64,000 nt of DNA. It comes from an uncultured Bermanella sp. (GTDB lineage: Bacteria > Pseudomonadota > Gammaproteobacteria > Pseudomonadales > Oceanobacteraceae). This document shows, in pieces, positions 1-64,000 of this stretch. A program made the position numbers and the translations under genes. The notes beneath the pieces were generated by a model that did not search any database, was not told the DNA's origin, and saw nothing but the letters and a program-made list of their open reading frames with translations. The stretch spans positions 1 to 64,000 of the forward strand of contig CAJXRF010000021.1 of NCBI GenBank assembly GCA_913058575.1. Reading direction: 5' to 3'. Position 1 is the first letter of the stretch, and each line of letters opens with the position of its first letter.

Positions 1-13
1 CTCGTTCAACAAT

Positions 14-50
14 AGGATAAGTCGCGGCTATCGCGCGACTTATCCTTATT
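14..50. terminator. Intrinsic terminator-like hairpin
   Basis: A perfect 13-bp stem (14-26 pairing with 34-46) with a 7-nt loop is followed by TATT. It probably ends a gene lying left of the window. The symmetry would let it work on either strand. Confidence 0.6.
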
Positions 51-516
51 CGTTATGCTCTACAGCGTTCCATATTCTTCTAATAATTGCTTAGCCCTTC
101 ATATTTCAATTTATGACGTTTTGATGCTTAGCCTGGCATCGATATCGCTTTAACTACGCGCTCATCAAATAAATTTTATTTAATTGTTATAATATTTTCA
201 TGGCTGACTTTAAATTTGGTTTAGCAAAGTCAAATAAAGTCTGACTGGATTGTTTTACAAGGCTATAGCTTATAGCGCTGCGTGCCCCTTTCTTATATGT
301 TTGATTGATTGTCTATTTAAATTTTTAAGCGATGCATTACTTTTAACAAAACATAAAAAGGTGTTTGATGTTTTATTGTATTTACAATAATAAAGCTACG
401 AAAAAATGAAAGTAAATACTCTAAAATAAACAATACCTATCTGTATATAAAAAATTTTAATGCTAACAAATATAGCTCGTTAAGGACGGGTGTACTAAGT
501 ATGGAATAAACAAAAA

Positions 517-540
517 AATAACCATGACTTCATGGTTATT
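517..540 (-). terminator. Hairpin with minus-strand T run
   Basis: AATAACCATG pairs with CATGGTTATT around a 4-nt loop. Read on the minus strand it is followed by a run of T, as in an intrinsic terminator. No minus-strand gene is visible just upstream of it, so it may insulate the operon starting at 759 or belong to an unseen small transcript. Confidence 0.45.
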
Positions 541-758
541 GTGTGATTAATAGTGACACAGCTCATAACTATTAACTAGTTCAAAGAAAAAATTTTAATA
601 ATTATTTTTTAAGAAAAATCATTGAATTGAAGTTATTCGTCTCTTTAATGCCTCTCTTCCCCGTCATGTTGTTCAAAATTACAATTTTAATAATAATTTT
701 TTGATTGGCGTTTTTTAAAATTTATAGCGAATGGGAAGCGCAAAAAAGAGGGCTAGAG

Positions 759-3710
759 ATGCTAAAAGATATAGAGGAAATGAATACGCACACACAAAGT
801 AATGACTTGGGTTATTTTGGTGCGAATTTAACTGAACAAAACCATGAATTAGATAAGGATATTAAAGGCTACTATCAATCTTATAGTCGCCCTGGTTTAA
901 GTCGATTACTTAAAACATTGGATATGCAACATATCTATACAAGAGGACAGGGGAATTATCTTTATTATCAAGATGAGGGAAAAGAGGTTGCTGTTCTAGA
1001 TGCTTTAGGTGGATTTGGAGCCTGTATTTTTGGTCATAACTATCCTCCACTGGTTAATCGCCTTCAGGATATGTTAATAAAGCAAACCCCATTTTTAGCT
1101 CAGGGCAGCACTCGCCCTAATACGGCGCTTCTTGGTAAGAAATTAAACGCAATGCTAGAAGATAGATTTCATAAATCTTTTGTGAGTATTACGCTGAATA
1201 CGGGGGCGGATGCCGTTGAAGCTTCTTTAAAGCACTCAGAACTAAGAAGAAAAAATAAACTTGAAAGTAAAATAGACCATTTTATTGGTCAGCTAAGATT
1301 AGCCCAAAAAGCACTGCGTAATGACGGCGCAGAATTTAATTCTGAATTTTTAAATTCAGTTTCAAAACACCTTGGCTCACATGTGACGAATTTCCATATG
1401 GCTTTTATACAGTTAGAAGCCAAAGCCAAAGGTCTACTGTCTGTTCGACCCACCTGTTTATCGGTAAATCGTGCCTATCATGGTAAAACCACTGGCGCTT
1501 TACAGCTGACACACGGTGAGGCTTACCGAACACCGTTTTCCTCATTAGGGCCCATTAGTGAATTTATTTGCCCAGATGAAAATGGATCTTTAAATAACGC
1601 CATTGAAAATACCTTGTTAAGCCTTCCAGTCATAAACCTAGTTGGCAATGAAATAGTTTTCAATACTGAAAATTTTACAAACATTAGTGCCTTGTTTGTA
1701 GAGCCATTGCAAGGAGAGGGTGGCATACATGCCTTGGATAAATCATTCTTAATTAAATGCCGTGAAGTAGCCAGTGATCATGATTTCTTATTGGTATTTG
1801 ATGAAATTCAATCGGGCATGGGACGTACCGGTACGTTTTTATATTGTGAACAGGCGGGTGTTTGCCCTGATGTTATTTTATTGTCAAAAAGTTTAGGGGG
1901 AGGGTTAAGCAAAATATCTGTTGCTGCATTTGAAAAAAGCATTTATGAGCCTGATTTTGATGAAGTGCATAGTTCAACCTTTGCCGAAGATGATTTAAGT
2001 GCAGGCATTGCCTTAGATGCGTTGACCCTGATATCTCAACCTAAATTGTTGGCGCGCGCTACAAACATGGGTGTGTACTTAAAAAACAAACTTAACGAAA
2101 TGTCAAAAGCTTTTCCTAGTGTGATTCATGAAGTGCGAGGGGAGGGGCTATTTTTAGGGTTAGTGTTTAAACCTCAGGTTCATAGCGAATCGTTTGTGAT
2201 TCGCTTTTTATCGGATACAAAAATGCTGGGTTATACCCTTGCTGGTTATTTATTGCATGAAATGAACATTCGTATCGGCACAACACTGTCCGATGGCTTG
2301 GTACTTCGAATTGAACCGTCATTATTTATTACAGAAGCAGAGTGTGACTATTTAGTACAAGGGCTAATGAGCGCCGCTGAGTGTATTCAAAAGGCCAATG
2401 CTTATGAATTAACAAAATATATGGTGGGCTTACAACGAGATAAGCAAGGGGATATTAAAGACTTTAGGGGCATTAACTGTGGGAAGTTACCAAAATTTGA
2501 GCCTAATTTGCCAACAGTAACGTTTGTGGCCACTCCTGCTTCGGCATTGCATGTGATGGACAGTGATGAAAGCTTGAAGCTGTATAAGCCAAAGCAAGTA
2601 GTGGATTTGTTGGCCAAAATAGTGGAAGTATTGGGGCCAGTAGAAACAGAAACCCGCACCATTGAATCGATCACGGGAGAAAAAATAAATTTCAGAATGC
2701 TGGTGTTGATGTATGACCCTATCTTTATTAGCAAGCGTCTATCCTCGGGTTATTTACAAGATATTCTCGAGAATATTATAGAGGTGCAAAAAGATTCAGA
2801 GCGCTTAAACCACAAGGTATTAGGCTTAGGTTCTTATACCTCCATTGTCTCTCATAACGGCTTAGATTTAGTGAGTGATGATATATCCCTTACCACCGGC
2901 AATGCATTAACGGTCGGGATGGGGGCTAGGGCGATTCTAAAATCGGCCCAAGAGCATCAGCTTGATTTATCTACATGCACGATGGCGGTACTGGGAGCTG
3001 GCGGTAATATTGGTTCTGTTTATTCTGAAGTATTGAGTGATCATGTTCCAAGATTAATTTTAATTGGGCGTGAAAATCGTCTGGCTCGTCTTCACCAAAC
3101 GGCTGTAACGATTTATCGACAAGCTCATGATGCGATCCAACATAAAAATGTGGCATCAGGCAGTGTGGCAGAATTTTTGGCTGCTACTAAAAGCTATCAA
3201 GACTGGGTTTTAATGCATGATGAATCTCAAAATAGCTACGAGGCCTTGATTCAGTCTTTACAAGATGAATTAGGGGATGACAGTCCTATTTTAGTGACAT
3301 CAGATAATGCCTGGTTAAAGCATTCGAACTTAATATTAACCTGTAGTAATGCCCCCACTCCGATTGTTTTTCCGAATATGTTAGGTAAGCAAAAAACCAT
3401 TATTTGTGATGTGTCGGTGCCACAGGATGTGGATGATAGCGTTGCTCATGACTGTGACAATGTAGAAGTTATCCGTGGTGGATTAGTGAGATTGCCAAGA
3501 AACCCTGAAATTGAATGGCTTGGAAATCAATGCTTGGGTAAAGGGGTGAGCTACGCCTGCATGGCTGAAACCATGTTACTGGGACTGGATGGGTGTAGAG
3601 AGCACGGTAGCTATGGGAAAATCAGCAAACAAGAAGTGATCAAAATATTGGGTGTTGCGGATATTCATGGTTTTGAATTGGCCAAAATAAAAGTTGAAAA
3701 AATATTTTAA
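759..3710 (+). CDS. Class III aminotransferase fused to acyl-ACP reductase-like domain
   Basis: A 983-residue fusion. Residues about 60-560 are a class III PLP aminotransferase: VFDEIQSGMGRTG carries the cofactor-binding Asp and LLSKSLGGG has the likely Schiff-base Lys377. An unusual helical insertion of roughly 65 residues precedes the conserved AYHGKT. Residues about 640-983 resemble cyanobacterial long-chain acyl-ACP reductase (AAR): GLGSYTSIVSHNGLDL, TTGNALTVG, the nucleotide-binding GAGGNIG at 746-752, and YACMAETMLL, whose Cys934 aligns with the AAR catalytic cysteine (Cys294 of the Synechococcus enzyme). Inference: acyl-ACP or acyl-CoA is reduced to an aldehyde that the aminotransferase domain converts to an amine. 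The start at 759 is chosen for GAGGG six bases upstream; an in-frame TTG at 705 has no such site. First gene of an operon with the next two. Confidence 0.85.
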   Translation: MLKDIEEMNTHTQSNDLGYFGANLTEQNHELDKDIKGYYQSYSRPGLSRLLKTLDMQHIYTRGQGNYLYYQDEGKEVAVLDALGGFGACIFGHNYPPLVNRLQDMLIKQTPFLAQGSTRPNTALLGKKLNAMLEDRFHKSFVSITLNTGADAVEASLKHSELRRKNKLESKIDHFIGQLRLAQKALRNDGAEFNSEFLNSVSKHLGSHVTNFHMAFIQLEAKAKGLLSVRPTCLSVNRAYHGKTTGALQLTHGEAYRTPFSSLGPISEFICPDENGSLNNAIENTLLSLPVINLVGNEIVFNTENFTNISALFVEPLQGEGGIHALDKSFLIKCREVASDHDFLLVFDEIQSGMGRTGTFLYCEQAGVCPDVILLSKSLGGGLSKISVAAFEKSIYEPDFDEVHSSTFAEDDLSAGIALDALTLISQPKLLARATNMGVYLKNKLNEMSKAFPSVIHEVRGEGLFLGLVFKPQVHSESFVIRFLSDTKMLGYTLAGYLLHEMNIRIGTTLSDGLVLRIEPSLFITEAECDYLVQGLMSAAECIQKANAYELTKYMVGLQRDKQGDIKDFRGINCGKLPKFEPNLPTVTFVATPASALHVMDSDESLKLYKPKQVVDLLAKIVEVLGPVETETRTIESITGEKINFRMLVLMYDPIFISKRLSSGYLQDILENIIEVQKDSERLNHKVLGLGSYTSIVSHNGLDLVSDDISLTTGNALTVGMGARAILKSAQEHQLDLSTCTMAVLGAGGNIGSVYSEVLSDHVPRLILIGRENRLARLHQTAVTIYRQAHDAIQHKNVASGSVAEFLAATKSYQDWVLMHDESQNSYEALIQSLQDELGDDSPILVTSDNAWLKHSNLILTCSNAPTPIVFPNMLGKQKTIICDVSVPQDVDDSVAHDCDNVEVIRGGLVRLPRNPEIEWLGNQCLGKGVSYACMAETMLLGLDGCREHGSYGKISKQEVIKILGVADIHGFELAKIKVEKIF

Positions 3711-3729
3711 AAATAAAAGGATAATGAAT

Positions 3730-4602
3730 ATGTCTAAAAATAATAGTTTGAAAAAGCCCGTATTGCCTAAAAATGAAAGTGGCGAAATGAGCGTTGACAA
3801 TATAGCCCCAAGGCGGTTTTTAATTGATTATGACGAGAGTGCTGATATTAAAAAACACTGGGTGAAAGACGATGGTTTTCTTACGCACTGGATGAATGCT
3901 TATACATTAACCATTCCAGGTGGTGAAGATTTTAATGTGCGTACCATTCGCAGCTACATTGATGATATTACAGATGAGTCATTACGCAATACAGCTCAAG
4001 GATTTGTAGCTCAAGAGTTATCTCATGGTAAGGCACATGGAGAATTTTTGAAGGTGTTAACTCGACAGGGTTACAATACAAAAATATTCTTGTCTATTTA
4101 TAATTTTCTATCGTTTAAGGTGTTAGAGCCACTATCTACTAAACTATCAAAGTTAGCGTTTGTGGTAGCGGTTGAGCGCATTAATGAGCTGATTGCCGAG
4201 GTTAATTTAGAACATAAGTTATTGGATGAAAGCCCAAGCGAAGCGGCCAATTTATATAAATGGCACTTTGCAGAAGAGATAGAGCATAAGTCTGTCGCTT
4301 ATGATATTTATCAAAATATATCTGGTAATCGATTCATGTTGGCTTACAGTACCCTGCTTTGTTATATCATTAATTTAACCTTTTTGATTTTTGGTACCAC
4401 TGCTTGCATGGTTCAAGATGGCAGTATTTTGAATCCTAAAAATTGGTTAAGAGGGTTTAGATATTTCTTTACCAAAGAGAAATTCTTTTGGAAGTTAAGT
4501 TGGGGTTGCTTGGAGCTTCAGAAAAAGTCATTCCATCCTTCCCAAAATCAAAATTTGCATTTGGCAGAAGCCATATTAAAAAGCCGTGATATCACGGCTT
4601 AA
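3730..4602 (+). CDS. COG3687-type predicted metal-dependent hydrolase (ferritin-like)
   Basis: About 290 residues, matching the family annotated as predicted metal-dependent hydrolase (COG3687, PF10118). It has the RRFLIDY start of the domain and helical metal-ligand signatures AQELSHGKAHGEF near residue 100 and WHFAEEIEHKSVAYD near 180, the ExxH arrangement of ferritin-like diiron proteins. A hydrophobic stretch near residues 210-235 suggests membrane association. No biochemical function is established for the family. It begins 19 bases after the aminotransferase-reductase gene, preceded by AAAAGG; ATG 3724 is an equally possible start. Next to an acyl-ACP-reductase-like enzyme, a diiron oxygenase or hydrolase acting on a fatty aldehyde, amine or amide is a reasonable guess but unproven. 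Confidence 0.8.
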   Translation: MSKNNSLKKPVLPKNESGEMSVDNIAPRRFLIDYDESADIKKHWVKDDGFLTHWMNAYTLTIPGGEDFNVRTIRSYIDDITDESLRNTAQGFVAQELSHGKAHGEFLKVLTRQGYNTKIFLSIYNFLSFKVLEPLSTKLSKLAFVVAVERINELIAEVNLEHKLLDESPSEAANLYKWHFAEEIEHKSVAYDIYQNISGNRFMLAYSTLLCYIINLTFLIFGTTACMVQDGSILNPKNWLRGFRYFFTKEKFFWKLSWGCLELQKKSFHPSQNQNLHLAEAILKSRDITA

Positions 4603-4611
4603 GGAAGATAT

Positions 4612-5625
4612 ATGTCTAGTGCAATCACGTACTCGCCAGCGTTTAAAGACATCGATAACTTTTTAAGACGTTATGGCACGGGCAGTATGGCATTCTCGTC
4701 ATTGCAACCCGAATTGAAATATTTTATAGATAAAGATTTAGGCTATATGGCCTTTATATATCTGAAGGATAAGGTATGGGCACCCAAAGGCTTTAATGTC
4801 ATTTTAGGTGACCCCATTTGTAAAGAAGAAAATTTCGACCCGTTACTTGATAAATATATGGAAATGGTGGGTAAAGAAAATACAGCATTCGTGCATTTGT
4901 CAGCAGCCATTGCGTCAAAACTCAGTGCCAGAGGGATAAGGGTGAATCAAATGGGAGTGGAACATATGATTGATTTACCAACATTTGATGTGAAGCTGCC
5001 GGGTGCTAATTTTAGCCACGTTCGTAGATGGAGGAATAAATCAAAAAAAGAAGGCATTGAGGTTCGAGAACAGCCATTTGAGACTATCGACCCTAGCCAG
5101 TTTCAGGCGGTTAATAGCAACTGGCTTAGCCGTAAAGGAGGCTCTGAATACATAGGGCTAACTAGGCCCTTGCGTGTAGAGGATAAAAAAGATGTTCGCT
5201 ATTTTTGGGCATTCAAAGATGAACGCTTAGTGGGCTTTGCTTTTTTTGATCCAATGTACCGTGATGGTAATGTTTATGGTTATATTCATAATATTGCAAG
5301 GTTAGATGATACGTGCCCTAACGGCACCAATGATTTAATTATATTAACGGCGTTGGAGAAACTCAAAGAAGAAGGTTACCAAGTGTTGTCTTTAGGCCTG
5401 TCTCCTTTGGCTGGCATTGAAGATGATAAGTTGGCTTGCCATAAAGGCATCTCTTCCATATTGAAATTTATGTTTAAGCATTGTGAATTCGTTTACCCTT
5501 TTCAGGGCAATTTTTTTCATAAAGAAAAATATCGGTCACGAAAAGAGCAAACCTATTTGGCTATCTTGCCTGATAGTAGCTTATATCGCTTAATGGGTGT
5601 TTTTAGAACGCTGAAGATACTTTAA
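4612..5625 (+). CDS. DUF2156 (LPG synthase C-terminal-like) GNAT-fold protein
   Basis: 337 residues matching the DUF2156/PF09924 domain, the catalytic half of lysyl-phosphatidylglycerol synthase (MprF), here without the membrane flippase part. Visible signatures are SHVRRWRNKSKKEGIEV near residue 140, FWAFKDERLVGFAFFDP near 200 and the GNAT-like HNIARLDDTCPNGTNDLI near 225. Family members transfer aminoacyl or acyl groups to amines or lipid head groups; the substrates here are unknown. The gene starts nine bases after the COG3687 gene with an AAGGA ribosome-binding site, so the three genes are almost certainly one transcript. Inference: it conjugates an amine or lipid made by the upstream enzymes. 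Confidence 0.82.
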   Translation: MSSAITYSPAFKDIDNFLRRYGTGSMAFSSLQPELKYFIDKDLGYMAFIYLKDKVWAPKGFNVILGDPICKEENFDPLLDKYMEMVGKENTAFVHLSAAIASKLSARGIRVNQMGVEHMIDLPTFDVKLPGANFSHVRRWRNKSKKEGIEVREQPFETIDPSQFQAVNSNWLSRKGGSEYIGLTRPLRVEDKKDVRYFWAFKDERLVGFAFFDPMYRDGNVYGYIHNIARLDDTCPNGTNDLIILTALEKLKEEGYQVLSLGLSPLAGIEDDKLACHKGISSILKFMFKHCEFVYPFQGNFFHKEKYRSRKEQTYLAILPDSSLYRLMGVFRTLKIL

Positions 5626-5637
5626 ATAAAGGTAAAA

Positions 5638-5669
5638 TAAGAAGCCGAATCAGCTGATTCGGTTTCTTA
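5638..5669. terminator. Long palindromic hairpin ending the lipid operon
   Basis: A 32-base near-perfect palindrome centred on CAGCTG, with a single G-T pair, begins 12 bases after the DUF2156 stop codon. The right arm is T-rich. It most likely terminates the operon. Confidence 0.65.
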
Positions 5670-5704
5670 GGTTTAAACTAAAAAGATGTCATCGTGAGTG
5701 ATTA

Positions 5705-5814
5705 CCACCAATCGGCCGCCACTTGTATAGGGCTTGGATCACCTTGCAGAGAAACCCAAGAAACCAATGCCTGATTGGTTGATTTAAATTGAATGGCATT
5801 TGATAATTTAGGTG
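5705..5814 (-). pseudogene. Remnant of a DUF1223 gene 3' end
   Basis: This segment aligns with 10221-10330, the last 37 or so codons of the intact DUF1223 gene, at roughly 85 percent identity by hand alignment, including one small indel. An extra base at 5704 changes the end from Trp-Trp-Asn-Gly-stop to Trp-Trp-stop. No upstream part of the gene is present and homology fades after about 5815. It is a decayed partial duplicate, or the residue of a former tandem or flanking copy. Confidence 0.8.
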
Positions 5815-5976
5815 TTCATTATTTCAAAGGAATTTACACTTCATATTTGTAAGGTGTAAATGAAGAAAGTAAAATTGCCTGTGTCTCATTACAGTAAAAT
5901 GGTCCACTGAAATCAAGTAAAGCTTGAAGGATAACCACACGCACATATTTAGTTTCCTAAAATGTACGTCAATTGA

Positions 5977-6006
5977 GTATTAAAGAGCCCTAAGGCTCTT
6001 TAATAC
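5977..6006 (-). terminator. Terminator of the flavin oxidase gene
   Basis: A perfect 13-bp stem (GTATTAAAGAGCC and its complement) with a 4-nt loop lies directly after the stop codon of the minus-strand flavoprotein gene. Confidence 0.65.
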
Positions 6007-6008
6007 AG

Positions 6009-7619
6009 TTACATGCAAATATTGGCATCTTCAAAAAACTTGCCCGATTGGCAACTTGTCCCTTCGGTACAGTGTTCATCACTTTGACAGTAACATTCAC
6101 CGGTTAGGTTGCATTCTGGCGTTAAGTAATCACTAAGCGGTACATCCCCAGTGACACGTTTCCAAAATTGATTGGTAAAAACATTGTAAGGGTCCATGTC
6201 GGTCTTGGTGGCTAAAAACTCATTCCATTTAGGGTAACGGCTAGGAATATCTTCAAAAATAGCCACTGAGTTTTTTCCCCAATGTGGACGTGCACCATAT
6301 TTACGTAATGACATTTGTTCTATTTCCAAATTAACAAAATAATTTTTAGGCACCGCTTCACCGGCTTTACGTAAAGTGTATTCAATGCCTAAATAAGCGG
6401 TGTCTCGGCCAGCGCTCATGCCTAAATAGCTTGGTGAGGCTTTGCCAAAACGAAAATAAATGCCGTTAAGGGGGAAGCACGTTTTTTCATGACTGGCTAA
6501 AATTTGACGAACATCCTGAATCCAATTAGGCAATTCCTCTACTGGAATGGCCACTTCCTGTAAGGCTATGGGAAGTTTATCCCACACACATTTATCAGGT
6601 TCCCTGCAGCCAAAATATTGCATCTGATCCGATTGACCTACCGGACTATATTGAATAAAACCGGTATCTAAATCACGAAAGTAGGAGGAATCTCTGGCAC
6701 CATAGCGAACTTTGGCGGCTAAACATTGCAGGCCTGAATTGGATGTCTCATGAAGGGCATTAAATAATAGCCCAAAGAAATACTCTTGAATGCTCGACAC
6801 ATCGGCCTGAGCATTATAAGCATTGCCTTTCGTCTCCAGTGGGACCTCATCATAAGTGGTGGTGGTGTAACGGCCTATGCCAGGAAACCAAGCGACATTG
6901 GTGGAGTAATGGTTTCGAGCCAGATCAAGAATGACATTTTCCAAGTCAGAATCATCTCGGTAACCTTTAACCTGGGCCTCCACTTTGAAGGCATCTTCTA
7001 GCTGTATGGTGACTTCTACGACCACCCCCAGTACTCCTAGATTAACCCTAGCTGCATTAAGCGCTTCACCGGTTAATACTCGAACTTCCCCCAGCCCATC
7101 TACAATTTTCATCTCGGTGATATAATCTGCCAACATATTGCTGGGTTTCTGTAAGGTCGAACCATGGGTGCCACTGCCAAGCATGCCACCAATGGAAAAG
7201 GTACCTAACTCGGTGACCATATTGATCGCCAGTTTTTGTGGTCGTAGAAATTCATTTAAATCATTAAAACGCATGCCCGCTTCAACCGTAACGGTTTTTT
7301 GTGCAGCATTAAATACCAGTAAATCGTTCATATTTTCTAAGGTTATTTGAATTTGTCCATTGTCGGTACAGGCGGCATCAATTTGACTGGAAAATTTTCG
7401 ATTGCCGGTCATGATGGTTTGGTTGTTGGTCAAGGCATCCTGTACTATTTGTTGTACTTCAACCACTGTATTAGGACTGTGAATGGTATCTGGATAGCAT
7501 TCATAAGTGCCTTGATAATTCTTAATAGTGCTATCGGATTCAAGTGAGTTTATTTTTAAGGCGCCACCTAATATTAGAGCAGCGGTAGTTAAAGCCAGTA
7601 ATGGCTTCTTTAGTGTCAT
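6009..7619 (-). CDS. Secreted FAD-linked oxidase, D-arabinono-1,4-lactone oxidase type
   Basis: 536 residues. An N-terminal hydrophobic signal is followed by a PCMH-type FAD-binding domain (residues about 50-220; VTVEAGMRFNDL and GGMLGSGTHGS, the usual flavin-binding region). The C-terminal half resembles D-arabinono-1,4-lactone/L-gulonolactone oxidases, with RPHWGKN and DPYNVFTNQFWKR. Such enzymes oxidise sugar lactones with O2. The last 45 residues are cysteine-rich (eight Cys), which suggests a disulfide-stabilised periplasmic or extracellular tail not typical of the family core. ATG 7619 has AGGAGA six bases upstream, so it is preferred to the TTG at 7625. It follows the carotenoid-oxygenase-like gene by 36 bases, probably in one operon. 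Confidence 0.85.
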   Translation of the reverse strand: MTLKKPLLALTTAALILGGALKINSLESDSTIKNYQGTYECYPDTIHSPNTVVEVQQIVQDALTNNQTIMTGNRKFSSQIDAACTDNGQIQITLENMNDLLVFNAAQKTVTVEAGMRFNDLNEFLRPQKLAINMVTELGTFSIGGMLGSGTHGSTLQKPSNMLADYITEMKIVDGLGEVRVLTGEALNAARVNLGVLGVVVEVTIQLEDAFKVEAQVKGYRDDSDLENVILDLARNHYSTNVAWFPGIGRYTTTTYDEVPLETKGNAYNAQADVSSIQEYFFGLLFNALHETSNSGLQCLAAKVRYGARDSSYFRDLDTGFIQYSPVGQSDQMQYFGCREPDKCVWDKLPIALQEVAIPVEELPNWIQDVRQILASHEKTCFPLNGIYFRFGKASPSYLGMSAGRDTAYLGIEYTLRKAGEAVPKNYFVNLEIEQMSLRKYGARPHWGKNSVAIFEDIPSRYPKWNEFLATKTDMDPYNVFTNQFWKRVTGDVPLSDYLTPECNLTGECYCQSDEHCTEGTSCQSGKFFEDANICM

Positions 7620-7655
7620 GTCCAATCTCCTATGGGGGTGAAAAATAAATTTGTT

Positions 7656-9500
7656 TTAGCCAAAAATAGGCAATATTTTTTCATTAAGAATGGTTTGTAC
7701 ATTTGAGCTATGGCATGACATTTTTTCACGAAAAACATCTGCCAGATTAGACTTGTACGCACTAAGGGGCCTAGGAGCGACTGTCTCTACCCATAAAGCG
7801 TGATTGGTGGTGGCAAAATCTAGGTTGCTGCTGGCCAATATGCAAAGCGGGCCTTGTGCGAGATTTTTAGCATCAAAAATCCAAAACTCCTTACCTTTTG
7901 AAGCGTCACCAGAAGGATGTTTTCTAACTACCGCTGTAAAAATATAACCATGATCTTGTTCATTCGAATCTGGGCGGTTCATAAATTGTGGTGTGCGCAT
8001 AACACAGTCTTCTGGGAACTGATATTGGTCTGCGATACTCATCTCTTGGCAATTCATGTGTATTAACGCAGAGGGTTTAGCGTTATTGGGTAAGTTATCG
8101 TTATTGTACAATCGATTAGGGTAATCTTCGTAAGCGTCGGCTACTCGTTTTACTAAATGTTCTGGTCGATACCCAATAGCTGCCCAGTATAAGTGATCGA
8201 AACTTTCAGGGAATTGAAAGTGGCCTCGATAGGCAGGGTCGTTTAAATCCCACATGGTATGTTCATCACGTAATAAACGAAAATCTGATTTTATTTCTAC
8301 CGCTGAATTCTGCATCACTTGAATACGTGCTCGAACTAAACCACCTACGTCTACAGGTGCAACTGGATAGCCTGATATATTTTCATTAACACGATCACCA
8401 AAATGAAGTCTTTCCCAGTTAAACTGTTGTTCTGATTTATCCATGGCCCCCAAATATTGACCATAAAGCGTGATCTCATCTCCCCAGTCATCGTAATTAC
8501 ACATGATATCGGAAGTATCAAAATCTAATTCTAAATAGTCAGCCACCACATTTTTTTGGCCGGATAATAAATCCGCCTTACGAATAACCCACACGGGAGT
8601 GGTGTGGGTTTGAGGTGTCACCGATTTAATGCCTAAAATACGGCCAGACTCTACAAATGCTGCAGTTTCAAAAATAATAATATGATTACGCGTCACGCCC
8701 ATGGAGTGAGAAGTGGCTTTTATATAGGCATTTTTTCCTTCTCGATCGACAACATTCCATGACTCTAATGCCCCTTGCATGTCCCATTTTATGGCCCTTA
8801 TAAATCCATTGTTTAAACCAGTGGTACCGATATTTCCGCCATAATTAATGGTAAAACATAACCCTTGTTCAAGATCAAAAAAAGGATGGCCCGTGGTACG
8901 TACTTGTGGGAATAGCCATTTTTTAGGGGTAAAGAAATTTAAAAAAGGCGGTAAGCTAGATTCCCATTCATTTGGGTTACCAATGGAGGTCACCAGTTCC
9001 AGTGTGCTGGCATCAAATTCAAAAGGCATTCCTCCCTCATAACTTAACGCAAAGCGATTGTCTCCCATGTAATTAGGTGCCGTATTGCAATAATTCATAA
9101 ACCCCATGGTAGAACTGTAATAAACGGTACCTCCTAGTAAGTGAAACTTATCTAATAACCCTGTGCTGTGTTGCTGCATGATAGCCGATGGGGTGTTAAT
9201 CATCTTTCGAGTGAAATGAACAGCTTGGTCTGAAAAATCTAGGCGTGTTAATGCACCTCTGCCATTGGGGGTTAAATGGTTTTTTTCTAAAGGTATGCCT
9301 TCGGCCATTAAAATGTGGCCGTGTATATCATTAGGTAAAGATCCCTTGATGACTTCTAATGTGCCATTGCTTTCATAAAGGCTGCCACTCATTATGGAAA
9401 GTGGGAACTGCGTTTCGGATGCAAAACTTAACGAACTAAATGTTAGACTGGGTAGCGCCGATAGCGCTCCGGTTGTTTTTAAAAAGTCCCTTCTTTTCAT
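7656..9500 (-). CDS. Tat-exported carotenoid oxygenase family protein
   Basis: 614 residues with a Tat signal (KRRDFLK, then a hydrophobic stretch and cleavage near FASE). The mature part matches the carotenoid cleavage dioxygenase/RPE65 family: DIHGHILMAEGIPLE near the start of the fold, TGHPFFDLE, SHSMGVTRNHIIIFE and a C-terminal NHALWVE, which supply candidate iron-ligand histidines of the seven-bladed propeller. These enzymes cleave carotenoids, stilbenes or lignin-derived alkenes with O2 at a non-heme iron. Periplasmic location is inferred from the Tat motif and suggests an external substrate. GAGGT precedes the ATG. It is first in a likely two-gene operon with the flavin oxidase. Confidence 0.85.
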   Translation of the reverse strand: MKRRDFLKTTGALSALPSLTFSSLSFASETQFPLSIMSGSLYESNGTLEVIKGSLPNDIHGHILMAEGIPLEKNHLTPNGRGALTRLDFSDQAVHFTRKMINTPSAIMQQHSTGLLDKFHLLGGTVYYSSTMGFMNYCNTAPNYMGDNRFALSYEGGMPFEFDASTLELVTSIGNPNEWESSLPPFLNFFTPKKWLFPQVRTTGHPFFDLEQGLCFTINYGGNIGTTGLNNGFIRAIKWDMQGALESWNVVDREGKNAYIKATSHSMGVTRNHIIIFETAAFVESGRILGIKSVTPQTHTTPVWVIRKADLLSGQKNVVADYLELDFDTSDIMCNYDDWGDEITLYGQYLGAMDKSEQQFNWERLHFGDRVNENISGYPVAPVDVGGLVRARIQVMQNSAVEIKSDFRLLRDEHTMWDLNDPAYRGHFQFPESFDHLYWAAIGYRPEHLVKRVADAYEDYPNRLYNNDNLPNNAKPSALIHMNCQEMSIADQYQFPEDCVMRTPQFMNRPDSNEQDHGYIFTAVVRKHPSGDASKGKEFWIFDAKNLAQGPLCILASSNLDFATTNHALWVETVAPRPLSAYKSNLADVFREKMSCHSSNVQTILNEKILPIFG

Positions 9501-10211
9501 GTCTAACCTCTATACGATATTTATTGTTAGGTGATGAGAATTTAAATCACAACTTGGATGTTGCTTTTGTCAGTATTCTTAAAGACAAGCTTATGGATCA
9601 TGCATACCCTCAAAGTATTCGCCATGTGAAAAGTGGAAATTACATGGTTTTTTTTTAAAATACATAATTAAGCATGAGCAATGTAAACCATAATTATTAG
9701 GTCAATTTTACCTAAAAGAGGGGGCTTAAATTTTGGATGTGTTTTACCCGATGGATTGAAAAGTGCCAGTTGGCTTTTATGGTCTATGGGATAAAATGAA
9801 ACAAGGTGATTTAGAATTTTAATTTATAAAAGAGGCGCCAATAAAGTTGGCATGTATCTTTAGGATAGGTGGTCGGGTTGAGGCCTGTTGATCCAAGCTA
9901 AGGGATTATTCTAATAGGAATGATTTCAATATAATTAAGTACAATGAGTGATGTGCTTGAGGCTTATCTTCAATTTTAACCCAAGTGTTTTTAGAAAATG
10001 ACTTTCATTTAGCAAGTATTCAACCATTATAAAAATGGGCGAATGTATTAACAGTGAGCGAGACAGTGTCGTGCTTCAAGAGCTATTGCCTTGTTTTTCT
10101 TGTGAAACTTTAAACTATGGCCTGACACCAAGGTCAGGCATTAAAAAATAAAAGTTAGTGCAACTAGCTTTGGTAATGCTTTTAATTAGGATGTTACCTA
10201 AGAATGTACTT
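9501..10211. other. 711-bp intergenic region
   Basis: I find no supported gene. A short frame at 9440-9658 overlaps the start of the carotenoid oxygenase gene on the other strand and has no recognisable content. The region must hold the promoter of the minus-strand carotenoid-oxygenase operon, and it contains a hairpin near its right end (10120-10139). Confidence 0.6.
10120..10139 (-). terminator. Hairpin downstream of DUF1223 gene
   Basis: GCCTGAC pairs with GTCAGGC around a 6-nt loop, 72 bases beyond the DUF1223 stop codon. There is no clear T run on the minus strand after it, so terminator function is tentative. Confidence 0.4.
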
Positions 10212-11000
10212 TCAGCCATTCCACCAATCGGCCGCCACTTGTATGGGGCTAGGATTATTTTGTTGAGAAACCCAAAAAACCAATGCTTGATTGGCTGATG
10301 TAAATTGACTGGCATCGGGTAGTGTTAGGTGATTGGTATAGCTGCCTTTTTGTAAGGTTAGTTGGGCGTTGTTATAAGCCATGACCACAAAATCATGGGG
10401 TAATTGCTTCCCTGAATTTTCCCCTCGTTGCACATTTGTTATTTGATCAAACCCTAAAATCGCCACGTGTATTGTCAAAGGTGCTGATACTTTAATGACT
10501 GGGTTAAAGCTAATTTGTGCCTGCATTTCTTCTACTTTAGCCGATAATACACCCACCGCTTTAAATGGATAAGCAGGCACCGGCTGGCCTCTAAACCAGC
10601 CATTCCATCCTTGCCCAGATACTATAAAACCAGGTGTTGCCACAGTATGGCTTAGTTTAAGGGCTTTATAATCGCGCTGTCTTTTCGTAAAAATTGAAGA
10701 GGCATAAGGGTCTTTCCAGCCCAAATAATCCCAGTAATCCACATGAAAATTCATAGGCACCAGTTGCTTCCAAAGTCGCTTATCTTGTTTGAATTTAGAC
10801 ATCCATCGTTCGGCTGGTGGACAGCTACTACAGCCTTGAGAGGTGTACACTTCTAGCATGCTGACTTGCACTAATGAACTGGAGATAGTTTGGCTCCAGC
10901 TGATATTACTTAAAAATAAAAACAGAAATAAGGCGGGCCTAATGACGCGCATTCCATTAATGGTGGAAAGGCTGAAGCCTGTTTGGTTTAGGATTTTCAT
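10212..11000 (-). CDS. DUF1223 family secreted thioredoxin-like protein
   Basis: 262 residues with an N-terminal hydrophobic export segment (ALFLFLFLSNISWSQ). After it comes the DUF1223 (PF06764) start LEVYTSQGCSSCPPAE with a CxxC pair, then the typical FHVDYWDYLGWKDPYAS motif. The family has a thioredoxin-like fold and is usually predicted to be periplasmic, but its redox role is not established. The ATG at 11000 has GGGA upstream; the internal Met at about residue 17 would also leave a workable signal peptide. A decayed copy of this gene's 3' end lies about 4.5 kb away at 5705-5814. Confidence 0.85.
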   Translation of the reverse strand: MKILNQTGFSLSTINGMRVIRPALFLFLFLSNISWSQTISSSLVQVSMLEVYTSQGCSSCPPAERWMSKFKQDKRLWKQLVPMNFHVDYWDYLGWKDPYASSIFTKRQRDYKALKLSHTVATPGFIVSGQGWNGWFRGQPVPAYPFKAVGVLSAKVEEMQAQISFNPVIKVSAPLTIHVAILGFDQITNVQRGENSGKQLPHDFVVMAYNNAQLTLQKGSYTNHLTLPDASQFTSANQALVFWVSQQNNPSPIQVAADWWNG

Positions 11001-11051
11001 GATGATTCCCTACAAAATATGGTTCTATTGTAGAGTCTGGCGTGTGTAAAA

Positions 11052-11070
11052 GTGTCACAAAAGCGTCACA
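11052..11070. promoter_or_regulatory. Direct repeat GTCACA spaced 11 bp
   Basis: GTCACA occurs at 11054 and 11065, one helical turn apart, in the divergent region between the DUF1223 and DUF1254 genes. This spacing is typical of winged-helix response regulator sites. The binding protein is unknown. Confidence 0.35.
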
Positions 11071-11296
11071 TTTCAATCACGAACTGTTATCGCTTTACAA
11101 GGCTGTTATTCGTTCTGTGTTAATTGGCGTTGATGTATTTCCCCCATGGACACTCATTAGCAAAAGCCGTGTTTAATCGGCTTATTAAGCTTGCTAGAAC
11201 GGGGTTTCGTGACCCGAATTCCCATATTACTCATTTATGAATCCCTATAAGCTGCTCTAATTAATCTCAATATAGCGTCTACTAAGAGCGAGCAAT

Positions 11297-12673
11297 ATGT
11301 CTGTTATCAGAAAATTATGGCCGTGGGTCTTCATTGTTTTATTGATTATTTTAATGTGCAGTGTGTACGCAGTGCGAACCATCAAGCAGGGGGCCGAAGC
11401 CTATATTTTTGGTTACCCATTAGTGCTGATGGAGCTAACTCGTCAAGCTATGGAAGCAGACGCTACGAAAGGCGCTAACCACCTGTATCACCTCAGGAGC
11501 TTTCCTGATCACACCTTTCGAAATGTGGTTCGTCCTAATAATGATACGGTTTACAGCGTAAATTGGTTTGATTTAAAAAAGGAACCCATGATCATTAGCG
11601 TGCCGGATTCAGACCGTTATTATGTGTTGCCCTTTATGGATGCCTGGACCAATGTGTTTTCCTCAATTGGCTCACGCACCACGGGAAGTAAAGCCGGCCA
11701 CTACGCATTGGCGGGGCCAGATTGGCGTGGGAAATTACCCAAGGAAGTGAACTTGATTGAATCGCCTACCAATATGGTGTGGATGGTGGGTAGAATTCGC
11801 GCCAACAGTCAGGCAGACATGGTCAAGGTGGCACACATGCAAGATCACATGGCCATTACCCCTTTAAGTCAATGGGCTAATGGTCAGCCATTGCCGGCTA
11901 AGGTGGTTGATGGCTCGTCAAAGGGAAGCGACAAACGCCACCCTAAAGCTTTGATAGACGGGTTGTCAGCGGCTGAGTTTTTTAATTTGTTAAGTGAATT
12001 AATGGCAACTCAACCAGCCGCCAAGTCTGACACAGACGCCTTGCACAATCTTTCTCAATTAGGTGTGGTGCCGGGTAAGTCATTTAATTTAGCGTCAATG
12101 GGGATCATTGATCGATGGTTAATTAAAAAATCGGTCAGTATTGCTAATGCCAAGTTACATGAAGCTACGGACAATCAAAGCACCAGTCCTATGGAAAACG
12201 GTTGGGTGATATGGAGAGGCATCATTGGAGAATACGGCACTAACTATCAAGTGAGGGCCGGTGTAGCCATGAGGGCTTTGGCTGCTTTAGCCCCTAAAGA
12301 AGCGGCTTACCCTAGTGCATCAGTGGATGTTAATGGCGAGGTATTAACAGGTCAGAATCAATACAAAATTCAGTTTAAAAAAGGGCAAACTCCACCGGCT
12401 CATGCGTTCTGGTCCATCACCATGTATAACTCAGAAGGCTTTTTGATTGATAACCCCATTAAGCGTTATGTAATTGGCGATCGTAATGAGCTGGCATTTA
12501 ATCATGATGGATCGTTAGATATTTATATTCAGCATACGCCGCCACCAAGTGGTGAGAGTAACTGGTTACCCAGCCCTAATGGTCAGTTTTCAATATTAAT
12601 GCGAATTTATAATACCAAGCAAAGCTTTTTAGATGGCAGTTGGCAGGTGCCCGCTATTGAAAGAATGAATTGA
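11297..12673 (+). CDS. DUF1254/DUF1214 domain-containing protein
   Basis: 458 residues. An N-terminal membrane-spanning or signal segment (residues 8-28) precedes a DUF1254 domain (about 35-170, starting EAYIFGYPLVLMELTR, with VVRPNNDTVYSVNWFDL and FMDAWTNVFSSIGSRT). A DUF1214 domain (about 340-445) follows, with QYKIQFKKGQTPPAHAFWS and MYNSEGFLIDNP. The two domains commonly occur together in envelope proteins of unknown function. It is divergent from the DUF1223 gene and appears monocistronic. Confidence 0.85.
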   Translation: MSVIRKLWPWVFIVLLIILMCSVYAVRTIKQGAEAYIFGYPLVLMELTRQAMEADATKGANHLYHLRSFPDHTFRNVVRPNNDTVYSVNWFDLKKEPMIISVPDSDRYYVLPFMDAWTNVFSSIGSRTTGSKAGHYALAGPDWRGKLPKEVNLIESPTNMVWMVGRIRANSQADMVKVAHMQDHMAITPLSQWANGQPLPAKVVDGSSKGSDKRHPKALIDGLSAAEFFNLLSELMATQPAAKSDTDALHNLSQLGVVPGKSFNLASMGIIDRWLIKKSVSIANAKLHEATDNQSTSPMENGWVIWRGIIGEYGTNYQVRAGVAMRALAALAPKEAAYPSASVDVNGEVLTGQNQYKIQFKKGQTPPAHAFWSITMYNSEGFLIDNPIKRYVIGDRNELAFNHDGSLDIYIQHTPPPSGESNWLPSPNGQFSILMRIYNTKQSFLDGSWQVPAIERMN

Positions 12674-12711
12674 ATACGGGCAATTTTTTATGTTGATTTT
12701 ATGCAACACTT

Positions 12712-13449
12712 TTACTGTTGGACCTGGCTTAGAATTTCATCATAGCGGCCCGATTTTTTAAGTTTTCTTAGGCCTTTATCAAATCGTTCCATGAGGTGAT
12801 GGGCATTTGGAATTTTTTTAGAAAAAACCATGTAATAATTTTTTTCTTCCAAAATTTTGGGGTGGTGCGTGAAAAGCTTAGCTTCGTTGGGTTGAAATAA
12901 CATATTAATTTGGTGGTAGCCCACATAATATGAGGCAGGAAAAATATCTAGCCGGCCTTTGAGCAATTTATGATAATTAAAATCTTCTTTGCTTACGTAA
13001 TCAATTGTTAACCCGTTTTTTTCTAGAATTTGCCCTGTGGCGTAGCCTAGGGTACCGCCGATTCTTAAGCCTTTTAAATGATCAAATGTTTCCCATTGCA
13101 AAGGGCGAGACTTCAAATGAAAAAGAACCGTTTGTTCGGTTAAGATGGGCTCTTTAGTGTAGTAAACCTCCTTTTTACGTTTTTCAGTGATCACCCACGG
13201 AAAGGTGGCCTGAAATTCGCCTTTTTCAACGTATTGGTAGCTTCTGATCCAAGGGAAGTAATGATAATCCACCTGAATATCTTCAAGTAGAAAGGCTGCT
13301 CTTACGATGTCTTCATTAATATGAGCGTTATCGGCTCGGCTGGATGTAAACGGTTCCCAGTCCCCAATAGCAATTTTAACCACTTCTTCGGAATGGACTG
13401 TCAGGCTCGCCACTGATAAACAAATTGCCATTAATATGAAATTGATCAA
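12712..13449 (-). CDS. Orphan periplasmic solute-binding protein (family 3)
   Basis: 245 residues with a signal peptide (cut near VHSEE) and the family 3 extracellular solute-binding fold (SBP_bac_3): IAIGDWEPFTS at the start, GGTLGYATGQILEKNG and a closing FDKGLRKLKKSGRYDEIL. No ABC permease or ATPase lies nearby, so it is an orphan, like the similar proteins at 26947 and 39322. Such stand-alone proteins are common in marine gammaproteobacteria and may be sensors or scavengers. The start is TTG, chosen because AAGGAA lies at the right distance and the next ATG would remove most of the signal peptide. Confidence 0.8.
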   Translation of the reverse strand: MINFILMAICLSVASLTVHSEEVVKIAIGDWEPFTSSRADNAHINEDIVRAAFLLEDIQVDYHYFPWIRSYQYVEKGEFQATFPWVITEKRKKEVYYTKEPILTEQTVLFHLKSRPLQWETFDHLKGLRIGGTLGYATGQILEKNGLTIDYVSKEDFNYHKLLKGRLDIFPASYYVGYHQINMLFQPNEAKLFTHHPKILEEKNYYMVFSKKIPNAHHLMERFDKGLRKLKKSGRYDEILSQVQQ

Positions 13450-13506
13450 GGTGTTCCTTAATAGTTAACAGGCCGTTGGCGAATTATTATCATAGCGCAC
13501 TTCCCC

Positions 13507-14424
13507 TTATCTGTCTGATTCAGTGTCCCAATAGGGAGTGTCTGAACCAAAATACTCGATGGCAAAATCTAGAAAGACTCTGACTTTTTTAGGCAAATAT
13601 TGGCGAGCAATATAAAGCGCATAAATGTCTTTGTGCGGCATGGTGTAAGAGGGAAATAGGTTTACCAGTTTACCGGCCTTAATGTCTTTACCTGCAATAA
13701 ATGTGGGCAATCTTGCCACGCCAAACCCTTTAAGCAGTGCCTGCCGTAGTGCTTCACTGTTGTTGGCCTGATAATTTCCATTCACTTCAATTTGGCAATG
13801 CTCTTTATCCTGGCTGAAATGCCACTGGTTAGCGTTATCTGAATAACTAAATAATAAACAGTTGTGTTCTGTGAGCTGGCTAGGGTGGGAAGGCTGACCA
13901 TGCTTAGCAATGTATTCTGGGCTAGCACACACCATACTGTTACCTGGCGCTAATTTGCGGGCAACGAGATTAGAGTCGGGTAAATGGCCAGAGCGTATGG
14001 CCACATCAACCCCTTGTGCTACTAAATCGACGGCCTTGTCATCGAGTACTAAATCCACCGAGATCTTTGGGTAACGGCTAATAAATTCAGGTATGAGGGG
14101 CGACACATGCAAATGCCCAAAGGACATGGGGGCGTGAATGCGAAGCTTTCCCTGGGGCTCTCCCTGCAGTTGTGTCACGCAATCTTGCGCATCTTGTGCC
14201 GCTGTTAGGGCTTTAAGGGCATGGACATAATATTGTTCGCCAGCTTCGGTTAGGCTCAGTTTTCGAGTGGTGCGATGCAATAGCTTGGCCCCCAATTGTG
14301 CTTCTAACTGACTGATGCGCTTGCTCACGGCTGATTTAGTTAAGCCTAGGTGCTCGGCCGCTGCTGAAAACCCTTTGTATTTAATCACCGCGATGAAAAT
14401 CGGAATTGCCCCAATACCGTCCAT
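13507..14424 (-). CDS. LysR family transcriptional regulator
   Basis: 305 residues with an N-terminal winged helix-turn-helix (GFSAAAEHLGLTKSAVSKRISQLE) and a LysR substrate-binding domain ending near residue 295. It belongs to the large CrgA-like group by its LRIHAPMSFGHLHVSPLIPEF segment. It is divergent from the EamA transporter gene with a 111-bp gap, so control of that gene is likely. The inducer is unknown. Confidence 0.9.
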   Translation of the reverse strand: MDGIGAIPIFIAVIKYKGFSAAAEHLGLTKSAVSKRISQLEAQLGAKLLHRTTRKLSLTEAGEQYYVHALKALTAAQDAQDCVTQLQGEPQGKLRIHAPMSFGHLHVSPLIPEFISRYPKISVDLVLDDKAVDLVAQGVDVAIRSGHLPDSNLVARKLAPGNSMVCASPEYIAKHGQPSHPSQLTEHNCLLFSYSDNANQWHFSQDKEHCQIEVNGNYQANNSEALRQALLKGFGVARLPTFIAGKDIKAGKLVNLFPSYTMPHKDIYALYIARQYLPKKVRVFLDFAIEYFGSDTPYWDTESDR

Positions 14425-14535
14425 TTCTTTATCTCTGTTAACTTAAACTCAACAGTGAGTGTCCTCGTAGCTAGATTATCTGTCAATAGGAAACAGATAT
14501 GCTGGCTTTACTGACTTAAATGTTGAAGAGCCATT

Positions 14536-15462
14536 ATGAACCAGACACTGCAGTTGAAAGCCAAATTAGGGAGTTTTAGTGTTGTTAAGCCCCATGGCAG
14601 TCTTGAGAGGAATCTAATGCTGCTGGCCATATTATTGGCCGCCAGCTCTTTTCCTGTTGCCAAGCTCATTACCCACGCGATGCCACCTTCCGCCATGATG
14701 TGTGTGCGATTCTTTTTAGCCGCCGCATTTCTTGCACCGTTTGTGTTTATTAAAAATGGCTGGCAGTTCCCTAGCCCTAAACGATTATTCGGGTATTTTA
14801 TTCTTAGCGTGCCTTTAGTGGGATTTTTCTGGGGCATGTTTGAGAGTTTGCGTTTCACCAGTGTTATGAATACCGGCGCTTTGTACACCAGTGTGCCAGC
14901 GATCACTGCGGTTTATGCTTTTTTTATTAATCGTGAAAAAGCCTCTAAAAGCCGCGTAATGGGTTTACTACTGGGCACGCTGGGCGCGTTGTGGATCGTC
15001 TTCAGGGGGGACATTACGTTATTAATTTCACTGAGTATGAATAAAGGAGACGGTTTATTTTTAGTGGGCTGTTTGTTCATGGGGCTTTATAACCCTTTAG
15101 TGAAAAAACTTTATGCAAACGAACCCATGGAAGTCATGACCCTATGGGTACTGATAGCTGGCGGTATTTTATTATTAATATGTTCAGTTAAAGATTTTAA
15201 TAATATTCATTGGATGGACATTGCCCCTAGTGTGTATGGCGGCATTGTTTATTTGTCATTATTTTCCACCCTAATTACCTTTTTTGTTATGCAGTTTTGC
15301 ACCATTCGAATCGGTGCGACTCGCGTGGCTTCATATGGGTTTTTAACCCCTTTATTTGTCATTTTGTTAAGTGTTCTGTTAGGGCTTGACGATTTTAACT
15401 GGCAGCTTGTGCCGGGCATTTTTATGGTGTTGTTAGCCATGTTTGTTATTCAAAAAAAATGA
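14536..15462 (+). CDS. EamA/DMT family transporter
   Basis: 308 residues, about ten hydrophobic segments in two repeats, consistent with drug/metabolite transporters of the EamA family. The first repeat begins LLAILLAASSFPVAKLI and has the typical FLAAAFLAPF and MNTGALYTSVPAITAVYAFFINREK. The substrate cannot be read from sequence. It is transcribed away from a LysR gene that probably controls it, and the VOC and NTF2-like genes follow in the same direction. Confidence 0.88.
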   Translation: MNQTLQLKAKLGSFSVVKPHGSLERNLMLLAILLAASSFPVAKLITHAMPPSAMMCVRFFLAAAFLAPFVFIKNGWQFPSPKRLFGYFILSVPLVGFFWGMFESLRFTSVMNTGALYTSVPAITAVYAFFINREKASKSRVMGLLLGTLGALWIVFRGDITLLISLSMNKGDGLFLVGCLFMGLYNPLVKKLYANEPMEVMTLWVLIAGGILLLICSVKDFNNIHWMDIAPSVYGGIVYLSLFSTLITFFVMQFCTIRIGATRVASYGFLTPLFVILLSVLLGLDDFNWQLVPGIFMVLLAMFVIQKK

Positions 15463-15512
15463 TTTTCTGTTGATTTACATACCAAACCAAAGAGTGAAAA
15501 AGGAGAAATACC

Positions 15513-15959
15513 ATGGTTCGATTTGAGCATGCCAACCTTGTGGTTAAGGAAATAGAAAAAACGTTGCAGTTTATACAAACGGCTTTTCCCAGCTGGAAAG
15601 TGCGTGGACAAGGAGAAATGCAATGGCAGGGTAGAGCGCGCCGTTGGCTACACGTTGGAAGTGATGATTATTATATTACGCTAAATGATGGGGCTGATGA
15701 GGAAAACCGATTTTTGAAAGGCCATTCGGCGGGTCTGGCTCATTTAGGGTTTGTGGTAGATGACTTAGAGCAGCTTATACAGAGATTGCAAAATAAGGAT
15801 TACAAAATAGACGTAAGCCTTGCGGAGCATAACGTACGAAAAAATATCTACTTTGTAGACCCAGAAGGATTTCAATTTGAATTTGTTCAATATTTTAGTG
15901 AGTTCGCCCATGAAAAAAATGTTTATGAATCGTCTCAAAACGTTCAAGTAAGCCGTTAA
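15513..15959 (+). CDS. VOC family (glyoxalase-like) protein
   Basis: 148 residues with the vicinal oxygen chelate fold: FEHANLVVKEIEKTLQFI at the N-terminus, LAHLGFVVDDLEQLIQRL in the middle and NIYFVDPEGFQFEFVQY at the C-terminus. The candidate metal ligands are His5, the His of LAHLGF and the Glu of FEFVQ. The reaction is unknown. AAGGAG precedes the ATG. It lies 50 bases after the EamA gene and 38 before the NTF2-like gene and may share their transcript. Confidence 0.85.
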   Translation: MVRFEHANLVVKEIEKTLQFIQTAFPSWKVRGQGEMQWQGRARRWLHVGSDDYYITLNDGADEENRFLKGHSAGLAHLGFVVDDLEQLIQRLQNKDYKIDVSLAEHNVRKNIYFVDPEGFQFEFVQYFSEFAHEKNVYESSQNVQVSR

Positions 15960-15997
15960 ATCACAAAACAAATTAATGATCAAAAAAGGATATAAAC

Positions 15998-16351
15998 ATG
16001 AATGCTACACAATTTGTAAAATCGCTTTATGCCAATGTGGATAGTAAAAACCTAAATGGCTTAGCCGGTATGCTAGATGAAGAAGTTCGCTTTAAGTTTG
16101 CTAATCATGATGCCGTCAATGGCATGGAGGATACTTTGCAAGCCAATGAAGGATTCTTTTCAAGTATTAACAGTATGAGGCATAGCCTCAATGGCATTTG
16201 GCAACAAGGTGATACCATAATATGTAATGGCCAAGTGCATTACGTGAGGCTCAATGGCTCTGAGTGCTCTGCTGAGTTCGCCACTATTCTTACCATACGC
16301 AATGAGAAAATTACCAATTATCTAATTTATGCCGACGTATCTGAGCTGTAG
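15998..16351 (+). CDS. SnoaL/NTF2-like nuclear transport factor 2 fold protein
   Basis: 117 residues with the small alpha-plus-beta cone of the NTF2/SnoaL superfamily: FVKSLYANVDSKNLNGLAGM, DEEVRFKFANHDAVNG and a C-terminal FATILTIRNEKITNYLIYAD. Members include isomerases, cyclases and ligand-binding proteins; no specific function can be assigned. AAAAGG precedes the ATG. Its 3' end overlaps the convergent hydrolase gene by 25 bases. Confidence 0.8.
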   Translation: MNATQFVKSLYANVDSKNLNGLAGMLDEEVRFKFANHDAVNGMEDTLQANEGFFSSINSMRHSLNGIWQQGDTIICNGQVHYVRLNGSECSAEFATILTIRNEKITNYLIYADVSEL

Positions 16352-17016
16352 TGAATGCTTAATCGCTTAGCATCTTCTAAAAACTGCCAATCAGATGCAT
16401 TGGTGGTTTGAGTGTTGCTTTTTAACAGGGCGTTTTCAAAATCAATGCAAGCGTTGTGCTGGTAATGTTTTGAAGTGGGGTTCATGAATCCATGGTTAAA
16501 AGGTGTTTGAATACATCTAGTATGGCAATTGCTAGACAAGTGGCGAATGATATCTTTAACATTAAAGTGATCTTCACTTTTAGGGAAAATTATTGAGCTT
16601 TTACAAATGCTGGAAAGCGCTAGATGGTGTCTAATTTGGGTGGGGTAAAAGCCCATAAAATGTTTTATGGCGTGAGAATGTTGATCAATGTTAAACAGGG
16701 GGTGGTTAGAATCAAGCGCTTGCCAAACGGCGCTGGCACCGGCACTAAAGCCAATTATATAAATATCTTGATCGGCTAACTTTAATGCTGATGTTAGCGC
16801 ATGGTTTACATGAGCCAAATATTGTTCATGACCACATTCATTTAAGAAGTACCGATAAGTATCTGCTTCTTGGGCCTTGGGAATATTCTTACCCTTATAG
16901 GGTTCAATAATACTGACCATATTGCCTTGTAGGCTTAACTGGCGGCGTAAACTTTTAATCCCGTCAGTGGCGCCAAATATGTCGGTAACCATGAGGGTGT
17001 GACGAACTCTGGTCAT
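16327..17016 (-). CDS. Dienelactone hydrolase-like alpha/beta hydrolase
   Basis: 229 residues of alpha/beta-hydrolase fold. The nucleophile elbow GFSAGAS (Ser near residue 97) follows DQDIYIIGF, and a candidate acid and His lie in PKSEDHFNV and FNHGFM near the C-terminus. The start of the fold, TLMVTDIFGATDG, resembles the dienelactone hydrolase family. The substrate is unknown. It is convergent with the NTF2-like gene and divergent from the diguanylate cyclase gene. Confidence 0.75.
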   Translation of the reverse strand: MTRVRHTLMVTDIFGATDGIKSLRRQLSLQGNMVSIIEPYKGKNIPKAQEADTYRYFLNECGHEQYLAHVNHALTSALKLADQDIYIIGFSAGASAVWQALDSNHPLFNIDQHSHAIKHFMGFYPTQIRHHLALSSICKSSIIFPKSEDHFNVKDIIRHLSSNCHTRCIQTPFNHGFMNPTSKHYQHNACIDFENALLKSNTQTTNASDWQFLEDAKRLSIHYSSDTSA

Positions 17017-17177
17017 TAAGGTCTCTGGGTAGCGTCAATAACACCTGTTGTAGCGCTAACTTTAAAGAAAAAACAAAGCCTATTCAATCACTTATGCACG
17101 TCAGCCAAAAGCTAATCCCTGAACTATAATAATAATCGCCACTGTTTATTCTCAAAATGGCCTGGGGAATCGTGTAA

Positions 17178-18110
17178 ATGGGTAACCGCGCTACCAACAC
17201 AGTAAATGAACTGATTATTGAGGCTTTAAAGTCCAGTAAAGATGGCTTTGGAGTGTATAACGAAGAAGATGTTTTAGTGTTCTGCAATGATAAATTAGCT
17301 GAAAATTTTGGGTTTCAATCTCATGAAATAATTGGAATGCCTTTTGAAACCATGCTGCGCCAATCTCATTCAGCAGGAGCTGGGGTTGCCACTGATGATC
17401 ATATAGAGGGATTAGTGGAGCGTGCCAAGGCCAGTCGGCTTGAAAAAGGGTTTGCTTCGTTTGAATCCGATATGCAAGACGGCAGCTGGGTGCAGGTGTC
17501 TAGGCTAAAAACCGATGATAACTTCATCTATATTTACGTAACAGACATTACCAAACTTAAGAAAACCGAAAGCGAATTACGAGGCGCGCTGCGGTATGTT
17601 AAAAAATTAGCCGCCACAGATTCCCTAACGGGCATTAGTAATCGTCGCCATTTTTTAGAAACTGCTGAAGTTGAATTTGAGCGCAGTTTGAATTATGGGC
17701 ACCCGTTGAGCATTCTAGCCTTAGATATAGATCACTTTAAATCCATTAACGATCACTACGGGCACCAAGCGGGGGATCAAGTGTTGGAGGCGATTACCCT
17801 TTGCTGCCAAAAGCTATTGCGTGAAAGTGATGTATTTGGGCGTTTAGGAGGAGAGGAGTTTTCTATATTGTTGCCAGATACGCCTGAGTCGGCTGCCAAG
17901 GTTACTGCGCAAAGAATTTTAAAAACGGTGGCGGCTCTAGAAGTGAACTATCAAGGCCAATGTATTCGTTTCACCACCTCTGTGGGGATTGCTCAATTAA
18001 GGGAAGGCTGCGACAACTTGGAGTCGCTCATGAATCAGTCAGATGAGGCTTTGTATGATGCCAAACATAAAGGCCGTAATCGAATGGCAGTATGGCCCAT
18101 AAAACACTGA
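17178..18110 (+). CDS. PAS domain diguanylate cyclase
   Basis: 310 residues: a PAS sensor domain (about 12-130, with YNEEDVLVFCNDKLAENFGF) and a GGDEF domain (about 145-305). The active-site signature is GGEEF at residues 224-228, a functional variant. Five residues upstream lies RESD, an RxxD inhibitory site, so product feedback by cyclic di-GMP is likely. No signal peptide or membrane segment is visible, so it is cytoplasmic. It stands alone and is divergent from the hydrolase gene. Confidence 0.92.
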   Translation: MGNRATNTVNELIIEALKSSKDGFGVYNEEDVLVFCNDKLAENFGFQSHEIIGMPFETMLRQSHSAGAGVATDDHIEGLVERAKASRLEKGFASFESDMQDGSWVQVSRLKTDDNFIYIYVTDITKLKKTESELRGALRYVKKLAATDSLTGISNRRHFLETAEVEFERSLNYGHPLSILALDIDHFKSINDHYGHQAGDQVLEAITLCCQKLLRESDVFGRLGGEEFSILLPDTPESAAKVTAQRILKTVAALEVNYQGQCIRFTTSVGIAQLREGCDNLESLMNQSDEALYDAKHKGRNRMAVWPIKH

Positions 18111-18391
18111 ACTTTTGAGAATGATAATGTTTCAAATTTATTATTTGTGATATGTGTAATCGGTGTCGTCAATGATATTTTTCTGGCTTAAAATTACTAA
18201 TGATCTGCTGCTTTAAACTCATTCCTTGCAATAAACATCGCTACTCTTTTACAGCTTGGTTTTTTTTCGATAAGGTCAAATCGCTTTATAAAAAATGTGT
18301 TCACTCAAACTTTTGGCTTTTCAGTTTCAATAATTCTAATGATAAAGACTGGGAAGGTTTCATAAATCAATCCTTTTGCAAGGACGCTTGA
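18111..18391. other. 281-bp intergenic region
   Basis: No supported gene. A 63-codon frame (18200-18391) runs up to the cytochrome start but has no ribosome-binding site and a composition rich in Phe, Lys, Asn and Cys that looks like translated AT-rich DNA. A ribosome-binding site AAGGA at 18379-18383 serves the following gene. Confidence 0.5.
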
Positions 18392-20269
18392 ATGAAAATA
18401 AGAACCTCTATTGCTGCGGCTACGGGCATAGTTTCTATGTTGGTGGGTTGTGGTTCCTTATATCAAGATAAAAATCTCCACACCAAAGCTTCGGATGTGA
18501 ATATCACACCTGAAGTGGGGGAAGTTCCCAAACGCCTAGAATTAGATCAAGCGTGGAGCAATAAAACCCGTATGGACTTTTGGTTCACCAGCCAAGGCTC
18601 ACAAATATTACCTTACAGTTGGTTTACTTGGCTTGAGCAAGCCGACAGTGAAGAATATTTTAGAAGTGTTGAACATATGGAGTCCTTACGGTACCTGCCC
18701 ATGCAAGCGTCCGCTAGAAACCCAGCTGGTTTACCCATTGGTTTTGCGCTTAATGAAAATAAAGACAGTGGCGATGCTTGGGTAGGGTTAACCTGTTCTG
18801 CTTGTCATACTAATCAAATTGATTACCAAGGTAAAAAAATGCTGGTAGAGGGCGCGCCTACCCTTGGAAATTTTGTATTGTTTTACAGCAAACTGGTGGC
18901 GGCACTTAATGCCACTAACGAAGACGCCGCTAAGTTTGATCGGTTTGCTAAAAAAGTATTAGCCGATGATTACAATGAAGGTGCAGCTAACAATTTACAT
19001 ACACAACTGACTCAATTAGCCATGCAGGCCAGTGAACGGGAAAACGTTAATAACTTACCCAGTAACTATCCCCGTGACTTTACCAGTTATGGTCGTCTAG
19101 ATGCTTTTGGTAATATTCAAAATGCAGGCAGTGCATTTGCCTTACATGATTTAACCAACGGTAATGCGCCTACTGCGCCGGTTTCTTATCCTTTTCTTTG
19201 GGGAACTCACCAGTCAGATGTGGTGCAATGGAACGCATCGGCTCCGAATACACCTGTTGTTGGGCCATTAGTGCGCAACATAGGTGAAGTGGTGGGGGTG
19301 TTTGGGAGCTTAAGTATTGAAGAAGCTTCTTGGTGGAAACGTATGATTGGTATTAAAAATAGTTATTCTTCTACGGTTGATATGAAAGGCTTAGGGAAAC
19401 TTGAGTCTTGGGTAAAAGAGTTGCGCTCACCTGCCTGGCCGCAAGAATATTTACCGCCAATTAATACTGCAAAGGCGGCGGCCGGCGCGCAATTATATCA
19501 GCAAGAATGCGCCAGCTGTCATCAAGTGATTCCTCGCGGTGACGAAGGTAAAAACTACAAGTCTGTTAAGACACCGGTTTCGGTGGTGGGAACGGATCCG
19601 GCCACCGCCTGGAATGCCGACTTCCATATGGCCGACACCTTATTATTGGAGGGCACCAAGTCAAAAATTGTGGCAGGGGAAAAATTTGATGAAACTGCTG
19701 CCGCCATCAGTATTTCAGTGAACGGCGTGGTGGGGCTTGTATTAAAGGACCCTATTAAAGCTTTAGAAGCAGGCCTGATTCCAATGAATGCCAAGCCAGA
19801 TAAGTCAACCAGTGAAAGCAGCGATGCCACCACGGGTGACAAATCTTTGGAAGAGTACATGGCACAAAATGTGAGCGAACGCGAAAATATTCGCAAGAGC
19901 AAAAAAGTCATGAAGCCCAAGACTCGCTCTATGAAGTCAGCCGCTGATCAATATGCTGGCCTTGTGTATAAAGCGCGCCCATTAAATGGTATTTGGGCAA
20001 CGGCGCCATTTCTACATAATGGTTCGGTGCCTAATCTTTGGGAATTACTGCAAAAACCTGAAAATCGCAGCAAACAATTTTGGGTAGGGGATAGGGAATT
20101 TGATCCAGTAAATGTGGGCTTTAATACAAAGGAAGGGTTGTCTGAATTTAATGTGCTAGCAGAAGATGGTCATATTCAAAAAGGCAACTCTAATGAAGGG
20201 CATGTGTACGGTACGCAATTAACTAAAAACCAAAAATGGACATTAATTGAATTTATGAAAACCCTTTAA
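18392..20269 (+). CDS. RoxA-like diheme cytochrome c lipoprotein
   Basis: 625 residues with a lipoprotein signal (MLVGC, lipid Cys20). Two CxxCH heme c motifs are present: CSACH at 135-139 and CASCH at 373-377. The DFWFTSQGSQILPYSWF segment and GAPTLGNF after the first heme are typical of the group that includes rubber oxygenase RoxA and proteins annotated as diheme cytochrome c peroxidases. Known members oxidatively cleave polyisoprene or act as peroxidases; which applies here is unknown. Its envelope location follows from the lipobox. A serine-rich low-complexity stretch (about 470-510) interrupts the C-terminal domain before the conserved APFLHNGSVPNLWELL. It ends at a strong terminator. 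Confidence 0.88.
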   Translation: MKIRTSIAAATGIVSMLVGCGSLYQDKNLHTKASDVNITPEVGEVPKRLELDQAWSNKTRMDFWFTSQGSQILPYSWFTWLEQADSEEYFRSVEHMESLRYLPMQASARNPAGLPIGFALNENKDSGDAWVGLTCSACHTNQIDYQGKKMLVEGAPTLGNFVLFYSKLVAALNATNEDAAKFDRFAKKVLADDYNEGAANNLHTQLTQLAMQASERENVNNLPSNYPRDFTSYGRLDAFGNIQNAGSAFALHDLTNGNAPTAPVSYPFLWGTHQSDVVQWNASAPNTPVVGPLVRNIGEVVGVFGSLSIEEASWWKRMIGIKNSYSSTVDMKGLGKLESWVKELRSPAWPQEYLPPINTAKAAAGAQLYQQECASCHQVIPRGDEGKNYKSVKTPVSVVGTDPATAWNADFHMADTLLLEGTKSKIVAGEKFDETAAAISISVNGVVGLVLKDPIKALEAGLIPMNAKPDKSTSESSDATTGDKSLEEYMAQNVSERENIRKSKKVMKPKTRSMKSAADQYAGLVYKARPLNGIWATAPFLHNGSVPNLWELLQKPENRSKQFWVGDREFDPVNVGFNTKEGLSEFNVLAEDGHIQKGNSNEGHVYGTQLTKNQKWTLIEFMKTL

Positions 20270-20307
20270 GTTTTCATAGGTTTAATATAAATCTGCTTTA
20301 ACAATCA

Positions 20308-20339
20308 AAGCCCTTAGTCGTTCACTAAGGGCTTTTTTT
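20308..20339 (+). terminator. Strong intrinsic terminator
   Basis: AAGCCCTTAG pairs with CTAAGGGCTT around a 5-nt loop and is followed by a T run. It ends the cytochrome gene and, read in reverse, could serve the convergent monooxygenase gene. Confidence 0.9.
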
Positions 20340-20383
20340 ATGCCCAAGAAGGGCTGTACCTTAAATTTTAAATGCCTTAAGTG

Positions 20384-20677
20384 TTAAGCGATTTTAGTCA
20401 TTTCATTTAAAACAAAGCTTGTTACAGCCCCATCGGTGGCGGCCATGTATTCTTTGAGGTGTTCATTTTCCATGTGCGCAAGCCACAATGCGCGATTACT
20501 CCAGTTTTCATAGAAAACAAAAACAGCTGGGTTTTCATTATCTTGATGAAGGTCGTATTGAAGGCAGCCTTCTTCTTGGCGAGTGGCTTCAATGAGCTTT
20601 AATAATTCAGATTTTACTAATGCTATTTTGTCGGTGTTGGCTTCAATACGGGCAACGATGGTTAATGCTTGTGTCAT
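20384..20677 (-). CDS. Putative quinol monooxygenase (ABM family)
   Basis: 97 residues matching the antibiotic biosynthesis monooxygenase/YgiN fold: ALTIVARIEANTDK, TRQEEGCLQYDLHQDNENP and FVFYENWSNRALWLAHMEN. These small ferredoxin-like dimers oxidise quinols or other aromatics without a metal. The gene lies 59 bases after the alcohol dehydrogenase gene and is probably cotranscribed with it, which suggests a shared quinone or carbonyl detoxification role. A paralogue lies at 40878. Confidence 0.88.
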   Translation of the reverse strand: MTQALTIVARIEANTDKIALVKSELLKLIEATRQEEGCLQYDLHQDNENPAVFVFYENWSNRALWLAHMENEHLKEYMAATDGAVTSFVLNEMTKIA

Positions 20678-20736
20678 GGTTATATCCTGTTGGTAAGGTT
20701 TAGTAAGTTAATGGGTTATTTTATAAAAACAGTTAA

Positions 20737-21777
20737 TTAAAAGTTTTCTAAAACAATCTTGCCAATGGCTTGGTTGCTTTCAATGTGTTGGTGCGCTTTA
20801 AGTAAATTTGTGGCGTTAATTTTTCCAAAATTTTCACCCAAAGTGGTTTTCAATCGTTTGCGATCAAATAAGTCGGCTAGTGTATTTAACATTTTGTGTT
20901 GTTTGATTATATCGCCAGTGTGAAACATAGAGCGGGTAAACATAAATTCCCAGTGTAAAGAAATGGATTTTAGTTTTAACTTCATAATATCCAAGCCTTC
21001 TTTGGGGTCATCAATCAGTGCAAATTTCCCTTGTGGGGCGAGCACATCCACTAGGCCATCGAAGTGCTGTTCGGTGTGGGTGAGGCTAATCACATGGCTC
21101 ACCTCTTGAATACCCAGCTCCTTAAGCTGTTGTTTCATATCTTTGTGATGATTGATCACATGATTAACGCCTAAATCCGTTAACCATTGTTGGCTTTTGG
21201 CTCTAGAGGCCGTGCCGATAACCATGGCATCTGTGAGGTTCACCGCCAATTGACTTAATATAGAGCCCACGCCACCTGCTGCCCCCACAATCAACAAAAT
21301 AGGTTTGTCTGTGCTTGTATTTAAAGCAGGTTTTGATATTGCCTCTGTTATTTGAAACCCTAAGCGATCAAACAATAATTCCCATGCGGTTATGGCCGTT
21401 AAAGGGGTGGCTGCTGCCTCGGCATTGCTCAGTGACTGGGGTTTGCGACCCACAATGCGTTCATCTACCAATTGATACTCAGCGTTGCTGCCACTGCGTG
21501 TAAGATCGCCTGCGTACCAAACCTTATCACCTACTTTAAAGAGCTCGCTTTGACTACCTGTGGCGACGACTTCGCCCACAGCGTCCCAGCCAAGTACTTT
21601 AAAGCCCTCTGTGGGTTGAGCACTTGCGCGCACCTTAGTATCCACTGGGTTAACCGAAATCGCTGCGACTTTCACTAATAGGTCACGGCCTAGCGCTTGA
21701 GGCATCTCTAAGGTGATGTCTTGTAAAGCGTGTTCCAACTGCAGGCTACCTGCATGTTTATAACCGATCGCTTTCAT
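20737..21777 (-). CDS. Zinc-type alcohol dehydrogenase-like protein (quinone oxidoreductase group)
   Basis: 346 residues of the medium-chain dehydrogenase/reductase superfamily, closest to the bacterial zinc-binding alcohol dehydrogenase family named TIGR02817. Visible are the GroES-like start MKAIGYKHAGSL, VAAISVNPVDTKVRA, GWDAVGEVVATG and the Rossmann motif VGAAGGVGSILSQLAV. The usual catalytic-zinc cysteine is replaced by the VDTKVR segment typical of zinc-independent quinone oxidoreductases. NADPH-dependent reduction of quinones or enones is likely. It is divergent from the LysR gene at 21910, its probable regulator. Confidence 0.88.
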   Translation of the reverse strand: MKAIGYKHAGSLQLEHALQDITLEMPQALGRDLLVKVAAISVNPVDTKVRASAQPTEGFKVLGWDAVGEVVATGSQSELFKVGDKVWYAGDLTRSGSNAEYQLVDERIVGRKPQSLSNAEAAATPLTAITAWELLFDRLGFQITEAISKPALNTSTDKPILLIVGAAGGVGSILSQLAVNLTDAMVIGTASRAKSQQWLTDLGVNHVINHHKDMKQQLKELGIQEVSHVISLTHTEQHFDGLVDVLAPQGKFALIDDPKEGLDIMKLKLKSISLHWEFMFTRSMFHTGDIIKQHKMLNTLADLFDRKRLKTTLGENFGKINATNLLKAHQHIESNQAIGKIVLENF

Positions 21778-21909
21778 TTTGCTCTCCCGTATTTAATGAA
21801 GCCATTATTCATAAAACGTTATAAACTATAAAGCTGGTAATGATTGAATTATTATCAAAAATATATTGATAATACTGAGTGCCTCTGAACCCTTTGGATT
21901 GGATAAAGT

Positions 21910-22854
21910 ATGAATGTCAGTGACCTCATGTTGTTTGTGCGCACGGCCGATAACCAGAGCATCACAGCGGCTGCGCGCCAGCTAGATGTTTCAACGGCTG
22001 CAGCCAGTGCGGCCTTAAAGCGTTTGGAAAAGCAGTTAGGCGTGGAGCTGTTTATTCGCTCCACAAGAAACTTACGCATCACTGAAGCAGGTGAGCGCTT
22101 TTTAAGCCACTGCCGAGATGCCTTGGGGGCTCTAGAAGAGGGCAAGTTATCCTTGAGCACTTTGCAAGGGCAGGTAGCAGGGGAGATGCGTTTATCGGTG
22201 TCCTCGGATCTTGGCCGTAATGTGATATTGCCTTGGCTGGATGAGCTGATGGACGCCCACCCTGAACTCTCAATAGCACTCATGGTAGGAGACTCGTTAG
22301 CAGACTTTTATATGGAGCGAGTAGACGTGGCTTTGCGATATGGCGAACCTGAAGACTCTTCTATGGTGGCGTTTAAAATTGCTAGGTTAAGGCGAATCGT
22401 GTGTGCCTCGCCAACTTACCTTAATGATATGGGAGAACCTGTACATCCTAACGAGCTTAGCCGGCATAACTGTCTGCTTTACCGAGTCGATAACCGTTTA
22501 TACGATCAATGGTCATTTAAAAATAACCTAGCGGTGGACGCTGGCTCTGGCCAAAAAAAGGGCACTGAGTTTTCTGTTAAAGTGAAAGGCAACCGAGAGA
22601 GTAACGATGCTGATTTAGTACGTCGTTGGTGCGTGTCGGGAAAGGGCATTGCGTTTAAATCTCAGTTAGATATGGCGGATGATTTACACCATAATCGCTT
22701 GGTTGAAGTGTTGCAGGACTTCTCAACACAAGACTTAGATTTATATTTAATATGCGCCAGTCGCCAGCAAGTGACACCGATGGTGTTATTGTTAAGAGAT
22801 TTACTGAGGGAAAAAATTAGCCATATGATAGAAGGCTATCCATTAAAAGTTTAA
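21910..22854 (+). CDS. LysR family transcriptional regulator
   Basis: 314 residues with the LysR helix-turn-helix (SITAAARQLDVSTAAASAALKR) and substrate-binding domain. It is separated by 132 bases from the divergent alcohol dehydrogenase/quinol monooxygenase operon, the standard arrangement for control of the neighbour. The effector is unknown. Its stop codon overlaps by four bases the end of the convergent gene at 22851. Confidence 0.9.
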   Translation: MNVSDLMLFVRTADNQSITAAARQLDVSTAAASAALKRLEKQLGVELFIRSTRNLRITEAGERFLSHCRDALGALEEGKLSLSTLQGQVAGEMRLSVSSDLGRNVILPWLDELMDAHPELSIALMVGDSLADFYMERVDVALRYGEPEDSSMVAFKIARLRRIVCASPTYLNDMGEPVHPNELSRHNCLLYRVDNRLYDQWSFKNNLAVDAGSGQKKGTEFSVKVKGNRESNDADLVRRWCVSGKGIAFKSQLDMADDLHHNRLVEVLQDFSTQDLDLYLICASRQQVTPMVLLLRDLLREKISHMIEGYPLKV

Positions 22855-23759
22855 AGAGAATGCACTTCAAATAAAACCGATAACCAGCGTAAATCTTCAG
22901 GGCCTAATTGTGCTTGTTGATGAAGCTTCGAGTTACCATAGGCCTCTTTATACACATGGCAGATGGCAATTTCAGTGAGACTACGCCAGCGCTCATGGTC
23001 CAACTCTGTAATGCTGCCATCTCCCAAATTAGGGTCTAATAATGGGTCGTGCTGTTCCTGTGTGGTATTCAAGGCAAACTCTAATTCTTTCAATATAGGG
23101 TTCACCACCTTTAAAGTCGTGGTGTCTTCAAATTGTGTTTGTATATTTTTCTGAGCTTCTTTCAATGATTTTTCGAGCTGGTGTTTCTGAAGTTTTTTAG
23201 CACCCGGTTTCAAAGCAAAGGTGTTGATTAAACTGCTCATTCCAGGTGTTAGCGCTTTTGCGGCAATGCCTATGCCTGCTATAGGGTTTACAAGAGCGGT
23301 TAGTCCACCTGCTAATAACATGCCCTTGGTTAACTGTTTATCAAGGGTATCAATATTGTTTGCCAGAGTTTCAAGGCCATTGGGGTTGTCTTTATATTGC
23401 TGATGAACAATGTCCATGGCACTTTGCTGCATGTATTGTTGCAACATAAATTCACTGTGCTCATTGGCAAAATGAAATACGCGACGTTTTTCTAATTCAT
23501 TAAGGGGTGGCACGCCATCAGGTAAACAGCGCATGGTATGCAAGGCGAATTGGTATTCACTTAAATGGTATGGAATAACAAAATAGTGCTTTTCATCAAA
23601 CAGCGTGTTCTGGGTTTGGGCACAGCTTTCTATAGAGGTGAAAATGGGCAGGTTGTTTAATTTATCTTTGGCTAAACTGTAGCCATTTGTTATTTCATCC
23701 AATGCTTTATCTGCATTGGATTGAATAGATTCTAAGCCTTTTTTGATCAAATTCTTCAT
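22851..23759 (-). CDS. Hypothetical protein with glycine-rich hydrophobic segment
   Basis: About 302 residues, not recognised. It is mostly helical and charged, with one hydrophobic glycine-rich stretch (MLLAGGLTALVNPIAGIGIA, about residues 170-195) that could be a membrane hairpin, and long Gln/Lys-rich helices after it. There is no signal peptide. The frame is open to a TTG at 23867, but that codon lies inside the T-rich arm of a terminator hairpin, so the ATG at 23759 preceded by AAAGAAAA is preferred. The gene stands apart from the PanE-like gene behind it, with a structured leader or terminator between. Confidence 0.7.
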   Translation of the reverse strand: MKNLIKKGLESIQSNADKALDEITNGYSLAKDKLNNLPIFTSIESCAQTQNTLFDEKHYFVIPYHLSEYQFALHTMRCLPDGVPPLNELEKRRVFHFANEHSEFMLQQYMQQSAMDIVHQQYKDNPNGLETLANNIDTLDKQLTKGMLLAGGLTALVNPIAGIGIAAKALTPGMSSLINTFALKPGAKKLQKHQLEKSLKEAQKNIQTQFEDTTTLKVVNPILKELEFALNTTQEQHDPLLDPNLGDGSITELDHERWRSLTEIAICHVYKEAYGNSKLHQQAQLGPEDLRWLSVLFEVHSL

Positions 23760-23854
23760 GAATTTTCTTTTGCACTCAGATAGTGAATAAGATGGGGATG
23801 GGAATCTTGAAGATACTGTAATGATAAAAGAATAAAGCCAGTAGGGATACAGAA

Positions 23855-23915
23855 GAAAAAAAGCCAACGCTACTAGACGGGCGGGTCACCCAGTCATACT
23901 AAAGTAAGTTGGCTT
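23855..23915 (-). terminator. Structured RNA ending in a T run
   Basis: On the minus strand AAGCCAAC pairs with GTTGGCTT across a folded interior that includes GAC-GGG-TGA-CCC-GTC pairings, and the closing arm runs straight into TTTTTTT. It is the terminator of the decarboxylase/PanE-like operon or a leader attenuator of the 22851 gene. Confidence 0.6.
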
Positions 23916-23925
23916 AAAGGCTTTC

Positions 23926-23954
23926 GGGCTTAGCATCTTTACCATGCTAAGCCC
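23926..23954 (-). terminator. GC-rich hairpin after PanE-like gene
   Basis: GGGCTTAGCAT pairs perfectly with ATGCTAAGCCC around a 7-nt loop, 18 bases past the PanE-like stop codon. There is no T run directly after it; together with the next hairpin it forms an extended structured region. Confidence 0.5.
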
Positions 23955-23972
23955 TGAAAAACGGGCTAACAG

Positions 23973-25001
23973 TTAGGCGGCCTCCCTCACTTTTTGCCAG
24001 ATAAAATCCACTGAAACAGGCTTGAAGGGTGTTTTAGTAAACTCTTCTTTGCAAATTTCATAAATGGTGCTGTTTACGGGGGTTTTAATGCCATGTTGCT
24101 TGGCCAATGCTAAAACATAACCATTGATGCTTTCTAATTCAGAGCTACCAGCACCATTAACAATAATGTCTTGGGCCATACTGGAAACCACCAGTTTTTT
24201 TAAGTTCTTAAGGTAAGGCTTACGCGTCACAAAGCCTGGCAATACACCCGCTGCGGTTATCAGTAACCAGCCCGGCATGCCACCCAGCTTACTTTCTTTG
24301 AAACCAGCCGCTTTCATAACCTTAATGCCTTCATAGGTCATGGTGGTGAGTAACTTCTGAAAGTCTTTACTTTTGGATTGATCATTTTCATGCAACGCCA
24401 CTAATGTGGTTAAAGAATTGGTGAGGTTGATGACGATTTTTGAATGAGCAGCATCCGCTAGTTTTTTATAGGCTTGGGTTTCTACGCCTTGATTAAAATC
24501 TCGTACAATGGTGTGCAATTGTGTTTCAGTGACGCCGCCATTGTGACCCAATGCAAACGGCCCTTTTTTCTGGTAGCCAACAACGCCAGGGCCGTCAACC
24601 CAAGCGTTAAAACACACCACCCCATAAATGAGCTGATTAAAATATTGAGGCAGAATTTTTTGATTTTCTACGCCATTTTGCAAGGCGACAATGGGGATGT
24701 CTTTACCGTATTTATGGGTTAACAACTGGCTAACCCCAGCAAGGCTGTAATTTTTAATACACAATACAATGACGTCAGGTGTGGGCACCTCGTCTAAATT
24801 TGAATAAGCCGTTACTCGTGACTTATAGCGTTTTTGAGGCTCCTCTCCATGATAAATATCCAGACCGTGCTGGTTAATGTGTTCACTTATTTCGGGCTTA
24901 TCAAAAATGCTCACCGCCACATCGCCATCATTTAACCAAGCGGCCACTGTGGTGCCAATGGCACCTGCTCCAAATACTAGGTAATGTCGTTTCTGGTTCA
25001 T
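23973..25001 (-). CDS. Ketopantoate reductase (PanE/ApbA) family protein
   Basis: 342 residues. An N-terminal Rossmann domain begins YLVFGAGAIGTTVAAWL, followed by VIVLCIKNYSL and ALQNGVEN, the nucleotide and substrate signatures of 2-dehydropantoate 2-reductases. The C-terminal helical domain carries the LTNSLTTL segment. It need not act in pantothenate synthesis: it sits behind an acetoacetate-decarboxylase-like gene, and PanE-like paralogues act on other 2-keto or 3-oxo acids. ATG 25001 has AAAGG seven bases upstream, better placed than ATG 25007, which overlaps the upstream stop as ATGA. It is cotranscribed with the gene at 25004. Confidence 0.82.
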   Translation of the reverse strand: MNQKRHYLVFGAGAIGTTVAAWLNDGDVAVSIFDKPEISEHINQHGLDIYHGEEPQKRYKSRVTAYSNLDEVPTPDVIVLCIKNYSLAGVSQLLTHKYGKDIPIVALQNGVENQKILPQYFNQLIYGVVCFNAWVDGPGVVGYQKKGPFALGHNGGVTETQLHTIVRDFNQGVETQAYKKLADAAHSKIVINLTNSLTTLVALHENDQSKSKDFQKLLTTMTYEGIKVMKAAGFKESKLGGMPGWLLITAAGVLPGFVTRKPYLKNLKKLVVSSMAQDIIVNGAGSSELESINGYVLALAKQHGIKTPVNSTIYEICKEEFTKTPFKPVSVDFIWQKVREAA

Positions 25002-25003
25002 GA

Positions 25004-25870
25004 TCATGCCTTTGTATGGGCTAAGTCGAAGCAAGCGTTAATGGAATCGCTATGACGGAATTGAAATGCAGTACTTTCTATTTTAAGGGCCTTTAATTTA
25101 TCGGCCATGGGGCCGCTGCCTAATTTTAGTGTTGCGCTGTCGCTGGTGGCTGATTTTTTAAGAATAGTGCCCATATTTTTAGTTAGGTTAAAGCTGCCAC
25201 TAAAGGCTGTAGAACTGGTAAGACGCTCGCCTTCTAATACCGAATAGAGATTTGATTTAACGTTAAAATCTTGAGCATCCCCTTGCATGGGAATGTTTAA
25301 CTCAATGTAAGGCTTTTCATCGTTCACCGATGAGGTCACGGTAGAGTAACCGTTGGCATGGTCAACATTGATGGTTTCGACATCTTTTGGTAACCCCCAT
25401 ATTTTACGGCCTCGAATGCGGTTTTCTAAAGAGGTAACAGGCATGTGAAAAACGTAATAGCCAAATTTCTTTAACTTGTCCCCCAATAACATGGTCAAAA
25501 CGGGAACATTCATGCCACCATCGCTCATGACTGGAATCGTCATGGCGATTTCATTGTAAGGGGCCACATTCATAACATTGCGGTATTCATAACAAGAAAA
25601 TATCACCAGTGAACGACCTTTGGTCATTTTAACGGGTTCCATGCGTGGGTCTGGCATCATGTCTTTAGCTGCTTGATAATCACAATGAAATATAGCGATT
25701 GAGCAGCTGGCATCGGCATAGAAAGTAGGGAATTGATAATTCTTTTTAATGTCTTCGGTGAGTTGCAAGGGTTGCTCGCGGTGTCTTAGTTCAAATTGTT
25801 TGAAAAAAGCATCATCAAACTTGCCTTCATTGGGAAGTAGTTGCTCATTAATGTTTAAATTAGTATCCAT
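25004..25870 (-). CDS. Acetoacetate decarboxylase family protein
   Basis: About 288 residues of the acetoacetate decarboxylase fold (PF06314). RGRKIWGLPKDVE contains the conserved Pro-Lys where decarboxylases form their Schiff base. The adjacent second lysine of true acetoacetate decarboxylase is Asp here, so a different reaction (aldolase, dehydratase or binding) is possible. The start is uncertain: TTG 25906 and ATG 25897 lack a ribosome-binding site; ATG 25870 has GGGG upstream. It is coupled to the PanE-like gene and divergent from a LuxR regulator. Confidence 0.78.
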   Translation of the reverse strand: MDTNLNINEQLLPNEGKFDDAFFKQFELRHREQPLQLTEDIKKNYQFPTFYADASCSIAIFHCDYQAAKDMMPDPRMEPVKMTKGRSLVIFSCYEYRNVMNVAPYNEIAMTIPVMSDGGMNVPVLTMLLGDKLKKFGYYVFHMPVTSLENRIRGRKIWGLPKDVETINVDHANGYSTVTSSVNDEKPYIELNIPMQGDAQDFNVKSNLYSVLEGERLTSSTAFSGSFNLTKNMGTILKKSATSDSATLKLGSGPMADKLKALKIESTAFQFRHSDSINACFDLAHTKA

Positions 25871-25990
25871 AGCGGCCCCAAAAGGTGAGTGAATCATTAA
25901 GCTCAATTGATTGTGCTCTTAAGCGTGAAAATAAAAATAGTAAAATTAGCCTATAGGCACCCCAATTTATGGGTTTGGAAAGCAAATATA

Positions 25991-26929
25991 ATGAATGAGT
26001 TAGACGCGAGCATTGCACGCTTGTACCGACTGTCCGCATTGGGCACTAAAGGCTATCGTCGAAGAGCCCTAACCGAGTTGGCTCAGGTGATTGATTTTGA
26101 TGGCGCCCTTTGGGGGACGGGCCACTTAGACTCACAAGAATTTCACAGCGTAGATGTGTTAGGAGTAGATGATAGCTACCCCAAAGCACTGGCGAAATAC
26201 AAAACCATTAATCCTTTCTTTGATCAATTAAAATCTAACCCAGCGGTTACAATAGACATGATGGATGTTGTGGAGGATGACTCCTTTTATAGCAGCCCAG
26301 TGTATAAGGCGTTTTTTTCTCAGTACTCAGTGGAAAGAGTGATGGGGGTGCTACTGCCCGATGAAAATACCGGCATTATGAGCTTAGTTAGCTTGTATCG
26401 TTTTGATCGACAGAAACCTTTCTCTAAAGAAGATAGGCTAACGCTTCAACGTATGGTTTACCATTTGGTGCAAGCGGCTTCACATGCTTACTTTTTACAT
26501 TTAGAGCATAAAAAAAACACGGTGAATAATTCAGCATTGGCCATTTGTGATCGTCACGGTTTATTTTTTGAGATTCAACCTGGTTTTATGGATTTATTGG
26601 TGCCGTATTACTCCAAAGACAGTTTGGGGCGGATGCCTTTTCTTTTGAAAGATGGTGAAAATTCTGAAGCAAAAGGAAAATTACAGGTGAAGACAGAGCC
26701 GCTGGGAGATTTATTGTGTGTTTCATTATGGGAAACCAGCCCCATGGATTTATTAAGTGCTCGCGAAAAAGAAGTGACTCAAGCCATCACCAAGGGGTTA
26801 TCTTTTAAAGAAGCGGCAAAAGAAATGGGAGTGGCCCCATCAACCGTGTCTAATCATCTGTATAAAATATATCGTAAACTAAAAATCACCAGCCGCACTG
26901 AGCTAGCCCAATGGGTGAATTCAAAATAA
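25991..26929 (+). CDS. LuxR family transcriptional regulator
   Basis: About 312 residues. The C-terminal 60 are a LuxR-type helix-turn-helix (LSAREKEVTQAITKGLSFKEAA and MGVAPSTVSNHLYKIYRKL). The first 230 form a GAF-like or otherwise unrecognised sensor region without membrane segments. ATG 25991 is preferred to TTG 25907. It is divergent from the decarboxylase-like/PanE-like operon, which it probably controls. No LuxI-type synthase is present in the window. Confidence 0.85.
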   Translation: MNELDASIARLYRLSALGTKGYRRRALTELAQVIDFDGALWGTGHLDSQEFHSVDVLGVDDSYPKALAKYKTINPFFDQLKSNPAVTIDMMDVVEDDSFYSSPVYKAFFSQYSVERVMGVLLPDENTGIMSLVSLYRFDRQKPFSKEDRLTLQRMVYHLVQAASHAYFLHLEHKKNTVNNSALAICDRHGLFFEIQPGFMDLLVPYYSKDSLGRMPFLLKDGENSEAKGKLQVKTEPLGDLLCVSLWETSPMDLLSAREKEVTQAITKGLSFKEAAKEMGVAPSTVSNHLYKIYRKLKITSRTELAQWVNSK

Positions 26930-26946
26930 AGGGGAAATAGTTGGGT

Positions 26947-27705
26947 TTATTGAGCCAAGTGACGCTCTAGAATGTCTTGATACAAGCCATTGTGTTTAAG
27001 GCGCGTTAAGCCTTCATTGAAAACGTTCAGCAGTGCTTGACCCTTAGGGTGTTGTTTACTGACGATTAAATGGTAGTGTGCCGGCATTAGCGGTTCACCA
27101 ATATTTTTAAAGCCATCAATACGCCCAAACGTGTTTTTAATGATTTGCCACCCGGTAATGAAATTAATGGCATATAAGTCAACGCGATTCTTTTCTAGGG
27201 CCCGAAAGCAAGCGGCATCGTTAGATGGACGCATGGTGATGGAAATAATTTCTTCATCTATAAGATCTTGAATTTCCCTTGATGAATACCCCACCGGCAG
27301 GCAAGTCTTTAAGCCCTTTAGATCTTGCTTTTTACTAAATGTTTTATTGAAATCACTTCGTACAAAAAAGTTAACTTTAATGGTGTACAGGGGATGGGAG
27401 AATAAAAAATCTTTTTCACGGTTACTGTCTTTTACATAGGGAAAGGTTCCAAAGTACAGTAATTTTCCCGTGTTAATATAGCCACGTTTCCAAGGTTCAA
27501 AATCAATATGAGCCTCGTAACCCATTTCCCTAAAGGCTTGAGTCGTGATCTCTGTGGTCATGCCTCCTTGTGGAAGTGTTTGCCCAGAAAAGGGCGCGTA
27601 GTCCCCCGTCACAAGATATAGGGTTTCCTCGCCTTCAGCCGTAAAAGTAGCAAGCGAAAATGTCAGTATCCAGAGCAGTGATTTCAGACTAGGAAGCACC
27701 TTCAT
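26947..27705 (-). CDS. Orphan periplasmic solute-binding protein (family 3)
   Basis: 252 residues with a signal peptide (cut near TAEGEE) and the SBP_bac_3 fold: LYLVTGDYAPFSGQTLPQGG, FEPWKRGYINT and the closing FNEGLTRLKHNGLYQDILE. No transporter genes are adjacent. It is convergent with the LuxR gene, 17 bases away. It shares its general pattern with the proteins at 12712 and 39322, although the sequences are well diverged. Confidence 0.82.
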   Translation of the reverse strand: MKVLPSLKSLLWILTFSLATFTAEGEETLYLVTGDYAPFSGQTLPQGGMTTEITTQAFREMGYEAHIDFEPWKRGYINTGKLLYFGTFPYVKDSNREKDFLFSHPLYTIKVNFFVRSDFNKTFSKKQDLKGLKTCLPVGYSSREIQDLIDEEIISITMRPSNDAACFRALEKNRVDLYAINFITGWQIIKNTFGRIDGFKNIGEPLMPAHYHLIVSKQHPKGQALLNVFNEGLTRLKHNGLYQDILERHLAQ

Positions 27706-27854
27706 TAGCTCATTGAATGCCCGTAACTATCTAATTTAATAAGATTAGCTCATTTTGAACAGGCACTGACCTTGAAATTGAGTTTGGATATTCGAAAGGG
27801 GGCTATAAACAACACAGCTTATGCGTGTATTACCTGATTGGTGGCCGTATCTGT

Positions 27855-28433
27855 TTACCAGCTTTTCATGGTTTGGCGGAAAAACTTCACGTTCTGATTG
27901 AGTAGCTCTATGCCCTGAGATTTACGGGCCATTAACAAGGCATTGATGGTCATAAGTGTGAAATCAAGACAAGCTTTTACTGGCATGTTGAGATCCCCTT
28001 GTTCTTGAGCTGCTTTTAAATTGTTACGCAATAAACCCTTTAGTTCATTCACACGTTTTAATAAGACTTGTTTAAATTCAGAATCCACATTATCGCCTGC
28101 CAGTAGCGTACTTTGAATGAGGCAGCCGTGCTGAGCATGAGGCCCTGACACTTTTTGGGCAAAGTTCTCTAAGTATTGATCAATGGCGGCCTTGCCTGGT
28201 GTATTACTTCTAAGAGGGGTCAATAAAGGCTGGTAAACCACCTGGTTGTAGTGCTCAAGCACCTTTAGATAAAGCTGATGTTTATCACCAAATTGGCTGT
28301 ATAAGCTAAAGCGATTAATCTCTAGCTCATCAATCAAATTATTAATGCTGGTGCCTTCGTAACCATTGCGCCAGAACACCATCATGGCCTGATGGAGTTT
28401 TTCAGTGGGGTTAAAGGAAAGCGGGCGCGCCAT
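27855..28433 (-). CDS. TetR/AcrR family transcriptional regulator
   Basis: 192 residues with the TetR DNA-binding helices at the N-terminus (FWRNGYEGTSINNLIDELEINRFSLYSQFGDK) and a C-terminal ligand domain with HAQHGCLIQSTLL, typical of the YezE/NemR-like group. Two GST genes and a DUF1304 gene are transcribed away from it. An inverted repeat overlapping their promoter is the likely operator. Confidence 0.9.
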   Translation of the reverse strand: MARPLSFNPTEKLHQAMMVFWRNGYEGTSINNLIDELEINRFSLYSQFGDKHQLYLKVLEHYNQVVYQPLLTPLRSNTPGKAAIDQYLENFAQKVSGPHAQHGCLIQSTLLAGDNVDSEFKQVLLKRVNELKGLLRNNLKAAQEQGDLNMPVKACLDFTLMTINALLMARKSQGIELLNQNVKFFRQTMKSW

Positions 28434-28474
28434 ATTCTGTACTCTGATTTTGATCAGGCAAGATTAACAGGTAT

Positions 28475-28513
28475 TTGACCGAATGTTTAGTTATCGGTAG
28501 AGTATTACTAAAC
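28475..28513 (+). promoter_or_regulatory. Promoter and TetR operator candidate for GST operon
   Basis: TTGACC (28475-28480) and TAGAGT (28498-28503) are separated by 17 bases, a good sigma-70 promoter. The inverted repeat GTTTAGT (28485-28491) and ACTAAAC (28507-28513) straddles the -10 element, as expected for TetR repression. It lies between the divergent TetR and GST genes. Confidence 0.55.
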
Positions 28514-28581
28514 GAAAGGTTTGAAACTCGTTAAAAGATAATTAAGCGCTATAAAATAACCATAAAAATCAGAGTGAGTTC

Positions 28582-29193
28582 ATGAAGATATTTGAAGAGA
28601 AAATCGCCCCTAACGCCCGTCGTGTGCGCATGTTCTTAGCTGAAAAGTCCATTTCTGACATTGAGTATGTACAGTTGGATTTGCAAAAGGGTGATAATGT
28701 CTCCAAAGAGTTTAAGCAAATGAATCCGTTGGCAAAAATTCCGGTAATGGAGCTAGAAGATGGCAGTTATCTATCCGAATCGGTGGCCATATGTCGTTAT
28801 TTTGAGGCCGTTAAGCCAAGCCCTTCGCTAATGGGTGAGAGCCCTTTACAGCAAGCAAATATTGAAATGTGGCAGCGCCGTTGTGAATTGTACTTCATGA
28901 ATTTAATTGGTATGGGTTTTCAACATTGCAGTGGTTTTTTTGCCGACCGCATGACGCCTGTCCCTGTTTGGGGGCAAGAATGTGTGAAAGATGCCAGCAA
29001 GTTTATGCCCTTATTGAATGATCATTTAGCCAATAGTGAATACATCGCTGGTGATACGTTTAGCATTGCAGACATTACCGCATTTGTGTCCATTGATTTT
29101 GCGCGCGTCATTAAACTTCGTATAGGTGATGAATACACGCATCTTTTGCGCTGGTATAAGCAAGTTAATAGCCGCCCAAGTGCGAGGGCTTAA
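28582..29193 (+). CDS. Glutathione S-transferase family protein
   Basis: 203 residues: a thioredoxin-like N-terminal domain (KIFEEKIAPNARRVRMFLAEK, NPLAKIPVMELEDGSYLSES) and a helical C-terminal domain with YIAGDTFSIADITAFVSIDF. NPLAKIPVME carries the cis-Pro and SES the glutathione-contact Ser. The substrate is unknown. It is first in an operon with a second GST two bases downstream, opposite a TetR regulator. Confidence 0.92.
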   Translation: MKIFEEKIAPNARRVRMFLAEKSISDIEYVQLDLQKGDNVSKEFKQMNPLAKIPVMELEDGSYLSESVAICRYFEAVKPSPSLMGESPLQQANIEMWQRRCELYFMNLIGMGFQHCSGFFADRMTPVPVWGQECVKDASKFMPLLNDHLANSEYIAGDTFSIADITAFVSIDFARVIKLRIGDEYTHLLRWYKQVNSRPSARA

Positions 29194-29195
29194 TT

Positions 29196-29849
29196 ATGTT
29201 TGATCTTTATACATCACCCACGCCCAATGGCTGGAAAGCTTCCTGCACCCTAGAAGAGCTAGGGCTAGCTTATGTTGTAAAACCCGTTAATTTAATGAAG
29301 CAGGAACAGAAAACGCCAGACTTTTTAGCCATGAACCCCAATGGCCGTATTCCGGTTATTAAAAATACCCAAAGTGAAGAGGTGGTGTTTGAATCTGGTG
29401 CCATCATGATTTATTTGGCTGAATTAACCGGTCAGTTACTGCCCACCAGTGGGCCTAAGCGATACGAGGTATTGCAATGGTTAATGTTTCAGATGGGCGG
29501 TGTGGGGCCCATGATGGGGCAGGCTAATGTGTTTTTTCGCTATTTTCCTGAAAAAATTCCAGCGGCCATTGATCGTTACCAAAATGAATCACAGCGTTTA
29601 TTGTCAGTTTTAGATCAGCACTTAAGTGATAAAGAATTTTTATGCGAGGAATTTTCCATCGCAGATATTGCCAACTGGTGTTGGGCTCGTACTCATGAGT
29701 GGAGTGGGGTGGATATCAGTGAAATGGCGCACCTTAAGCGTTGGATTAATACCATGCATGCCCGTGAAGGCTGTTATAAAGGCATTAAAGTGCCGGGTAA
29801 AGTTGACCCAGCCGATATTGTCAAAAGCGGTAAAACACTCATTGTTTAA
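29196..29849 (+). CDS. Glutathione S-transferase, Nu/Ure2p-like
   Basis: 217 residues. FDLYTSPTPNGWKASCTLEELGL and NPNGRIPVI mark the thioredoxin domain, FESGAIMIYLAE the glutathione-contact segment and FSIADIANWCWARTHEW the helical domain, a pattern seen in YfcG/Ure2p-like disulfide reductases. It starts two bases after the preceding GST stop, so translation is probably coupled. A weak hairpin separates it from DUF1304. Confidence 0.9.
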   Translation: MFDLYTSPTPNGWKASCTLEELGLAYVVKPVNLMKQEQKTPDFLAMNPNGRIPVIKNTQSEEVVFESGAIMIYLAELTGQLLPTSGPKRYEVLQWLMFQMGGVGPMMGQANVFFRYFPEKIPAAIDRYQNESQRLLSVLDQHLSDKEFLCEEFSIADIANWCWARTHEWSGVDISEMAHLKRWINTMHAREGCYKGIKVPGKVDPADIVKSGKTLIV

Positions 29850-29884
29850 CATCTGTGTGTTTAATGACTAATTTTTAGATAAAT

Positions 29885-29905
29885 AAAACACTCATGTGTG
29901 TTTTT
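29885..29905 (+). terminator. Weak hairpin with T run
   Basis: AAAACAC pairs with GTGTTTT around a short loop and ends in T. The stem is AT-rich and short, so it may only partly stop transcription into DUF1304. Confidence 0.35.
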
Positions 29906-29921
29906 AAATTGAGGTGAGAAA

Positions 29922-30278
29922 ATGATCGCAACTTTTTTAGTGGCACTGGTGGCCATTGAGCATGTTTATATTTTAATTTTAGAAATGTTTTTATGGACCA
30001 CGCCAAAAGGCATGAAAACATTTGGAACCACCAAAGAAGAAGCTGAAAACAGTAAAGTTTTAGCCGCTAACCAAGGCTTATATAATGGCTTTTTAGCCGC
30101 AGGCTTAGCATGGGGGCTATTGCACCCTGATGCTGAATTTGCATGGCAAATACAAGTGTTTTTTGTGGCCTGTGTGATGGTAGCCGCCATTTATGGTGGT
30201 TTAACGGCCAATAAGCGCATTATGTTGGTTCAGGGGTTACCTGCGTTACTGGCCATGGTGGCATTAATGGTTTTGTAA
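29922..30278 (+). CDS. DUF1304 membrane protein
   Basis: 118 residues, four predicted membrane segments, matching DUF1304 (PF06993): VALVAIEHVYILILEMFLW at the start, the loop FGTTKEEAENSKVLAANQG and LYNGFLAAGLAWG. The function is unknown. GAGGTGAG precedes the ATG. It lies 72 bases after the GST pair and is likely in the same TetR-controlled operon. Confidence 0.88.
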   Translation: MIATFLVALVAIEHVYILILEMFLWTTPKGMKTFGTTKEEAENSKVLAANQGLYNGFLAAGLAWGLLHPDAEFAWQIQVFFVACVMVAAIYGGLTANKRIMLVQGLPALLAMVALMVL

Positions 30279-30301
30279 CGCTTCAATGTGTTACAGAAAA
30301 G

Positions 30302-30332
30302 AAAGTCTGCCTATGGGGTGGGCTTTGTTTTT
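30302..30332 (+). terminator. Terminator after DUF1304
   Basis: A ten-pair stem with G-U wobbles (AAAGTCTGCC with GGTGGGCTTT) and a five-base loop, followed by GTTTTT. Confidence 0.6.
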
Positions 30333-30388
30333 CATCTTGCCCATCTTAGTTTACTATCTCTTGCATGGATTGGTGAGAGTTAGATGTA

Positions 30389-31543
30389 ATGTTAATTAAA
30401 TATGGTTGGGTATTCTTGTGTGGCACCCTAGTGGGCTTCACGGTTAATTCGTTTTTTTTTACACCAACTTCTTCTTTAGACTCTACCTCTGAAATATCGG
30501 CTAATATTGAACCAATAAAAACCGCTATAAATCAAACCAATAATGATCTTACACAGGTTCAACAATACATTGATCAGCAATCTATTGATTTGACCATCAA
30601 TTCACTGACTTCTCGTCAGTTTAGCGCTTCTCAATCAACCCTTTTAATACACTACTTAAAGAATCATTTATTTGAGCTGGCTAAGAATAAAAGCTGGTCA
30701 ATTCTGGGAGAGTGGTTACAGGCCATGGAACTTGCCGGTTTAGCCGACAGCGACAGCTATAAGCTTCAGGCACTAAGATTGTTGGCTAGCGGACATTATT
30801 ATAAAGGCCTAGAAGTCTTTTTTGTGGCTAAAGATATGGCTAGCAGCCAGCAAGAACAAAATAAAATTGTAAAAGAAATAAAAAGCGCCTTAAACCAAAT
30901 GATTAATAGTTTCCATCAGCAAACATTAGCCCTGTCAAATGAAGAAACCCAACAGTTGTTTTTGTATGCACAGCAACAGCTGAACGAGTACATTCCCATT
31001 AGTCTGGCGTTGGCGAACGTTTATCAGCAACAAGGTGCGCTCCAAGAAGCATTAGATGCATTGGCATTTTTGCCTTACGACGAACAGTTCACCCCTAGGG
31101 TAGATGAATTACAAACGCGATTGAGAAACACTTTGGCTGAGGCGCAATTAAACAAAGAGGGCATTCCATTGATTCGCTCTGGAAGCCAGTTTTTAGTGGA
31201 AGTACAAATTGCCCAAGTGAATTTAGTGCTATTAATTGATACCGGTGCCAGTTACACCTCTTTAAGTCAGAATGCCATTGCGCGCCTTAGTCAAGAAAGT
31301 GATGCCCTAAGTGATGAATTAAAGAAAGTGAAAGTGAATACTGCTAATGGTACCACTGTCGCTCGGGTGTTTTCGGTGTCTACTTTTTCATTGGCAGATA
31401 GACAAGCGGAAGATCTTTCGGTGCTAGAAGTGAATATGGGGGAGCATACTCGCTCCGATGGTTTATTGGGGATGAATTTTCTTGGCCTGTATCATTTTAA
31501 AATTGATCAAGATAATGCCTTGTTATTTTTAGAAACTAAGTAA
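30389..31543 (+). CDS. Membrane-anchored retropepsin-like aspartic protease
   Basis: 384 residues. One N-terminal membrane anchor (about 5-25) is followed by a long helical, TPR-like region (about 50-250) and a C-terminal retroviral-type aspartic protease domain with LLIDTGASYTSLS (catalytic Asp in DTGA) and the flap-side motif GLLGMNFLGLYHF. One catalytic motif per chain means it works as a dimer. The domain probably faces the periplasm. Bacterial members are poorly characterised. It appears monocistronic. Confidence 0.82.
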   Translation: MLIKYGWVFLCGTLVGFTVNSFFFTPTSSLDSTSEISANIEPIKTAINQTNNDLTQVQQYIDQQSIDLTINSLTSRQFSASQSTLLIHYLKNHLFELAKNKSWSILGEWLQAMELAGLADSDSYKLQALRLLASGHYYKGLEVFFVAKDMASSQQEQNKIVKEIKSALNQMINSFHQQTLALSNEETQQLFLYAQQQLNEYIPISLALANVYQQQGALQEALDALAFLPYDEQFTPRVDELQTRLRNTLAEAQLNKEGIPLIRSGSQFLVEVQIAQVNLVLLIDTGASYTSLSQNAIARLSQESDALSDELKKVKVNTANGTTVARVFSVSTFSLADRQAEDLSVLEVNMGEHTRSDGLLGMNFLGLYHFKIDQDNALLFLETK

Positions 31544-31576
31544 GGCATTAAAGCCCCGTCCAGAACCTTTAATGCC
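31544..31576 (+). terminator. Hairpin after the aspartic protease gene
   Basis: GGCATTAAAG pairs perfectly with CTTTAATGCC across a 13-nt loop immediately after the stop codon. The lack of a T run makes intrinsic termination uncertain. Confidence 0.4.
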
Positions 31577-31634
31577 CATCTGCGTTTAAGCTAAAGAGCT
31601 TAACTTCACAGCAAGTGAAGTGGCGTAATGTTCG

Positions 31635-32513
31635 TTAAACAAATGCCGCCTTATTGGATTGAGCAAACTCTTTAAGCGTTGTAAGAGGGCGCCCCAATAG
31701 TTTTTCGCCATCAGGGGAAATCATGGCCGCTTGATTACTGGCAAATAATGCAAATAATTCTAACATGCCTTTGGCTTGCCATTGTGGCCATCCAGAATCA
31801 AGCAAAGAATTTAACACAGTGGTTTCATCGGGTGACACGTAGTCCACTTGTTTGCCGGTTACCTCTGAGAAAATCTGAGCCATGTCAGGGCCAGATAGTA
31901 ATTCAGGGCCGGTAATGGCATAAGCTTGACCTTCGTGGCCTTCGCCACAGATAACATTGGCGGCTATCTCACCGATGTTACCAATATTTAATGGGGCAAA
32001 TTTTCCTTCCCCTACGCCTAAATACAATGCCCCTTGTTTAATGCCATCAGCCCAGCCATGAAAATTCTCTTGAAAAAATATGGTGCGCAGGTGTGTCCAG
32101 GCTAAGCCTGACTTTTCCAATAATTTCTCCCCAGCACGGAACTGTTTTCCAAATAGAATGCTTTCATATTCAGAACCAAATACAGAATAAAACACCACAT
32201 GTTTCACGGTGCCAGAAACTACTGCGGCGTTAATCGCGTTCTGGGCCTGCTCTTCGCGGTTTTCATTATTGCCAATAATAAGAAAGAGTTTATCTACCCC
32301 AGAAAAGGCCGGGGCTAAAGTAGTTGGTTTATCTAAGTCTAAAATGCAGGTTTCAATGCCAGGATATTTGGCTTGTAACGAGCTGGCTTTTTCTTCGCTT
32401 CGCACCCCAGCGCGTATGGTGTATTTGCCTTGATGCTTCTGAGTCAGTGCATCTAGTGTGGCGAGGCCATTGTTACCAGCAGCACCAATGATGAGTAAAG
32501 TAGGTTTGGTCAT
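31635..32513 (-). CDS. NmrA-like NAD(P)-binding protein
   Basis: 292 residues of the atypical short-chain dehydrogenase group (NmrA/azoreductase-like). TLLIIGAAGNNGLATLDAL is the dinucleotide-binding glycine motif, and FLIIGNNENREEQAQNAINAA and HVVFYSVFGSE follow. The catalytic Tyr-x3-Lys of classical members is not evident, as usual for NmrA-type proteins, which may be quinone reductases or redox sensors. AAGGA precedes the ATG. Confidence 0.85.
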   Translation of the reverse strand: MTKPTLLIIGAAGNNGLATLDALTQKHQGKYTIRAGVRSEEKASSLQAKYPGIETCILDLDKPTTLAPAFSGVDKLFLIIGNNENREEQAQNAINAAVVSGTVKHVVFYSVFGSEYESILFGKQFRAGEKLLEKSGLAWTHLRTIFFQENFHGWADGIKQGALYLGVGEGKFAPLNIGNIGEIAANVICGEGHEGQAYAITGPELLSGPDMAQIFSEVTGKQVDYVSPDETTVLNSLLDSGWPQWQAKGMLELFALFASNQAAMISPDGEKLLGRPLTTLKEFAQSNKAAFV

Positions 32514-32894
32514 CTTGTTTTCCTTAATGGTGTTAAAATCGTATGAACAAGTGAGATTGTTAAATACACTAAAACGAGATTTGCCTCACTTGAATGAGGG
32601 CATATTAGAAATAGCCACAAGGAATAAAAAGCGTAAAAAGCCGATGGTATTGATCAACTATTCTGATCGGTATAAGGGAATAAACGAGTATGCTAATGGT
32701 GAGAAATTGTCATTAAATTGGGTAGGAGCTTTGGCGAATGACGTTAATAGCAAAGTAGAATGAGGGTTAATGACTGCTGTGGGTAAAATAATGGGCCAAC
32801 ACTAAAAGTGTTAGCCCAATATAGGTTTGTTGTTATTTTATGGCATGCTTGTATGTCACATGCTTAATCAATATTTTAACGAATAGTTAGAGTG
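32514..32894. other. 381-bp intergenic region
   Basis: It contains an open stretch on the plus strand (about 32524-32763) without a ribosome-binding site or recognisable domain, so I do not call it a gene, though it could be a decayed coding sequence. A hairpin at 32792-32818 ends the minus-strand msrAB transcript. Confidence 0.5.
32792..32818 (-). terminator. Terminator of the msrAB gene
   Basis: Imperfect 12-bp stem (TGGGCCAACACT side) with a short A/T loop. Read on the minus strand it is followed by ATTATTTTA. Confidence 0.6.
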
Positions 32895-34088
32895 CTATTT
32901 AAACAGTTTTACAAATTCACCATATCCTTCTTTCTCCAAATCGGCTTTGGCAACAAAACGCATGGCGGCTGAATTAATGCAATAACGTAATCCGGTAGGC
33001 TTTGGGCCATCACTAAAGACATGGCCTAAGTGAGAGTCTCCATAACGGCTGCGGATTTCGGTTCTTGGGTAAATTAACTTAAAATCAGTTTCTTCTTTTA
33101 CATTTTCACTCACCAATGGTTGAGTGAAACTTGGCCAGCCGGTTTTTGAATCGTACTTATCAAGTGATGAAAATAATGGCTCTTGACTCACCACATCCAC
33201 GTAAATGCCTTCTTGTTTATTGTCCCAATATTTATTTGTAAAAGGGCTTTCAGTGCCTTCTTCCTGGGTTACATCATACTGAAGGGCAGTGAGCATTTTT
33301 TTAATTTGCGCGTCACTTGGTTTACTGTATTGCTTAGTTTTTGCGGCTTGTACTTTCATTGACATTTCCGTGTCGTTTTTCATGCTGACCTTAGTTGCGA
33401 AGGGCTTGTGCAGATCATCTCCCCAGGTTTTTTCTAAGTATTTATCTCGGCCAGAGTTGTAACGGTAAAACTTGTAGCGAATAGGGTTTTTCTTGTAATA
33501 GTCTTGGTGATAATCTTCAGCGTCATAAAATGCGGTGAACTTTGTGAGATCGGTTTTCAAAGCGCTGTCAAATCGCCCAGTAGCAGCCAGCGCTTTGCTT
33601 GAACGTTGTGCGGCCATTTTTTGTTTAAGGTTATGAAAGAAAATGGCAGGCTTATATTGATAGCCACGGTCTACAAACTGGCCACCGTCATCGGTTGGAT
33701 TAATTTGGCGCCAAAAGGAATATAAAAGTGCGTCATAGCTGATGATACTTTCATCATAAAATACTTGTACTGCTTCAATGTGACGAGTGCTGCCAGATGA
33801 CACCTGACGATAGGTGGGGTTTTTAATGCTGCCGCCACTATAGCCCGACACCACTTCAGAGACCCCTTCCAATTTTTCAAAGCCCGCTTCAACACACCAA
33901 AAGCACCCTCCTGCAAATGTGGCTACCTGTAAATTATTGCCTTGGCTTGTGGTGCCATTGAGCGCAGATGAGTCCGCTTGTGACAGGCAGGCGCTAAGCG
34001 ATAAGGCAGCAGCCACAATGGCAGGCTTAAGTAGAACTTTAATGCTAAATAGCTTATTGGGAATGATTTGTTTAAGCGAATGTTTCAT
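32895..34088 (-). CDS. msrAB: Exported peptide methionine sulfoxide reductase MsrA-MsrB fusion
   Basis: 397 residues. An export signal with a possible lipobox (SLSAC) precedes an MsrA domain (about 50-230; catalytic Cys in [12 protein letters not shown]) and an MsrB domain (about 255-390; GWPSF, HLGHVF and catalytic Cys in [12 protein letters not shown]). The MsrB part lacks the two CxxC zinc pairs (SQEPLF in place of the first), as in other fused enzymes. It repairs S- and R-methionine sulfoxide in envelope proteins; the electron donor is not encoded nearby. ATG 34088 has AGGAAG six bases upstream, so the TTG at 34106 is rejected. Confidence 0.93.
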
Positions 34089-34183
34089 GGTTACTTCCTT
34101 TTTCAATCTGGTGTTTTTTAATATATGCCTACAGTGTGACCCTCTAAAACCAGATTTGTAAGAGCTTACGATGCGGTTTTATT

Positions 34184-34306
34184 AAATTATGATTTCTTGT
34201 GATACTTTTGTTACAAATGACAAACACTTTACTTGTATAGCCTTGTTTTACGAGGGGTGTGAAGCAATTTATAAAATTATGATATGTCGTGATAGTTTTG
34301 TTATAA
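34184..34306. repeat. 33-bp direct repeat pair upstream of spondin genes
   Basis: 34184-34216 and 34274-34306 match at 28 of 33 positions, both starting AAATTATGAT and containing GTGATA and TTTTGTTA. They sit 90 bases apart in the divergent region between msrAB and the first spondin gene, so they are candidate regulator sites or a short duplication. Confidence 0.6.
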
Positions 34307-34381
34307 CTTTGTGAAATGGCTGTTAAATATAGAACTTAGTCTTGTAAGGGTTCCAACAACGAATCTAATAAAGGACTGAAC

Positions 34382-35077
34382 ATGAAAACCCACTCTTTGC
34401 TGTCTATTCTGCCGTTAAGCCTTGCCAGTGCCATGGCATTTTCCCAATCGATTGATGTGCAAGTCACTAACCTAACACACGGTATTCACTTTACGCCGAT
34501 TTTGGTGAGTGCACACGATAGCAGTACTCACTTGTTTGAAGCAGGGCAAGCCGCCAGTACTGAACTACAAGCCATGGCAGAGGGCGGCAATACAGCCCCT
34601 TTAATGGAAGCCAGTGCAGCTAGCGCAGTGAATACTGATAATCTAGCCTCTGGCTTTTTGGCTCCATCAGCCAGTACTCCTGTGACCAGTATCGAAACCG
34701 CAGAAAACACCCACCTTTCCGTTGTGGCCATGATGTTGCCTACTAACGATGGTTTTATTGGCCTAGATGGCTGGGAAGTGCCTCAAGAAGCCGGTACCTA
34801 TACTGTGTATCTGAATGGCTATGATGCAGGCACAGAAGTAAATGATGAGATCATTGATACCCTTAATGGTGGTGCGACTGATGGTATTCCGGGAGCTCCA
34901 GGAATGGATGCTGGCACAGGCGCTACGGGTGTGACCGACATGGAAAGCAATACTTCAGTTCATATTCACCGTGGTAACACAGGTGATACTAGCTTAACGG
35001 GTGGCATTAGTGATGTAGATAGCCGCATTCACCGTTGGTTAAACCCAGTAGCCAAAGTGGTTGTGACGGTTAAATAG
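34382..35077 (+). CDS. Spondin-domain secreted protein
   Basis: 231 residues with a signal peptide (cut near AFSQ) and a spondin_N domain (PF06468): IDVQVTNLTHGIHFTPILVSAH at the start, FEAGQAASTELQAMAEGGN in the middle and FIGLDGWEVP before the C-terminal half. Spondin domains are adhesion or extracellular-matrix modules in animals; bacterial copies have no known role. It lies 11 bases upstream of a paralogue and should share its transcript. A two-component system follows in the same direction. Confidence 0.85.
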   Translation: MKTHSLLSILPLSLASAMAFSQSIDVQVTNLTHGIHFTPILVSAHDSSTHLFEAGQAASTELQAMAEGGNTAPLMEASAASAVNTDNLASGFLAPSASTPVTSIETAENTHLSVVAMMLPTNDGFIGLDGWEVPQEAGTYTVYLNGYDAGTEVNDEIIDTLNGGATDGIPGAPGMDAGTGATGVTDMESNTSVHIHRGNTGDTSLTGGISDVDSRIHRWLNPVAKVVVTVK

Positions 35078-35088
35078 GAGTTTTAAAT

Positions 35089-35793
35089 ATGAAATATTTG
35101 AATAAAAAAGCTTCTGTTGTTACCGCCACTATCATGGCCGCCAGCTTGTTAAGTGCTTGTGGCAGCAGCAGTGATGACGATGATGCCAGCAAGATGAGCT
35201 ACGATATCACCGTTACCAACCTTTCTAGCAATCAACCCATGTCACCGTTTGCGGCGAAACTTCATGCCAGCAGTTTCACGGCTTGGCAGGTGGGTGCAGC
35301 TGCATCGGTTGCTCTTGAGGAACTAGCAGAAGGGGGCGATAACGCATCAGTATTGGCATTAAGTGAAGCGGGAGTTTATAGCTCAGTATCAGGCGGTGGT
35401 GCCATTGGGCCGGGCTCTAGTGAAAATATTACCATTGAATCAGGTGAATACAGTGATATTAACCTGACACTGGTGAGCATGCTGGTGAACACCAATGATG
35501 CGTTCACAGGCAGAACTAATCTGGACTTATCGGGTTTAACAATAGGCACAAGCCAGACCCATTACCTACCGGTTTATGATGCGGGCACCGAAGGCAACAG
35601 TGAACTGGATGACACCATTCCAGGACCTGCCGATGGAGGCGAAGGCTTTAACATGGCACGGGACGATGTGGACTATGTAGCAAGACACCCAGGTGTGGTG
35701 GGTGTAGACCAAGGGTATAGTGAATCTGTACTTAACAGTACCCATGGTTTTGACTCACCGGTAGCCATGTTCACGATTACTCGCACGCAATAA
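35089..35793 (+). CDS. Spondin-domain lipoprotein
   Basis: 234 residues, a paralogue of the preceding protein but with a lipoprotein signal (LLSACGSSS) followed by an acidic linker. The spondin_N domain is visible as YDITVTNLSSNQPMSPFAAKLH, QVGAAASVALEELAEGGDN and TNDAFTGRTNLDLSG. It is probably anchored in the outer membrane. One soluble and one lipidated spondin protein in tandem suggests they act together at the cell surface. Confidence 0.85.
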   Translation: MKYLNKKASVVTATIMAASLLSACGSSSDDDDASKMSYDITVTNLSSNQPMSPFAAKLHASSFTAWQVGAAASVALEELAEGGDNASVLALSEAGVYSSVSGGGAIGPGSSENITIESGEYSDINLTLVSMLVNTNDAFTGRTNLDLSGLTIGTSQTHYLPVYDAGTEGNSELDDTIPGPADGGEGFNMARDDVDYVARHPGVVGVDQGYSESVLNSTHGFDSPVAMFTITRTQ

Positions 35794-35879
35794 CACTGCT
35801 TATTTCGTGAATAACACCGAGTGCTATCGGTGAAGGCGCTCAAATAGATAGGGTGGCGAACCGAACTGTTTGAGCATTT

Positions 35880-35918
35880 ATAACCCATATTGGCTGTTTA
35901 AGAGCCGGTATGGGTTAT
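35880..35918 (+). terminator. Terminator-like hairpin after spondin operon
   Basis: ATAACCCATA pairs with TATGGGTTAT, extended by GGCT/AGCC inside. An outer complementary pair GCTCAAA/TTTGAGC lies just upstream. It separates the spondin genes from the response regulator gene. Confidence 0.5.
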
Positions 35919-36051
35919 GTTGGTTTAGGGGATGCCTGACATTTAGTGATGAAGGGTCTAAAGGTGTTTTTTAAATGATCCTAACCTGTCACGATTACAT
36001 GCATCAAATGACACCTAAATATCTAAATAAACGGCACTGATTGGCAAATAA

Positions 36052-36750
36052 ATGAACAAACGAATTTTAGTGGTGGAAGACGATCAAGACATTAATCAAT
36101 TGATCGCCATGAACCTTAAAGACATGAATCTAGACGTAGACACCTGTGATCACGGCCGCCGCGGTTTTGAAATGGCCAAGAGCGGACAGTACGATTTAAT
36201 GGTGTTGGATTTAATGTTGCCAGAAATGGATGGCTTAGAAATTTGCCGCAGCTTACGGGCTGAAAACATCTACACGCCGATTTTAATGTTAACTGCCCGC
36301 GACAGTGAGGCAGATCGCATTGTGGGTCTTGAAATGGGGGCAGATGATTATTTAACCAAGCCCTTTAGTGTGCGCGAACTGCAAGCTCGTGTAAAAGCCA
36401 TGTTACGCCGCATGGACATGCTTAATAAACCCGCCCCAGAATCCGACCAACTGAAAGTGGGGGGCTTGCTCATTAATGTGGGGCAACGCAAAGTATTGTT
36501 AGATGACAAAGAAATAGAACTTACCAGTACCGAATTTGATTTGCTGATTTACATGGCTCGCCAACCGGGCATGGTATTTAGTCGTACCCAGTTATTGGAC
36601 AATGTATGGGGATATCAACACAGCGGCTATGAGCACACAGTTAACTCACATATCAATCGCTTAAGAAATAAACTAGAAAAAGACCCTTCAAAACCCCAGT
36701 ACATTTTAACTGTTTGGGGTGTGGGTTATAAATTTGGCAGTCAAACGTAA
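36052..36750 (+). CDS. OmpR-family response regulator
   Basis: 232 residues: receiver domain with acidic pocket EDD near residue 10, phospho-acceptor Asp53 in VLDLMLPEMDG and the conserved Lys in YLTKPFS; then a winged-helix DNA-binding domain (about 130-230) ending with TVWGVGYKF. It is paired with the kinase gene 51 bases downstream. The spondin genes just upstream are plausible targets. Confidence 0.95.
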   Translation: MNKRILVVEDDQDINQLIAMNLKDMNLDVDTCDHGRRGFEMAKSGQYDLMVLDLMLPEMDGLEICRSLRAENIYTPILMLTARDSEADRIVGLEMGADDYLTKPFSVRELQARVKAMLRRMDMLNKPAPESDQLKVGGLLINVGQRKVLLDDKEIELTSTEFDLLIYMARQPGMVFSRTQLLDNVWGYQHSGYEHTVNSHINRLRNKLEKDPSKPQYILTVWGVGYKFGSQT

Positions 36751-36801
36751 TTTTTTATTAGCACATCATTGTTTTAAAGAGCGCTTTTTATAGGGGCATG
36801 T

Positions 36802-38301
36802 ATGCGCAGTTTTGTATTTTCATTTTACAGTAAATTATCCTTGGGCTTAGTATTTAGCTTTATTTTTATGGGGGTGATTTTATTGGTGTTGGCCCAATAC
36901 CTTACCCGTAGTTATCAAAATGAAGTGGAGCAAAAACTGCACTATCAATTGGCGGCTCATGTGGTGCATGATAATAAGTTGTTAAAGAATGGCGAAATAG
37001 ACCACGCCGCCTTAAAAAATGCCTTTCATTCCATGATGATACTGGGGCCCAGCTTTGAGTTTTATATCTTAGGCACTCAAGGTGAAATTAAAACTTATTC
37101 AGCCGACCCTAAGCGTATTAAACGAGAATTCATTGATTTAGCCCCGGTCCAACAATTTTTTAACGATCAAACCTTGCTGCCCATCCAAGGGCAAGACCCC
37201 AGAAGCCTTGATAAGCATAAAATATTTTCGGCCGCGCCTATTTATGAACAAATAAAGGGTGAAGATGTATTACAAGGCTATTTATACATCATTATTGGCG
37301 GGGAGATTTATGATGGCATTGTGGATTTACTTCAGCAAAGTCATATTTTGTCTTTGGCGGTTTGGAGTTTAGCCATGGCCATGGCGTTTGGGTTATTGGT
37401 GATTTTAATATTATTTGCTTTGCTAACAAGACCTTTGCGCCGTTTAACACAAGACATGCAGCAATTTCGTCAAGAGGGTTTTGCTCACGGACAATTACCC
37501 AGCTCAAAGTGGCAGCCCAATTCGGCCGATGAAATAGAGCGCTTAGGCAATACGTTTAATGAAATGGCCAACACCCTTAATATTCAATACCAGAAAGTTA
37601 AAAATACCGATGAATTACGTCGTGAGTTGATATCTTACGTGTCCCACGATTTACGAACGCCGCTTGCGTCGTTGCAAGGGTATTTAGAAACCTGGCATCT
37701 AAAACATAAAGAGCTAAGTGCTTTGGAAGGGGAGCAGTTAATTGATGTGGCCATGAAAAACGCCCAACACATGAGCCGCTTAATTGAACAGTTATTCGAA
37801 CTGGCTCACTTAGACAGCGAAACCATTACCTTAACCAAAGAGCCTTTAGCCATTGCCGAATTTGCCCAAGACATTATGCAAAAAATGGCATTAGAGGCCA
37901 GTAACAAACAAGTGACATTAGACATTGAGCCTAAAGACCCGTCTATTATGGTCATGGCTAATATAGAAAAATTAGAAAATGTATTAACTAATTTGTTAGA
38001 TAATGCTTTGCGCCATTGTCAGGCAGGTGACCGTATTTTACTGAAAGTGAGCCCCGCCACTGCGGCAGGGCAGCAACAAATAAGCGTGAAAGACACAGGG
38101 TTAGGCATTGCCCCTCAAGACTTACCGTTGATCTTTAATGCCCACTTTAAAGCCGGTAATAGCGTTCAAGGAAAGGGTCGAAACAGCGGGCTGGGTTTGG
38201 CCATCAGCAAGCGCATCATTGAGCTGCATGGCTCTGAGTTAAAAGTAACCAGCAACCTTGGGCAGGGCACTGAATTTTCCTTCAATTTAGCCAGTGCTTA
38301 A
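36802..38301 (+). CDS. Sensor histidine kinase
   Basis: 499 residues: two membrane segments (about 10-32 and 185-210) flanking a periplasmic sensor region, a HAMP linker, the dimerisation helix with phospho-acceptor His282 in SYVSHDLRTPLAS, and an ATPase domain with the N-box NLLDNALRH and G-boxes DTGLGIA and GLGLAISK. It is the cognate kinase of the response regulator immediately upstream. The stimulus is unknown. Confidence 0.95.
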   Translation: MRSFVFSFYSKLSLGLVFSFIFMGVILLVLAQYLTRSYQNEVEQKLHYQLAAHVVHDNKLLKNGEIDHAALKNAFHSMMILGPSFEFYILGTQGEIKTYSADPKRIKREFIDLAPVQQFFNDQTLLPIQGQDPRSLDKHKIFSAAPIYEQIKGEDVLQGYLYIIIGGEIYDGIVDLLQQSHILSLAVWSLAMAMAFGLLVILILFALLTRPLRRLTQDMQQFRQEGFAHGQLPSSKWQPNSADEIERLGNTFNEMANTLNIQYQKVKNTDELRRELISYVSHDLRTPLASLQGYLETWHLKHKELSALEGEQLIDVAMKNAQHMSRLIEQLFELAHLDSETITLTKEPLAIAEFAQDIMQKMALEASNKQVTLDIEPKDPSIMVMANIEKLENVLTNLLDNALRHCQAGDRILLKVSPATAAGQQQISVKDTGLGIAPQDLPLIFNAHFKAGNSVQGKGRNSGLGLAISKRIIELHGSELKVTSNLGQGTEFSFNLASA

Positions 38302-38421
38302 CGGCCCCATTGGCTATTGGCGCTCACTGTTATATGGTAAAATCCGCAAATTCAGTATGAGGATTAACCAATATGAATAGGGGATATTCCCTCTCATGGC
38401 TATTTAAGGTATAACGGCGCC

Positions 38422-39282
38422 ATGAAGACACCGAAAAGAATTTTACCCTTGGTTGAAGACGGCTTAGTTGATGAAGTCTTGAGCCAATTAATGAGTGGCA
38501 AAGAAGCCACTGTGTATGTTGTACGCCGTGATGACGAAGTGATTTGTGCCAAAGTCTACAAAGACGCAGCGCAACGCAGTTTCAAGCAGGCTGTTACCTA
38601 TAATGAAGGCCGTAAGGTTCGTAATAGCCGTCGCGCACGAGCCATGGAAAAAGGCAGCAAGTTTGGTCGTAAGCAACAGGAAGAAGTTTGGCAAAACGCT
38701 GAAGTAGACGCCTTGTATAAGCTGGCCGATGCAGGTGTGCGGGTGCCTGAGCCCTATGGCTGTTTTGATGGCGTATTGTTAATGGAACTGATGACCGTTG
38801 AATCCGGTGGTGTAGCACCGCGCTTAAACGACGTATCACTGACCGCCGAACAAGCTCGAGAAGATCACACCCTAGTGATGCAAAATGTGATGCGCATGTT
38901 AAGCGTTGGCATTGTGCATGGTGATTTATCTGAATTTAACGTATTGGTGGATGAATACGGCCCCATTATTATCGATTTACCACAAGCGGTAGATGCCGCT
39001 GGTAATAATAACGCCCGTGCCATGCTAACTCGTGATGTGGATAACATGACCAACTATTATGGTCAGTTTGCCCCAGAGTTACTGGAAACCCAATACGCCA
39101 AAGAAATATGGGCCTTGTATGAAGAAGGCAATATGGATGTGGATTATCAGCTCACAGGTCAGTTTACAGAAAGCAATGTGGAAGCCGATGTGGATTCCGT
39201 TATTGAAGAAATTAAAGCTGCCATGTATGAAGAACAAGAACGTCAAGAACGCATGAGCGAACCAGATGATGAAGACTATTAA
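38422..39282 (+). CDS. RIO1-like serine protein kinase
   Basis: 286 residues of the RIO kinase fold, like the PA4780-type proteins of pseudomonads. Seen are the ATP loop MSGKEATVYVV, the lysine in VICAKVYKD, the catalytic loop IVHGDLSEFNVLVDE and the metal-binding IIDLPQAVD. Bacterial RIO kinases have been linked to ribosome maturation or stress, but the target is unknown. The C-terminal tail is strongly acidic. It appears to be transcribed alone. Confidence 0.9.
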   Translation: MKTPKRILPLVEDGLVDEVLSQLMSGKEATVYVVRRDDEVICAKVYKDAAQRSFKQAVTYNEGRKVRNSRRARAMEKGSKFGRKQQEEVWQNAEVDALYKLADAGVRVPEPYGCFDGVLLMELMTVESGGVAPRLNDVSLTAEQAREDHTLVMQNVMRMLSVGIVHGDLSEFNVLVDEYGPIIIDLPQAVDAAGNNNARAMLTRDVDNMTNYYGQFAPELLETQYAKEIWALYEEGNMDVDYQLTGQFTESNVEADVDSVIEEIKAAMYEEQERQERMSEPDDEDY

Positions 39283-39321
39283 TCATTAAGTTTTCTGGCT
39301 TTTACCTCGTTTTTTAGCGGC

Positions 39322-40113
39322 TTAGCATTTCAAACAATTCCCAGCTTGTTTATTTTCAAGGCCATATTTTTTTAATATGGCCTGCCACTTTATGTTTTTC
39401 TCTAACCCTTCTACCACACCTTCTATAAACTCATGCACATCAGGTAAAGACTTTGACGTCATTATGTGGCGTGTAAACGAGAACAGCGGCATCTTCGAAA
39501 TAAATATTTTGCCTTGCAGTTGATGTTTTTTAATGTGGGGCATTAGTAAGGTTCTGGCCATGCTGCTGGTTTTTACTCTGCCTGAGTGAATTAACATGAG
39601 AACCGAACCTTCGTTGTAGACAAATTTTCTGTGAATTTTATTTTGTGCCATGAGTGCCTCTAGGCCCGCATATTTTCGGCCTCGTATGGCCGCGAAACTT
39701 TTACCTTCTAATGATTGAGGGCCTGAATATTGAACAGGGCTTTCGATTGAGGAAATGATTTCATTACGATCATGTAATAGCGGAGCGCTCCATAAGTATT
39801 TTTCTTTGGAGTGTTTGCCCATCCACTGCCAATTAACAAAGGGCACCACCCCACTATAATCTTGGCTTAAGTAATAATTCAATCGGACGCGAGGAATCAC
39901 CTCTAGCTTAAAATCAAATACATTGTATTGATTTAATAAATCAAAAAAATCCTGGCTTAACCCTTCACCGGCTTCATTAATTTTAAAGGGTAAAGACTCG
40001 TAATAGCTCCATACTTGAACCTCATCAGTAGGTCTGGCCTGCTGGCTTAAAACTGGGGTTATGTGAATGGCCCATATAAAGGCCATTGCCACTAAGCCTT
40101 TAACGAAGGGCAT
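39322..40113 (-). CDS. Periplasmic solute-binding-like protein
   Basis: 263 residues with a signal peptide (cut near VLSQQ) and features of the SBP_bac_3 fold: VQVWSYYESLPFKINEAGEGLS near the start, SLEGKSFAAIRGRKYAGLEAL in the middle and a C-terminal VEGLEKNIKWQAILKKYGL. It is the third orphan of this type in the window and is more diverged from the family than the others. A large palindrome lies 76 bases upstream of its start. Confidence 0.72.
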   Translation of the reverse strand: MPFVKGLVAMAFIWAIHITPVLSQQARPTDEVQVWSYYESLPFKINEAGEGLSQDFFDLLNQYNVFDFKLEVIPRVRLNYYLSQDYSGVVPFVNWQWMGKHSKEKYLWSAPLLHDRNEIISSIESPVQYSGPQSLEGKSFAAIRGRKYAGLEALMAQNKIHRKFVYNEGSVLMLIHSGRVKTSSMARTLLMPHIKKHQLQGKIFISKMPLFSFTRHIMTSKSLPDVHEFIEGVVEGLEKNIKWQAILKKYGLENKQAGNCLKC

Positions 40114-40189
40114 TATTTACGCCTTAACAAAAGAGATAAATATAGGTTAGTGGTTGTTAAAAAGGAGTGCCATTTTAGCGGAGATATGA

Positions 40190-40229
40190 CCGAAGTTAAT
40201 CTGAATCAGCGCTGCTGAATTAACTTCGG
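40190..40229. promoter_or_regulatory. 40-bp interrupted palindrome
   Basis: CCGAAGTTAAT and ATTAACTTCGG are perfect inverted repeats separated by 18 bases that themselves contain CAGCGCTG. It lies between the DUF2956 stop and the start of the solute-binding-like gene. There is no T run, so an operator is as likely as a terminator. Confidence 0.5.
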
Positions 40230-40264
40230 GTTATATTGAGTCAGGATGCTTATAACGAAGACTT

Positions 40265-40609
40265 TTAACCAGCAAAGTCAGATAGATACAAAAAGCCCGT
40301 GAAGCCTATCCAGGATAACACCAGTAATGACCAAGGCAGTATGTTTACACCGGTTTTAGGGGCCTGCAGCTCTTCGTTTTCGCTGGGCGCTTGTGCTAAG
40401 ACATCTTTGGCCTTACGTAGCTTTTTATCAAGGTCTCTTGACTTTTCTTTGTGTTGTTTTTTGTACAGCTCAATGCCTTTTTGAATGCCTTGTGCCACTA
40501 ATTTGGTTTGTTCTTTAGTTTGCCCAGGCTTTTGAATGCCCTTAGCCAGAACCATGGCTTCTTCTTTGGTTTGCTCTGAAACTTTTTCTTTTTTTGAATA
40601 ACGTGCCAT
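40265..40609 (-). CDS. DUF2956 family protein
   Basis: 114 residues matching DUF2956 (PF11169): a basic and helical N-terminal part with TKEEAMVLAKGIQKPGQTKEQ and a near repeat QTKLVAQGIQKGIELYKKQ, a charged coil, and one C-terminal membrane segment (NILPWSLLVLSWIGFTGFLYL). The function is unknown; the family is confined to gammaproteobacteria as far as I know. ATG 40609 is preceded by GGAGG five bases away, so the longer frame to 40675 is rejected. Confidence 0.88.
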   Translation of the reverse strand: MARYSKKEKVSEQTKEEAMVLAKGIQKPGQTKEQTKLVAQGIQKGIELYKKQHKEKSRDLDKKLRKAKDVLAQAPSENEELQAPKTGVNILPWSLLVLSWIGFTGFLYLSDFAG

Positions 40610-40877
40610 AGAGCCTCCGTGTTGATTTTCCGATGATGCGAAATTACCAGCAAAGCTTAAAAAGGTACAGTTCATTTATGTTTCAGGGTCTTGGATATGG
40701 AGCCTGAAGGGAGAGTACTGTGTTGAGTAACCTGCTGAGTATTTAATATATTCATTCTAATCATTTAATGATTATTTTTTCCCTCTGTAGTGATTGCTTT
40801 TATTAGTGCAGTGACCGTAATATTGTCGGCCACACTAGTCTGTGTGAATTTTATATAGCCAATTAATAAGGATTATC

Positions 40878-41171
40878 ATGACACCATTAACGTGTATTGC
40901 CAAAATCACCGCTAAAGAAGAGCACAAAGACATTGTGTCATCTGAATTGACCAAAATCATTGCCCCCACACGACAAGAGAAAGGCTGCATTAATTATGAT
41001 ATGCACACAGACAATGAGAATGGTTTAGTGTTTATGTTTCATGAGAACTGGCAATCAGAACAAGATTTAGATGTGCATCTAGAATCAAATCATATCAAGG
41101 GTTGTTTTGACATTATTGGTGACATGCTAGCCTCGGTAGAGATCACTAGGCTTACGAAAGTGACAATTTAA
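40878..41171 (+). CDS. Putative quinol monooxygenase (ABM family)
   Basis: 97 residues, a paralogue of the protein at 20384: TCIAKITAKEEHKDIVSSEL, TRQEKGCINYDMHTDNENG and FMFHENWQSEQDLDVHLES. Same small dimeric monooxygenase fold, likely acting on a quinol or phenolic compound. It stands alone, followed by a 300-bp region with a possible decayed frame. Confidence 0.85.
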   Translation: MTPLTCIAKITAKEEHKDIVSSELTKIIAPTRQEKGCINYDMHTDNENGLVFMFHENWQSEQDLDVHLESNHIKGCFDIIGDMLASVEITRLTKVTI

Positions 41172-41232
41172 TATTAGCCCTGGGTTGTAACAGTAGCCGA
41201 AGTCCCCTTAATCTCAGTTGAGGGGGCGAGCT

Positions 41233-41425
41233 AAAGGTGTTCTAATTTCAAGCTTGGCAAAACACTTCTTTGAAAATCAAACCTATATTATTGAATCTCG
41301 AACTTCTGGATCTATTGAACCATTAAGCCTGCGTTGAACTTTACAACAGTGATTTTTTTAAACATGATGTTGTGCGCGAGACACCCCAAACAGACACTGA
41401 ACTTGCCGTGCTATGGAAGGGTTAG
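41233..41425 (+). pseudogene. Possible frameshifted gene remnant
   Basis: Two adjacent open stretches in different plus-strand frames read like one protein. The first contains LISSLAKHFFENQTYIIES and ends with a stop near 41335; the second contains NSDFFKHDVVRETPQTD and TELAVLWKG and ends at the TAG at 41423-41425. Neither has a start signal and I do not recognise the family, so this may be chance. Confidence 0.25.
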
Positions 41426-41471
41426 TGGGGTTATTTATTAAAACTTTTCAGGCCGGCTTTTGGGCTGAATT

Positions 41472-42356
41472 TTATTGTAAAACCTCTAATAGAAAATCTA
41501 TAAATACGCGCAGTTTTGATGGCACATGTTTGGTCTTTGGGTATAGGGCATACAGCCCTGTGTCTTTTTGCGAAAATTCAGCCAGTACTTGTTCTAATAC
41601 ACCACTTTTTAAATCTTCGCTTATTAAAAACGAAGGCACGTAAAAAATCCCTTGGCCGTTTTTTGCAGCGCTTAATAATAAACCACCGTCATCTGACTGT
41701 AAGTTGCCATTTACTTTCACGCTTATTTTTTCACCTTGTGGGTTTATAAATGGCCAATGACGGGCATGGCTGGCGGGTTGATAAATGAGACAATTGTGTT
41801 GGCTCAAATCTTGGGGATGGGTGGGCTTGCCGTAGTTTTGCCAATACTCTGGCGAGGCACACACTTGCATCTGGCAGGTTTGTATTAGCCTAGCAATCAG
41901 TGAAGAGTCTTCCATCTTGCCCACTCGCAGGGCCACATCTATGCCTTCTTCTATTAGGTCCACAAATCGTCCCGTGATACGAACATTTAAATGAATCAGT
42001 GGGTAACGCTTTTGAAAAATAGGCAATATTTTGGGTAAAAATGAATAAGCCAAGCTTTGAGGTGCCGAGATTACTAAAGTGCCTTGGGGTTCGCTTTGCA
42101 TGGGCATCACGGCGTGTTCGGCTTCTTGTAAGTCCTTGATGATTTTAGTGGCGTACTGGGCAAAGGTTTCGCCGGCTTCGGTGAGGTGCAGGGTGCGGGT
42201 GGTGCGTACCAATAATTGCACCCCCAGTTCTTTTTCAAGTTGGGAAACCTGTTTACTGACCACGGGTTTAGAGATGTTTAAGGCCACAGCGGCGGCCGTG
42301 AAGCTGCCGTGTTCTACCACGCCAGCAAAGGCTCTTAAATAGTGAATAGAGGACAT
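41472..42356 (-). CDS. LysR family transcriptional regulator
   Basis: 294 residues with the LysR helix-turn-helix (GSFTAAAVALNISKPVVSKQVSQLE) and substrate-binding domain (LVISAPQSLAYSFLPKILPIF). It is close to the CrgA-like group, as is the regulator at 13507. It is divergent from the metallo-beta-lactamase-fold gene with a 152-bp gap and probably controls it. Confidence 0.9.
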   Translation of the reverse strand: MSSIHYLRAFAGVVEHGSFTAAAVALNISKPVVSKQVSQLEKELGVQLLVRTTRTLHLTEAGETFAQYATKIIKDLQEAEHAVMPMQSEPQGTLVISAPQSLAYSFLPKILPIFQKRYPLIHLNVRITGRFVDLIEEGIDVALRVGKMEDSSLIARLIQTCQMQVCASPEYWQNYGKPTHPQDLSQHNCLIYQPASHARHWPFINPQGEKISVKVNGNLQSDDGGLLLSAAKNGQGIFYVPSFLISEDLKSGVLEQVLAEFSQKDTGLYALYPKTKHVPSKLRVFIDFLLEVLQ

Positions 42357-42508
42357 TAGTGAACTTTTGGAAACAATGAAATAACAATATAGCAGATTAT
42401 GATGGTTTTGTTTTCTTATAACATGGGCTCATTGTGTTAAGGCAGGGACCTTAGCCAAGTAAACAACCCAGAAGCCCAATACACGGGCTTTCCATGACAG
42501 AGGTCAAT

Positions 42509-43495
42509 ATGAGAACACTAAAAAACACACTACTTAAATTAGCAGGCGGTGCGGCGTTAAGTGCCATGGCCATAGGGCACAGCTTCGCGGCCGAGCCTGT
42601 GTGGGATGCCAATACAGTGGAGCTTGAACTTAAAAAAATAGGCAAGGGAGTATATGCCGTTTATGACAGTCGCGCCGATGATATGGCCGGTAAGGGTGTA
42701 CCGATGGCCACTAGCTCGGGCATTATCGTGGGTGAAGATGGGGTGATGATTGTTGATACCATGATGAATGAGCGCCTTAATAAGCAGCTATTTTCTTTGG
42801 TGAAGAGCGTTACCGATAAGCCAGTTAAGTTTGCTGTAAACACCAGTTTCCATGGGGATCACTCTTATGGTAATTATTTTCTGCCTGAGTCTGTGACCGT
42901 TATTCAACACAGTAATGCTAAAAAATACGTCGATAGCCACTTTGAAAACGATACTCAATTCATGATTCAAACCTTTGGTGAGAACCGCGGAATTGAAGAT
43001 GTAAAAGCCAGCACTGGCGATATTCTTATTGCAGAAAATGGCCAAATTAATGTAGACCTAGGTGGGCGCAACGTTTTAATTAAAGACTTTGGTTTTGCCC
43101 AAACTGGAGGCGATGTTTTTGTCTGGCTTGAAGAAGAAAAGGTTATCTGGATGGGCAATGCCATAGTCTCTGAAAAGCCTGGTTTACCTTGGTTATTAGA
43201 CGGTCACCTAGTGGCGACCTTAAATACTTTGCAAAGTGTTTATGACTTTTTGCCCAATGACGCGCTGGTGATTCCTGGCCACAGCTACCCAGTGGACAAA
43301 AGTGATCTTAAATGGAATATCGACTATTTAACAGACGTTAAAAGTAATGTGTCTAATGCTGTGAGTAAAGGCTATAGCTTAGAAGAAACCGTTAAAAGCG
43401 TGACTATGAATGACTATCGCGGTTATGCCTTATTTGACTGGGTACACCCAGGGCTGAATATCCCATCGGCATATAAAGATCTCACTCAACACTGA
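42509..43495 (+). CDS. Exported metallo-beta-lactamase-fold protein with altered metal site
   Basis: 328 residues with a signal peptide (cut near SFAAE) and an MBL fold. By position against HxHxDH the first His is Ser113, while His115, Asp117 and His118 remain (TSFHGDH). The HTGGD-type ligand is Gln198 (AQTGGD), the bridging Asp is Asn217 (WMGNAI), and the final His258 (IPGHSYP) is present. Thus the second metal site is intact but the first has one of three ligands. It resembles the quinoprotein-relay/SoxH-like branch of MBL proteins. Function could be mononuclear hydrolysis or a non-catalytic role. ATG 42509 has GAGGT five bases upstream, so ATG 42494 is rejected. Confidence 0.82.
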   Translation: MRTLKNTLLKLAGGAALSAMAIGHSFAAEPVWDANTVELELKKIGKGVYAVYDSRADDMAGKGVPMATSSGIIVGEDGVMIVDTMMNERLNKQLFSLVKSVTDKPVKFAVNTSFHGDHSYGNYFLPESVTVIQHSNAKKYVDSHFENDTQFMIQTFGENRGIEDVKASTGDILIAENGQINVDLGGRNVLIKDFGFAQTGGDVFVWLEEEKVIWMGNAIVSEKPGLPWLLDGHLVATLNTLQSVYDFLPNDALVIPGHSYPVDKSDLKWNIDYLTDVKSNVSNAVSKGYSLEETVKSVTMNDYRGYALFDWVHPGLNIPSAYKDLTQH

Positions 43496-43509
43496 TCTCA
43501 ATACAAAAA

Positions 43510-43541
43510 AACACTAAACAAAAAGTTTGGTGTTTTTTTTG
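43510..43541 (+). terminator. Intrinsic terminator after MBL-fold gene
   Basis: AACACTAAAC pairs with GTTTGGTGTT (one G-U) around an A5 loop and is followed by a long T run. Confidence 0.85.
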
Positions 43542-43586
43542 TGTCTTTAAAAAATATTAAAAATCAAAGGTAGAGAGAGTAATCAT

Positions 43587-45128
43587 ATGGATCAGCCCAT
43601 TATTTTTGACAATAAACCCAAAAAAATAAGTTTGGTAAAAGGCGAAGAAGTCCATTTTTGCACCTGTGGTCGTTCTGGTAACCAACCCTATTGTGACGGT
43701 TCCCATAAGGGGACGAGTTTTGCCCCTAAAGCTTTCACTAGCGATACTAACGAAGACGCTTACCTTTGCATGTGCAAGCAATCGGCTAATTTTCCTTATT
43801 GCGATGGCAGCCATAAAAGCATTCGCAGTGAAGATATAGGAAAGGCGCCGAAAAAAGCAATAAATGATGCTTCTAAAACGCCACAGGCCACGGCTACCAT
43901 TGAAGAACCGACCGTGGCGTTTATTCATCAGTTGGCTCGCGAGGGCCTAAGTAAAATGGGTCACCATGGTCCTATGACATCAATGGGTGTGCCAAGGCAT
44001 TTATTACCTCACTGGGACGACATACAAATTATGGCTGCACAAATGGCCACTAAGCCTTTAATGGAAGAGGTAAGCGTGGGCAGCCAGCTCGTCATTGGCC
44101 CAAAAGCTAAGCGACCTCTTAAATTAGATATCCCTTTGTTTGTATCAGACATGAGCTTTGGCGCCTTGTCTCAAGAAGCCAAAGTAGCATTGGCTCGTGG
44201 AGCGCAGTTGGCGGGTACGGGTATTTGTTCAGGAGAAGGGGGCATGTTGCCAGAAGAGCAGTTTGAAAACTCTCGCTACTTTTACGAATTGGCCAGTGCA
44301 CAATTTGGTTACAATGAAGAGTCGTTAAAAAATGTACAAGCTTTTCATTTTAAAGGCGGCCAAGGGGCTAAAACAGGCACGGGTGGTCATTTACCCGGTA
44401 ATAAAAACATTGGAAAAATAGCCGATGTACGACAAATCCCTGTGGGTCAAGCAGCTATATCTCCACCTACTTTTAAAGACTTAAATACCAGCGATGATTA
44501 CAAAGCATTTGCTAACCGAGTACGTGACATCACCGGTGGTATACCTATAGGTTTTAAATTAAGCGCCAATCATATTGAAGAAGACATTCAGTTTGCTTTG
44601 GATGCCAGTGCCGACTATATCATCCTAGATGGACGCGGTGGCGGCACAGGGGCTGCCCCTGAAATGTTTCGTGACCACATTAGTGTGCCCACCATCGCAG
44701 CGCTTGCGCGGGCCAGAAAATACTTAGACAAGGTTGGAGCCAGTGGACGGGTCACTTTAATTATTACCGGAGGCCTGCGAGTGCCAACTGATTTTGTTAA
44801 AGCCATGGCATTAGGCGCCGACGGTGTGGCTATTTCTAATAGTGCCATGCAGGCCATAGGCTGCGTGGCTGCGCGTATGTGCAATAGTAATAATTGCCCT
44901 GCAGGCATTGCCACCCAGAAGCCGGAATTAAGGCAGCGCTTGAACATTGAAAAATCGGCCCAGCAATTGAAAAACTTTTTTCAAGCTTCCACAGAACTTA
45001 TGCAGGTTATGTCTCGTGCTTGTGGTCATGATCATTTAAATGAATTCAATTTAGATGACTTAGCTACCTGGCATGCCGAGATGGCACGGTTATCGGGTGT
45101 GAAATACGCTGGGGTAGGGGATGTGTAG
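43587..45128 (+). CDS. CDGSH iron-sulfur/FMN-dependent glutamate synthase-like fusion
   Basis: 513 residues. Two N-terminal CDGSH-type iron-sulfur motifs, HFCTCGRSGNQPYCDGSH (about 27-44) and LCMCKQSANFPYCDGSH (about 64-80), each give three Cys and one His for a 2Fe-2S cluster. The rest (about 130-510) is the FMN-binding domain of the glutamate synthase large subunit (FVSDMSFGALSQEAKVALA, GGQGAKTGTGGHLPG, LDGRGGGTGAAPEMF, CNSNNCPAGIATQ). There is no glutaminase domain. This stand-alone synthase-like enzyme with its own electron carrier probably reduces or aminates an unknown substrate. A GAGAGAG site precedes the ATG. Confidence 0.9.
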   Translation: MDQPIIFDNKPKKISLVKGEEVHFCTCGRSGNQPYCDGSHKGTSFAPKAFTSDTNEDAYLCMCKQSANFPYCDGSHKSIRSEDIGKAPKKAINDASKTPQATATIEEPTVAFIHQLAREGLSKMGHHGPMTSMGVPRHLLPHWDDIQIMAAQMATKPLMEEVSVGSQLVIGPKAKRPLKLDIPLFVSDMSFGALSQEAKVALARGAQLAGTGICSGEGGMLPEEQFENSRYFYELASAQFGYNEESLKNVQAFHFKGGQGAKTGTGGHLPGNKNIGKIADVRQIPVGQAAISPPTFKDLNTSDDYKAFANRVRDITGGIPIGFKLSANHIEEDIQFALDASADYIILDGRGGGTGAAPEMFRDHISVPTIAALARARKYLDKVGASGRVTLIITGGLRVPTDFVKAMALGADGVAISNSAMQAIGCVAARMCNSNNCPAGIATQKPELRQRLNIEKSAQQLKNFFQASTELMQVMSRACGHDHLNEFNLDDLATWHAEMARLSGVKYAGVGDV

Positions 45129-45143
45129 TGTGTAATTAATTTA

Positions 45144-45172
45144 GCGGGGCTCTTTTAGGGCCTCGTTTTTTT
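45144..45172 (+). terminator. Terminator after CDGSH-synthase gene
   Basis: CGGGGCTC pairs with GGGCCTCG using two wobble pairs across a 5-nt loop, followed by a T run. Confidence 0.8.
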
Positions 45173-45315
45173 ATGCCATGAAAGGGAAGTGGCAATAGAG
45201 CTGTATGTGTTATAAATAGCCGGAATTTAGCTGTCGCCATTAACGATTTTCAAGTCGAAAAATGACAAAAGCCCCATCTTGAGTACGGGTTAATTTGCTT
45301 GCTAGGCTTGTGTTT

Positions 45316-45359
45316 ATTGGTTAAACCAATTTGCAAGCGAGGCCGAATTAGCGTATATT
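45316..45359 (+). promoter_or_regulatory. Operator-like palindrome and promoter of the GntR gene
   Basis: ATTGGTTAAACCAAT (45316-45330) is a perfect palindrome. It directly abuts a -35 element TTGCAA (45331-45336), which is 17 bases from a -10 element TATATT (45354-45359). Together with TTGCAAG it recurs at 48524-48545 with 20 of 22 positions identical. Autoregulation by the GntR protein is inferred. Confidence 0.65.
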
Positions 45360-45400
45360 TTAGTGTTTTTATACCTTAAATTTCTGAGGTAAAACCAAAC

Positions 45401-46186
45401 ATGTCTGAAGCCACATCCCAAACACTTCCTGATCAAACTGCAAATTTATTACTGGCACTTATTTTTATTGGTGAATTAAAAGCCGGAGATAAATTGCCTC
45501 CAGAACGTGTGCTTGCTCAAACCCTAGACATAGATAGAACCTCATTACGTTCTGCTATTCGTACTTTAATAAGCATGAATTTGGTTAAGTCAGTACAAGG
45601 CAGTGGCATTACTGTATTAAATTTTAAACAAAATACTGACCTGACGTTTATTGAACGTCTTTGCCAAATCGACGAATTGGTTATGAGTCGTGACTGGATA
45701 CATTCTGCGTTTGAATTTAGGATTACTTCTGTAAGCAGTTACTTACGCGCCATTGCTAATGTCCCCATGTCTCCTCAAAAGGAAGAAGGTATACGGTTAA
45801 TTAAACATCAAATTAAGCTGGCCAGTGAAGGGGCAGGTGCCCAAAAATTAGCAGAGACGGAAGCTCAAATACAACAATATATTGCCAGTATTGGTGATAA
45901 CCCCTTAATAATATTACAAGCTAACTCTATTCGTCATTTAAACCTGCGGCTAATGACCATTATGTATGAAAGCATTAATGCTAAGGCCTATCTTAAAGCA
46001 CAGTTTAAGATTGTTAATAAATTATTAGAAGGTGAAATCTCCCAAGAGAATATGGAGCAAGATTTGAAAGAGCTGTTTCAAAAGCAAAAAGTTAAGGTTG
46101 TAAAGCGTATTAGTTTACTGCCCGAAAAGTCCTATCTTATAAGTTCACCGTTAAAACATAAACCAAATTTACTAAGTTTAGGCTAA
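45401..46186 (+). CDS. GntR (FadR-type) transcriptional regulator
   Basis: 261 residues: an N-terminal winged helix (IFIGELKAGDKLPPERVLAQ, DIDRTSLRSAIRTLISMNLV and the wing VQGSGITVL) and a helical ligand domain without obvious metal His residues, which suggests the FadR rather than the FCD-metal type. GAGGTAA precedes the ATG. A palindrome in its promoter also occurs between the divergent GST genes downstream, so it probably controls itself and those genes. The effector may be an acyl or glutathione conjugate; this is speculative. Confidence 0.88.
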   Translation: MSEATSQTLPDQTANLLLALIFIGELKAGDKLPPERVLAQTLDIDRTSLRSAIRTLISMNLVKSVQGSGITVLNFKQNTDLTFIERLCQIDELVMSRDWIHSAFEFRITSVSSYLRAIANVPMSPQKEEGIRLIKHQIKLASEGAGAQKLAETEAQIQQYIASIGDNPLIILQANSIRHLNLRLMTIMYESINAKAYLKAQFKIVNKLLEGEISQENMEQDLKELFQKQKVKVVKRISLLPEKSYLISSPLKHKPNLLSLG

Positions 46187-46343
46187 CGTAAAGCCGCCAA
46201 TCCAGCGAAAGAAAAACCTTTGAATTTGGTTTATGCTAAGGCTTTTAGCAGTACACTCATTTTCTTTTAAGGCTTTTTATACTTGTGGAAATCCACTACA
46301 TTGAAGGCCACAATGTTAACGATCAATCTTTTCAAGGAAAGCT

Positions 46344-47177
46344 ATGACTTATATACCGCCAAAAGTTTGGAAGTGGGAAGTTGGTAGCGGAGGTAAGTTT
46401 GCTAGCATCAATCGCCCCACAGCTGGCGCCACACATGATAAAAAATTAGCGAAAGGGAATAACCCACTTCAACTGCATTCACTGGCCACGCCAAACGGTG
46501 TGAAAGTGACGATTATGTTAGAAGAGTTGATTGAAATGGGTTTTAAGGATGCCGAATACGATGCTTATATAGTGAACATTATGGAGGGGGATCAATTTGG
46601 TAAAGAATTTGTAGACATTAATCCTAATTCGAAAATTCCAGCTTTGTTAGATACCAGTACAACCCCACCTATTCGTATATTTGAATCTGGTGCTATTTTG
46701 GTTTATTTAGCTGAGAAATTCAAAGTATTGTTACCCACCAATGCTGCACAACGTGCTGAAGTGATGTCATGGTTAATGTGGCAAATGGGGGCAACTCCCA
46801 TGCTAGGAGGGGGCTTTGGTCATTTTTATGCTTATGCTCCAGAAAAGTATCAATACCCTATTGATCGCTACACTATGGAGGTTAAACGCCAGCTTGATGT
46901 ATTAGATGGACAATTAGCCAATCACCCTTTTATAGCCGGTAAAGAATACTCTATTGCAGATATAGCCATATGGCCTTGGTATGGTGCATTAGTGAATAAT
47001 GAAGTCTATGACGCTGCTGAATTCATTGAAGCGCACACGTATCAAAATGTTGTGCGTTGGAGTCATGAAATCGCACAGCGACCTGCAGTGAAACGCGGAC
47101 GTATTGTGAATAAATCTTGGGGCAATAAAGAAGAGCAATTAATTGAACGTCACAGTCAAAGTGATTTTAAACGCTAA
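46344..47177 (+). CDS. yghU: YghU-type glutathione-dependent disulfide oxidoreductase
   Basis: 277 residues, closely matching E. coli YghU along its whole length: the extended N-terminus TYIPPKVWKWEVGSGGKFAS, the thioredoxin domain LATPNGVKVTIMLEELIEMG, NPNSKIPAL and FESGAILVYLAEKF, then GGGFGHFYAYAPEKYQY and IADIAIWPWYG in the helical domain. Nu-class members bind two glutathione molecules and act as disulfide-bond reductases or peroxidases. AAGGAAAG precedes the ATG. No full copy of the GntR-type palindrome is seen in its own upstream region. Confidence 0.93.
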   Translation: MTYIPPKVWKWEVGSGGKFASINRPTAGATHDKKLAKGNNPLQLHSLATPNGVKVTIMLEELIEMGFKDAEYDAYIVNIMEGDQFGKEFVDINPNSKIPALLDTSTTPPIRIFESGAILVYLAEKFKVLLPTNAAQRAEVMSWLMWQMGATPMLGGGFGHFYAYAPEKYQYPIDRYTMEVKRQLDVLDGQLANHPFIAGKEYSIADIAIWPWYGALVNNEVYDAAEFIEAHTYQNVVRWSHEIAQRPAVKRGRIVNKSWGNKEEQLIERHSQSDFKR

Positions 47178-47199
47178 CATTTATTGATTCTATTTATAT

Positions 47200-47224
47200 A
47201 AAGCCCAGATAATATTTGGGCTTT
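47200..47224. terminator. Bidirectional hairpin between convergent GST genes
   Basis: AAAGCCCA pairs with TGGGCTTT around a loop, between the plus-strand yghU-like and minus-strand GST genes. T runs are weak on both sides. Confidence 0.6.
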
Positions 47225-47242
47225 ATAATAGCAGGGCGCCGG

Positions 47243-48496
47243 TTATTCTTTTTTATCCCAAGCTGGTCCTGTATCGCGCTTTTTCTGGTTTAAGTAACGA
47301 ACCCTCGCATCACACTCGCCATTTTTAACAAATGGCGGGGTGAAACCATCAAATAGATCGATATGCACAATGCCACTTTCCATTAAAGCGGGCAATATAC
47401 AGGTTTCGGTTAATAGGTTGTCAATAAACGACTTTGAAACCCCGTTAAGTTTTTCGTAACCTAATTGCACCTGCTCTAAGGACCACGCGCGGTAGCCAAA
47501 TGCGCCGTACTCTGCCATGACACCATACACATTTGCTTTTGCGGTCTTGGAATTTTGAGTAATGGCCTTTGCAACACCTGTGCTAAAAGGCACATAGGTT
47601 TTACCAACAAATTCTAATAGTTCTTTTAAAGATTCGGGGACGCCTTCATCTAAATCTATCCAATCGCCAAATATCTGTTGGCCAATACACCCTCGGGTAT
47701 CGCCAAATTCATTAATGGTATCAATCCAGTTGACAGTGCGGGCTCCGTGGCGCTCTATAATTTCAGCAGAGAAGGGATCTTGCAAAATGTGTGTGTATAA
47801 ATGTGCGTAAACAGCAAAGTCCGCAAGGGATGGTCGATTACCCAATAAAAACTGATGATCGGTAAAGTGCTTGTCTAATATACCCAGCAAGTCGAGTAGT
47901 TGTTGATCTAAGGACTCACGAACGTCATTGCCTGTTAATCCCAGCGGTTTATCAAAACCTTGTTGTCGTTGTAACACCATAGGTGCAGCTTGTTTAGGAT
48001 GCATCCCTAAACTGCCATAACAAATCGCCCGTGCAATTCGGTGGCTAACAGTTTGTCGGTTCTGTTCATTCCCCCAACGATAATGCATTGAAAACCTAGG
48101 TAAATACTCATCTCCAAAGTCTTCCAATAATGCATTAATAAATTGCAAACGCTCGTCAGCAGGGCTGCAACTGTTGTCTTTATAGATATTTTCAAAATGA
48201 GTCATGATGGGTGTTGTGTCTTGCATTACCTGGTCATCAGGTGTGAGTACGGCGGGCATAATATGCATGCCAACTCGTTTGACAATTTCATTTATGGCAG
48301 GCATATCAATAGACATCCGCTTATAGGGAATACCCTTATAGTGCATATAGGTACGTAACTTCCATGAGTAAGGAGAGTCATTGGCAGCCCATACTCGGTA
48401 GAAATCCTGTTGTCCATCAGACAACACCATTTGTTCTTTTAGCACTTGAGCTTCGCGCTTTAAGTTTGCTTTTGAAGGCATTGTAATTTTATCCAT
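47243..48496 (-). CDS. Glutathione S-transferase-like protein with C-terminal extension
   Basis: 417 residues, nearly twice the usual GST length. The thioredoxin domain (about 30-110) begins FYRVWAANDSPYSWKLRTYM and has the cis-Pro in MHIMPAVL. The helical domain (about 125-270) includes FLLGNRPSLADFAVYAHLY. A 140-residue C-terminal extension (YVPFSTGVAKAITQNSK onward) has no recognised fold but resembles in layout that of the divergent gene at 48595. The substrate is unknown. It shares the intergenic palindrome with that gene. Confidence 0.82.
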   Translation of the reverse strand: MDKITMPSKANLKREAQVLKEQMVLSDGQQDFYRVWAANDSPYSWKLRTYMHYKGIPYKRMSIDMPAINEIVKRVGMHIMPAVLTPDDQVMQDTTPIMTHFENIYKDNSCSPADERLQFINALLEDFGDEYLPRFSMHYRWGNEQNRQTVSHRIARAICYGSLGMHPKQAAPMVLQRQQGFDKPLGLTGNDVRESLDQQLLDLLGILDKHFTDHQFLLGNRPSLADFAVYAHLYTHILQDPFSAEIIERHGARTVNWIDTINEFGDTRGCIGQQIFGDWIDLDEGVPESLKELLEFVGKTYVPFSTGVAKAITQNSKTAKANVYGVMAEYGAFGYRAWSLEQVQLGYEKLNGVSKSFIDNLLTETCILPALMESGIVHIDLFDGFTPPFVKNGECDARVRYLNQKKRDTGPAWDKKE

Positions 48497-48523
48497 TGTG
48501 ATTTAGAGTGCTCTTAATTTACA

Positions 48524-48545
48524 ATTGGTTGAACCAATTAGCAAG
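48524..48545. promoter_or_regulatory. Second copy of the GntR-type palindrome
   Basis: ATTGGTTGAACCAAT followed by TAGCAAG lies in the middle of the 98-bp divergent region between two GST genes and matches the site before the GntR gene at 20 of 22 positions. It is placed to act on both genes. Confidence 0.65.
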
Positions 48546-48594
48546 TGGTTTTGAATCCGCTTGTGTCAATGCACTATGTTCAAAAGAGACGATT

Positions 48595-49704
48595 ATGAAG
48601 CACCAGTATAAGTTTTACGGATGGCAGGCCTCTTTTTTTGCGGGAAAAGCGCGAGGGTATTTAAACTACAAGGGTGTGGATTACGTAGAAAAAGAGATCA
48701 GTCTGTTTGATATTTTGTACACCATCCCTAAGCATACAGGGCGAAAAGCCATGCCTGCGCTTAAAAATAAAAAGGGGGAGTGGTTTTGTGATACGCCGTT
48801 AATGATTGAAGAATTGGAAAAGCGTCATTTGGAACCGAGCATCTCAACCGATGGGCCCATTCAGAATTTTGTGGCTGAACTATTCCATAATTGGGTAGAT
48901 GATTGCTGGATCCCTATTGCATTGCATACCCGGTGGTCGTATCCGGAAAATTATGAAAAGATAAATCGTGAAGAGGGAGGTAAAAACTTAATGCCCTTTG
49001 CTCCTCGATTTATTCGCAATAAGATCGTTGATAAAGCGTTCTTGCAAAATATGCTTTCTCACAAAGAAAATATGGGCTTTGTACCGGAGCAGATAGAATT
49101 ATTTGAAGCCTGGGCGGTGAATCTACTAAATATATTAGAAACACATTTTAGTGAACATGGCTATTTGTTGGGTGAGCGGCCCACCATTGCAGACTTTGCT
49201 TTATTTGGCCCTATGTTTGCGCATTTGAATCGAGACCCTTGGCCCAAACGTGAGTGGTTGGACCCTCGTCCAAACTTACAAAAATGGGTGGAAAAAATGC
49301 ACCGAGGTCAAAAGTGCTCTGGAGAATTATTACTTAATGATCAAATTCCAATGACATTAATGCCTATTATTAAAATTATATTAAGTGAATACTTACCGTT
49401 TATGGAGGACACGGTTAAAGAAACTGAAAATATAATAAAACTTAATCAGTTGAAGTCAGGTGATAAATTGCCTCGTAGTACCAAGATATTAAGTATGAGA
49501 ATGTTAGATGGTCAGTACAAGCGAGCAGCGTTTACCTATTCTATATGGCGTATGCAGCGTTTTCAAAAAATGCTGGCTGACTATTCGCCAGAAAGTAAGG
49601 CATCACTGATAACTTGGTTGACATCACTGGGTATTGCAGATTTCTTAAATTTAAATTTTGGCCATGAATTAAAGCGTGATGGGTTGAAAGCTGCCTTGGT
49701 ATAG
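48595..49704 (+). CDS. Glutathione S-transferase-like protein with C-terminal extension
   Basis: 369 residues. The thioredoxin domain starts KFYGWQASFFAGKARGYLNY with GRKAMPALKN as the cis-Pro loop; the helical domain carries YLLGERPTIADFALFGPMF. A further 130 residues (EYLPFMEDTVKETE onward) form an extension like that of the divergent gene. ATG 48595 is chosen because the longer frame to 48508 would translate straight through the shared palindrome; GAGAC precedes the chosen start. The function is unknown; control by the GntR regulator is inferred. Confidence 0.82.
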   Translation: MKHQYKFYGWQASFFAGKARGYLNYKGVDYVEKEISLFDILYTIPKHTGRKAMPALKNKKGEWFCDTPLMIEELEKRHLEPSISTDGPIQNFVAELFHNWVDDCWIPIALHTRWSYPENYEKINREEGGKNLMPFAPRFIRNKIVDKAFLQNMLSHKENMGFVPEQIELFEAWAVNLLNILETHFSEHGYLLGERPTIADFALFGPMFAHLNRDPWPKREWLDPRPNLQKWVEKMHRGQKCSGELLLNDQIPMTLMPIIKIILSEYLPFMEDTVKETENIIKLNQLKSGDKLPRSTKILSMRMLDGQYKRAAFTYSIWRMQRFQKMLADYSPESKASLITWLTSLGIADFLNLNFGHELKRDGLKAALV

Positions 49705-49779
49705 TGTGAACTTTTATATTTTGGGAGAAGGAAGTTCACTTCATATTTTTATACGGTCACCTAATCACCTTTCATAACT

Positions 49780-49806
49780 TGACTAGGGTGACTAGGGTGA
49801 CTATTG
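49780..49806. repeat. Short tandem repeat TGACTAGGG
   Basis: Two exact 9-bp copies and a diverged third copy lie in the 226-bp region between the GST gene and the response regulator gene. There is no obvious function. Confidence 0.6.
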
Positions 49807-49930
49807 AGAGGCGTTTTTCAATATTTTATACGCTAAAGCAGCGGATTACAGAGTGACAAGTATAAAGGGAGGGATGCATAGAGTTTGGGATTAGGTGAAC
49901 TGTTATAGAGCTCACCTTTTTAGATAAAAT

Positions 49931-50656
49931 TTATATATCGGGCACAAATAAATAACCACGGTTTCGCACTGTTTTAATATGCTGGTTAGCGTAATTAAAC
50001 TGATTGAGTTTGTGGCGAATTTGCGAAATGATAATATCAATCATGCGGCTTTTTCCGTCGTAGTCTATGCCGCGAATAGCCCGAAATAGGGCATCTCGAT
50101 CTTGAATTGTCCCGGTATTTTCTACCAAGCATAATAATACATCGTATTCAGGGCCGCTTAATTCAACTTGATGCTGCCCCACTAACACTTGTCGTGCTGC
50201 CGGTTTTACGGTGAGTTCGTTATACACTAGATCTTGGCTGATGACGTGATTGTCTTTTGTGGGCTGTTCGATTACGTGAGAACTTAACTCAATGTTTCGT
50301 AAACGGGCGCGAATTCTGGCCAATAGAATTCTGGGCTCCACCGGTTTTTGCACAAAATCATCAGCCCCAATTTCTAACCCCACCACTTGGTCAAATGGGT
50401 CGGCTGAAGCGGTTAACATTAAAATGGGCCCTGAATAATCGTGGCGCACCTTTTTACAAATCGATATGCCATCTAAGCCTGGTAACATTAAATCCAAAAT
50501 GACTAAATCAGGTTGCCCTTTTACAATCGCGTCAACCGCTTCTAAGCCATCACTTACAATCGTGACGGTTAAGTCTTTTGACTCAAGATATTCTTGAGTG
50601 ATTTCGGCCAGTCCAGCATCATCTTCCACCAATAATATTTGGGTTTTATTTTCCAT
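49931..50656 (-). CDS. OmpR-family response regulator
   Basis: 241 residues: receiver with EDD near residue 11, phospho-acceptor Asp55 in VILDLMLPGLDG and Lys in FVQKPVEP; then a winged-helix domain (about 140-240) ending TVRNRGYLF. It is last in a four-gene operon whose first gene encodes the kinase. The TPR/beta-barrel gene lies nine bases upstream. Confidence 0.94.
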   Translation of the reverse strand: MENKTQILLVEDDAGLAEITQEYLESKDLTVTIVSDGLEAVDAIVKGQPDLVILDLMLPGLDGISICKKVRHDYSGPILMLTASADPFDQVVGLEIGADDFVQKPVEPRILLARIRARLRNIELSSHVIEQPTKDNHVISQDLVYNELTVKPAARQVLVGQHQVELSGPEYDVLLCLVENTGTIQDRDALFRAIRGIDYDGKSRMIDIIISQIRHKLNQFNYANQHIKTVRNRGYLFVPDI

Positions 50657-50665
50657 TTGGGCTCC

Positions 50666-52450
50666 TTAAAACTTCACGTATATGCCAGCACTCAAGGTGG
50701 TTCTTGTGTAGTCATACCTGCCTTGATTAGAGTCGCGTTTGGTTTTTGATACACGACCTTTAATGCTCCAGTTGGCATTAAATGTAAACTGACTGGCAAG
50801 ATATAAGTTTTGATAGTTATCCTGACGATTGAAGTCAAAACATAATTCAAGCCCGAAGCAGGTTTCTTCTTGTTCTTCTTCAAGTTCAGGATAGTCCCTC
50901 AAACCCTTGTAGTCTGTTTTTTGATACTCAGTACCTATTCCAAATGAAAGGCTTCTGCTGACTTTATAACCGATTCCCAACGACCCCTTAAATCGATCAT
51001 AAGAGAGATGTTGAGCATTGTCAGTGTTGAGTAATGAAAAAGACAATTGGCTCTTTAAAGTCAAAGCGCTAGAGATGGGATGTTTAGCGGATAGATTAGT
51101 TTCTAATAACAAGGCGTTTTCTTTAGAGTCACTAAAGCGTTGATAATCTCGATAGCTGAGTTTCTCCCAAAAGGTTAAGCGAGTCCCGCCCGTGTTAAAT
51201 CCGTAAGAGACTTTACCTTCATAAAAGTGGGCTAGGTCCTCCCCATCTAGTTGGATTCGCTTCATGGATATCGGCACGGATAGTCGGCTGTTTGAATTAC
51301 TGCGCCTACCAAGGCTCGCGCCTAACTCTAGAACTTGATAATTTCGATGACGAGCTTCATCGTCTTGATATTGACGGTCCGATGCTCGGGCAAAAAGCGC
51401 GGTTTCTAGGGTATGAGTGAGGACGCCATCATCGATCTTTGGCGTTATATGAGTGATTTTTACACTGGCATTCAGACGTCTAAAATATCCAGATTGCTTG
51501 GTTTTTTCATCATCTTCCGAGCAACTATCATCAATATCGCACTCGTGCACTTGGTCAGGATCTTCCTCGAATTCTTCTTCGAACTCTTCTTCGTTATCCT
51601 CTTCGAATTCTTCTTCGAATTCTTCTTCGAATTCTTCTTCGAATTCTTCTTCGAATTCTTCTTCGTTATCCTCTTCGAATTCCTTTTCAGGTTCTTCTTC
51701 GTAATAGTCTTCAATAGCGAGATCCAATAAACCATCTAAGCCGTCGCTGCCACTGGCGGCGATATTGTCGTCATGCCCCAGTAGCCATGAACCCGTAATA
51801 GTGATACTGGATCTCGCTTCATAATGTTTTTGATAATGGTGTAAGAGCCTTTTTAGCGCTATTTCTTGTTCTGGGGTAAGGCGTTTGCGGGTGATGCTGG
51901 TCAATAGGTGTTGGGCTTCACTGGCGCGATATTGCTTTAAATATAGGCTCACCAAATACAGTTGTGCGTTTGTAAAGTCCTTATTTTTTATTAACAGTTT
52001 TTGCGTGTCACTAATTTTAAATGAGGTGTTTTGTTGGCTCTTTTTAATGAATGATAGCTGATTATTTAATTGCTTTTGATCGCTTATGTTTTTCTTGTGC
52101 TTCTGTATAAAGCGAATGACATTACTTCTAACGGTGTCTGTGGCATCTTGGGATTTGAGGATTTTCTTAAAGAGTTTACTGCCTTTTGTGTAATCCTTGG
52201 CTAAGAAATAACTGGCGGCCAGTTCAACCTGGGCGTGTAAGTCTTTTGGGTGTGCCTGAAGGTGGTTTCGTAATTGTTTAATGGCCTGATTTATTTCACC
52301 TGCTTTCTTTAATCGGATGGCACTGAGCACCGTTGGATGCTGTCCGTTGGAAGTCAGTGCTGGTGTGTCTTGTGCCCAAGCTATGCCACCTTGCATAAAA
52401 AGGTTGACCAATAAAAAGGCCGTAGCAATAAAAGGAGCCTGGTTTATCAT
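50666..52450 (-). CDS. TPR/outer-membrane beta-barrel protein with acidic repeat
   Basis: 594 residues. A signal peptide (cut near AWAQD) and a TPR-like helical region (about 35-215) are followed by a linker. Residues about 255-294 are a 40-residue acidic repeat of EEEF/EEDN tetrads, encoded by ten 12-bp units. The remainder alternates beta strands and ends in YVKF, the terminal Phe of outer-membrane barrels. The layout recalls Slam-like/DUF560 surface lipoprotein assembly modifiers, but the match is not decisive. It lies between the kinase and regulator genes of one operon, so it may be the stimulus receptor or main target. Confidence 0.7.
   Translation of the reverse strand: MINQAPFIATAFLLVNLFMQGGIAWAQDTPALTSNGQHPTVLSAIRLKKAGEINQAIKQLRNHLQAHPKDLHAQVELAASYFLAKDYTKGSKLFKKILKSQDATDTVRSNVIRFIQKHKKNISDQKQLNNQLSFIKKSQQNTSFKISDTQKLLIKNKDFTNAQLYLVSLYLKQYRASEAQHLLTSITRKRLTPEQEIALKRLLHHYQKHYEARSSITITGSWLLGHDDNIAASGSDGLDGLLDLAIEDYYEEEPEKEFEEDNEEEFEEEFEEEFEEEFEEEFEEDNEEEFEEEFEEDPDQVHECDIDDSCSEDDEKTKQSGYFRRLNASVKITHITPKIDDGVLTHTLETALFARASDRQYQDDEARHRNYQVLELGASLGRRSNSNSRLSVPISMKRIQLDGEDLAHFYEGKVSYGFNTGGTRLTFWEKLSYRDYQRFSDSKENALLLETNLSAKHPISSALTLKSQLSFSLLNTDNAQHLSYDRFKGSLGIGYKVSRSLSFGIGTEYQKTDYKGLRDYPELEEEQEETCFGLELCFDFNRQDNYQNLYLASQFTFNANWSIKGRVSKTKRDSNQGRYDYTRTTLSAGIYVKF
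51569..51688 (-). repeat. Ten-unit 12-bp tandem repeat in coding sequence
   Basis: 120 bases made of ten 12-bp units. On the plus strand seven units begin GAATTC, one GAACTC and two GTTATC, most followed by TTCTTC. The GTTATC units come at positions 3 and 9, so blocks have been duplicated. The unit length is a multiple of three, so copy-number change keeps the frame. Confidence 0.92.
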
Positions 52451-52501
52451 AATAATTGTTCCCTTGATTTGAACTGGCTGTTTAGCATGTGTTGTTTATT
52501 A

Positions 52502-52912
52502 TTATTCATCAAAAAAACCCTCTAAAGCATCCTGTAACTCGTCACTGATGTCTTGATCTAAGCCGGATTCAATTTCTTCATCCATTTCAGTGGAGAGTTC
52601 ACTATCATCACTTAATGAGCCACCGGCGGTTTCCAATGGCTCTAGTATATTATTTTCTAGGGTCTCTTCATCATCAGGGGATTGTTCTAACAACTCTAAT
52701 GCTTCCAATAAGTCCGCTTCGCTGGTTTGCTGGCTGTTTGTGTTGTTTAGGGCGTTGTCTTCAAAAAAATCAAAATCCAATTGTGATTGGTCAAGCTTCT
52801 GAATTTCACGTATGGCTTGGCTATCAGCTTGGTGTTGTTCCGCAGCTCGCACGTGTGCATGGGCACCCAACAACCAAGAATAAACACTAAAGAGAAGCAT
52901 AAGACGAATCAT
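52502..52912 (-). CDS. Small acidic secreted protein
   Basis: 136 residues, not recognised. A signal peptide (cut near VRAAEQ) is followed by about 110 residues very rich in Asp, Glu, Leu, Ser and Gln, with patterns such as EADLLEALELLEQSPDDEE and a C-terminal LQDALEGFFDE. It is likely helical and periplasmic, with a strong negative charge. Its ATG overlaps the kinase stop codon (ATGA), so translation is coupled, and the TPR/beta-barrel gene follows 51 bases on. It may be a ligand, chaperone or regulator for the kinase. Confidence 0.72.
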   Translation of the reverse strand: MIRLMLLFSVYSWLLGAHAHVRAAEQHQADSQAIREIQKLDQSQLDFDFFEDNALNNTNSQQTSEADLLEALELLEQSPDDEETLENNILEPLETAGGSLSDDSELSTEMDEEIESGLDQDISDELQDALEGFFDE

Positions 52913-54498
52913 GGTGATCGCCTTTTAGAGTCCGAGTGTTGAGAGGATTGAAAGGTGACTTTAAAATTGGCTCCCCCTAGTGGCGAGTCCGTAACGGCTA
53001 TATTGGCTTGGTGTAAGCGGGCTATACGCGAAATAATGGCAAGGCCCAATCCGAACCCACCTGTTTGACGATTACGGCTAGAATCAAGGCGCACAAAAGG
53101 GGTAAATATACGTTGGCGCTGATCTTCTGGTATGCCATCACCATCATCACTGATTTGTAGCGTTACTGGGTGTTCAGTAAGCGATATTCGTACTGTTGAT
53201 TGGGCATGTTTGAAGGCGTTGATCATTAAGTTTTGCAGCATGCGTCGTAATTGATTGGCATCGCCTTTCACGCAAACAGCGTGTTGTGGAAAGTTTATTT
53301 CTAGCTTAATGGCTTGGTAGGGCTCATATATTTCAGCGAGCATAGTATGAATAAGCGCCACCATGTCTACGTCAGTAGGCTGTGGTGTATTGTTAGAATC
53401 GAGCATTTGAAAAACTAACAATTCTTCTACCAGTAAATCTAGTTCTTGTATGTCGTGATTAAGTTTTTCAAGCCTAACTAGGTCTTGTTCTTGGGCTTTG
53501 TCTTTTAACATTTCCACACGAAATTTCATGCGTGAAATGGGGGTTCTTAATTCATGGGAAATGGCTTGAGTTATGTCTTTTTGGTCTTGCAATAGGTTTT
53601 CAATTCGACTCGCCATCACGTTAATGCCCTTGGCCATATCGCTAATGGCATCTTGGCCAGTATCGTCAATGCGTGTGCCTAGGGTCGTTGGCCCAAAGTT
53701 CACCACTACTTCACCGATACGCTTCATGCGCCTTTCAAGAGATTTAACCAGTAAATAAATAAAGAACCCAGTGACGCACAAGGCAAACACCAATAAAGCG
53801 GCCATGAGCCAAGTGGGATTGGCGTTATAAGTGGCAATGGGGCCTATGGCTAAATATTGGCGTGTACTTTTATAACGGCTGTAGACATGCAAAACATCTT
53901 GGTTACTTTTGTCTTTATCAAACGAGACCACCACATCGCCGCGGTCAAGTCGCAGCAGCTGTTGGTTATCAAGACTCAGCTGGTTTTTACTGTAAATATT
54001 AATGTCGTAATGGAAGTACTGGCGCAAGCGAACCAGTTGTTCAAATTGTTTGGATCTAGGGTAGCGACCCAATTCATTTAAAATTAAAAAAGCGGTAATA
54101 CGAAGTTGTTGTTCGGCTATGTTCTTAAGCTTTACGCTGATTAATTCGCCATCGTTAGCCTGAGTCCAGATACGGCTATGAATGCCATCTTTGAGCGGCT
54201 CGATGTAAATTTTATCTTGTAAAAGAGTTTCAATTTGGCTGTGGGAGAGGGGAGAGGTGTTTGCCTTGCTAACAGTAATAGGCAGGCCAATCAGCTTCTC
54301 CACTAAGTCAATCCATTGCTTACGCTTGTTGCCTTGGTGGCGATTCACGCCTTGCGTAATTAACTGCTGAGTACCACTGAAAATAGACAGGGTGTATTCG
54401 CTTACACGCACATGATTAATATACTGATAAGCTAAATAGCAGCAGGAAATGGATATTAAAGTTGAAAACAATATGCCGCTATAAATTCGTACAAACAT
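52909..54498 (-). CDS. Sensor histidine kinase
   Basis: 529 residues: two membrane segments (about 8-28 and 232-255) around a long periplasmic sensor domain, a HAMP linker, phospho-acceptor His315 in AISHELRTPISRMKF, and an ATPase domain with N-box NLMINAFKHA, DDGDGIPED and FGLGLAIISRIA. It is first in the operon that ends with the response regulator at 49931, an unusual separation of kinase and regulator by two envelope-protein genes. Confidence 0.94.
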   Translation of the reverse strand: MFVRIYSGILFSTLISISCCYLAYQYINHVRVSEYTLSIFSGTQQLITQGVNRHQGNKRKQWIDLVEKLIGLPITVSKANTSPLSHSQIETLLQDKIYIEPLKDGIHSRIWTQANDGELISVKLKNIAEQQLRITAFLILNELGRYPRSKQFEQLVRLRQYFHYDINIYSKNQLSLDNQQLLRLDRGDVVVSFDKDKSNQDVLHVYSRYKSTRQYLAIGPIATYNANPTWLMAALLVFALCVTGFFIYLLVKSLERRMKRIGEVVVNFGPTTLGTRIDDTGQDAISDMAKGINVMASRIENLLQDQKDITQAISHELRTPISRMKFRVEMLKDKAQEQDLVRLEKLNHDIQELDLLVEELLVFQMLDSNNTPQPTDVDMVALIHTMLAEIYEPYQAIKLEINFPQHAVCVKGDANQLRRMLQNLMINAFKHAQSTVRISLTEHPVTLQISDDGDGIPEDQRQRIFTPFVRLDSSRNRQTGGFGLGLAIISRIARLHQANIAVTDSPLGGANFKVTFQSSQHSDSKRRSP

Positions 54499-54989
54499 AT
54501 TTATTTATTGACCAAATTTTATTTGCTGTATCAAGGTTGCCCTTTAATAATTAAAGGCTTGGATGGCTTTTCATTCAAAGCGCAATGTTTAAATTTGTTA
54601 AGGCTTTATTGTAGGGGGGCAATGAAATGTAGGGAAGCACTATATTTCCCTTACAAAACGCTAACAAATGCTCCTTAGCCCTTTAGACTCGGGCACATCC
54701 CAAAATGCAGTGTAAGCGAGAGCCCCTTAATATGACTTTTTAAGCCATTATTGAGAGACCGAGTTCACGTTTAAATTGTGCCATATCGCTTAGTTATTTT
54801 TCTGCCAACAAATGACTAACATTCTCATAGCACTCCCATAACACAACAGGAACACAGCTAACAATTGAACTGGCTAAGATGGTTTCAGGGTTTGAGAAGC
54901 CTTGTTAAATATCACTCAATTCAACAAGGCACTCACTCCATTAATAGAAAGACAGCGAGTTTACTATCGAATCAACGGGAAGCCATATT
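54499..54989. other. 491-bp divergent regulatory region
   Basis: No gene seen. It separates the kinase operon from the divergent DUF5666 gene. AACAAATG occurs at 54663 and 54809 and related TAACA sequences at 54820 and 54859, which might be response regulator sites. GCCTTGTT (54899-54906) and AACAAGGC (54923-54930) form a perfect inverted repeat 60 bases before the DUF5666 start. Confidence 0.45.
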
Positions 54990-56807
54990 ATGAAGTCTTA
55001 CATGAAAAAAAGTTTGCTGGTTACGGCCATGATGGGGGCGATCACAGGTTGTAATGTGGATGTATCGCAAGATGACGCGGATAAAGCGAGCAATGCAAAA
55101 TACAGCGGTGAGGGCACCAGTACAGGCGCAGTGACACGCAAAGATGCCTCTAGCATTACTGTTAACGGTATCCGTTTTAATGTGAGTCAGGCCTCCATTA
55201 ACCTTGATGGTCAAACTGGCAGTCAAGACCAAATTAAACTGGGCCAAGTGGTAACCATTACAGCAGACTACAATAGCGACGGCTCGGCCACAGCCTCCAT
55301 GTTAACCTACGATGATAGCCTGCAAGGACCTGTCGACAGCGTAAACCTGACCGGCCATAGCTTAATTGTGATGGGTCAAACCATCTTAGTGAACAATGAA
55401 ACTTTATTTGATGGCATTACCCTAGAAACCATCACTCAAGGACAAGTATTAGAAATCAGTGGCCTAAGTAACTCATTAGGCCAATGGCAAGCAAGCTATA
55501 TTGGTTTGTCTGATCAAAGTATTACCGAGTTTGATACCTTGGGTGTGGTAAGTGCATTAGATGCCGCGGCCATGACCTTTAAGATTAATGAATTAACGGT
55601 AGATTACAGTCAGGTTAGAGATTTAAACGAAGTCCAACAATGGATAGCCAATGATAAACTGATTGATGTGTACGGTACCATGACAGAATCAGAAGATGGT
55701 TCAATAGTATTGTTGGCCGCTGAAGTTGAAAGCGAAGAAACCATCATGGGTGAACATGGTGAGTTATTAGAAATTGAAGGCCTTGTCACCACAGCCATTA
55801 ACAATGGTCAGTTCCAGGTGTCTGGTGTTACGGTGTTGGTAAATGATGAAACGCAATTTGATTTCGGCGAAGCGTCTTTATTAGTAGTAGATGCATTAGT
55901 AGAAGTGGAAGGCACCATTAATGAAGATGGTACCATCACTGCAGAGTACATTTTTGTAGAACCTGAAAACCTTCTAGAAGTGGCCTCGGTAATTGAAGCC
56001 ATTGATGTTGAAAATAATACGGTGACCATATTAGGTAAAACCTTTAGTGTTAATGACAGCACTTTGATCGCCAATGAAGACATGTTAGAAGAATATGAAG
56101 ATTGGGATGAAAGCGATGACTACAATGAAGATGATTTTGATTTAAGCAACTTCAATGAAGAGGATTTTAACGAAGAAGACTTCAACGACGAAGACTTCAA
56201 CGACGAAGACTTAAATGAGGCGAATCTTAGTAATGAAGAGTTTGATGACGAATACGATGACGAAGATTGGCAAGAAAACATCAGTACTCTCACATTAAGT
56301 GATTTAAGTATTGGTGATTATGTTGAAGTAGCCGCTTACCATTCAGGTGAAGGCCAACCATTAGTTGCCATCTTCCTTGGAAAAATGGAAGCCGATGAAG
56401 CAAATGAAGTCTTTATGGCTGCGCCCATTGAAAGCATCGAGACCACGCAAAAGACCATCACTGTATTTGGTGAAACCGTTGACCTAACGGCACAGGGCAT
56501 CGAGTTGTATAGCTTCCTAGACTTTGGTGATGACTGGGATGAATATGATGAAATGGAAGGGGAAGAAGGCACGGACATGAGCGAGGAGTCGCTGGATGAT
56601 GAAGGCACGACTAATGAAGAAACAGTTGACGAAACGCCATTAAGTGCCGATGAATTCCTACAAAAAGCATCAGTAGGCAGTCAAGTGTTCATGTCAGGCA
56701 TTAATAATGGTGGCAGTATTACTTGGCAATATGTGGAAGTGGAAGAAGAGCCAGTTGCACAAAATGATACTGCACCAAGCACTCCAGAGGCGCCAGTCAC
56801 ACCTTAA
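54990..56807 (+). CDS. DUF5666-type lipoprotein with acidic pentapeptide-like repeat
   Basis: 605 residues. A lipoprotein signal (AITGC) is followed by several repeats of a small beta domain of the DUF5666 type: ASSITVNGIRFNVSQASINL near 50, HSLIVMGQTILVNNETLFDG near 120 and NNTVTILGKTFSVNDSTLI near 350. Residues about 370-430 are very acidic and contain EEDFN/DEDFN/DEDLN/EANLS units with Phe or Leu every fifth residue, resembling a short pentapeptide-repeat helix. A second acidic stretch lies near 515-550. The function is unknown; it is probably a surface or outer-membrane protein. It is divergent from the kinase operon and ends at a strong terminator. Confidence 0.8.
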   Translation: MKSYMKKSLLVTAMMGAITGCNVDVSQDDADKASNAKYSGEGTSTGAVTRKDASSITVNGIRFNVSQASINLDGQTGSQDQIKLGQVVTITADYNSDGSATASMLTYDDSLQGPVDSVNLTGHSLIVMGQTILVNNETLFDGITLETITQGQVLEISGLSNSLGQWQASYIGLSDQSITEFDTLGVVSALDAAAMTFKINELTVDYSQVRDLNEVQQWIANDKLIDVYGTMTESEDGSIVLLAAEVESEETIMGEHGELLEIEGLVTTAINNGQFQVSGVTVLVNDETQFDFGEASLLVVDALVEVEGTINEDGTITAEYIFVEPENLLEVASVIEAIDVENNTVTILGKTFSVNDSTLIANEDMLEEYEDWDESDDYNEDDFDLSNFNEEDFNEEDFNDEDFNDEDLNEANLSNEEFDDEYDDEDWQENISTLTLSDLSIGDYVEVAAYHSGEGQPLVAIFLGKMEADEANEVFMAAPIESIETTQKTITVFGETVDLTAQGIELYSFLDFGDDWDEYDEMEGEEGTDMSEESLDDEGTTNEETVDETPLSADEFLQKASVGSQVFMSGINNGGSITWQYVEVEEEPVAQNDTAPSTPEAPVTP

Positions 56808-56830
56808 CAATTCATTGTTATTTAAATGCA

Positions 56831-56859
56831 AAAAGCCGCTGTCTTCAGCGGCTTTTTTT
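56831..56859 (+). terminator. Strong intrinsic terminator
   Basis: AAAAGCCGCTG pairs with CAGCGGCTTTT around a short loop and is followed by a T run. Confidence 0.9.
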
Positions 56860-56899
56860 ATGGGGTTAATTTGGTGGTGATAGAATAAAATATAACGAA

Positions 56900-57871
56900 T
56901 TAACTGTTCATGTCAGCTTGATAAATTAAACATTGATTTCGCCCGTTATCCTTACACTTGTATAAAGCCACGTCACTTTGCTTTAACCATTGGGAGTGGT
57001 TTTCAATTAAAGGGTTAAATTCAGCTATGCCCACGCTGATGGTAAAATTTATGTCTTTACCATCTGACTTTATCGTGCAAGCTTGTACTTTTTGGCGCAA
57101 GCGCTCACTGAAGACTAAGGCTTCTGCTCCAATGGTGTCCGTGAGGATAATGCCAAATTCTTCACCACCATACCGGCCTGCAATGTCTGTGGTGCGCAGG
57201 GACCCCTGAATTATTTTAGACAACTCTTTCAATACATCATCGCCACACTGGTGACCATATTGATCATTGACGTCTTTAAATTTATCAATATCCAATAACA
57301 CTAAAGAGCTGATGCTGTCATAGCGGCTGCAGCGTTGAAATTCTGTTTCCATAGACTCTTGCCAGAACCCTCGATTATTAAGTTGGGTGAGTTGGTCAGT
57401 GCGACTTAACTGTTGCAGTGAGACATTGGCTTCTTTTAAGGCGAGTTTATTAACGGCTGCATCGGTAACATCATAAATGGTCATACAAATGTGATTCACA
57501 GTGCTGTCAGTGGAGCCAAGCGGAATGATAGTGGTGTTTTGATACATGTAACGAGCCGTGCCCGTAATAGGGCGGTAATTTTTAAATTTAAAGACGTAGG
57601 GGCGTTGTTCCCAAGTGGTGAACGTTCGATTTTTTAATAAGAAAACAGAACGGGCTTTTTTTCGTAACCACTCCTCTGGAATTTCTTTAAATACGTCAAA
57701 AATCGATTTATTTTTAACATTGTCAGGGCTTAAGCCACTGTGGTTTTCCATGAAGGAATTCCACACTAATATATTGAATTCCCGGTCCATTACCACTAAC
57801 CCTACATCTATGGTTTGCAGCATATCCAGTAGCCAATGAAATTCTGTAATGTCCAGTGATTCGCTAGTCAT
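56900..57871 (-). CDS. PAS domain diguanylate cyclase
   Basis: 323 residues: a PAS domain (about 10-150; VVMDREFNILVWNSFMENHSG) and a GGDEF domain (about 160-320) with GGEEF at 235-239 and an RTTD (RxxD) inhibitory site five residues before it. It is cytoplasmic and likely active, with product inhibition. It is the last gene of an operon with a CheC-like phosphatase and a single-domain response regulator, whose signalling it probably reads or outputs. Confidence 0.92.
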   Translation of the reverse strand: MTSESLDITEFHWLLDMLQTIDVGLVVMDREFNILVWNSFMENHSGLSPDNVKNKSIFDVFKEIPEEWLRKKARSVFLLKNRTFTTWEQRPYVFKFKNYRPITGTARYMYQNTTIIPLGSTDSTVNHICMTIYDVTDAAVNKLALKEANVSLQQLSRTDQLTQLNNRGFWQESMETEFQRCSRYDSISSLVLLDIDKFKDVNDQYGHQCGDDVLKELSKIIQGSLRTTDIAGRYGGEEFGIILTDTIGAEALVFSERLRQKVQACTIKSDGKDINFTISVGIAEFNPLIENHSQWLKQSDVALYKCKDNGRNQCLIYQADMNS

Positions 57872-57877
57872 GATTCC

Positions 57878-58498
57878 TCATAATAAACAACTAATGCGTT
57901 CATTGAGCGACAGCAAAGAGTCTTCTGTGAACAGTAACAATAAGTCGCAGTTAATATCGTAATCTTTTATGGTGTAGTTTATTTCAATGGCCAAAGCTTT
58001 TTTCCAGTGCTTGTTTTCGGCTTTCATTAATTCGCTAATATTGCAGTGTTGCCCCATGACAACAGGGTGGCCTAGGCTAAAATCTAAATCCAGTTGGGTG
58101 GAAAATCCGTTAATGCAGGCGCCTGTTAAAATGCTGGACATTTCAGTTAGCAATTCTATTTCTATGGTGTCTGTCAGCTCGCCGGTGTATTCCATTAATT
58201 TAGCAATGTCTTCAAAGCTTGCGTCATTAAAGATAATAAGGGCTTCGCCACTGATGCCTGCACCAATAAAGCCTTGGCACACGGAGGAGACAGAATTGGT
58301 GTCTTCTAGGGCCGATAGGGCCATTTGTAATTCAGTGACTTCTAATAAATTAACATTGGGAATGGGCAGAATAACGTAAACATCCAGCAATCTAGCCAGT
58401 AGGTCAGCGGCTTGCCCCATGGCTACGTTAGTGATTTCTTGGTAACAATCACGTTGCTCTTCACTGAGCATCAAATCAATCGGAGGAAGCTTACTCAT
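57878..58498 (-). CDS. CheC-like phosphatase
   Basis: 206 residues of the CheC/CheX fold. The first active-site helix is YQEITNVAMGQAADLL with the ExxN pair. The second, LLTEMSSILTGACIN, has Ser where the family usually has Asn, so one of its two sites may be altered. CheC proteins remove phosphate from CheY-like receivers; the partner is most likely the response regulator encoded just upstream, whose stop overlaps this ATG by four bases. No other chemotaxis genes are in the window. Confidence 0.85.
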   Translation of the reverse strand: MSKLPPIDLMLSEEQRDCYQEITNVAMGQAADLLARLLDVYVILPIPNVNLLEVTELQMALSALEDTNSVSSVCQGFIGAGISGEALIIFNDASFEDIAKLMEYTGELTDTIEIELLTEMSSILTGACINGFSTQLDLDFSLGHPVVMGQHCNISELMKAENKHWKKALAIEINYTIKDYDINCDLLLLFTEDSLLSLNERISCLL

Positions 58499-58866
58499 GG
58501 GCTTAAAATCCCAAATTCAGTGAGCACATGGGTGATTTTTTCTTCATTAATGGGCTTTTTAATGAAGTCCATGGCACCAAGCTGTTTTACCCGTGCCAAG
58601 GCTTCTGGTTGAATATCTCCCGATACCACCACCACCATGGCAGGTAGATCTTCCCTTTTAATGATCTCAAGGGCCCCATAGCCATCCATGACGGGCATGG
58701 TTAGGTCTAAAAACACTACCTCGCCTTTGCCAGCACGAATCGCATCTACCCCTTCTTGGCCATTTTCGGCAAAGGTTATTTCCACGTCCCAATCTTTGGG
58801 CAATGCTCTGGCCATCTGTTTGCGCGCAAAGCTGGAGTCATCACAAATGAGTATTGGCGTTGACAT
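58495..58866 (-). CDS. Single-domain response regulator
   Basis: 123 residues, receiver only: PILICDDSSFARKQMARAL with the Asp pair, phospho-acceptor Asp54 in VFLDLTMPVMDGYGAL, VVVVSGDIQPEAL and the Lys of FIKKPI. There is no output domain, so it acts by protein contact. It is first in the operon with the CheC-like protein and diguanylate cyclase. ATG 58866 begins at the usual start of the family; ATG 58881 is also possible, as neither has a clear ribosome-binding site. Confidence 0.9.
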   Translation of the reverse strand: MSTPILICDDSSFARKQMARALPKDWDVEITFAENGQEGVDAIRAGKGEVVFLDLTMPVMDGYGALEIIKREDLPAMVVVVSGDIQPEALARVKQLGAMDFIKKPINEEKITHVLTEFGILSP

Positions 58867-58887
58867 AAAGTGCAGTTGCATATCCAA

Positions 58888-59277
58888 GAATGTATACCCT
58901 AATTAAAGCTGGAAATAGCAGGGCTGCCAGTTAGTGAGGGTGAGAAATACGTCAAATGCAGCAAATTAATTTAGATTACGTCATTATTTTTCAATGAATT
59001 ACAGACAGGTAAAGGTATAAAGTACGGGCCAAAAGAGCCCTAGTCACGAGATTATGCTGGATTAAGCGTTCGCAGAGGGCCTCAAAGGGAAAAATAAGGT
59101 TATTAGTTCACGTTAGGCCTGAACGAGCGTACCCCGTAAAGCAAGGCAATGCAGTGGCAATGGAAAATGCGCTGTGTTAATTTCCGGCATAAAGCTTGTC
59201 GTATGGATTATTCGTTAATAGAGCGCTATTTTCGTCTTTCTGCTGGGTATCGATTCACAAATGGATGTGCCGTTATC
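58888..59277. other. Divergent intergenic region
   Basis: It separates the response regulator operon from the LuxR-hydrolase gene. The frame of the latter stays open to 59149, but 59149-59277 has no good ribosome-binding site, and I treat it as leader with modest confidence. I see no clear operator. Confidence 0.4.
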
Positions 59278-61008
59278 ATGAAACTAGGCCAAGACAACCA
59301 GGATATTATTGAGCTTATTTACGGTGCTGCCACCAATGGCCATTTGTATTTAGAGTTGCTTGAAAGCCTTAAAAACAGCATTGATCAAGATCAAAAATTA
59401 ACGCCTGTTAGCACCTTAATAGTTCACCTTAAGCAATCTTCTGAAATATCCCAGCGCTTTTTTGAAAGCCAACAACAACAAATGGTGTACAGCACCCTTG
59501 CCGAGCAATTGCCTTATTCTATTTTGCTGTTAGATGAAGGTGCTCAGATTATTTTTGCCAACGAAAGTGCTTTTAAGTATGCCCAAATCAAGCACTTAAA
59601 ACAGTTACCCAAGGCATTGAATTTGAGTTGTGAATTACAAAATACATTGTTGAAAAAACAAGTAAAAAATATTGCACGCCATCAACGCAGCGACACCCAA
59701 GCCATATTGCTAGAAGGGCCCAGCGAGGAAGGTAATGGCGACCCATTATTGGCCATGCTGAGTCCTATTACCCAAGTAAAGGGGCTGTACAACGGGCATA
59801 TTCCCAGCAGGGCTGTCGCGGCATTGTTTATTTCGCAACAACCTAATGTGCCCATTCAATTTGAGCAATTGCAAAATTTGTATCATTTAACGCCCACGGA
59901 AGCCTTTATCGCAGGCAAGTTAGCCAGTGCTTATTCAACCGAAGACATTGCTAAAATTCGCAATAGCACAGTGGCCACTATTCGAAATTACATCAAGTCA
60001 ATCCTGCAAAAAACCAATACTAAAAAGCAACAAGAGTTGGTGTCGCTTTTGTTGCGTTCACCATTGTCACTCAATGGAAGTTTTAAGAAATCACTTCAAA
60101 AAAACGCCCAACTCATTGGCCAAGACTTTTTACTTGAACTTAATGATAAGCGTCAATTGTCTTATCGGGTGTATGGGGATATTCGTCATACCCCTATTTT
60201 GCAAAGTCATGCCTCGTTAAGTTGTCGCTTAGAAGCCACCTTATATATGGAATCTCTATTGGCGCAAGGGTTTTGTGTCATTGTGCCAGAGCGCGCTGGT
60301 TTTGGTTTGTCCTCCAAGCCCCCTTATGAAAGCATGTTGGATTACCCGGAAGACATTGTGCAATTACTCGATTATTTAAATATCACTTCTGCATATTTGT
60401 TAGGCACGCTGGCTGGCGGTTGTTTTACGCTGGCCATGGCCCATGCTTACCCAGAGCGAGTGAAAGAAATCATGCTAATTGAATCATTTTCACCCAAGGT
60501 GGATCCAGCCAAGATAGAAGGGGCACCGTTTTTTTATCGACACTTTCCCCAATTTTGTCAGTCTTGGCCCCGCTTGGCGTTGTATTCCATGCGTTTGAGT
60601 ATGTTTGAATTTAAGCGCAAGCCTGAAGAATCTTATCGTCATTTGTTGGGTTTATTTAACGAAGCAGATGCAAAAATTCTTGGGTTATCGGAAGTGAAAA
60701 GTCCAGTGAAGTTACAAGCTATCGAAAGCACTCGCCAAGGAGTGGAAGCTCTATTACAGGATATCATCTTAACCACACAAGCTTGGGGATTTGATGTTGC
60801 TGAAATAAAGCAACCGTGTCACATTTTTTATGGGGAAGGGGATTCTGTGGCCAAGGCGTTTTCTAAAGAATTACAGGTACTGTTGCCTAATAGCATAAGT
60901 CACTATTATGAGCATGAAGGTTTTGCCTCCATGATGTACCTGAAACTCCCCAAGTTGTTACAAACTCTCAACTGGAGCAATGAGGCTCAATTAAGAAGCG
61001 CCTGCTAA
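59278..61008 (+). CDS. LuxR-type regulator fused to an alpha/beta-hydrolase-like domain lacking the nucleophile
   Basis: About 576 residues. An N-terminal PAS-like sensor region (about 1-190) is followed by a LuxR helix-turn-helix (about 204-260; LTPTEAFIAGKLASAYSTED, TVATIRNYIKSILQKTN) and an alpha/beta-hydrolase fold (about 285-570; VIVPERAGFGLSS, DIVQLLDYLN). At the nucleophile elbow the usual GxSxG reads GTLAG, with Leu378 in the Ser position. An Asp (YGEGDSV) and a His (YEHEGF) remain at the later triad positions. The hydrolase part is therefore probably a ligand sensor. The start is uncertain: ATG 59203 and 59149 are in frame. Confidence 0.8.
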   Translation: MKLGQDNQDIIELIYGAATNGHLYLELLESLKNSIDQDQKLTPVSTLIVHLKQSSEISQRFFESQQQQMVYSTLAEQLPYSILLLDEGAQIIFANESAFKYAQIKHLKQLPKALNLSCELQNTLLKKQVKNIARHQRSDTQAILLEGPSEEGNGDPLLAMLSPITQVKGLYNGHIPSRAVAALFISQQPNVPIQFEQLQNLYHLTPTEAFIAGKLASAYSTEDIAKIRNSTVATIRNYIKSILQKTNTKKQQELVSLLLRSPLSLNGSFKKSLQKNAQLIGQDFLLELNDKRQLSYRVYGDIRHTPILQSHASLSCRLEATLYMESLLAQGFCVIVPERAGFGLSSKPPYESMLDYPEDIVQLLDYLNITSAYLLGTLAGGCFTLAMAHAYPERVKEIMLIESFSPKVDPAKIEGAPFFYRHFPQFCQSWPRLALYSMRLSMFEFKRKPEESYRHLLGLFNEADAKILGLSEVKSPVKLQAIESTRQGVEALLQDIILTTQAWGFDVAEIKQPCHIFYGEGDSVAKAFSKELQVLLPNSISHYYEHEGFASMMYLKLPKLLQTLNWSNEAQLRSAC

Positions 61009-61039
61009 GCGACCTTTAAAGGGCTTTTTAACGTAGTCA

Positions 61040-61651
61040 CTATAAAGAACTCATTTGTAATGGTATATGTTGCGAATGGCTTTCATTCTGGGGGCCATGA
61101 TTCATTATTTGCAACAGATCAAACACAACTTCACTGGGCACCCACTGCTGAGTGTTAAGTTGATTGCCTAGATGTGTCAATAACTTCAAAACCAACGGAT
61201 CTTTAGCAAACTGCCTGAGGCTTTGAGAAAAACCCAGTGCCGCTAAATCTAAATCAGCTAGATTTGGCAATATCACTTTATTATCAACCGTGACTTCACT
61301 GATGGATCCCAATAAGCGGAGCAGGTTAATGACTGAATGATGAGATTGACTGCCTGGGAATAGATCACTGAGACTTAAATGAGGCGCCGCTTTAACCCTG
61401 GCAAACTGGTAATTCCCTAAGGTAAAGGTAATGCGGTCATTTGGAAGATAGAGAAATTCACCTTGGGTACTGGTGACACCTGTGAAGTGATCACTGTGAT
61501 AATGAATATTCGCCAAAGGAGCATCAAATAACTGCCCAATTAACACCCTAGAATGACCACTTAGGCTGGCTTGTTCCGAAGTTTTATGTAAACAGCCGCC
61601 CAATAAAATAACTGCTGATAGTAGCGCCAACAAACTCATTATTTTCTTCAT
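61040..61651 (-). CDS. Lipoprotein of unknown function
   Basis: 203 residues with a lipoprotein signal (ILLGGC). The mature part starts GQLFDAPLANIHYHSDHFTG and has GVTSTQGEFLYLPNDRITFTLG, an Ig-like or carboxypeptidase-regulatory-like beta domain seen in many gammaproteobacterial surface lipoproteins. DLFPGSQSHHSVINLLRLLG and a helical C-terminal part follow. The length is at the short end for such proteins, so it may be a truncated member. ATG 61651 is preferred to TTG 61657. The role is unknown. Confidence 0.7.
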   Translation of the reverse strand: MKKIMSLLALLSAVILLGGCLHKTSEQASLSGHSRVLIGQLFDAPLANIHYHSDHFTGVTSTQGEFLYLPNDRITFTLGNYQFARVKAAPHLSLSDLFPGSQSHHSVINLLRLLGSISEVTVDNKVILPNLADLDLAALGFSQSLRQFAKDPLVLKLLTHLGNQLNTQQWVPSEVVFDLLQIMNHGPQNESHSQHIPLQMSSL

Positions 61652-62271
61652 GTTCAAGCCCCGAAAAATCGTAATTTTCTAATGGCTAATCTTATAAAGT
61701 GAGCCAGTCCGCGGCCCCTGCCATATGGTATAGGTTTGAACAATATAAAATAAAGCGTGATACACCTCACGTTTAAAAACAGAGGAGAAGAAAAGTAGTG
61801 AAACACATGTGCCTTTTAGTTTTGTATATTTATTATTAATCGATCAGAAAATAACCGCTAGCAGCGTTGCAGTAAGTACCACCTGTTATTGGTGCTTCCT
61901 TTTCTTGCTAAGGAGCTATGCACAAATAGGTAAATATAAAACTTTACAGGTTTGCCTTATTGAGTGGGATAAGGCTGATAATCTTTTCAACAGTACAGGT
62001 GAAAGGAAATGTTGGTTTTATTCTTTTGGGAATAGTGAGTGCACCTTTAATTAAATGGTTGAAGATTGATCAAAAGAAACTGTTTTATCTTTTAATCTAA
62101 ATGCAACTAATTGCTATTATCTATCCGTGTCGTCAATAAACCAGTTTTTGTAAAAAAGTGCCTATATACAGGGTTTTAAGTGTATTTTAGGTTGGCTTTT
62201 TATCAGTATTCTATATTATCCAGAAATCAAAATAACGCTGAATAACCATAGAATAAAAAGGGCCATTGATC
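61652..62271. other. 620-bp intergenic region
   Basis: No supported gene. An 81-codon plus-strand frame at 61809-62054 has no ribosome-binding site and an unlikely composition. A small hairpin (ACCACC with GGTG near 61878-61894) is followed by a pyrimidine-rich run. The iron-regulated promoter expected for the bacterioferritin pair should lie near the right end; CTATTATC at 62113-62120 is only a weak resemblance to a Fur box. Confidence 0.45.
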
Positions 62272-62742
62272 ATGCAAGGCGATAGTAAAGTCATCGAGCA
62301 GCTTAATAAGTGTTTAGGAAACGAACTGGTTGCGATTAACCAGTATTTTCTTCACGCCCGTATGTTTAAAAACTGGGGTTTTGAAGCGCTAGATAAAGTG
62401 GAATACAAGAAATCTATTAAAGACATGAAGCAAGCCGATAAAATTATTGAGCGTGTTTTGTTTTTGGAAGGTCTGCCTAATTTACAAAAATTGGGTAAGT
62501 TACAGATAGGCGAAAACCCATTGGAAATGCTGAAAAGTGATTTTCAATTGCAAGTGACGACATTGCAAGACTTACGAGATTCTATTGCCTTGTGTGAAAG
62601 CCTTTCTGATTACGTTACCCGAGACATGTTGGCCGAGATTTTAGAGTACGAAGAAGAGCACCTTGACTGGATAGAAACTCAGCTGGACTTAGTGAATAAA
62701 GTTAGCATTGAGAATTATTTACAATCGATGATGCACGCTTAA
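62272..62742 (+). CDS. bfr: Bacterioferritin, heme-binding subunit with degenerate ferroxidase site
   Basis: 156 residues, aligning end to end with E. coli Bfr. Met52, the heme ligand, is present. At the ferroxidase centre Glu18, Glu127 and His130 are kept, but Glu51 is Asp, His54 is Gln and Glu94 is Gln, so diiron oxidation is likely lost. It should form mixed 24-mers with the second subunit encoded 17 bases downstream. The start is ATG 62272; TTG 62266 is rejected. Confidence 0.92.
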
Positions 62743-62759
62743 TTACCAGGAGAATTGAT

Positions 62760-63227
62760 ATGCAAGGTAATCAAAAAGTTATTGATGTATTAAATGATTT
62801 ATTGGCCGGTGAATTAACTGCCATGGATCAATACTTTGTGCATTCAAGAATGTATGAAGATTGGGGGTTGGAAAAATTATTTGAACGCATCTCCCATGAA
62901 ATGGAAGACGAGACAGGGCATGCTGATTTAATGATTAAGCGTATTTTATTTTTACAAGGTACGCCTAATCTTGCGAAGCGTGACCCTATTAACGTGGGCA
63001 AAGATGTAGAAGAAATGCTGAAAAACGATTTGGCTCTTGAATATTCAGTGGTTAAGAATTTGAAAGACGCCATTGCCCTATGCGAAACCGAACAAGACTA
63101 CGAAACCCGTGCCATGCTGGTTAAGCAGCTTGAGGACACTGAAGAAGACCATACTTATTGGTTGGAAAAACAGTTAGGTTTAATTACTCGCATTGGCTTA
63201 CCCAATTACTTACAAGCCATGATGTAG
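62760..63227 (+). CDS. bfr: Bacterioferritin, catalytic subunit lacking heme ligand
   Basis: 155 residues. All ferroxidase ligands are present (Glu18, Glu51, His54, Glu94, Glu128, His131; the last two shifted by a one-residue insertion), while the heme-ligand position 52 is Thr. It complements the upstream subunit: one binds heme, the other oxidises iron. This split is known from two-subunit bacterioferritins such as those of Neisseria. CAGGAG precedes the ATG, and the pair ends at a strong terminator. Confidence 0.93.
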
Positions 63228-63250
63228 TGTTAAATGATAAGTGTTAAATA

Positions 63251-63278
63251 AAAAGGCTACCTTCGGGTAGCCTTTTTT
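63251..63278 (+). terminator. Terminator of the bacterioferritin operon
   Basis: AAAAGGCTACC pairs with GGTAGCCTTTT around a TTCG tetraloop and is followed by a T run, a classic stable intrinsic terminator. Confidence 0.93.
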
Positions 63279-63468
63279 ATGGAAGTTTATAATGTTTTCT
63301 GCGGGTTTCGCGAAATAGCTTTGGTTATTTAATATTAAAGGGAATAAGAATTGTTCTGGTTATAGGCTAATTGATTAGCCGCAGACATCGCGGCTGCTAG
63401 ACTAAGGGGGTGACTGGTGGCGCCTGATGCCATGAATACGCGTTCTTTCTCTAGGCTTGGTGTCTTAC

Positions 63469-64000
63469 GTGAAATCAGAGCAAACCCATATATTAATAGT
63501 AGATGACACCCAGTCAAATATTGAGCTCTTAAAGGCGCTACTTGAAGAGGCGGGTTATCATACTAGTGAGGCCGCTACCGGCATCGAAGCCATTGAAATG
63601 GTGGCTAAAGATCGACCTGATATGATTTTGTTAGATGTGATTATGCCGGGTATTGATGGATTTGAAACTTGCCGGCGTTTAAAAGCCCATGCCAGTAGTG
63701 AGGCCATTCCTATTATATTTGTCACATCACTTTCCCAGCAAGAGCACATTCAAAAGGGTTTTGAGGTAGGTGCCATTGATTACATTCTAAAGCCATTACA
63801 AGAATTGGAAGTGTTGGCTAGGGTGACTAATCAAGTGCGCGCCCTTGAGCGCCAGCAGCTTTTAAAAATAAACCTACTTAAAACTGAAAAAATGGCTGGA
63901 CTCGGAAGATTAGTGTCAAGCATCGCCCATGAAGTATCCACCCCTATTGGCTCCCTTAGAATGGCTGTTGGGTCTTTAAACGAAGGGGTTAAGCAAACCC
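63469..64000 (+). CDS. Response regulator/histidine kinase hybrid, cut by window end
   Basis: The first 177 codons are visible; the gene runs past the edge. Residues 1-125 are a receiver domain (HILIVDDTQSNIELL, phospho-acceptor Asp56 in LLDVIMPGIDGFE, Lys in YILKPLQE). A coiled linker leads to a histidine kinase dimerisation helix with SSIAHEVSTPIGSLRMAV, whose His is the likely phospho-acceptor and where Ser replaces the usual Arg/Asn before TP. The frame is open from 63436; GTG 63469 is the likely start, with GTG 63460 also possible. A kinase with an N-terminal receiver commonly acts as an intermediate in phosphorelays. Confidence 0.85.
   Translation, partial: MKSEQTHILIVDDTQSNIELLKALLEEAGYHTSEAATGIEAIEMVAKDRPDMILLDVIMPGIDGFETCRRLKAHASSEAIPIIFVTSLSQQEHIQKGFEVGAIDYILKPLQELEVLARVTNQVRALERQQLLKINLLKTEKMAGLGRLVSSIAHEVSTPIGSLRMAVGSLNEGVKQT

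Follow-up and report, generated by a model that had tools for sequence, protein, structure and literature searches.

A three-gene operon of an uncultured Bermanella sp. combining a TamH-like transaminase/thioester reductase fusion with PF10118 and DUF2156 proteins: a candidate route to a modified long-chain amine

Three adjacent genes in a stretch of 64,000 nucleotides from an uncultured Bermanella sp. (contig CAJXRF010000021.1; the whole stretch is hereafter called the window) may form an operon for a modified long-chain amine, a reading which we hold at slightly less than even confidence: an acyl thioester would be converted via an aldehyde to an amine, which would then undergo dimetal oxidation and N-(amino)acylation. 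The genes encode a fusion of a class III aminotransferase with a thioester reductase of the acyl-ACP reductase (AAR) type, a PF10118/COG3687 protein and a standalone DUF2156 transferase. An earlier note on this DNA had called the operon undescribed, which is too much for the fusion, whose architecture is already described in TamH and PigE. What looks new is the three-gene set, its two partner genes and their product being undescribed as far as our literature search reached. That the product is an undescribed lipid class, namely a TamH-type fatty amine oxidised by a PF10118 dimetal oxygenase and supplied with an amino acid from aminoacyl-tRNA by the standalone DUF2156 protein, is a speculative and on balance rather doubtful extension; if true, it would provide the first function for PF10118 and a tRNA-dependent amide on an alkylamine instead of the usual ester on a glycerolipid, so that tRNA-dependent lipid modification would reach amines, past glycerolipids and sterols. 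On PF10118, a family labelled as hydrolase, almost no literature was found; the operon suggests that it probably carries out O2-dependent dimetal oxidation and on which class of substrates it is likely to act, both predictions being testable with three genes.

All three genes lie on the forward strand. The fusion (983 aa) extends over 759..3710, with the start codon ATG at 759, the stop codon at 3708-3710 and an alternative longer frame from a TTG at 705. It is followed after 13 bases by gene 2 (292 aa, 3724..4602, stop codon at 4600-4602; PF10118 E 4.3e-56), and this after 9 bases by gene 3 (337 aa, 4612..5625), a DUF2156/LPG-synthase-C tandem-GNAT transferase by PF09924 (E 3.1e-42) and by PDB matches to MprF synthase domains. 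Coordinates and arrangement given in the earlier note were thereby confirmed, as were its Lys377, glycine motif and Cys934. A purine-rich stretch resembling a Shine-Dalgarno sequence, judged by eye, precedes each of the three starts. Window position 1 is the first base of the contig (G000:C21:1), and between it and 705 no open reading frame of at least 90 aa was found; 3' of the third gene a palindromic hairpin at 5645..5662, recognised from its sequence without strand assignment and listed on the reverse strand by the terminator scan, is a probable terminator. The operon thus looks complete with three genes. Promoter-like sites were about as frequent as expected by chance (20 vs 21.3), and terminator-like sites, which are consensus matches only, were more frequent (11 vs 4.4); tRNA genes were not found in the window. 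The operon itself contains no gene for an ACP, a ligase, an electron-transfer partner or an exporter.

Residues 56-537 of the fusion (924..2369, + strand) form its N-terminal domain, a class III aminotransferase (PF00202, Aminotran_3, E 3e-59) with the PLP lysine Lys377 at 1887-1889. The reductase domain comprises residues 611-983 (2589..3707, + strand) and includes the glycine motif GxxGxxG as GAGGNIG (residues 746-752, 2994-3014), read directly like the lysine, and the acyl-accepting Cys934 (3558-3560), invariant in 36/36 alignment rows. Pfam gave a weak Shikimate_DH match for this half (26.8 bits vs 24.3). A profile search against the PDB retrieved PigE (4.6e-47) and cyanobacterial AAR (8.2e-38), and the modelled fold matched AAR best (6jzy, E 6e-19, TM 0.69/0.75), so that the C-terminal half does not fall outside the AAR family, in agreement with the earlier note. 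Both the fold and the catalytic Cys of AAR are present, and together with the N-terminal aminotransferase they give the fusion the composition of the TamH type. The NCBIfam PigE model scored 297.8 bits (E 1.8e-88) vs a cut-off of 850.

PtTamH of the Pseudoalteromonas tunicata tambjamine cluster, compared here by its description, has the same layout, a class III transaminase at the N terminus and, at the C terminus, an AAR-like thioester reductase that carries GxxGxxG and the catalytic Cys; together with TamA, and supplied with NADH and L-Glu, it is reported to convert a C12 acid to the C12 amine (PMC9594044). Its products are a long-chain aldehyde and amine, which are predicted for the fusion as well; the course from thioester via aldehyde to amine, already proposed in the earlier note, has been shown for the same architecture. 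By homology to an enzyme with shown activity, acyl-ACP reduction and amination of the resulting aldehyde are well-supported predictions for the fusion: the AAR domain would use acyl-ACP (or acyl-CoA) as donor, load its acyl chain on Cys934 and release a fatty aldehyde by NAD(P)H reduction, and the fused PLP aminotransferase would turn it into a primary long-chain amine before it leaks away, as in TamH. The systems differ in their partners, since TamH is described as part of a bipyrrole pathway in which TamA, an adenylation-ACP protein, works with it (PMC9594044), whereas the window fusion has no adjoining ligase or ACP and is accompanied by PF10118 and DUF2156 genes. Bipyrrole-pathway families of a tambjamine or prodiginine context were not recognised among the eight proteins scanned between 759 and 13449, on a contig that starts at base 1 of the window. 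PigE of the prodigiosin pathway (PDB 4ppm) likewise unites both domain types in one chain, but with the reductase first and with H2MAP, a pyrrole precursor, as product (PMC8341465). In our locus survey transaminase-AAR fusions were widespread, with NRPS, ketosynthase (KS), ligase, MMPL and PEP-utilizer neighbours, which suggests that they serve generally as modules for amine release behind systems of the NRPS, ketosynthase and ligase types, far past prodiginine and tambjamine pathways.

Gene 2 had been left without a role in the earlier scheme. PF10118 (Metal_hydrol) is its sole Pfam family (190.8 bits vs a curated cut-off of 33.2). Ferritin-like dimetal-carboxylate proteins are marked by two EXXH motifs and two more Glu on a four-helix bundle, and this residue pattern is present in gene 2 as E68/E98xxH101 and E151/E185xxH188. 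All six residues are invariant in both a 15-row and a 24-row alignment, with the spacing EX29EXXH and EX33EXXH, and in the model (pLDDT 83.7), a helical bundle, these proposed ligands are spread across four helices; hydropathy indicates a hydrophobic helix at residues about 203-232. Compared by VIA, all 50 matches listed for the model were R2, R2lox, AurF or CmlI (Z 13.9-15.3; best match Z 15.3, rmsd 3.9, 229 aligned), scores which helical bundles may reach by arrangement. Foldseek alone yielded no match below E 0.001 (best E 0.013), and a PDB sequence search with PF10118 nothing convincing (best E 0.79 and 1.9). We propose gene 2 as an R2/AurF-like dimetal-carboxylate oxidase with E68, E98, H101, E151, E185 and H188 as ligands, and because the invariant motifs coincide with an R2/AurF-like bundle, the label 'hydrolase' is probably a misnomer. 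We infer from conserved ligands and predicted fold that it would use O2 for an oxidation, either of the chain or of the nitrogen of the amine.

The same structural lists bear on two other readings. Cyanobacterial AAR (6jzq, 6jzy) and ADO resemble the present pair in reductase fold, glycine motif, Cys and a ferritin-like dimetal pathway partner, but AAR lacks a fused aminotransferase and its partner is ADO rather than PF10118. A hydrocarbon pair of this kind, for which the aminotransferase would provide a side route, appears very improbable: AAR is indeed the closest fold of the reductase, 6jzy is an AAR-ADO complex, and for gene 2 Foldseek lists entries with ADO activity (ranks 28 and 29), but the fused aminotransferase would vie for the aldehyde. 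Gene 2 was also considered as an ADO and this pairing rejected, as only PF10118 and not the ADO family was matched. Alternatively, PF10118 could be an amine N-oxygenase, so that the long-chain amine would be oxidised on its nitrogen to a hydroxylamine, oxime, nitro or N-acyl-N-hydroxy lipid, with subsequent DUF2156 acylation in the style of fragin. The arylamine N-oxygenase CmlI heads the Foldseek rows for the model and AurF is listed too, and the ham (fragin/valdiazen) cluster joins an AurF-like diiron N-oxygenase (HamC) with thioester reduction to an NRPS-released aldehyde (HamD), amination (HamG) and acylation (HamF), as far as described (PMC11659414). By the same description, however, that cluster works on valine by NRPS, with other enzymes per step and a diazeniumdiolate product, and its N-oxidation precedes amination and concerns a different nitrogen (PMC11659414). 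R2, R2lox and CmlI rows lie within 1 Z unit, so that the fold picks no reaction, and two desaturase genes beside the related operon of genome G061 point equally to chain chemistry; we regard N-oxygenation as unlikely. It overlaps the explanation favoured here, and the likelihoods of the two are not exclusive.

In gene 3, PF09924 (DUF2156/LPG synthase family) spans residues 19-317. Its profile matched 13 PDB sequences, best an MprF-type synthase domain (6e-72), among them MprF/LpiA-type synthases, tRNA-dependent PG synthases and aspartate-tRNA ligase entries, some named hypothetical or acid-regulated protein. Gene 3 shares the tandem-GNAT synthase domain with the lipid aminoacyltransferases MprF, LysX and ErdS but stands alone, without flippase or tRNA-synthetase domain; accordingly the MprF model reached 91.7 bits vs a cut-off of 600 and matched only 571-832 of 841. 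In the D-x-x-R motif of MprF both Asp and Arg are important. Alignments showed Arg230 retained and Asn227 in place of the Asp, which is likewise Asn in the other aligned standalone members, except that of locus L073. Bacterial DUF2156 proteins are reviewed as tRNA-dependent lipid aminoacyltransferases, for which charged tRNA is the source of the amino acid and a lipid its acceptor (PMC9437257), and we infer from this family precedent that gene 3 would transfer an amino-acyl residue from aminoacyl-tRNA, less likely another acyl, to the amine; the product would be an amino-acyl alkylamide lipid with a single chain. The conjugation step of the earlier note is likewise a family-based reading, with Asn227 at the motif position. 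Since the isolated catalytic domain of MprF reportedly makes no aminoacyl-PG in E. coli (PMC8131360), a standalone DUF2156 protein would need another route to its lipid.

GNAT folds often use acyl-CoA or acyl-ACP, and such a donor would lead to an N-alkyl fatty amide. The Asn at the motif position in the standalone clade fits this alternative, but most PDB matches of gene 3 bear names of MprF/LpiA-type, tRNA-dependent PG synthase or aspartate-tRNA ligase, and the literature describes the bacterial family as tRNA-dependent (PMC9437257); we consider it improbable and retain aminoacyl-tRNA as the preferred donor.

The three-gene set was compared in an order sample of 194 genomes. The best matches of genes 2 and 3 outside the own genome were both in G061, a member of another family (5.1e-80 and 8.9e-112; next best 1.2e-39 and 2.0e-49), where they adjoin a fusion in the same relative gene order, together with two FA_desaturase genes. 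The three-gene order, for which the earlier note suggested a genome survey, thus recurs in a second family, but not beyond: only the window genome and G061 have the set, so that its conservation rests on a single comparison, and none of the 80 fusion loci kept from the survey, many of them incomplete, holds a PF10118 relative. The fusion itself is nearest to that of G119 (40%), ahead of G061 (38%), and in its tree window and G119 form a group (89/92, not starred), although a constraint joining window and G061 was not rejected (p-AU 0.25). A DUF2156 match (E up to 1e-5) was missing in five of six close-fusion genomes (G119, G225, G280, G388, G397), three of the five being less than 90% complete; a search of G119's family (0/5 genomes) had no positive control and shows little. 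These absences, and the different neighbours of fusions elsewhere, would suit genes 2 and 3 acting on other lipids (membrane PG, free fatty acid) and merely sharing a promoter with a fatty-amine synthase, without a joint product. The tight spacing of the genes, the order in G061 and the proximity of both best matches to its fusion speak against this separation, to which we give little credence; a joint product remains the preferred reading.

R2-like proteins of a different family are encoded downstream on the same strand, at most three genes from three other fusions, on contig C35 of the own genome and at loci L082 and L073. That of C35 matches Pfam R2/AurF families under the curated cut-offs; those of L082 and L073, located by phmmer with the C35 protein, had no Pfam family at E 0.001. 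Between PF10118 and the C35 protein, and between DUF2156 and a FemAB-like protein of L082, hhalign found no sequence link (probability about 0.3% or less), so that the recurring dimetal and transferase partners of fusions are analogous at most. PF10118 genes frequently occur in multiple copies per genome, and the neighbours of other copies (10 proteins at 8 loci: two FMO-like, three response regulators, five others) follow no single theme. Viral contigs contained no relative when searched with the gene 2 protein alone; 30 loci obtained there with the PF10118 alignment served alignment depth only. The operon was probably acquired horizontally. Among plasmids, 99 records match DUF2156, all below 60% identity and the 20 matches listed below 30%, and six records, including Photobacterium sp. 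DA100, were found with the fusion.

In a 5.72 Mb draft genome, of which the window covers bases 1-64000 of contig C21, the operon begins 758 bases from the contig end with a fusion protein of 983 aa (ORF 759-3707, + strand), followed after 13 bases by a PF10118 gene (3724-4602, +; 190.8 bits in Pfam, cut-off 33.2) and after another 9 bases by a DUF2156 gene (4612-5625, +; PF09924, 145.1 bits, cut-off 27.5). Pfam assigned residues 56-537 of the fusion to Aminotran_3 (E 3e-59) and matched its C-terminal half weakly to Shikimate_DH alone. Whether this half is an acyl-ACP reductase (AAR) was the main doubt of the earlier note, which had proposed it. Against the PDB, the fusion matched cyanobacterial AAR (6jzq, 2.5e-11) and PigE (4ppm, 2.8e-11) in phmmer, and a 36-row profile strengthened both matches (8.2e-38 and 4.6e-47, respectively). 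Lys377, GAGGNIG (746-752) and Cys934 were read directly in the sequence, Cys934 being conserved in 36 of 36 aligned rows. For residues 611-983, AlphaFold gave a model (pLDDT 89.9) whose top seven Foldseek rows were all AAR chains (6jzy, E 6e-19, TM 0.69/0.75). Because of these PDB matches, the invariant cysteine and the AAR chains as best structural rows, the doubt was settled in favour of AAR.

Such a fusion is already known in kind. In PMC9594044, PtTamH is described with an N-terminal class III transaminase and a C-terminal AAR-like reductase (GxxGxxG and Cys887), which coupled to TamA converted C12 acid to C12 amine with L-Glu and NADH, NADPH not being used; C12-CoA gave no detectable amine. 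PigE likewise joins an AAR-like domain and an aminotransferase in one chain, likened to GluTR-GSAM channelling, although in the reverse of the TamH-type order (PMC8341465, in part). Among the open-licence PMC papers listed in searches for the combination, no title or abstract described a fusion paired with PF10118 or DUF2156, the works found concerning TamH, PigE and, by title and abstract, unrelated subjects; one paper names PF10118 or COG3687.

The PF10118 protein was compared in two alignments, one with a paralogue of its own genome and 13 order-sample proteins (15 rows), the other with 23 IMG/VR relatives. E68, E98, H101, H105, E151, E184, E185, E187 and H188 were invariant in both, and the spacing E68-X29-E98-X2-H101 and E151-X33-E185-X2-H188 is the one typical of dimetal-carboxylate proteins. 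The model (pLDDT 83.7) places the putative ligands in helices 51-79, 85-114, 140-163 and 173-199. CmlI and NrdF led the Foldseek matches (lowest E 0.013), and the first 50 rows of VIA-align were R2, R2lox, AurF or CmlI throughout (top Z 15.3 for mouse R2, rmsd 3.9, 229 aligned; Z 13.9 at rank 50). Since a bundle of helices can reach a high score through the way it is arranged, motif and fold were taken jointly as evidence. A hydrophobic stretch behind the bundle (19 residues from 212, mean hydropathy 1.9) would be fitting for a lipid substrate.

The alignment profile of the DUF2156 protein matched MprF-type synthase domains in the PDB (best 6e-72) and, more weakly, an aspartate-tRNA ligase entry (5.6e-14). 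The Asp of the MprF motif is important; the window protein carries Asn227 at this position, which was counted against a tRNA-dependent reading. Bacterial DUF2156 enzymes are described as performing tRNA-dependent aminoacylation of glycerolipids, and fungal ErdS that of ergosterol (PMC9437257, in part). The MprF catalytic domain alone formed no aminoacyl-PG in E. coli, the membrane lipid being out of reach, according to PMC8131360, and an acceptor other than membrane PG would fit this result. At five of the seven order loci scanned (L124 on contig C23 of the window genome, L125, L127, L137, L139) a standalone DUF2156 gene adjoins a Methyltransf_25 gene, which was not seen at L126 and L138; L127 also holds a fatty-acyl-reductase-type NAD_binding_4 protein nearby.

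Protein families, residues, the modelled reductase fold and the operon order in two genomes were established directly. By analogy with TamH, the fusion would convert an acyl thioester via the aldehyde to an amine; the PF10118 protein, judged by motif and fold, may carry out an O2-using dimetal reaction, and the DUF2156 protein, by its family, may place an amino-acyl group onto the amine. N-oxidation must be regarded as a serious rival for this pathway, because in fragin biosynthesis an NRPS releasing an aldehyde, an aminotransferase, an enzyme for acylation and an AurF-like N-oxygenase are reported to combine on one product (PMC11659414, in part).

The order, class and phylum samples overlap. 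Among 194 order genomes, three carry close fusions (E <=1e-60), namely those of the window, G061 and G119; among 369 class genomes five do, the window genome together with G225, G280, G388 and G397. At E <=1e-80, the 398 phylum genomes yielded two, the window genome and G061. At E <=1e-5, 64 of the 194 order genomes matched the PF10118 protein and 19 the DUF2156 protein. Outside its own genome, the best order match of both was G061, a member of another family (PF10118: 5.1e-80, 45%, runner-up 1.2e-39; DUF2156: 8.9e-112, 50%, runner-up 2.0e-49); the fusion itself is slightly nearer to G119 (40%) than to G061 (38%). On a single strand, G061 (L122) displays fusion, FA_desaturase, PF10118, DUF2156 and FA_desaturase, and it alone carries DUF2156 at E <=1e-50 among 249 sampled genomes of its genus. 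Five of six genomes with close fusions, three of the five less than 90% complete, gave no DUF2156 match, and among 44 family genomes only the window genome, with two, holds a fusion at E <=1e-40. The operon has a G+C content of 39.0%; overlapping stretches of equal length taken elsewhere in the window have 41.9% (n = 108, sd 0.9), and not one of them is as low. Owing to this scattered occurrence and low G+C, the three-gene set looks accessory and was probably acquired. In the tree, the window fusion falls into a starred seven-row group (96/94) with G119, G061, G225, G280, Desulfobacterales and Photobacterium fusions and pairs with G119 (89/92, not starred) on long branches; a tree constrained to unite window and G061 was not rejected (p-AU 0.25).

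A pattern scan of genome contigs matched at least 595 stretches, at least 582 encoding a relative. At the best 80 of these (Bacillota, Pseudomonas, Rhodococcus and others), many incomplete, no PF10118 relative and one distant DUF2156 (L073, opposite strand) were found. Neighbours of other fusions vary: two AMP-ligases, LolA and MMPL in G397, the same set, by similarity, in G388, MMPL in G119, ketosynthases, SDR and MMPL in L009 (a Desulfobacterales MAG), and KS, LolA and MMPL by similarity, with ACP-like and SDR-like genes by eye, in L140 (Photobacterium sp. DA100). Across many such neighbourhoods, the transaminase-AAR module thus seems to set acyl chains free from their carriers in the form of amines. 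The KS, transaminase-AAR, SDR and MMPL cluster common to L009:5235-16309 and L140:3982-18089 (SDR of the latter by eye) possibly yields a secreted long-chain amine. The G280 fusion is the terminal part of an NRPS; at L134:8032-17070 (-) an NRPS ends in a transaminase-AAR module and has a PilZ-type domain within the chain. Two PPDK_N/PEP-utilizer proteins neighbour the G225 fusion, and at L133:2759-10917 (-) such a pair, following a fusion, suggests a phosphorylation step.

The second fusion of the window genome (contig C35, L123:9513-12188, -; 28% identical to that of the window) shares a larger operon with two FA_desaturases, a permease for amino acids, a Fer2/FAD reductase and an R2/AurF-like protein whose Pfam matches stay under curated cut-offs; an FMO-like gene and an AMP-ligase lie nearby. 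R2-like relatives of this R2/AurF-like protein occurred at 3 of 88 loci scanned (L073, L082 and L123, the query's own), those of L073 and L082 without a Pfam family at E 0.001, and all three genes lie on the fusion's strand at most three genes downstream of it. Counting PF10118 of the window and G061, dimetal-like proteins accompany fusions at 5 of 89 loci examined; between PF10118 and the C35-type family no sequence link was found. In an Alteromonadaceae MAG (L082:7862-18383), a ligase-ACP-transaminase-AAR single chain precedes an R2-like protein, called by similarity to that of C35, an APH-like kinase and a FemAB-like protein. Elsewhere in the window, 6009-9500 (-) encodes a carotenoid-oxygenase-like (RPE65) protein that weakly matches a TAT signal and, next to it, an FAD lactone oxidase whose end weakly matches a Cys-rich repeat.
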